Shown here: positions 1 through 64,000 of the stretch, in pieces
How positions within the stretch are numbered: the first letter of the stretch is position 1
How the letters are laid out: each line of letters starts with the position of its first letter
Assembly (NCBI GenBank): GCA_963924555.1
Contig: OZ004592.1
Location: 4,650,001-4,714,000 of the forward strand
DNA length: 64,000 bases
Source of the DNA: Crambe crambe
Lineage: Eukaryota; Porifera; Demospongiae; Poecilosclerida; Crambeidae
Reading direction: 5' to 3'
Notes under the pieces: model-generated
The model's input: the letters and a program-made list of their open reading frames with translations, nothing else
What the model was told of the DNA's origin: nothing
Databases searched by the model: none
Made by a program: the position numbers and the translations under genes

Positions 1-2322
<2,322 letters not shown>

Positions 2323-2771
2323 ATTCATTTAGTGTATAACATTATTCTCTTTGTATTTGTATGCAATAGCTAGTTATGGCTTGAGTGATAGCTAGCTAAT
2401 AACTATGCCCATTAGCTTATACTTTTTGTGATAACCACTGTGTCGATTGAATGAGATAATAAAACTTTGTTGTTAGGTATAGGTGTACAACTGTAGTCTC
2501 TATAGCTAATGTCCTTGTTATTGCTATAACAGTAACCAGCTTGCTTACCGTTTTCACAATGTGGCTAAATTTGGAAGCACTAGTAGTTATAAACTGTAAC
2601 AGTTTTTTACTCTTCGCTTCATTGAACCACAGGTCTCTTGGCAAAACAGTAGGAAGACCCCAAGAGAAATAGCTATTTAATAGCCATAGCTAGAGCCTAG
2701 CCGGTATAGCTGCGTAGTAGCTGGTTATACAGTACAGTTGTAAATAATAAAGGAAGCGTGATTACTTGGTC
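2323..2771. other. intergenic, no gene seen
   Basis: A 449-bp AT-rich gap between the ABCC stop and the beta-helix gene start. No open frame with coding character, no tRNA-like fold and no clear repeat is visible. It presumably holds the 3' UTR of the first gene and the promoter of the second. Confidence 0.5.
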
Positions 2772-5700
2772 ATGACTACTCAGGCTGAATTCTATTTTCT
2801 TACTCTATTAATAGTTTTTTCAATGTGCTCAGCAGCTGAATTGGTCCTGCGTGTGGACAGAGAAAGAGGAGTGGATGAGTTGAGTTGTCTCCAGTATAAT
2901 GGAGTATGCAAGAGCTTGGAATACATTTCAAATAAACTCGGAAGGAATTGTTATGGATTGGTCATTAACATTCAGAGTAAGCAGCTACACTTGGAGAATG
3001 TGATCAATTTCGAGGATTGCTCATCTCTCAGCATTTATGGCAGGAAAAACTCTTCCAGTACAATTTTGTGTAGGATTCGTGAAGAGAGTGGATTCCAGTT
3101 CAGAAATGTAAGCGATTGTAATATGCTTGACCTTGATATTCATTCATGCGGACATTACATTGGGCTCATTAATAGTGCAGCTGCAATGCACATTCACCTG
3201 TGCAATAGTGTTACACTATACAACATCAAGTTCACTAACAGTAATTCAACAGCTCTGATTTTATCAGACACCTCGGGAATTATCTCAATTCAAAACTCGA
3301 AATTTGTCAGCAACACTCGGCAAAAGCAAATAATAACCAACAATGCATTCCCAGGTGGGGTCCATATCCAGATAGCTCAAACTAACCCTCATGTAATGAC
3401 AAAATACATCTTCATGAACAATACTTTTCTGCACAACAAGGAGAACTTCATATTAACTATTAAGCCACAACAATCACTCAATGACACCCCGAAACTCTCT
3501 ACGACCTATGGGTATGGATTAGGTGGTGGGATGGGAATTATATTCATGAACCATACTCAAAACGTCACCATGAGTATTGTTAAAAGTAACTTTTCCAATA
3601 ATGAAGCCCACACGGGAGGAGGTTTGTATGTTCACTTCCAGGATAACGCTGATAATAACACTGTTCAGATCATTGAGTCCAATTTCAGTGGCAATATAGC
3701 AACTGCAGGTGGTGGTTTGGGAATAGGAATGGACAAAGTGAACATCAGAGGTAACTATGTTATGGTATCAAACTCTACGTTCAGTCAAAACAGAGCCAGT
3801 TATGGAGGAGGTACTGTGGTATACACTATACATGGTGACAGGGCTCAGGAAAGCAATGATATGAAGTTCCTCATCTTCCAAAATTGCACATGGGAGAATA
3901 ATTCTGGAAACTATAGTCCAGCAGTTGATGTTGGAGCTTTCAGAGCTGATCAATTTAATCTTGGATACCTTCTTACTCCAGTTTTCATAAACTGCTCTTT
4001 CTACTCAAATACCCTCCTCAAGGTGAACAAGGAGTATTATAATTACATCAATGCTGGGGTTTTTGTTATTTCATCATGTACTGTTTTCTTTGGAGGAAAC
4101 ACAATATTCTTTAGGAACAAGTATACGGCATTGAAGTTAACTTCAGGTAAAATCGAACTCCTTGAAGGGTCACTATTAAACTTCACCTCAAATGAAGGCA
4201 AAAAGGGAGGAGCCATAGCCATGTATGGCTTCTCTGCATTAGTGGGGAATAGGAACTGCTTGCTTTATTTCCATGGTAACTCTGCAACAATAGCAGGAGG
4301 GGCTATTTTTCATCAAACGATAGAGCAGAGGGAATATGTCGAAGGAAAGAGCTGTTTCTTGCAGCACGCACCACCTGAGAACCTCACTCTCAAGGAGAGA
4401 AATTTAACATTTATGTTTATCAACAACTCAGCACCTGAAGATGGGACTGCTATTTATTCTGCTTCATTTTATGCATGTTTCTATTCGTACCTTAATGACC
4501 TGAAAAGCCACGACCTCATTGAATTCTTCAAGTACATAGGATGGTTTCAATTCAATGATTCACAGGATGGTAGCACTGGTCTTGGTACTGATGGGTTTCA
4601 GTTTGAATACAATCAAAGCATACTCAATGCTGTCCCAGGAGAGAGGATCACTGTCCCCATATCGATTCTTAATGAATTTCAACACCAAACCCTAACCCGA
4701 TTAATAGTAATTGATGAGAATAATCCTCTGAACTATATGCTTTTCACTAACAATGCTGTACAGGTGTTTGGAGAGCCAAAGAATCGAACTACTCTTGAGT
4801 TCCAAACACAAGATACATTAAGAATTTCATATTATGGTGTAAGTTTGAGATTTTTGGATTGCCCTCCAGGGTATTACTTTGATCCTAGTGCAAAATCGTG
4901 CAACTGCAGTGCAGACAACACTAAATTCTTGTACAAACCTATCATCAAGTGTAATTATTCTCTTTTTCGAGCCTACATTTTACGAGGTTATTGGGCTGGA
5001 TTATATGAATATACAAATGGCACGAAACTTTATACATCTTCCACTGCCTTAACTCATTTCTATCCACAGTATGTAATCAATGAGTCAAATTACATCTATT
5101 TGCTGCCAAAAAGCATGGAAGAGTTGGATCTCTTTATGTGTGGGAAAGACCGATCAGGAATTCTGTGTGAGCAATGCAGCAGGAACTTATCGGCTTACTA
5201 TCACTCCAGAAGCAACAAGTGCGGCCCAAAGACCCTTTGCCATTTTGGTATCCTGTTTTATACTTTATCAGAGCTTCTTCCTGTTGTTATTTTATTTGGC
5301 ATCATCATACGTTACGATATCAGTTTCACCTCAGGACATTGGAACGGACTTGTCTTTTACTCACAAGTTGTTGATCTCGTTACCATCAACTTGAATATTC
5401 TAAATATTCCAAACCATTTAGCCACTTCAGTCAAAATTCTTGGGTACTTAGATGTAGGATACAGGCTCATTTACAATGTTTTAAATTTTGACTTCTTTAG
5501 CGTTGAACCGTTATCATTTTGTCTATGGAAAGGTGCAGCAGTAATGGATATCATTGTGATTAAATACATAACAACCTTATTCACCTTTGTGCTGGTATTT
5601 TTGCTAATCCGAATGATGAATAGCCGATGTTTAATCTGCTTCAGAAGAAATCTAAGAATCGAGCGCTCTGTGACCCAAGGACTCTCTGCTTTCCTCATCT

Positions 5701-6499
5701 TGTGCTATTCACAATGCACCAAAACCACATTTCAGATCCTCAGCATGCAGATGCTCCTTAGCAACGAAGGAAGTCCAGAAATTCCAGTCACTCAGTATGG
5801 AGGTCTATACCTTACTTTGGATCGAAACACTTGATATATGCTATTCCAGCACTCTGCTGTCTATTGACGATGATCTTTCTTCCTCTTCTGTACCTGTTTG
5901 TCTTACCATTATTGCTCAAAATTCTGGGTGTATGTGGATTAAGTGAGCACTATCTTGTGACTGGAGTTCTCAAGCTGATATGCCAGCAAAAACTGATGCC
6001 AATATTGGATGCGTTTCAATCGTGCTTCAAGAATGAAACGAGATTTTTTGCTGGAATGTATTTCCTGTATAGAACAGCGATTCTGGCAGCAGTGACATTC
6101 AGCAGAAATGAAATTCAGCTATATGGAACTGTAGAACTGATTTTCCTCATGATTCTAGGAATACACGCTATTGTCCAGCCATACAAGCAGGAGAGGCATA
6201 ATATGATAGATGCAACATTGTTTTTGAACTTGGCTATTATCAATGGACTGAATATCTTTATCAATGTTGCTTCAGAAACCAATTTAGAATACAACAGGTC
6301 AACTGGTGTATTCTCAATCATTATTTCAGTCATCCAGTTGGTGTTGGTTTATTTTCCAGTGGTTGCTATCATTTTCAAGATTCTTTTCAACTTCATCACT
6401 AGAAGATTGTCATCAAACTCTGAAAGCATAGATTCTTCACTTCAAGATCGATCTGATTCAAACAGTAACATCCCATTACTTTTGAGTGCACGATCATAG
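2772..6499 (+). CDS. secreted-type beta-helix protein with C-terminal multi-pass membrane domain (frameshifted)
   Basis: The ATG at 2772 is followed by a hydrophobic signal peptide (about 22 residues ending CSAAE). The ectodomain (to about residue 700) carries repeated Asn-rich turns with N-x-A-x-x-GGG motifs (HTGGG, TAGGG, SYGGG, KGGA, AGGA). This is the pattern of POMP/pectin-lyase-like right-handed beta-helix repeats. A Cys-rich stretch follows (CPPGYYF, CSADN, CEQC), then about eight hydrophobic segments to the end. Apart from the break the gene has no introns, unlike its neighbours. The frame ends at TGA 5832-5834, but the membrane domain continues at once in another frame (about 5810-6499, TAG). 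One base appears to be missing near 5808-5810. A 47-bp intron at 5803-5849 would also restore frame but would remove a stretch resembling the rest of the domain. Function unknown; similar architectures are common in sponges and cnidarians (general knowledge). Confidence 0.75.
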
Positions 6500-6563
6500 A
6501 ACTTTCGTGATTTTTGTTACACTGCTGTTAATACTCCTTTTTTTTTATTTTTTTTTTTTAATT

Positions 6564-8345
6564 GCAGCGAGCGAGCGAAGCGAGTGAGCTGACTCTCAGG
6601 TCATGACTCATTGAAATTTTAAATATATACATGTATATATATATATCTAGGTCTACACTCCAAAATGCCCCAGGCGTACGTACGTACGTACGTGTCGTGC
6701 AATAGTAGCGCCCCTGCGCGTGCATTTATGCGCATGCTCCAGTTGCAATTGCTTGATTGATTTCTACATCGCTTTGTATACAAGTGAATGCAAAAAATTT
6801 CTTCGAAATAAAAATGTGAAGTAGGGATGCTATTATAACTGCAGCTTCATTATGAAAACCAAGTACTGCAGCATCGAAGCAGTATGGCCCAAAAATCTAG
6901 CTGGAATATGTATTATAACTGCATGCAAGAGAGTGAACTTAGTGAAGTGACCCTTACCCAACATCAAGTACGAGATACTATTCCTACTTCACTCCCTTGG
7001 CCCTTGATCATGGGAGTGAAGTAGGAATAGTATCTTGTACTTGATGATGGGTAAGGGTCACTTCACTAAGTTCACTCTCTTGCATGCAGTTATAATACAT
7101 ATTCCAGCTAGATTTTTGGGCCATACTGCTTCGATGCTGCAGTACTTGGTTTTCATAATGAAGCTGCAGTTATAATAGCATCCCTACTTCACATTTTTAT
7201 TTCGAAGAAATTTTTTGCATTCACTTGTTTGCATTCTTTTTCTTTGTGATTATGAAAATTGATAGACACTAAAGGCTTCCTTGATTGAACTAAATTTATT
7301 TAATGATCAGTATTTCATTCTGTTCAGGGAGGAGAGTTTGAAGGATGATCATCTGCAGTGTAATGGAGTACTGAAAGGAGTGAACATTACAGCATTAGCT
7401 AATTGTTACATACTGAACATCATCAGATAATGAATGAAGACCTTGGCTATAGGTAAACTTAAGCTTACGTGGCTCCGCCCATAAGCCCCGCCCCCTTCAA
7501 AATGGCGTAGAAAGATAAGCAGCTGTGTTCCGAGTGCTATCGAATAGTGAAGTAGAGCCTTAGTCAAAACTAATAGCAAAAGATCAGCCTCTAGGTGCCG
7601 CTCTAACAGATGGCCAAAGCAGAATTTTGATGACTATAGCCAGTAAGCCGGTACGTCGATCTTATTATTATTATTATCCTTATTATTATAAAGAAAAAGA
7701 ACGAAAAGTCAATTTTAGAACTCGTTTTTTTCTTATGTTGGCGAATGAATTTTTGGCTTTTGAACATTCTCCTCTCTTCTTTGTAGATATAATAATTCAC
7801 TGTAGCCTTCTGAGAACCTGTAGAGTAAGGGTAGAAGAGAAAGAAGAGTTTTTAGTTTATACTGTCCTATGGACTTTGACCTGCCATCCCTACTTAGAGA
7901 GTGCTACCGCACTCTCTGATAGCATGGTGGATAGTATGGCTAGGCTTATCTAAGTGGATTGTAGGCACTAGACATATCCAAGTGCTTTGTGGTAAGTACT
8001 TAGCTTTCTATGCATGCAGCTGCCTGCCACTTAGCTACATAACACAACAGCAAAGCAAGCTCAACATTTCTACAGCCTTTTGGGCAGCAGGCACAAGAGG
8101 CTTATCTAAGCGGCTTGTAGGCACTAGGCTTATCTAAGTGCTTTGAGGTAAGCATGTATGCAGCTGCCTGCCACCACTTACATGATTCTTAGCAATATCA
8201 AGCACTGAAGCCTATCAGCTACTTTAATTGCTCACTGTCAAATGCTGCACATTGCTATAGATACTCAACAGCAAATGAAAATCGTTGAAGAATACTTGCT
8301 TGCTCGCTCGCTGTCAACTGAATGTTGAACATTGCCCTAGTTGGC
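6564..8345. repeat. mosaic repeat block, copy 1
   Basis: A chain of modules that recur in other orders at 43.98-44.5, 49.8-50.9, 52.9-53.6 and 56.4-61.7 kb. They include a GCGAGCGAGCGAAGCGAG end, an ATCTAGGTCTACACTCC module with an ACGT microsatellite, a foldback, a GC-box/AAAATGGCG module (7467-7515), a TTA microsatellite and an AGAGAGTGC...GCACTCTCT small palindrome (7896-7917). The block ends with an AAGTGCTTTG/CAGCTGCCTGCC module ending near TTGCCCTAG. No protein of its own is evident. The modules look like a non-autonomous element assembled from nested insertions. Confidence 0.7.
6781..7227. repeat. long foldback (inverted repeat) element, copy 1
   Basis: Two arms of about 215 bp, 6781-6995 and 7012-7227, are near-perfect reverse complements around a loop of about 15 bp (TTGGCCCTTGATCAT). 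The ends read CAAGTGAATGCAAAAAATTT. Transcribed, it would form a long double-stranded hairpin. Related copies lie at 49854-50111, 56953-57294 and 58390-58836. Confidence 0.9.
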
Positions 8346-8858
8346 GAGCGAAGCGAGCCTCTCTCCGGTCATGTCAACGGGAGCTCGAGATATATATATA
8401 TTTTTAGAACATGGCTTGATTGATTCCTGCAATCTGATTGGTCAGTTAGAGGTAGACTAGTTCACTTATTTACTGGGAGGTGTCTACATATATACTTACC
8501 TCCTCTCAGGGCATAGGTAAGTCTACATATATTCACCCCGTGCCTGATTAGAACTTAGCAACGCACTAACCGTTTCCAAGGAAGTAGCTGTAGCGCTGAG
8601 ATTTTATGGCAAGAACAACGTAGACATCACAGATGAACTGAACAACCGCAGCGTATTCTAAGGTAAGGCCAGAGCCAGGGCCAGGGATGGAGCTCGAGTG
8701 AGGTAGAGGGCAGCTTGGGTTGCTACAGTAGTCTAGCTCGTCTGTTATGTCTCGATTGTTCACCTCAAATAGTCTAAGCATGGCGAGTCGCCGAGTATTT
8801 GAAACTAGCTAGCTAGCTATAGCGATAGGTTGTCAAGGTTATTGCCATGTTCTAAATT

Positions 8859-8999
8859 AGTTAGACACCTCGACCAACGGGATTTACCGTCTGTATAAAC
8901 CCTCAGGCCCCTAGTAGCGCCCTCGCTACGCTCGGGACCCTACAGCCCAGGGCCTTCGGGTTTATACAGACGGTAGATCCCTCGGTCTCGTTGTCTAAC
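8859..8999. repeat. short GC-rich inverted repeat (MITE-like)
   Basis: Left end GTTAGACACCTCGACCAACG and right end mirror each other imperfectly around a GC-rich centre. The inner arms share TTTATACAGACGGTA and its complement. About 140 bp with no coding capacity, which fits a small non-autonomous transposon. Confidence 0.65.
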
Positions 9000-9320
9000 T
9001 ATTATATATACGTACGTCAATAGCTAGCGGGCATAGTTAATAATACGCATGCGCACGTTCGTTTGACCTTTGACCCCACAAATGAAACATGCCCATATGC
9101 ATAGCACTTAGAACAACAGCTAGAGCTTATTGCTTTCTACAGCATTTTGTCATAGAGGCACTAAGTGGATTGTAGGCGCTTGGCTTGCTTGTTGCTTGTG
9201 GTAAGCATTATACAGCCTCCTATGTATGCAGCTACAATATCTTAGTAAGTCAAAGTACAAATGACTTTCACCAACTGCTTCGCTCGCCAATTGAATATGT
9301 TACACGAACATACCCTAGTA
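9000..9320. repeat. mosaic repeat module, inverted copy of 53.2-53.56 kb
   Basis: The stretch around 9050-9315 (CGTTCGTTTGACC..., CACTAAGTGGATTGTAGGCG, TTCACCAACTGCTTCGCTCG, ACACGAACATACCCTAG) recurs in reverse complement at about 53215-53520. No gene is seen. Between 9320 and 9492 there is only an A-rich stretch with an AAAT microsatellite and the presumed promoter of the next gene. Confidence 0.7.
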
Positions 9321-9492
9321 CTCCTCGATTTGCGCATGCGCATAAATAAAGAAAAAAAGAAAAAAAAAGTTTTTCTACGTACCCGCCCAAAAAAAATAAT
9401 AAATAAATAAATAAATAAATAAATCGTATCGTATGCTGGTCACATGATATTCGATTGTGATCTACGTAGACCACACCTTCATCATAGAAAAC

Positions 9493-10783
9493 ATGGCTGA
9501 TCAACAAGTATGTAGACATGTATTGTAGGTACCCTATATATATACTTCAATACTCTAGATCCCAGTCCAAGCAAGTGTGGAGGATCCCAAGAAGACTGGT
9601 CGCTCCCAGTCCATCCAGTGTTCTGCTGATGGCAGTGAAGAGTGTGGCACCAAGATGATAGCCCATGGAAGGACACTCTATGAGGGCGAACATTCCTTAT
9701 CCCTGGATTCTGGCATGGTAAAGTATAGGCTTACCTACATTGAATTAGCTGATAAGTTATTAGTATTACTTCTACATTATTCAGATGAGAAATTTGACTA
9801 TTGAAGCACAAATTGAGGCTGCATTGGCGAGGTTTCGAGAAGAGGTTAGCTATGTCCTGTTTCAGAGTAATATTAGCCTCACTAGCTACATGCACGTTTA
9901 GAAGAGGTTAGCTATGTCCTGTTTCAGAGTAATATTAGCCTCACTAGCTACATGCACGTTTAGATGGATGAAAAGATTAAGAGATTGGAAGAAACAAGCA
10001 GGGAATTGAAGAGGATAACTGAAGAAAAGGAAAAACTCAAACAAGAGCTTGATGCAGAGAGAAAGGAAAAAGAGGAAAAGAGTGAAAAAGTATGGTTTGT
10101 TATGTAGCATGGCAAAACAGTGTGTGCCAGTGTCTAGTATATTTGTAGACCCTAATTAAATTATTTTGAAAGATTAAAAAGTTGGAAGAGGAGAAGTCCA
10201 AATTAGAAGAAACAATTCAGTATCTGCGAGAAGAAGTTTCTATTTTGAGGGAAAAGATTGATATTGCTGTGAATCATGGTGAATACCTCCAGAAGCAATT
10301 GGATACGGTGAGTTGATGATTTATGTATGATCTTGGCTTTGATCTTGACTTTGACCTACGGTTTTTGTCTCGGTACAGATGCAGCCCAAGGAAAGAAACC
10401 CAATGAAAGAAGTAAAGAGTGCACGGCATGTACATGTGTTGTGTGTTATATTTGTTTTATGCTTTTACTTTTAAATTTTAACTGTAGAATGATGATCTAA
10501 TGGAGAAAATATGTGCTGCTATCAAAGTTGTATTGCAGGAGGACCAATGTACAAAGTCACAGCAAGTGGAGCAAGGTAGCAGCTAATGTGCTGTGTGCTT
10601 TGTGTATGCATCTCTTATACACATGCAGATATGAAGTCTATGATTGTGAAAGTGGTTGATGTTAAACAAGAGTACAAAAATGGTAACGGTGGCAGAGAAG
10701 CCACTAATATGAATAATATGAATGGTTCGCATCCTCCTCCTCCTGTCTCTAACCAAGCAGCAGCTGAGCAAAACAATACCTAG
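9493..10783 (+). CDS. coiled-coil protein, 262 aa, eight exons
   Basis: Exons are 9493-9507, 9559-9717, 9785-9844, 9964-10089, 10173-10307, 10379-10429, 10488-10575 and 10629-10783 (TAG), all with GT..AG borders. Together they give 789 nt. Residues about 60-165 are a charged heptad-type coiled coil rich in E, K and L (KIKRLEETSRELK, IKKLEEEKSKLEE). The N-terminus (residues 6-58) is polar and includes KKTGRSQSI. The C-terminus is Asn/Pro/Gln-rich with a PPPP run. There is no signal peptide or membrane segment, so it is probably cytosolic or nuclear. An AATAAA-rich stretch follows the stop (about 10788). The individual exons are too short to stand out as open frames. I do not recognise the family; a scaffold or adaptor role is only a guess. 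Confidence 0.75.
9841..9963 (+). repeat. 62-bp tandem duplication carrying a splice donor
   Basis: The sequence starting AGAGGTTAGCTATGTCCTG at 9841 is repeated from 9903. Each copy carries the exon-3 end AGAG|GTTAGC, so intron 3 of the coiled-coil gene has two identical candidate donors (9845 and 9907). Use of the second would insert the intervening 62 bases and shift the frame. Confidence 0.85.
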
Positions 10784-11066
10784 CTATAAATAAAATAAAA
10801 ATAAAAAATTAAAAAAATCAAAGCTCATAATTATTGTGGGGGAGGGATCCAGGGAAAGGATTGTCAGTAAGGATTGAGAAATAGGTAGTGGCTTACATTT
10901 GAAATGTGTGAACCCATAAACCATAGGACCCCAATTCAAATCCCCTGAACCTTTGTGCACTAGGTATGGCTTCCATCTAATACATAATCATGCACAACAA
11001 AGTAGATTTAAAATGGTCATTGAAGTAATGATCAAAAAGAGAATAAATAATTATTATGGTACGTTA

Positions 11067-20185
<9,119 letters not shown>

Positions 20186-20310
20186 TTTCTAATGTGGGTG
20201 TGGCATGATGCGCGCGCGATAATTCGCTTAATTTAATTATAATGACTAATGTACGTGTTAGTAAAAAATTATTATGATTAACGTAACGTAGTCTACAGTA
20301 ATTGATTTAG
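20186..20310 (-). promoter_or_regulatory. 125-bp gap between ABCC gene B end and gene A start
   Basis: Gene B stops at 20311 and gene A starts at 20185 on the same strand, so one gap holds the gene B 3' end and the gene A promoter. It contains a CGCGCGCG run at about 20210-20218 and no TATA box that I can support. Confidence 0.45.
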
Positions 20311-28514
<8,204 letters not shown>

Positions 28515-28653
28515 GTTTTGCAATAATTTCTCCTTCTGCAGCAAATATATATAGCTGATTGACCCCACCCACCCGGCCAGCGACGTCGCGCGCGCACCAT
28601 ACCACGCCCACCCCGATATTGCTGAAGATGCTTTACCTCTATATTTGCCCGCT
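28515..28653. promoter_or_regulatory. 139-bp head-to-head (bidirectional) promoter region
   Basis: ABCC gene B starts at 28514 on the minus strand and gene C at 28654 on the plus strand. Only 139 bp separate the start codons. The gap is GC-rich for this genome (CGACGTCGCGCGCGC around 28582), with a CRE-like ACGT core and CCACCC/CGCCC boxes. A shared bidirectional promoter is the simplest reading; 5' UTR exons could still lie elsewhere. Confidence 0.6.
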
Positions 28654-35836
<7,183 letters not shown>

Positions 35837-36096
35837 GCTCTAAAATTAATTAAGATGGTGTCTATTTAATATTAATTATTATCAAAAGTCATGACGTCAT
35901 GGTATTATATTGACGACCCTGTGCCATGTACAGTCTAGTACATAATAATACAGCATATAGGGCCTTGCGTTGGTGGGGGTGTGGCTTGCGAGAAAAAGGA
36001 GGTAAAGGGTCGGCAACGCCAGACTAGCCTAGGGCATGCGGCATGGCATGATATCGACATCGAACCTAGTTAGCTACTAGCTACGTATCTCTGCTG
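35837..36096 (+). promoter_or_regulatory. 260-bp gap between ABCC genes C and D
   Basis: Holds the 3' end of gene C and the presumed promoter of gene D. A CATGCGGCATGGCATGATAT stretch lies about 50 bp before the gene D ATG. No defined box can be supported. Confidence 0.4.
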
Positions 36097-43397
<7,301 letters not shown>

Positions 43398-43792
43398 GCT
43401 CTAAAATTAATTAATAAGGCTATAATTTTAATATTTATTATCATTAAAAATTTGTCACAACATCATGGTATTATATCTAGTTTATTGTGCCATGTACAGT
43501 ACAGCATAAAGGGAGCCTGTAATTTTCAAATTTGGGCTCACTTTGGGGTTCAAAGGTCAATTACCAGCTATTTAATACTCTTGTATTAATAATTATTGTG
43601 AATGGTGCCACATACACTTTATCACAATGTTGTCAGCCATTGGAGTTAACTCTGGTTATCCTTTTTGCCAAGTCCGTAAAGTGAGGGAGATTGAAGAGAA
43701 AAAAACATTACAGTATTGCTGGTATTTAAAATCCCAAAAGAATAAACTATCCAGGACCGTCCATGACATCAGCTCCCTAGAGTTCTACAGCG
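43398..43792. other. intergenic, no supported gene
   Basis: 3' flank of ABCC gene D. A 60-codon frame at 43627-43809 runs into a MITE and shows no homology that I recognise, so it is not called. Confidence 0.4.
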
Positions 43793-43929
43793 GATTGCAG
43801 GTTGCTTGACACTAGTACTTAAGTCACCGAAGTCACATGGACCAATCAGATTTGCAGGCAATGATGTCAGCATGTCCATGTGACCTTGCTGGCTGAAGTA
43901 CTAGTACTAGTGTCAAGCAACCTGCAATC
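43793..43929. repeat. 137-bp MITE-like inverted repeat
   Basis: GATTGCAGGTTGCTTGACAC at the left end is exactly inverted at the right end (43910-43929). Inner arms around GTCACATGGA/TCCATGTGAC also pair. Non-coding. Confidence 0.85.
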
Positions 43930-43981
43930 ATAGACTATATAGGTTCCAACATGGACTGGAAACGCCTATTAAATTAATACT

Positions 43982-44512
43982 AGGGCAATGTTCAACATTC
44001 AGTTGAAAGCGAGCGAGCAAGCAAGTATTCTTCAACGATTTTCATTTGCTGTTGAGTATCTATAGCAATGTGCAGCATTTGACAGTGAGCAATTAAAGTA
44101 GCTGATAGGCTTCAGTGCTTGATATTGCTAAGAGTCATGTAAGTGGTGGCAGGCAGCTGCATAAATGCTTACCTCAAAGCACTTAGATAAGCCTAGTGCC
44201 TACAAGCCGCTTAGATAAGCCTCTTGTGCCTGCTGTAGAAATGTTGAGCTTGCTTTGCTGTTGTGTTATGTAGCTAAGTGTCAGGCAGCTGCATGCATAG
44301 AAAGCTAAATACTTACCACAAAGCACTTGGATATGTCTAGTGCCTACAATCCACTTAGATAAGCCTAGCCCTACTATCCACCATGCTATATATGTAGAAA
44401 TCAATCAAGCAATTGCAACTGGAGCATGCGCATAAATGCACGCGCAGGGGCGCTACTATTGCACGACACGTACGTACGTACGTACGTACGCCTGGGGCAT
44501 TTTGGAGTGTAG
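43982..44512. repeat. mosaic repeat block, copy 2 (left part, interrupted)
   Basis: Reverse-complement relative of the end of copy 1 (AGGGCAATGTTCAACATTCA and the GCTTACCTCAAAGCACTTAG module), then the GGGGCATTTTGGAGTGTAG module. It is interrupted at 44512 by the transposon and resumes at 49843 with ACCTAGATATA. Confidence 0.8.
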
Positions 44513-44673
44513 TACGGTGGCTTTTTAGGGCCACTTCCTTCAATTCCAGTTCCACTCTACTGCCACTCTACTTCCACTCTGTCATAGCAATTTCCACTCT
44601 ACTTCCACTCTGTCATGCCGATTTACACTCTACTTCCACTCCAATTCCACTCTATTTCCACTCTGCTTCCACT
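44513..44673 (+). repeat. left terminal inverted repeat of the 5.3-kb transposon
   Basis: Pairs with 49676-49836 at 160 of 161 positions. After the first 35 bp it consists of CCACTCT motifs every 10-11 bp (TTCCACTCTACTTCCACTC), a likely array of transposase-binding sites. The transposase ATG lies 34 bp inside its inner edge. Confidence 0.92.
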
Positions 44674-44706
44674 TTGTTCCTGATTAGCTAATTTAAGAGT
44701 TGAAGA

Positions 44707-46367
44707 ATGGATGATGATGCAAGAAGTTTAGTTAGGCTGTATTTTGAAGCAGGGTACTCTTATAACTTGATATTATGCTTTCTGGCTAGTCTTCATGGGA
44801 TTGTTGTATCACTGAGAACTTTAAAACGTACTTTGCATAAAATGGGTCTCAGAAGGAGAGGTGTACAAACAGATATTGCAAGGGCCTTTCAAAACGTACA
44901 GGTACATTATATCAAAGTTTTAGCTAGTTGGACAGTCACCTATTTAGCTATTTCTGTAGTTTGAACTCTCCCAGTCTGGCTCATCATTAGGATATCGTGC
45001 CATGCACTTTCGACTACAGCAGAGATACAAACTGAGTATATCAAGGTTAACTCTGCAATAACTAAGCTCTATTGGTTCAATATCAACTCCTCTTGTAGAG
45101 AAGAAGTTCGAATAATGCTTTCTTATATTGATCCCGAAGGTGTAAATTCTAGAAAGAAAAATAGATTAAAAAGGAGAGTTTACTCATCCAAGGTGGATAA
45201 CCCCTAACTTAGTGTACAGCTTGATAATAATATTATTATGGTGTTGATAGGGCCCTAACTATTGCTGGCACATAGATGGCAACGACAAGTTGCTACCTTT
45301 TGACTTTGCTATTCATGGAGGAATTGATGGGTAATTAATTACATGGATGCATGTATGTACATTAATTTTGTGTTTCATAATAGATATTCCCGCAAAATTT
45401 TATGGTTGGAAGTATGCCCTACAAACAAAGATTCAAAAGTCATTGCTGGCTACTATCTGGATGCTGTCAAGAAGTATGGTAAGAATACTCTTAGCTACTC
45501 AATATCTATAGTTTATAATCAATAATTAATCACATGCAAATAGGTTGTCCTAAAGTTGTTCGTGCAGACAGGGGCACAGAAAATGCAAAAATTGCATTTA
45601 TGCAACCTTTCTTGAGGCATCAGTGTAGTGATGACTTCGCTCGAAATTCATTTCGCTATGGGAGATCAGTCAGTAATCAAGTGAGAATTATCAGAGAAGT
45701 TTAGACTAACTAGCTAATCGCATTTCTTATCAGAGAATTGAACGTTGGTGGGGGCATCTTTATCAGTGGTGTACTGGATTCTGGATTCGCTTCTTTAAGG
45801 TGAAACTTAGTAATAAAGTACTGTTATAAATGACAATAGTAAGAATATTGTAGATGCTTCGAGATGAAGGTTACTATGATGATTCAGACTCCACCCAGAG
45901 GTAAGGATATTTTGCTAAAACATGAAGTGACTATGATGCATCAACTTCATGTAGGGATTGCCTGAAATTTGCCTTCACCAATCTAATCCAGGCTGATCTG
46001 GACAAAATGGTGACTGCTTGGAACATGCACCGAATTAGGCATAACACCAGTACTTGTGTTGATGGAATCCCAGATGAGCTTTTTTATCTGCCTGAAATTA
46101 GAGGTTAGCTAACACAATAATAATGTAATTCACTAAATATTTTTATGTATAATAGGTCATGAAGACCATTCTTGTGAATGTACTGATGGTGACTTACAGT
46201 TGTGTTGGCAATATGCCTGTGAAAAGCTACCACCTACTAGTAGAGAATTTACTAATTTGGCACACATTATTATGGAAGAAGAAGACCTTCATCTGCCGGA
46301 AACTCCAACAGAAGCATTAGAATTGTATTTTGATTTGCTGAATAACATTAATTCCATGGTACAATGA
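44707..46367 (+). CDS. integrase-core (DDE) transposase, 386 aa, ten exons
   Basis: Exons: 44707-44901, 44960-45045, 45099-45192, 45251-45330, 45384-45478, 45544-45680, 45734-45799, 45854-45900, 45955-46103, 46156-46367. Sum 1161 nt with no frame breaks. The N-terminal ~120 residues look like paired helix-turn-helix DNA-binding units (SLRTLKRTLHKMGLRRRG; GYRAMHFRLQQRY). The integrase fold follows, with candidate catalytic residues D134 (CWHIDGND), D192 (VRADRGTEN) and E232 (NQRIERWWG). The spacing (D-39-E) and the YSRKILWL strand are of retroviral-integrase/IS3 type. The C-terminal part includes CECTDGDLQLCW, a possible Cys cluster. All three acidic residues and every splice site are intact, so the enzyme could be functional. 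It lies within the terminal repeats and would cut and paste the element. Confidence 0.85.
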
Positions 46368-46482
46368 ACCATAAGTAACAAACATGTATGAATCTGAGAT
46401 AAGAATGAACAATGAATCTGAGATCAATTCAATAGCTATAGCTAGCTAGTATGATGAACCACAGGTATGAAATGAATAATAG

Positions 46483-49400
46483 TTAATCTAGAAGGCTATT
46501 ACAGATTGCACCCAACACATCTGCAGCAGATGCCCTTTGCTCTACTGGAACAAAGCACATCTGCACTACTTCCTTCACTCCAGGAGAAAGATGAGATATG
46601 TCAGGATACGAGCCCCCTGCAACTTTCAAAATGATCGTATGTGGTGCTAAACCATTCCAAATTTCCTTCTCTCCGAATACTTCTGTAATTATGCATCCCA
46701 AAGCATATACATCGCTTCCGACACCACAGAGTTCTCCTCTCAACTGCTCTGGAGGCTGAAATGCAGGTGTTCCAGCCTGCATTGTGGTACGGCCAGCTCC
46801 TAGTGTGGGAATGATTTTGCTTAGTCCAAAATCAGCAACAGATACACGATACGTAACTAATTCAACCTGTTAATTAAAAATCATAATGATGGTAAGTATG
46901 TAAAATAATCTAGCAACCTACAAGTATATTCTCCGGCTTGAGGTCAAGATGAACAATAGGTGGATCATATGTGTGCATAAATACCAAAGCTTGGGCAATT
47001 TGCTGAACAATAAATATCTTTTCTTTGAAGTCAAGTACAATCTGAAGCAAAATAATTTTGTCAGTGTGATTACCATAAGTGCTAGCTATAGCTAGCTAGT
47101 TGAAAATTTTGTTCACCTTCTTATCTGAATGCATTAAGTCAAATAAATTCAGTCCTGCTATAAAGTTTGTAATCAGTATGACTTTTCCTGGCTCTTCAAC
47201 CATCCCCATAAATGTCAATACATTTGGATGGTGTAATGTTCTATAAATCATTCATTATTATAGTTACACATTCATTATGATTCATTCATTTTGTGGAAAA
47301 CATGAGATTTACCTGTACACATTCAATTCATTCTCGATAACTTTCATGTTTCCATGAAGAACCTTAGCAGCAACAACACTTCCCCTCCAAACTGCCTTAT
47401 ATACCTGCCCAAATGCTCCTCCTCCTACCAATTCTATTAACTTTATACCCATTGGATCTGTTAAATGGGTATTAATATTGCCATAAAAGAATACTATAAC
47501 TCACTCTTACAAGACTCAATAATGTGAGCAAAATCCTCTGCTGCCACATACTTGCTATCTTTGGTGGCAGATGCAGACTTTGTCAATATATCATCTCCTA
47601 TGACCTCCACTTCAGATTGCACGCCATCTGGCTCATTTCGGGTTGTACAGTCTGTTGTCAATGATGATAATAATAATTGTGACAGGCACATAATTTTTCC
47701 CATTACCAGCAATGTTGTAATAACTAATTATAACTGTGGTTTGGCAGTTAAGACTTCAAAAAGAGTTCAATACTGTGTAGTGATAACTACTGGTCTGGGT
47801 AGTTGGAGGAAGTGGTACACTATAACATCTCTATAGAGAAAGCATGATTATTAGGGGGAAAAAAGGCTTGAAGTTGTTTTTGTTAGTTCATTTGTTAGTC
47901 GTTTGCTCGCAGCTTGGAATCACAGAAACAGGAAGGGAAAGAGGGTGTGGCATTGCAATTTATTATGTTTCTATAGGGAATAGAATGCTACAATACAGGT
48001 AACAGGATATGTTCACCTTCATTAAGCTTTGCTGTAAATTTATGTTCTGCACCTGTGAAAACAATAGTACAGTGTAAGAATTGCATTATACTATCAAGCT
48101 TGCTCTAGGCCCATTACCTTCAACTATAAATTGACGAGCAGTTATGAATTCTGCACATGACACAGTGCACGTATATGTACCAGCAGCAGAACAGTACTGA
48201 AGGGGTGTAACATTCGATAATGGTGAACTATTGCATTGCCAACCATAGGTAGCTATCCCGTGATAGCCATTCAAAGCAATGCAGGCCAGGAGTGCTACTC
48301 TGGATATAGCATAGCATCCACTCCATACATCAAATTCTGATTCTAGTAGGAATAATTATTCTATCATGCACTTTATCACAGAAATGGTATACTTAGTTAC
48401 CTGCATTAGGAGTAACATATTTCACTTCACCACTGTTAGAGTCCATATCATCAATGAATGAAAATACTTCTGTATACAGGAGTTTACATAATACAGCTGG
48501 ATGGGAATGATCATGAGGCCACTTACTTTCACCAGTGTCTATTTCATACAAGAAAGAGTCACTTTCTAGAGGATTATCTTCAAAGAGATGCAGATTATCA
48601 GGTGACTCCTCAATATAATCACGAACCTCCATCATCCTTTCAATGTCATCATCATAATGATTGGACAAAACAGTTTGTTGTGTCATTCCACATGAAAATA
48701 CATAGACATCACGATACAGACTCTTCTTTTTGGTCACAAAAGTTACTTCAAAATAACCAGGTGGGGTCTGTTGAGAGTTCGTAGAACATCTTTTTTGTGC
48801 TATTTATGTACACTACTAAAACTATGTCAATAATAGTTGCTAGCTATATTCTAACCTGGTTCATTTACTTCTTCAGCCGACCTCTTCCTTTGTACTATTG
48901 TGATTATAATTATCAGCCATGACTCATTGTATGTATTTAATATTACCTGCATCAGCAACTTTTTTTTCGATGATTTTTTTGTTGATCTGATCCTTTCCCT
49001 GTTTATTATTATAAATATATAGCTAAAATGTATTACTTGTTTAAAACTGACATACCAGTACGAAGCTTCCTCACACAATACAAACGTACACGAGAGGGAT
49101 ATTTCACATTTGAAACTCTGAGGTAGTTACTCAAAGTCCAAGGCAAGGTTTCCTTAGAACCATCTGGCAAATTGAGGTCAAATGAGCAGGAATCAATTGC
49201 TATGCCAGATCCATCGGCTAAAAAATACTCATAGTTTCTTTTTTTACTGCCCCAAACAGTTTCACAGCACTTGTTGAGCACGTCCAAAGAAGCACTATCT
49301 TTGTGGAAGGCAATTTTGATGGATGCAAATGATCTATCCATAATACCTCTCATCTTCTCAAAATCATACTCCATCCTTCCAATACTGATCTGCATAGATG

Positions 49401-49632
49401 GGTAGCTATTTGGCTTAAGCAACTCCATTTTAACTTACAAGCATTTGTCCCTGTAATGGGTCAGGTTCATTGCTGCAGTTGGGTAATTTCTTTTTCTGCC
49501 TTGCAATCCGCATATAATTAGCTAAGGCTAAAATAGAGCTAGCAGTAAAAAAGAAAGAAGAGGACTACAACCTTCTTCTCGTTTAGAAGTAGTTTTGGTC
49601 CCTCTCTCTTCAGCCATCAAGACTTCAGCCAT
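46483..49632 (-). CDS. Ig-like domain plus protein kinase, 681 aa, inside the transposon
   Basis: Exons: 49632-49572, 49527-49439, 49389-49056, 48894-48856, 48799-48527, 48469-48401, 48342-48118, 48052-48017, 47651-47505, 47457-47313, 47240-47117, 47041-46922, 46866-46483. Sum 2046 nt. Residues 1-160 have no family that I know. Residues about 289-363 are Ig-like (WQC...YTCTVSC). The C-terminal ~255 residues are a protein kinase: glycine loop GGGAFGQVY (436-444), K456 in VVAAK, Glu in IENE, HLD-L-KPEN with D547, DFG at 566-568, PPE for APE. All catalytic residues are present. Tyrosine-kinase-like group is the best guess. No signal peptide or membrane segment is visible. An extra 52-bp exon at about 48951-49002 is possible with another exon-3 donor (after the Cys of RLYC). 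The ATG lies 44 bp inside the right terminal repeat. The long upstream part and the kinase could be two genes, but phase is continuous. Confidence 0.75.
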
Positions 49633-49675
49633 CAAGAAATGTCCACGTGTACGAGTTTTTGCGCATGCACAATAG

Positions 49676-49836
49676 AGTGGAAGCAGAGTGGAAATAGAGT
49701 GGAATTGGAGTGGAAGTAGAGTGTAAATCGGCATGACAGAGTGGAAGTAGAGTGGAAATTGCTATGACAGAGTGGAAGTAGAGTGGCAGTAGAGTGGAAC
49801 TGGAATTGAAGGAAGTGGCCCTAAAAAGCCACCATA
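49676..49836 (-). repeat. right terminal inverted repeat of the 5.3-kb transposon
   Basis: Reverse complement of 44513-44673 with a single difference at the third base from the end. It carries the same periodic AGAGTGG motifs and lies just upstream of the kinase gene, so it may also act as its promoter. Confidence 0.92.
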
Positions 49837-49853
49837 GTGTAGACCTAGATATA

Positions 49854-50111
49854 CAAGTGAGTGCAAAAAATTTCTTCTAAATAAAAAGGTTAAGTAGGGA
49901 TAGCCTAAAATCTAGCTGGGTTATATAATGTACTGCAGCCTCGTATGAATACAATCCCTACATTTACATCCACTACCTATAGCTAGCTACGGCAGTTGTA
50001 AAAGTAGGGATTGTATTCATACGAGGCTGCAGTACATTATATAGCCCAGCTAGATTTTAGGCTATCCCTACTTAACCTTTTTATTTAGAAGAAATTTTTT
50101 GCACTCACTTG
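49854..50111. repeat. foldback element, short type (108-bp arms)
   Basis: Arms 49854-49961 and 50004-50111 around a 42-bp loop. The outer ends (CAAGTGAGTGCAAAAAATTT) are those of the long foldbacks, but the inner sequence differs, so a second subfamily shares the same termini. A partial right arm of this subfamily recurs at 57740-57840 and 59225-59330. Confidence 0.88.
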
Positions 50112-50890
50112 TTTCTATCCTTTTTTCTTAGTTCTTGAAGTTGAATATTAGTTTGTGTATGTATAAAAGAATTGAGGGTGAGCACTGTAATTCAGCAAGG
50201 AGTGACTGGAACATCATCAGATAAGAATAAATAGCTAGCTAAACGATTAAACTGAAGACCTAGCTAAGCTTAGCTAGCTAAACTTAAGAAGCTTACGTGG
50301 CTCCGCCCATAACCCCACCCCCTACCGACGTGCGCTTCAAAATGGCGTCGAAAGATTTATTATTATTATTATTATTATTATTATATGATTTACAGCAACA
50401 GCACAGGATGATGTTTAAGAAAGCATATAGAGAAGATGAGGCAGTTAGAACAGGCTGTAGGTCAACCAGGACTGGCCTGGCGACCAGGAGAGGATTAAAA
50501 ACAACAACAACAAACAAACAAACAAGCAAACAAACAGAAACAAATACAAACAAACAAGCAAACAAAAACAGAAACAGAAATAAACAAACAAGCAAACAAA
50601 AACAGAAACAAAAATAACAGAAAAGAAAAGATTGGTTAATGATTACATGTCTTATAATTATAATTGGGTGGCTTGGGAATTGACATGCAGCTTCGGCAAG
50701 GGCAGACAATGTGGCTTCGGCAAGGGCAGACAATTTAGCTTCGGCAAGGGCAGACAATTTAGCTAGTGTTCCGAGTGCTCGAATAGTGAAGTAGAGCCTT
50801 AGTCAAAACTAATAGCAAAAGATCAGCCTCTAGGTGCCGCTCTAACAGATGGCCAAAGCAGAATTTTGATGACTATAGCCAGTAAGCCGG
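50112..50890. repeat. mosaic repeat block, copy 2 (middle part)
   Basis: Includes the GC-box/AAAATGGCG module (about 50290-50350), a TTA microsatellite (50357-50383), a CAAA/CAAG microsatellite (about 50498-50616), three tandem copies of GCTTCGGCAAGGGCAGACAA (50689-50760) and the AGCCAGTAAGCCGG module. It is interrupted at 50890 by a second transposon and resumes at 52874. Confidence 0.75.
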
Positions 50891-51019
50891 TGTAGTAGTG
50901 AAATGGGGCCCCCCGTGATATGGGGCCCCCCATCCCCAAATCACTAGAGATTTAGGGCTGGGGGGGCCCCATACAACTAGGGTTATGGGGACCCCGTAGT
51001 CCCCATATTCCTAGGGCTA

Positions 51020-51415
51020 TAGGGACCAGTCAGTGATATGGGGCCCCCTCAATTTTCCAAGCTTCCTAGCAAAATAAAAGCGTTTGCTATAGGGACCAGT
51101 CAGTGATATGGGGCTCCCTCAATTTTCCAAGCTTCCTAGCAAAATAAAAGCTTTTGCTATAGGGACCAGACTCCAGTCAGTGATATGGGGACCCCTCAAT
51201 TTTCCAAGCTTCCTAGCAAAATAAAAGCTTTTGCTATAGGGACCATCAGTGATATGGGGCTCCCTCAATTTTCCAAGCTTCCTAGCAAAATAAGCTATAG
51301 GGACCAGTCAGTGATATGGGGCTCTCTCAATTTTCCAAGCTTCCTAGCAAAATAAAAGCTGTCAGTGATATGGGGCTCCCTCAGTTTTCCAAGCTTCCTA
51401 ACAAAATAAAAGCTT
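51020..51415. repeat. tandem subrepeats of the 1.98-kb transposon
   Basis: About six copies of a 60-75-bp unit (AGTGATATGGGGCTCCCTCA, then TTTTCCAAGCTTCCTAGC and AAAATAAAAGC), degenerating rightward. They echo the GGGGCCCC core of the terminal repeats. Confidence 0.85.
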
Positions 51416-51501
51416 ATGGTGTCTGAATATTGTCCTCCCAAAATTTGTCCCAGTGGACAATTTTCACCAGTGAATAATTCACTGTCCCCCCTCAGTGAAT
51501 A

Positions 51502-51783
51502 ATGAAATCCTCAAGGCTGAAGAATTGTCACTGCATGAATGCAAGAGAGAGATTGGTAGTTTTCTCCAGTCTAGCTATAGACATCTCAGACTACATCTGC
51601 TTCTCTACAAATGCAACTAGGGCAGCATCGAACAACAAACTGGAGTACAAGTTTAATTGCACAATCGTGGGCCGCCACTTCTATTTCAGCAGAATATCAC
51701 GGCTGTGGAACTCAATGCCTCAAGTGAATCTTGAAAAGTCATTCAAAGCTCAACTTTTACAGTTTTCATGGCACATTTCATGA
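51502..51783 (+). pseudogene. C-terminal remnant of a non-LTR retrotransposon reverse transcriptase
   Basis: An open frame of about 90 codons ends GRHFYFSRISRLWNSMP, then LEKSFKAQLLQF. This matches the usual end of LINE-type polyproteins (FF-x-R-x-x-x-x-WN-x-LP then S-x-x-x-FK-x-x-L). Only the tail is left, so it is a fragment carried inside the DNA transposon. Confidence 0.6.
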
Positions 51784-52877
51784 ACAACTTTAATCAAGCC
51801 AGGCTATGTACATATCATATATTCTGTCCTTGCTCAACATGCCATTTGACTAATCTTTAACCTACTAATAGTCACTACAAATTTTTATTTTTATACTAGT
51901 AGTTCTCTAAGTTACAACCTTTGTACATACTTCACTTCACTTTATTTTATTTCCAGCTTCACCAGCACGTGGTGTTAGTCTGGCAACATGTTTCACTATG
52001 CTTTAGTTCTGTAGCACCAAACTCTTTATCAATAACATGTTGAGAAGTCAAAAAAAATCACCTTGGAAGAAGCATGGAAGAAGCGTGGTAAAACTCTAGC
52101 TATATGTCACGTGCTAGATGAGAAAATGTCATCTTGGTCCACAATTAACTGGATAGTTCTACCACAAAATAGCTATCTAGCTAGGTGAGGTTCCCTATTT
52201 TCTACTCAGTAAGCTGTGTCACATAACACTAGAAAAGTATCTCAGTCTGTATGGTCAGCGTCACAGAGTCTATGAAGCAAGTCAGAAAATTCACACTCGA
52301 TCGTGGTTATAATACTCCAACTGACTCTAACACACCATTAGAATGCTGTATAGCTATGAGGAATCTATATAGAAACTATGTATCTTTGCCTCTTGTATGC
52401 AATGCATACCAGCTAGCCCAAGTCAATGGCGCCTACCTCACATGGTTAGCCCCCTGAAACTCATGGCAGCTAGCTATGCATGCCTAGATGAACAGGGCAG
52501 GCACGCATAAACCTAGTGTCTCTAGGGGCTAACTCCGAGAAGCTCTGCCCACCAAATCAACACATCAGCCTAGCGCCTATAGCAATTTTTATATGCTGCA
52601 GTTTTGTGGATCTTCCTCCTCCTCATTCTTAGACTGCTTGTCATAGCCATCAGGATACACTCCACCTGTCAAGTACTCTTTTGATGGCTGTGTAGGAATA
52701 CTGACATAGCTAGCTGCTATTCCCAGCTGATTGCCAGCACGCGTGCGTGGGCCCCATTTCACTGGGGGAGCCCCAAAATACTAGCGCTTTGAGGCCCCCC
52801 TGGGGGCCCCATTTCACTAGTGATATACGGCCGGGGGGCCCCATATCACGGGGGGCCCCATATCGCTCCTACACCGG

Positions 52878-53560
52878 TACGTCGATCTTATTATTATTAT
52901 TATTATTATTATAAAGAAAAAGAACAAAAGTCAATTTTAGACATCGTTTTTTTCTCATATTAGCGAATGAATTTTTGGTCTTTGAACATTCTCCTCTCTT
53001 CTTTGTAGATGTAATAATTCACTGTAGCTTTCTGAGAACCTGTAGAGTAAGGGTAGAAGAGAAAGAAGAGTTTTTAGTTTATACAGTCTTATGACCTTTG
53101 ACCCGCCATCCCTACTTAGAGAGTGCTAGCGCACTCTCTGATATATACATATATTTAAAATTTCAATGAGTCATGACCTGAGAGTCAGCTCACTCGCTTC
53201 GCTCGCTCGCTGCAACTAGGGTATGTTCGTGTAACATATTCAATCGGCGAGCGAGCGAAGCAGTTGGTGAAAGTCATTTGTACTTTGACTAAGCCTAAGA
53301 TATTGCAGTGGTTGTGGCAGCTCCATACACAGGAGGCTGTATAATGCTTACCACAAGCGCTTAGAAAGCCATGCGCCTACAATCCACTTAGCGCCTCTGT
53401 GACAAAATGCTGTAGAAAGCATGCAATAAGCTCTAGCTACACTTGTTCTAAGTGCTATGGGCACGTTTTATTTGTGGGGTCAAAGGTCAAGCGAACGTGC
53501 GCATGCGTACTATTAACTATGCCCGCTAGCCATGACGTACGTATACGTATATATAGTAGC
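52878..53560. repeat. mosaic repeat block, copy 2 (right part)
   Basis: Continues the TACGTCGATCTTATT module after the transposon, then the AGAGAGTGC palindrome (53117-53139), the AATTTCAATGAGTCATGACC module and the inverted counterpart of 9.05-9.3 kb. It ends in ACGTATATATAGTAGCGCCC just upstream of the receptor gene. No gene seen. Confidence 0.75.
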
Positions 53561-53703
53561 GCCCCTGCGCGTGCATTTATGCGCATGCTCCAGTTGTAAT
53601 TGCTTGATATAAAAGCAGTTTCAATTCATAAAAGCCAGTGTACACATCTTTCATGAGTTGTCCATGCCTTCATATTATAGTGGGTGGACAAGAAAAGTTT
53701 ACT

Positions 53704-56256
53704 ATGGGTAGTATCCAGTTTTATCTATTACTTGTAGCAGTGACTGGTATCTGTCACTCTTCTACATCTACCAGTGAGTACTAGCTAATTGTGCATAATT
53801 ATGCTCATTGTGAATCAATGATTTTAATTTCAGATATCACTGTTTCTCCTCAATCAGTGAATGTTACAGAAGGATCAATGGCATCATTTTACTGTCGTGT
53901 TGAAGGAACAGAGTCTATTGTTTGGCATCTCAATGGGACTCTAACCAGTCAGCTGCCTGAAACACTAAAGAATCTGTCCATCATCAATACAGGAATAGAA
54001 CTCTACTCTGATGCCATGAGAGTCTCTTACTTTCGCATAGTTGCAAAGCCAATTATGAATAATAGTAGAATTCAGTGCATAGGAATACTAGCCAGTAATA
54101 ATCGCACACACAGTGAACCTGCTCTACTCCTGATACAAGGTAATAGTTATTAGCACAATAATTTATTAACATTGAAGTTCCTTTTTTTCTCTTGCAGGTG
54201 AATTACAAGTAAATGATTTAACTGTTGAGATTGCTGCAGCTAATTCATTACTAATTCAGTGGAGATCTCCTTTTTCTCTTATCATTACACCAAATGATTC
54301 AAGTACTGAAATAACATATTGTGTGGATGTGTACAACAGTACTGACCAGACACTGGAAACATCCATTTGTGGACTTAATGAGACACAGTACAGATATGAG
54401 GCAATGTCAGATCCAAGTCCTTGTGATGGTGTGGATATCTATGTCACTCCTGTCAACAGTGCTGGAAATGGTTCGAGAAGTCACATAATAGGAACCTTCT
54501 ATGATAGTATGTTATGGCAAGAATATAACATGCTGCTATCAATTGCATATCCACACAGAACCTGATTCTCCCATTTTGTCGGAGTTCGGTCACAATGTTA
54601 CACGTACCTCAGAACATAAGATTTCAATAGGATTTAATATCAGTGTAAGAAGTATGTATTTATGCATTAAAGTTATGACAACTATTATAATATAGGACTT
54701 GATCATGAATGCTTGCTATTGCTCTGCTTGCATAAGCCCACTGAATGGAGAACTCAGTACCAAAACATGTTTCAATGCTTCATGTGATGATAATCAAATA
54801 TCCCTTTGCATAAACAGTAACAGTTTGGAATGGAATAGAAAATACTCCATGATGATAATATTGCATAACAGAGCAGGGACTACTACTTCCAATGATACTG
54901 TGAAGTTTAGTAAGTGAAAAATATGTTTAATACACATATTTTATGATCTTGCAACCCATTCAGGCACTTATGATGTCCAAAACATCACTGTCCATCCCAC
55001 AATAGTACCAGGAAGAGTGAGAGCAGAGGTGCACTTCATAAAGAACTCGCTAGCTAGAGGATGTCTTCTCATTTTGTCCCAAGCACAATATACAGGTTAT
55101 TTTGCCATCAAGAAAGAGAGTGGAAGGGAAGTACAACATATACACATTGAAAACTTGCCTGAGGGAGAGTATACTGTCCGAGGCTATGACATAGAGAATA
55201 ATCGTCTTCCTAATCATCTAACACCAGCAGTCACCCATAATTTCACTTTAAGCAGAGGATCAACATCGTGGAATCAAAGTGAATTACATGTAGATCAGTA
55301 GCTACCATAGATAATCAAGATTATTATTATTACTCCTGCAGCTATTGGATCGGCTAGAATAAGGATTTTCACTGGTGGTGCCAGTAATATTTGCATCAAG
55401 TATAATTCATCTGACACACTGGCCATGGAATATGCACATGTACATGTGGTGTTGCATCCAGTGAATGACTTGAGTAGCATCACTGTCAAGAATGTCAACT
55501 TTACTTCACAGCAAGACTATTACTGCTTTCATGTTGGTGGTGAAGATGTTTTCTCTGTTGCAGTATTTGAGTGGACAAGTGACAGTTTCAACTTTAAACC
55601 GACAACTGTTGTCAAACTTTCTACTTTTAATCAACCAACTACAACATCAACTACAGCTGAAATTGCAGCTGAAGTTTCCACCACAAATGAACCAAGTAAG
55701 TAGCTCCACAAATATCAGCATTCATTCATGTTAATTTACAAATAAGGGAAAGTGGCTTCCTTCTTTCATCCTCCCCTGTGTACTTACATGGGTATTTTAG
55801 CTATAATTTTTAAGCTATTGTTCTGTTATGCATGGTCTAAGGTATGTTAAATAAGACTGTTCTAGCTAATGGTTTGAAAGGCTTTTTTATAATTATTATA
55901 CAGAAACTCTTCTAACTCTTCAAATTGCTTTAGGGAAGGTCTATTCAATGGTTCATTCATTTGTTTAGCTATTCATTCACAACATGCAGGTGTTGTGGGT
56001 GGATGTGTTCTGGTAGTACTGCCCTGCGTTGTATCAATCCTTTTTATGATCAAAGTCAAGTATTCTAAACCTAAAATGAAGAGGGAAGGTATATCATGAT
56101 AACATTATCCATTTGAGGTTCCCAAATTGGCTTTCAATATCTTTTGTAGATGTGGAATATGAAGATGTGGTAATGAATGAAAATATGGCTTACGATGTAC
56201 CTAAAGAGTGTTCACGTGACTCCACAGGTTCTGTCATTTATGAGACTATATTTTAA
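53704..56256 (+). CDS. single-pass Ig/FN3 receptor with ITIM-like tail, 619 aa
   Basis: Exons: 53704-53773, 53834-54139, 54198-54506, 54559-54644, 54696-54909, 54964-55278, 55342-55695, 55990-56088, 56150-56256 (TAA). Sum 1860 nt; internal borders are phase 1 except one. The ATG at 53704 gives a clean signal peptide (FYLLLVAVTGICHSS); an in-frame ATG at 53653 is less likely. Residues about 24-125 are Ig-like (FYCRVEG, IVWHLNG, RIQC), about 126-330 FN3-like (LIQWRSPF, YVTPVNSAGNG), then a further Cys-poor module and a Thr-rich stalk. One membrane segment (about 553-577) precedes a basic stop (KVKYSKPKMKRE). The 35-residue tail has Y588 (VEYEDV), Y599 (AYDVP) and Y615 (VIYETI). The first and last fit the ITIM consensus and the middle fits a YDxP SH2 site. 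Many N-glycosylation sites. Likely a cell-surface recognition receptor; ligand unknown. Confidence 0.8.
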
Positions 56257-56389
56257 TTAATTAGCTATTACTCTAACTAATTTGATTTTTGTATGTTTAA
56301 ATCAAATTGGGGATACTTTCTTGATCACTTTTTGCTCCATAATAGCTAGCAGGTTGTCTAGTATAATTATCTGACTAACATTTAACAAG

Positions 56390-56952
56390 AAGTCATGCAG
56401 GTACATTATTTGATACATTAGCTTTTTGACAGTGAGCAAGCAAGCAAGTTAGTGCTACAACTGTTTCAGAAGATTTGCTGTTGAGTTTATATGTAATTAA
56501 ATAAGCCAAGCCAGGCTAGAGCCTCTACAACTACTACTATAGTAATGTGCAGCATTTGACAGTGAGCAAGTGACTGTGAGCAGCTGATAGGCTCCAATAC
56601 TTGCAAGCTTGATAAGCTTATTGCTGTCAGAGACAAGAATCATGTAAGTTGTGGTTCCAACCAGGAAGCTCCATACATAGAAAGCTGTAAATACTTACCA
56701 CAAGCACTTAGATAACAAGCGCCTACAATCCACTTAGATAAGCCTAGCGCTGACAAAAGGCTGTAACATGTAGCTTGATTAATTGGAGCATGCGCATTAT
56801 GCACGCGCACAGCGCTACTATTTCGGGACACGTACGTACGTACGCCTGGGGCATTTTGGAGTGTAGACCTAGATATATATATATATATATATTTAAAATT
56901 TCAATGAGTCATGACCTGAGAGTCAGCTCGCTCGCTGCGCTCGCTCGCTGCA
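56390..56952. repeat. mosaic repeat block, copy 3 (left part)
   Basis: Diverged GACAGTGAGCAAGCAAGC and TTAGATAAGCCTAGCGC modules, then an intact GGGGCATTTTGGAGTGTAG-ACCTAG junction (about 56849-56875), which is an empty target site for the 5.3-kb transposon. It ends with a GCGAGCGAG module joined directly to a foldback. Confidence 0.75.
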
Positions 56953-57294
56953 ATAACTGCAGCTTCATTATGAAAACCAAGTACTGCAGCATCGAAGCAG
57001 TATGGCCCAAAAAATCTAGCTAGAATATGTATTATAACTGCATGCAAGAGAGTGAACTTAGTGAAGTGACCCTTACCCATCATCAAGTACGAGATACTAT
57101 TCCTACTTCACTCCCTTGGCCCTTGATCATGGGAGTGAAGTAGGAATAGTATCTTGTACTTGATGATGGGTAAGGGTCACTTCACTAAGTTCACTCTCTT
57201 GCATGCAGTTATAATACATATTCCAGCTAGATTTTTTGGGCCATACTGCTTCAATGCTGCAGTACTTGGTTTTCATAATGAAGCTGCAGTTATA
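56953..57294. repeat. long foldback element, copy 2 (left end truncated)
   Basis: Same arms as copy 1 but lacking the outer left end; arms meet around 57116-57130 with the loop in the copy-1 orientation (TTGGCCCTTGATCAT). The right flank continues as in copy 1 to about 57510. Confidence 0.88.
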
Positions 57295-58389
57295 ATAGCA
57301 TCCCTACTTCACATTTTTATTTCGAAGAAAATTTTTGCATTCACTTGTTTGCATTCTTTTTCTTTGTGATTATGAAAATTGATAGACACTAAAGGCTTCC
57401 TTGATTGAACTAAATTTATTTAATGATCAGTATTTCATTCTGTTCAGGGAGGAGAGTTTGAAGGATGATCATCTGCAGTGTAATGGAGTACTGAAAGGAG
57501 TGAACATTTTAAAAAGTGAACAGCATTAGCTAATTGTTACATATGTGATCACTGAAATAATTATTGAGATGGTACGTATGTCTTGCTTGAGGGAGGAGTA
57601 TGGGTAGTTTATGCATTTGGTGTAGTGATCATAATAGTGGATGCCATCAAATGGCCACATCCTGTGCAGGTGTTATATGAGGAGAACTGCTATTAATTGC
57701 CCCACCCCTTTTATGAGGTAATATCACGAAGATTTTTTTCATACGAGGCTGCAGCACATTATAGATAGCCCAGCTAGATTTTAGGCTATCCCTACTTAAC
57801 CTTTTTATTTTTTACGCTCACTTGTTTCTATCCTTTTTCTTAGTGCTTGAAGTTGAATGAGGGAGGCTACAGTACAGTACTATACAAAGCCAGCCCTACA
57901 TAAACCTCTTTTGTAGGTACATACAGTGTCTCTGGTTGAAGAATTTGTTTAGCTATTTAAGTTTTGTTGATATAAAACTTTACAGCAACAGCAATGTAAA
58001 TGACATGTACACGGCATGGTGAAGTGAGCTGACTATACTACAGCCAAGTACTGGCTATAATGCTACTATAGGATGAGCATCTGTACTGTAATTCAGCAAG
58101 GAGTGACTGGAACATCATCAGATAATGAATGAAGACCTTGGCTATAGCTAAACTTAAGCTTACGTGGCTCCGCCCATAAGCCCCGCCCCCTTCAAAATGG
58201 CGTAGAAAGATTAGCAGCTGTGTTCCGAGTGCTATCGAATAGTGAAGTAGAGCCTTAGTCAAAACTAATAGCAAAAGATCAGCCTCTAGGTGCCGCTCTA
58301 ACAGATGGCCAAAGCAGAATTTTGATGCCTATAGCCAGTAAGTCGGTACGTCGATCTTATTATTATTATTATCCTTATTATTATTATTA
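57295..58389. repeat. unit of a 1.49-kb tandem duplication
   Basis: From about 57300 to 58090 this sequence is almost identical to 58790-59578, an offset of 1489 bp that includes the preceding foldback. It also holds a further GC-box/AAAATGGCG module (58160-58202). No coding potential is seen. Confidence 0.8.
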
Positions 58390-58836
58390 CAAGTGAATGC
58401 AAAAAATTTCTTCGAAATAAAAATGTGAAGTAGGGATGCTATTATAACTGCAGCTTCATTATGAAAACCAAGTACTGCAGCATCGAAGCAGTATGGCCCA
58501 AAAATCTAGCTGGAATATGTATTATAACTGCATGCAAGAGAGTGAACTTAGTGAAGTGACCCTTACCCATCATCAAGTACGAGATACTATTCCTACTTCA
58601 CTCCCATGATCAAGGGCCAAGGGAGTGAAGTAGGAATAGTATCTCGTACTTGATGATGGGTAAGGGTCACTTCACTAAGTTCACTCTCTTGCATGCAGTT
58701 ATAATACATATTCCAGCTAGATTTTTGGGCCATACTGCTTCGATGCTGCAGTACTTGGTTTTCATAATGAAGCTGCAGTTATAATAGCATCCCTACTTCA
58801 CATTTTTATTTCGAAGAAATTTTTTGCATTCACTTG
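58390..58836. repeat. long foldback element, copy 3 (complete, loop inverted)
   Basis: Complete 447-bp foldback with CAAGTGAATGC ends. The loop reads ATGATCAAGGGCCAA (58606-58620), the reverse complement of the loop in copies 1 and 2, while the outer flanks keep the same orientation. Confidence 0.9.
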
Positions 58837-59577
58837 TTTGCATTCTTTTTCTTTGTGATTATGAAAATTGATAAACACTAAAGGCTTCCTTGATTGAACT
58901 AAATTTATTTAATGATCAGTATTTCATTCTGTTCAGGGAGGAGAGTTTGAAGGATGATCATCTGCAGTGTAATGGAGTACTGAAAGGAGTGAACATTACA
59001 GCATTAGCTAATTGTTACATATGTGATCACTGAAATAATTATTGAGATGGTAGCTACGTATGTCTTGCTTGAGGGAGGAGTATGGGGAGTTTATGCATTT
59101 GGTGTAGTGATCATAATAGTGGATGCCATCAAATGGCCACATCCTGTGCAGGTGTTATATGAGGAGAACTGCTATTAATTGCCCCACCCCTTTTATGAGG
59201 TAATATCGCGAAGATTTTTTTCATACGAGGCTGCAGCACATTATAGATAGCCCAGCTAGATTTTAGGCTATCCCTACTTAACCTTTTTATTTTTTACGCT
59301 CACTTGTTTCTATCCTTTTTCTTAGTGCTTGAAGTTGAATGAGGGAGGCTACAGTACAGTACTATACAAAGCCAGCTCTACATAAACCTCTTTTGTAGGT
59401 ACATACAGTGTCTCTGGTTGAAGAATTTGTTTAGCTATTTAACTTTTGTTGATATAAAACTTTACAGCAACAGCAATGTAAATGACATGTACACGGCATG
59501 GTGAAGTGAGCTGACTACACTACAGCCAAGTACTGGCTATAATGCTACTATAGGATGAGCATCTGTACTGTAATTGC

Positions 59578-60465
59578 AGCGAGCGAGCGAAGCGAGTGAG
59601 CTGACTCTCAGGTCATGACTCATTGAAATTTTAAATATATATATATATCTAGGTCTACACTCCAAAATGCCCCAGGCGTACGTACGTACGTACGTGTCGT
59701 GCAATAGTAGCGCCCCTGCGCGTGCACTTATGCGCATGCTCCAGTTGCAATTGCTTGATTGATTTCTACATCGCTTTGTATATAGCATGGTGGATAGTAG
59801 GGCTAGGCTTATCTAAGTGGATTGTAGGCACTAGACATATCCAAGTGCTTTGTGGTAAGTACTTAGCTTTCTATGCATGCAGCCGCCTGCCACTTAGCTA
59901 CATAACACAACAGCAAAGCAAGCTCAACATTTCTACAGCCTTTTGGGCAGCAGGCACAAGAGGCTTATCTAAGCGGCTTGTAGGCACTAAGCTTATCTAA
60001 GTGCTTTGAGGTAAGCATGTATGCAGCTGCCTGCCACCACTTACATGACTCTTAGCAATATCAAGCACTTAAGCCTATCAGCTCACTGTCAAATGCTGCA
60101 CATTGCTATAGATACTCAACAGCAAATGAAAATCGTTGAAGAATACTTGCTTGCTCGCTCGCTGTCAACTGAATGTTGAACATTGCCCTAGTTCAGCAAG
60201 GAGTGACTGGAACATCATCAGATAATGAATGAAGACCTTGGCTATATTAAGCTTACGTGGCTCCGCCCATAAGCCCCGCCCCCTTCAAAATGGCGTAGAA
60301 AGATTAGCAGCTGTGTTCCGAGTGCTATCGAATAGTGAAGTAGAGCCTTAGTCAAAACTAATAGCAAAAGATCAGCCTCTAGGTGCCGCTCTAACAGATG
60401 GCCAAAGCAGAATTTTGATGACTATAGCCAGTAAGTCGGTACGTCGATCTTATTATTATTATTAT
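59578..60465. repeat. mosaic repeat block, copy 4
   Basis: In copy-1 order: GCGAGCGAGCGAAGCGAG, AGGTCTACACTCC with an empty transposon target site (about 59650-59665), AAGTGCTTTG module, TTGCCCTAG, then the GC-box/AAAATGGCG module (60255-60297) and TTA repeat. It lacks the foldback that copy 1 carries at this place. Confidence 0.8.
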
Positions 60466-61400
60466 AAAGAAAAAGAACGAAAAGTCAATTTTAGAACTCG
60501 TTTTTTTCTTATGTTGGCGAATGAATTTTTGGCTTTTGAACATTCTCCTCTCTTCTTTGTAGATATAATAATTCACTGTAGCCTTCTGAGAACCTGTAGA
60601 GTAAGGGTAGAAGAGAAAGAAGAGTTTTTAGTTTATACTGTCCTATGGACTTTGACCTGCCATCCCTACTTAGAGAGTGCTACCGCACTCTCTGATTATA
60701 AAGAAAAAGAACGAAAAGTCAATTTTAGAACTCGTTTTTTTCTTATGTTGGCGAATGAATTTTTGGCTTTTGAACATTGTCCTCTCTTCTTTGTAGATAT
60801 AATAATTCACTGTAGCCTTCTGAGAACCTGTAGAGTAAGGGTAGAAGAGAAAGAAGAGTTTTTAGTTTATACTGTCCTATGGACTTTGACCTGCCATCCC
60901 TACTTAGAGAGTGCTACCGCACTCTCTGATTATAAAGAAAAAGAACGAAAAGTCAATTTTAGAACTCGTTTTTTTCTTATGTTGGCGAATGAATTTTTGG
61001 CTTTTGAACATTGTCCTCTCTTCTTTGTAGATATAATAATTCACTGTAGCCTTCTGAGAACCTGTAGAGTAAGGGTAGAAGAGAAAGAAGAGTTTTTAGT
61101 TTATACTGTCCTATGGACTTTGACCTGCCATCCCTACTTAGAGAGTGCTACCGCACTCTCTGATAAAGAAAAAGAACGAAAAGTCAATTTTAGAACTCGT
61201 TTTTTTCTTATGTTGGCGAATGAATTTTTGGCTTTTGAACATTCTCCTCTCTTCTTTGTAGATATAATAATTCACTGTAGCCTTCTGAGAACCTGTAGAG
61301 TAAGGGTAGAAGAGAAAGAAGAGTTTTTAGTTTATACTGTCCTATGGACTTTGACCTGCCATCCCTACTTAGAGAGTGCTACCGCACTCTCTGAAGAGTG
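60466..61400 (+). repeat. four-copy tandem array, 231-234-bp unit
   Basis: Units start at 60466, 60700, 60934 and 61165 (AAAGAAAAAGAACGAAAAGT), each ending with the perfect hairpin AGAGAGTGC-TACC-GCACTCTCT. A single-copy version is at about 7689-7918. The unit length is a multiple of three, so one frame stays open for 333 codons; this is an artefact of the array and not evidence of a protein. Confidence 0.95.
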
Positions 61401-61416
61401 CTACCGCACTCTCTGA

Positions 61417-61700
61417 TACTAGGGCAATGTTCAATATTCAGTTGGCGAGCGAGCAAGCATTCTTCAACGATTTTCATTTGCTGTTGAGTATCTGTAGCAA
61501 TGTGCAGCATTTGACAGTGAGCAATTAAAGTAGCTGATAGGCTTCAGTGCTTGATATTGTTAAGAGTCATGTAAGTGGTGGCAGGCAGCTGCATACATGC
61601 TTACCTCAAAGCACTTAGATAAGCCTAGTGCCTACAAGCCGCTTAGATAAGCCTCTTGTCAGTCTTGTGCCTGCTGCCCAAAAGGCTGTAGAAATGTTGA
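61417..61700. repeat. mosaic repeat fragment abutting the LRR gene
   Basis: Reverse-complement copy of the 8.03-8.34 kb module (AGGGCAATGTTCAATATTCA ... GGCTGTAGAAATGTTGAG). The match to other copies stops at about 61700, exactly where the LRR reading frame opens, so the repeat lies directly against the coding sequence. Confidence 0.8.
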
Positions 61701-64000
61701 GCTGATATTGTTGAACTGAAAGGAAAAGCTGGAGGAAACCAAATACACACATTATGTTTCCATGGTCACACTCGCAACTCTCCCAGTGCTGAGTTACAGT
61801 CAGTAAACAAATTACTACATGCCTTGCCTTCTTTGGAACTACTGGATATCACAGATACATATCTTGGAACAGATGAAGTAAAAGCTCTAACTGATGATCT
61901 TCACCATAGCAATCTTCAAATTATTAAAATTGGTGCCTATAATGATGATTTATGGTATTCTGAGGAAGCGGATCTACAAAATTTGATAAAATGCTTTATG
62001 TCCAAATGTGAAAAATTTAGAAACGTTTGGTTTAGTGATCGTTCCAAGATCCACTTATCTTCAGTGCTTTCTCTTCCATTTCCATTTTATTCTATCCATG
62101 ATACTACAGATGTAAATTTGAGTGATATTGAATTACAACAACCAGTTTTACTGAGAATCCTTTCTGATGATCTTAATAATAATTACCTTTGTAGCAGGCT
62201 CAGCCTGATTAACTGTGGTATTGATGATGAAGGAGCTAAAATACTTGCTAATGGGGTCAGAAACAGTTGTCTTGAAGTGCTTGAATTAAACCTCAACTTT
62301 ATATCAGATGATGGAGCATTGGCTCTGGCTGATAGCATTAGAGTGCTGTTTGATGACTGCATTGAATACAATACTAATCTCCACATGCTAAATCTAAGTT
62401 GTAATAGTATTGGTGATAAAGGGGCATTGGCTTTAGCCAGTGCTGCAAAGAAATTTAAACTCCTGATATGGAATAACAAGGTCACAGAGGAGGGTATCCA
62501 TGATATGCTTAAGATTAAGCCTGACATTCAAATTGACACACTTGAAATTGACAGTCGATGTATTGGCGAAAGTATAGCAGCTATTATTGCCTCTCAACTT
62601 ATAGAAGGTAAAGACTTCAGTAGCTTGCATACAATTAATTTAGCAGAAAACTACATTGGTGATGGAGGTATCAAAGTGCTTTCTGATGTCCTAAGGGAAG
62701 CAACTAATTTGCATTCTCTGAATTTATCCAGCAATTCCATAACTGACAATGGTGCCGTGTTACTTTTTAATATCCTAAAAAATTGCAACAACTTATCTTC
62801 TTTGGACTTATCAAACAATTCCATTACTGATGAAAGTGTTATAGTGCTTGCTGATGCCATAATGAACTGTACCAACTTGAATTCATTGAACTTCTCCAGT
62901 AACTCCTTTAGTGATTATGGTACTTGTTCACACTCTGAAAAACTGCACTAAGTTAGTTTCTCTCAACCTAGCTTCAAACAAAGTGAGAAGTGCTGGGGTT
63001 AAGTGTATTTCTCAAGCTTTATTGTGCTTTAAGAACTTGAACACGCTAATTCTGAGTGATAACATGATTACACATGACAGTATAAAGAATCTTGCACTTT
63101 CTTTGAGACAATGCCACCATTTGTATGAACTTGATCTTAGTAGAAATTCTATTGGCTTGGATGGCGCAAAGGCTCTTTTTGAGCTACTTGGAAGCTGCAA
63201 AAGCTTGCAAATAATTGATGTTAGTTACAACAATATTGATGAGAGTGGTATAGCAGGTCTTTCTTGCATGCATGATAGTGCTCTGTATCTAGCTTATGCC
63301 CTGGAGCACTGTATCTACATGAATTCACCATACTCGAATTCACTAGATAATGGAATTGGATGTATAGGTACCAAAGCCATTGTGTGTGCCCTGGGTAAGG
63401 CTATTATGGATATTGGCAATGATGATATGTGTAGAAAGTTAAATTCACTCAGTTTGACTTTGAGTGAATGTAATTATAATGGCCTGAAAGCTCTTTTCTC
63501 AAAATACTCTCATTCCCCTAAGTTGAGAAAATACAGTTCGTTAAGTAGTGCTGGTATGAGACTTAATGAATTTAAGTGCTGTGATAACCTATGTACACTC
63601 CATCTAAGTGATACTTTATTTTGGTTAAATTATGATTCAGTTACCTTTCTTCTTGGAGCATGCCATTATCCGAATCCGCATATATTTCAGATTCGTATGA
63701 CAAAAAATATAAAAGATACTAATATCTCTGAATTTCATTAAAAAGATTATAATATTCATAATCTGGAAATAATCGATACTGATGTTATAAAGGATGTAGA
63801 GAACTTCATATTGCATAATAGCTCTAGCCTGTGTATACTCAATGTTGAAGATATCAGTCTATGTGGTGATGGAGCAAGGGTTCTGGCTGGTGCTCTTATG
63901 TATTGCAGCAATTTGCAAGTTCTTAATATCAGTGGGAATAGTATTGGCCTTGATGGCATAACAGCCTTAGCAGTTACACTGAAGCACACTGTCACATTGA
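61701..64000 (+). pseudogene. leucine-rich-repeat (NLR/ribonuclease-inhibitor type) gene fragment, broken
   Basis: The frame is open from 61701 (just after the repeat) to 62951, then continues in another frame from about 62911 to a TAA at 63739-63741, and the same frame is open again to the window end. All parts encode 28-29-residue LRRs with LxxLxLSxNSIxDxGAxxLA consensus (LHSLNLSSNSITDNG, LYELDLSRNSIGLDG, LQVLNISGNSIGLDG), as in NLRC3/NOD-type or RNase-inhibitor LRR domains. No start codon, signal peptide or NACHT domain is present on the 5' side. One frameshift (about 62915), one stop and a repeat at the 5' edge favour a pseudogene. Hidden introns are a weaker alternative, because the repeats read straight across both breaks. 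The 3' end lies outside the window. Confidence 0.72.

Follow-up and report, generated by a model that had tools for sequence, protein, structure and literature searches.

A TKL-like protein kinase gene carried beside the transposase gene by an apparently IS3EU-type DNA transposon of the sponge Crambe crambe

The window that we analyzed, 64,000 nucleotides of the Crambe crambe genome (contig OZ004592.1, positions 4,650,001 to 4,714,000), contains a DNA transposon of 5,324 bp (44513-49836 in window coordinates, used throughout) in which a gene for a TKL-like protein kinase lies tail to tail with the transposase gene. As judged from its sequence, the element is apparently a recently active, autonomous cut-and-paste transposon of the IS3EU type. 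The two genes occur together at other loci, the transposon kinases form a clade of their own, and the kinase bears signs of constraint; together these argue that, in an element of this identity, the kinase is very probably a long-term resident and not a fresh capture. Eukaryotic cut-and-paste transposons are commonly thought to require little more than a transposase; the explanation that we consider likely for the second gene is that selection at the level of the element has kept a kinase that acts in trans.

Architecture of the element

The element is bounded by terminal inverted repeats of 161 bp each, at 44513..44673 on the forward strand (first letters TACGGTGGC) and at 49676..49836 on the reverse strand (TATGGTGGC when read inward). 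A pairwise comparison finds 160 of their 161 positions identical (99.38%), and in a repeat search of the window the match runs on to 166 nt, at 98%. The inner portion of the left repeat is composed of ~11-bp units with the core CCACTCT. The target site duplication (TSD), GTGTAG, is present on both sides (44507..44512 and 49837..49842), and a 26-base terminal pattern (up to three mismatches allowed) occurs within the window only at the two element ends, with no match in 100 shuffles.

Between the termini, the transposase and kinase genes are arranged tail to tail, with their stop codons 115 bp apart; both are intact and spliced, that is, they give frames of 386 and 677 aa without internal stops. 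The transposase ATG (44707) is located 34 bp inside the left terminus and the kinase ATG (49632) 44 bp inside the right terminus; from this geometry it is plausible that each terminus drives one gene. The preliminary description of this DNA had reported the near-identical repeats, the duplication, the two complete convergent genes and the positions of their starts, and in all of these our measurements agree with it.

The transposase and the superfamily placement

The transposase gene (44707..46367, forward strand) has 10 exons (44707-44901, 44960-45045, 45099-45192, 45251-45330, 45384-45478, 45544-45680, 45734-45799, 45854-45900, 45955-46103 and 46156-46367) whose splice sites were checked in the window copy. 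The protein matches Pfam rva_4 (E 4.6e-43) and contains the catalytic triad D134, D192 and E232; its match to NCBIfam IS481 (E 5e-10) falls under the cut-off of that model. A regular-expression search of the transposase found no HHCC zinc motif. The relatives found in databases are rva_4 proteins; those with a name come from Halichondria, corals and Nematostella (among them Acropora palmata LOC141859469 and Nematostella LOC116615414), the best being Halichondria panicea LOC135337880 at 54%. Scans of viral-contig and genome-contig collections with the transposase alignment confirmed no relative.

In the account of PMC10045372, the IS3EU superfamily is defined by its transposase, TA..TA ends and a 6-bp TSD. 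The window element has such ends (TACGG and TATGG; other copies and subfamilies have TATGG or TACGG), and it shares with IS3EU (a Repbase superfamily; IS3EU/GingerRoot) the TAYGG..CCRTA ends, the 6-bp TSD, and a DDE integrase-type transposase without HHCC. Three other groups were considered and rejected: Ginger1/Ginger2, with TSDs of 4-5 bp (PMC10045372); IS481EU, with TSDs of ~4, ~15 or ~25 bp and TNT..AYA ends (PMC10045372); and Polinton/Maverick, with several conserved genes, up to eight (PMC3520738), as compared with two genes in the 5.3 kb of the window element.

The passages of PMC10045372 that we drew on give transposase, ends and TSD for IS3EU, to which the window element adds a kinase gene. 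The nearest published arrangement is that of the TET+ IS3EU elements of rust fungi, which encode a transposase and an alpha-kinase in opposite orientations (Kojima 2025, PMC12730594). The fungal and sponge elements are alike in having an opposed kinase and transposase, in terminal motif and in TSD length; however, the alpha-kinase belongs to a different family from the window kinase (PF00069/PF07714), the window protein has an additional Ig-like domain, and the fungi have a TET/JBP gene between the two, whereas the 115 bp in the window leave no room for a third gene. The Pfam hits and this lack of room exclude assignment to the TET+ alpha-kinase type. Because this fungal element is published, the preliminary statement that DNA transposons rarely carry such genes is too strong for the IS3EU superfamily. 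Intons, described in a talk by Kapitonov (PMC3520738), are multi-gene fungal derivatives of IS3EU and share with the window element IS3EU ancestry and acquired proteins; they encode five to six proteins instead of two, and the PMC3520738 account of them, in the portion consulted, does not mention a kinase. The same talk proposed that host-derived transposon proteins regulate transposition. Within the open-access article texts searched, we found no eukaryotic-type kinase in an IS3EU element and no paper that places HECT together with IS3EU; searches for a kinase in an animal DNA transposon yielded only the fungal alpha-kinase statement.

The kinase gene and its product

The kinase gene (46483..49632, reverse strand) encodes 677 aa in 13 exons (49632-49572, 49527-49439, 49389-49056, 48894-48856, 48799-48533, 48469-48401, 48342-48118, 48052-48017, 47651-47511, 47457-47313, 47240-47117, 47041-46922 and 46866-46483), with GT-AG at all introns; the model is a prediction made by eye and by comparison of copies. 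An earlier model contained an additional exon (48998-48947), which was left out because its A-rich tract varies in length among the copies and only the copy at C12:2896470 stays in frame; without it, and with the start at 49632, the frame is single and open in the window and C3 copies. Because of these two changes, the query used in the Pfam, protein and tblastn searches differs from the final model: it includes a stretch taken from 48998-48947 plus an additional G, and it begins with 13 residues where the final model has 50; the two agree in the kinase-domain part.

The kinase domain is encoded by the exons in 46483..47457 (reverse strand) and contains the motifs GGGAFG, AAK, HLDLKPEN and DFG. 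The Pfam search returned only Pkinase (PF00069; E 2.4e-39) and PK_Tyr_Ser-Thr (PF07714). Among solved structures, its closest matches are TKL kinases, that is, the Raf-like CTR1 (E 5.5e-36), TNNI3K and B-Raf; by these best matches the domain is described as TKL-like. In contrast to those kinases, the window kinase has HLD (HFD at locus L034) where HRD is expected and a QPPEQL-type end of the activation segment.

The preliminary description called the product an Ig/kinase protein. The kinase part is established by Pfam; the Pfam search found no Ig domain in the protein, and the Ig-like part is suggested by the predicted model of one exon (48118..48342, reverse strand), which matches Ig folds in Foldseek: the top rows have probability 1.0 and TMq ~0.6-0.8, and the lowest E is 7.8e-3, with no row at 0.001 or less. 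Another exon (49056..49389, reverse strand) may encode an N-terminal domain of beta-grasp or ubiquitin-like appearance, a weak indication from a low-depth AF2 model that covered 49057-49428 and so started 13 residues upstream of the exon. A protein search with residues 1-400 of the earlier query returned nothing at E<=10 among 3,392 candidates; the full-length search was dominated by generic kinase words. By eye, the 677-aa protein has no signal peptide or membrane span; it contains a bipartite-NLS-like stretch, RKRSAEEVNEPAQKR.

Copies and subfamilies in the genome

A search of the 143-Mb genome with the terminus gave 25 matches (each end counted separately). The window's subfamily has at least five further copies, which share 99.1-99.8% identity with the window copy when gaps are excluded; four are two-ended and contain both genes within different flanks, with the transposase broken in one and the kinase frame in three. 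With the window copy there are thus five two-ended copies, four of which have perfect, mutually different 6-bp TSDs; the C9 copy is two-ended without a perfect 6-bp TSD. A kinase-bearing family, with several full-length copies of the same two genes in different 6-bp flanks, had been anticipated from the window, and the genome contains it. The recurrence of the termini, the TSDs and both genes elsewhere in the genome led us to reject an ordinary host gene at a single locus as the explanation. In the six copies of the subfamily the kinase frame is intact in two and the transposase in four; both are intact only in the window copy.

At least three diverged subfamilies in the same genome have the same gene pair. 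Of the two-ended elements fetched, 11 in all, C9 and L042 lack a perfect 6-bp TSD and the other nine have one, and deletion forms (e.g., L033 and L068) keep two ends and a TSD. All but one of the 11 two-ended loci that contain transposase sequence have kinase sequence too, across four subfamilies (five loci of the window's subfamily, L034, L035, L042, L044 and L068); this count of 10 is biased upward because some loci were fetched for their kinase hits (L042-L045, L051 and L052; the window's subfamily, L034, L035 and L039 were fetched by terminus alone and L067-L070 by transposase hits). The exception (C3:728855-730725) is an L044-type two-ended internal-deletion copy. Orientation is tail to tail in 16 of the 17 loci with both genes, L051 being mixed; L069 and L070 have a transposase without a kinase, and L045 and L052 a kinase without a transposase. 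All locus counts are lower bounds because the genome-wide searches scored part of the first-look candidates (e.g., 107/367 and 130/425).

History of the kinase

In a tree of 13 transposon rows and 18 others (14 host kinases, hand-picked from the listed non-transposon rows of the genome search, and four database proteins), the kinases of the transposons group as a single clade, separated from the 14 sampled host kinases with bootstrap 100 (the value on the separating branch in the newick file; midpoint re-rooting shifts the labels, and the value then reads 89). The near-identical copies L027, L029 and L031 and the short L067 (81 positions) were left out; the rows are query-anchored tblastn pieces and therefore contain misread stretches, notably in L039 and L044. 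No member of this clade was found in the genome outside these elements and remnants of them. The transposase tree separates L044 and L040 (92) from the window and L034 rows; it omits L041 and L043, whose rows cover under 110 positions, has several weak deep nodes (25-33), and retains intron read-through pieces, seen in L026 and L042.

Between the window and L035, the last exon of the kinase has dN 0.393 and dS 2.42 and that of the transposase dN 0.339 and dS 1.67 (NG86, dS saturated); the method returned no dS when the window kinase was compared with L042 or L044. Within the limits of such estimates, the comparison shows the kinase to be under constraint like that on the transposase, and the catalytic motifs are kept in the transposon kinases. 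The separate clade, the constraint and the recurrent tail-to-tail layout bear out the earlier impression of a settled two-gene design and not an accidental capture.

Proposed role of the kinase in the element

In the explanation that we favor, the transposase would bind the ~11-bp sub-repeats in the termini, cut both ends and join across a 6-bp stagger, and each terminus would serve as promoter and 5' leader of the adjoining gene. The 677-aa protein would be an intracellular, catalytically competent, non-RD TKL-like kinase acting in trans, its substrate being either the transposase or a host factor from silencing, DNA repair or cell-cycle control that restrains transposition, and it would have been retained by selection acting on the element. 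We lean slightly toward the view that the kinase aids transposition in trans; that the transposase is its direct substrate is doubtful. That the kinase has accompanied this lineage for long enough to become a kinase branch of its own suggests interference by the element with host or transposase signaling within its life cycle. The kinase frame is broken in four of the six copies of the window's subfamily, so a working kinase is not required by every recent copy; this is expected for action in trans, but also for weak usefulness.

The kinase might instead act mainly within the element, phosphorylating its own transposase to limit or time transposition without a host target. Its residence in the same element, the terminus upstream of each gene, and the conserved pairing fit this possibility; however, a HECT domain at the same place in sister elements fits host and self targets alike, and we regard self-control as rather unlikely.

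It is improbable that the kinase serves the animal (e.g., in innate immunity) and is preserved by host selection. The combination of Ig-like, kinase and possible ubiquitin-like domains recalls signaling proteins, and two loci contain the kinase only; however, those two look decayed by eye, and elsewhere the presence of the kinase follows transposon ends or transposase remnants.

Similarly improbable is a passenger, that is, a host kinase picked up by chance by an ancestor that rides without helping the element. The more frequent breakage of kinase frames (4/6 copies, as compared with 2/6 for the transposase), the deletion forms that retain two ends and a TSD, and the C3:728855 copy without the kinase stretch are in its favor. 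However, kinase sequence persists in nearly all two-ended transposase loci of four subfamilies, the catalytic motifs are retained, and dN is far below dS at a distance where most of the element is unalignable as DNA.

The chance that a transposon merely lies beside a host kinase gene, as two independent elements or by an assembly join, is negligible: we found nothing in its favor, the two genes are enclosed by near-identical termini and a TSD, and four other two-ended copies, at other loci, refute it by sharing the layout.

A possible accessory-enzyme slot in IS3EU elements

A sister family in the Crambe crambe genome has a gene with a HECT ubiquitin-ligase domain at the same tail-to-tail position. 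Retention of the kinase across diverged subfamilies, this HECT domain and the fungal alpha-kinase suggest that IS3EU elements repeatedly require protein modification. We give an even chance to the reading that IS3EU has a conserved tail-to-tail slot for an accessory enzyme, filled independently by unrelated protein-modifying enzymes: in one clade by a TKL-like kinase that also has an Ig-like domain, in the sister clade by a HECT ligase, and in rust fungi by an alpha-kinase. If so, the modification of proteins, whether of the host or the transposase, by transposon-encoded enzymes would be central to the biology of IS3EU, and the elements would offer host genomes a lasting supply of new kinases and ligases. 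The direct question that this opens is what effect the element's own kinase has on transposition, and on which substrate. In genomes of this kind, some of the kinases counted may be mobile.

A kinase-bearing transposon of the IS3EU type

The transposon at 44513–49836 of the window (5,324 bp; G000:C15:4650001-4714000, strand +) has 161-bp terminal repeats that match at 160 of 161 positions and is bordered at each end by GTGTAG; inside both termini are ~11-bp sub-repeats with the core CCACTCT, a layout that is common for transposase binding sites. Its transposase gene (10 exons with GT-AG introns) encodes 386 aa without a stop and matches rva_4 (PF24764) in Pfam with an E-value of 4.6e-43, together with weak HTH matches; the catalytic triad is D134, D192, and E232. 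The IS481 model of NCBIfam matches weakly (E 5e-10, below the model cut-off), and a motif search of the protein found no HHCC motif. IS3EU elements are defined by TA..TA termini, a target-site duplication (TSD) that is usually 6 bp, and the absence of the HHCC motif (PMC10045372); the window element has all three features. The protein database contains 993 relatives of the transposase at E ≤ 0.001; among 120 of these, the named organisms are Halichondria panicea, corals (Acropora, Montipora), and Nematostella.

The kinase gene, on the minus strand, starts at 49632, 44 bp inward from the right terminus, in agreement with the preliminary description; its 13 exons encode 677 aa without a stop. 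The kinase domain has a Pfam match to PF00069 (E 2.4e-39), contains the motifs GGGAFG, AAK, HLDLKPEN, and DFG, and is closest among solved structures to CTR1 (E 5.5e-36), TNNI3K, and B-Raf. Residues 1–400 of the preliminary kinase model have no protein-database match at E ≤ 10. The predicted model of the exon at 48118–48342 is Ig-like (mean pLDDT 74.7 for the best of five models, ≤55.6 for the others); Foldseek assigns a probability of 1.0, yet returns nothing at E ≤ 0.001. The model of the N-terminal exon gives only a hint of a beta-grasp-like fold (mean pLDDT 73.3, best E 7.8e-3). Exon 2 is supported by a reading that, by eye, resembles that of the L035 subfamily, one of the diverged relatives. 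A candidate exon at 48947–48998 was dropped and placed in an intron; its A-rich stretch differs in length across the six near-identical copies.

Near-identical copies in the genome

In the assembly (143.1 Mb, 119 contigs), the 162-base terminus has 25 matches, with the ends counted separately. Four two-ended copies are found in addition to that in the window (two on contig C12, one each on C9 and C3), as well as a truncated copy on C17, a single end at C5:3767257, and a 186-bp deletion form at C1:4616625 that has both ends and the TSD CTTAAT. The TSDs differ, that is, GTGTAG in the window, CTAGAT and CTGTTG for the C12 copies, and CTTTGG for the C3 copy; comparison of the flanks of the two-ended copies revealed none for the C9 copy.

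Six copies share pairwise identities of 99.13–99.81% (gaps excluded). The transposase frame is intact in four (window, both C12 copies, and C9) and the kinase frame in two (window and C3), so only the window copy has both. Where five or more copies have a letter, the polymorphic sites number 1/332 in the termini, 20/1158 in transposase exons, 30/1923 in kinase exons (preliminary exon model), and 41/1898 elsewhere. The transposase of the C3 copy is interrupted by a ~1.2-kb insertion (about 5882–7100 of the extracted locus, L030). By eye, this insertion is bordered by an apparent 8-bp duplication, CTAATGAT; it is probably a second transposon nested within the first.

Diverged relatives with the same gene pair

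Among the genome loci extracted for comparison, 17 have both transposase and kinase matches (L026–L031, L034, L035, L039–L044, L051, L067, and L068), and in 16 of these the genes are arranged tail to tail (L051 is mixed). L034 (3,073 bp, TSD ATTAAT) and L035 (3,379 bp, TSD CAGTTA) have the terminal tip in common with the window element, to which they are 57–58% identical in the transposase and 57–61% in the last kinase exon. L044 (3,665 bp, TSD GGATCC) also contains an Ig-like exon and is 50% identical in the transposase (277 anchored positions) and 35% in the last kinase exon. L042 (2,786 bp) has no TSD, and an element remnant adjoins its left end; L068 is a deleted form (TSD CTATAC), and L039, L040, L041, L043, and L067 each have a single end or are degenerate. 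At C3:728855-730725 lies a second copy of the L044 type, known from match coordinates only; it matches at its two ends and over part of the transposase, and does not match over the kinase stretch.

Kinase sequence is present at 10 of the 11 two-ended loci with a transposase, a biased rate in that some loci were chosen for their kinase matches; the exception is the internal-deletion copy at C3:728855. Two loci have a transposase without a kinase (L069 and L070). Two others (L045 and L052) have remnants of transposon-clade kinases with no transposase match nearby; these are probably decayed elements, with domestication as a less likely alternative.

Ancestry and constraint

When the genome was searched with the kinase, all matches of at least 64 bits fell in transposon-linked loci; the best match outside scored 63.8 bits (C5:3831555). 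A tree built from 13 transposon kinases, 4 database proteins, and 14 host kinases chosen from the genome-search list sets the transposon kinases apart from the rest (dividing branch 100 in the newick, 89 after re-rooting). The catalytic-loop motif is HLD in 14 of 17 aligned transposon-type loci and HFD in L034 (L039 and L067 do not cover it; that of L044 was read from its ORF); in the host kinases it is HRD in 13 of 14 and HCD in L054. Non-RD kinases are less in need of activation-loop phosphorylation.

In the transposase tree, in which the nodes within the window group are weak, L044 and L040 (92; 72 with L070) separate from the window and L034 and lie nearer to cnidarian and Halichondria proteins than they do to the window group (node 97); this split implies that the pairing with the kinase either predates it or passed between lineages. 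For the window against L035, a comparison in which dS is saturated, NG86 gives a dN/dS of ~0.16 for the last kinase exon and ~0.20 for the last transposase exon; dS is undefined for the window kinase against L042 and L044. Judged from these sequence comparisons, the transposase–kinase pair is old, and each of the two genes has been under constraint.

HECT genes in sister elements and possible functions

As a contrast set, we used five other rva_4 loci (L046–L050) from the many in the genome. Their transposases show 34–43% identity over anchored positions, and they have no kinase match better than E 0.85. The L049 family (six copies, 99–100% identical over at least 3.4 kb) encodes a HECT ORF at 176–1282 (+; PF00632, E 2.4e-10), tail to tail with a single-exon transposase at 2784–1591 (−). 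At L049:3444, where most copies cease matching, the sequence reads TATGGCGGGG inward, which we interpret as an IS3EU-type end, seen at one end with the other beyond the extracted stretch. HECT ends also occur in L050 (4957–4580, −; E 1e-7), on the strand opposite to the transposase, and, weakly, in L047 (4167–4051, −; E 0.018), both oriented as in L049; a domain search of L046 and L048 found no HECT match.

The sequence evidence establishes a mobile element with a kinase that is conserved and catalytically plausible. The kinase could be cargo; the decay of its frame in four of the six recent copies is compatible with this, as it is with trans-complementation. We infer that the kinase would act in trans, either upon the transposase or upon factors by which the host controls transposition; the strongest argument for a function, one by analogy, is the occurrence of unrelated protein-modifying enzymes within the same superfamily. 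Multi-gene 'Intons' descend from IS3EU (PMC3520738). A search of openly accessible literature yielded no description of a eukaryotic-type kinase or HECT gene in an IS3EU element; records of such elements confined to databases such as Repbase may exist.

Adjacent foldback repeats

Immediately to the right of the transposon, at 49862–50103, is a foldback palindrome (104-nt arms, 98% identical, 28-nt loop), probably a MITE; its arm has at least 86 genome matches (40 scored among 1,222 first-look candidates). Another copy lies ~60 bp from the transposon copy at C12:2896470. On C7, a 115-kb contig, the terminus of this transposon and the foldback repeat recur near 17313, 57269, and 97221, that is, ~40 kb apart, which suggests a tandem ~40-kb duplication or an assembly artefact.
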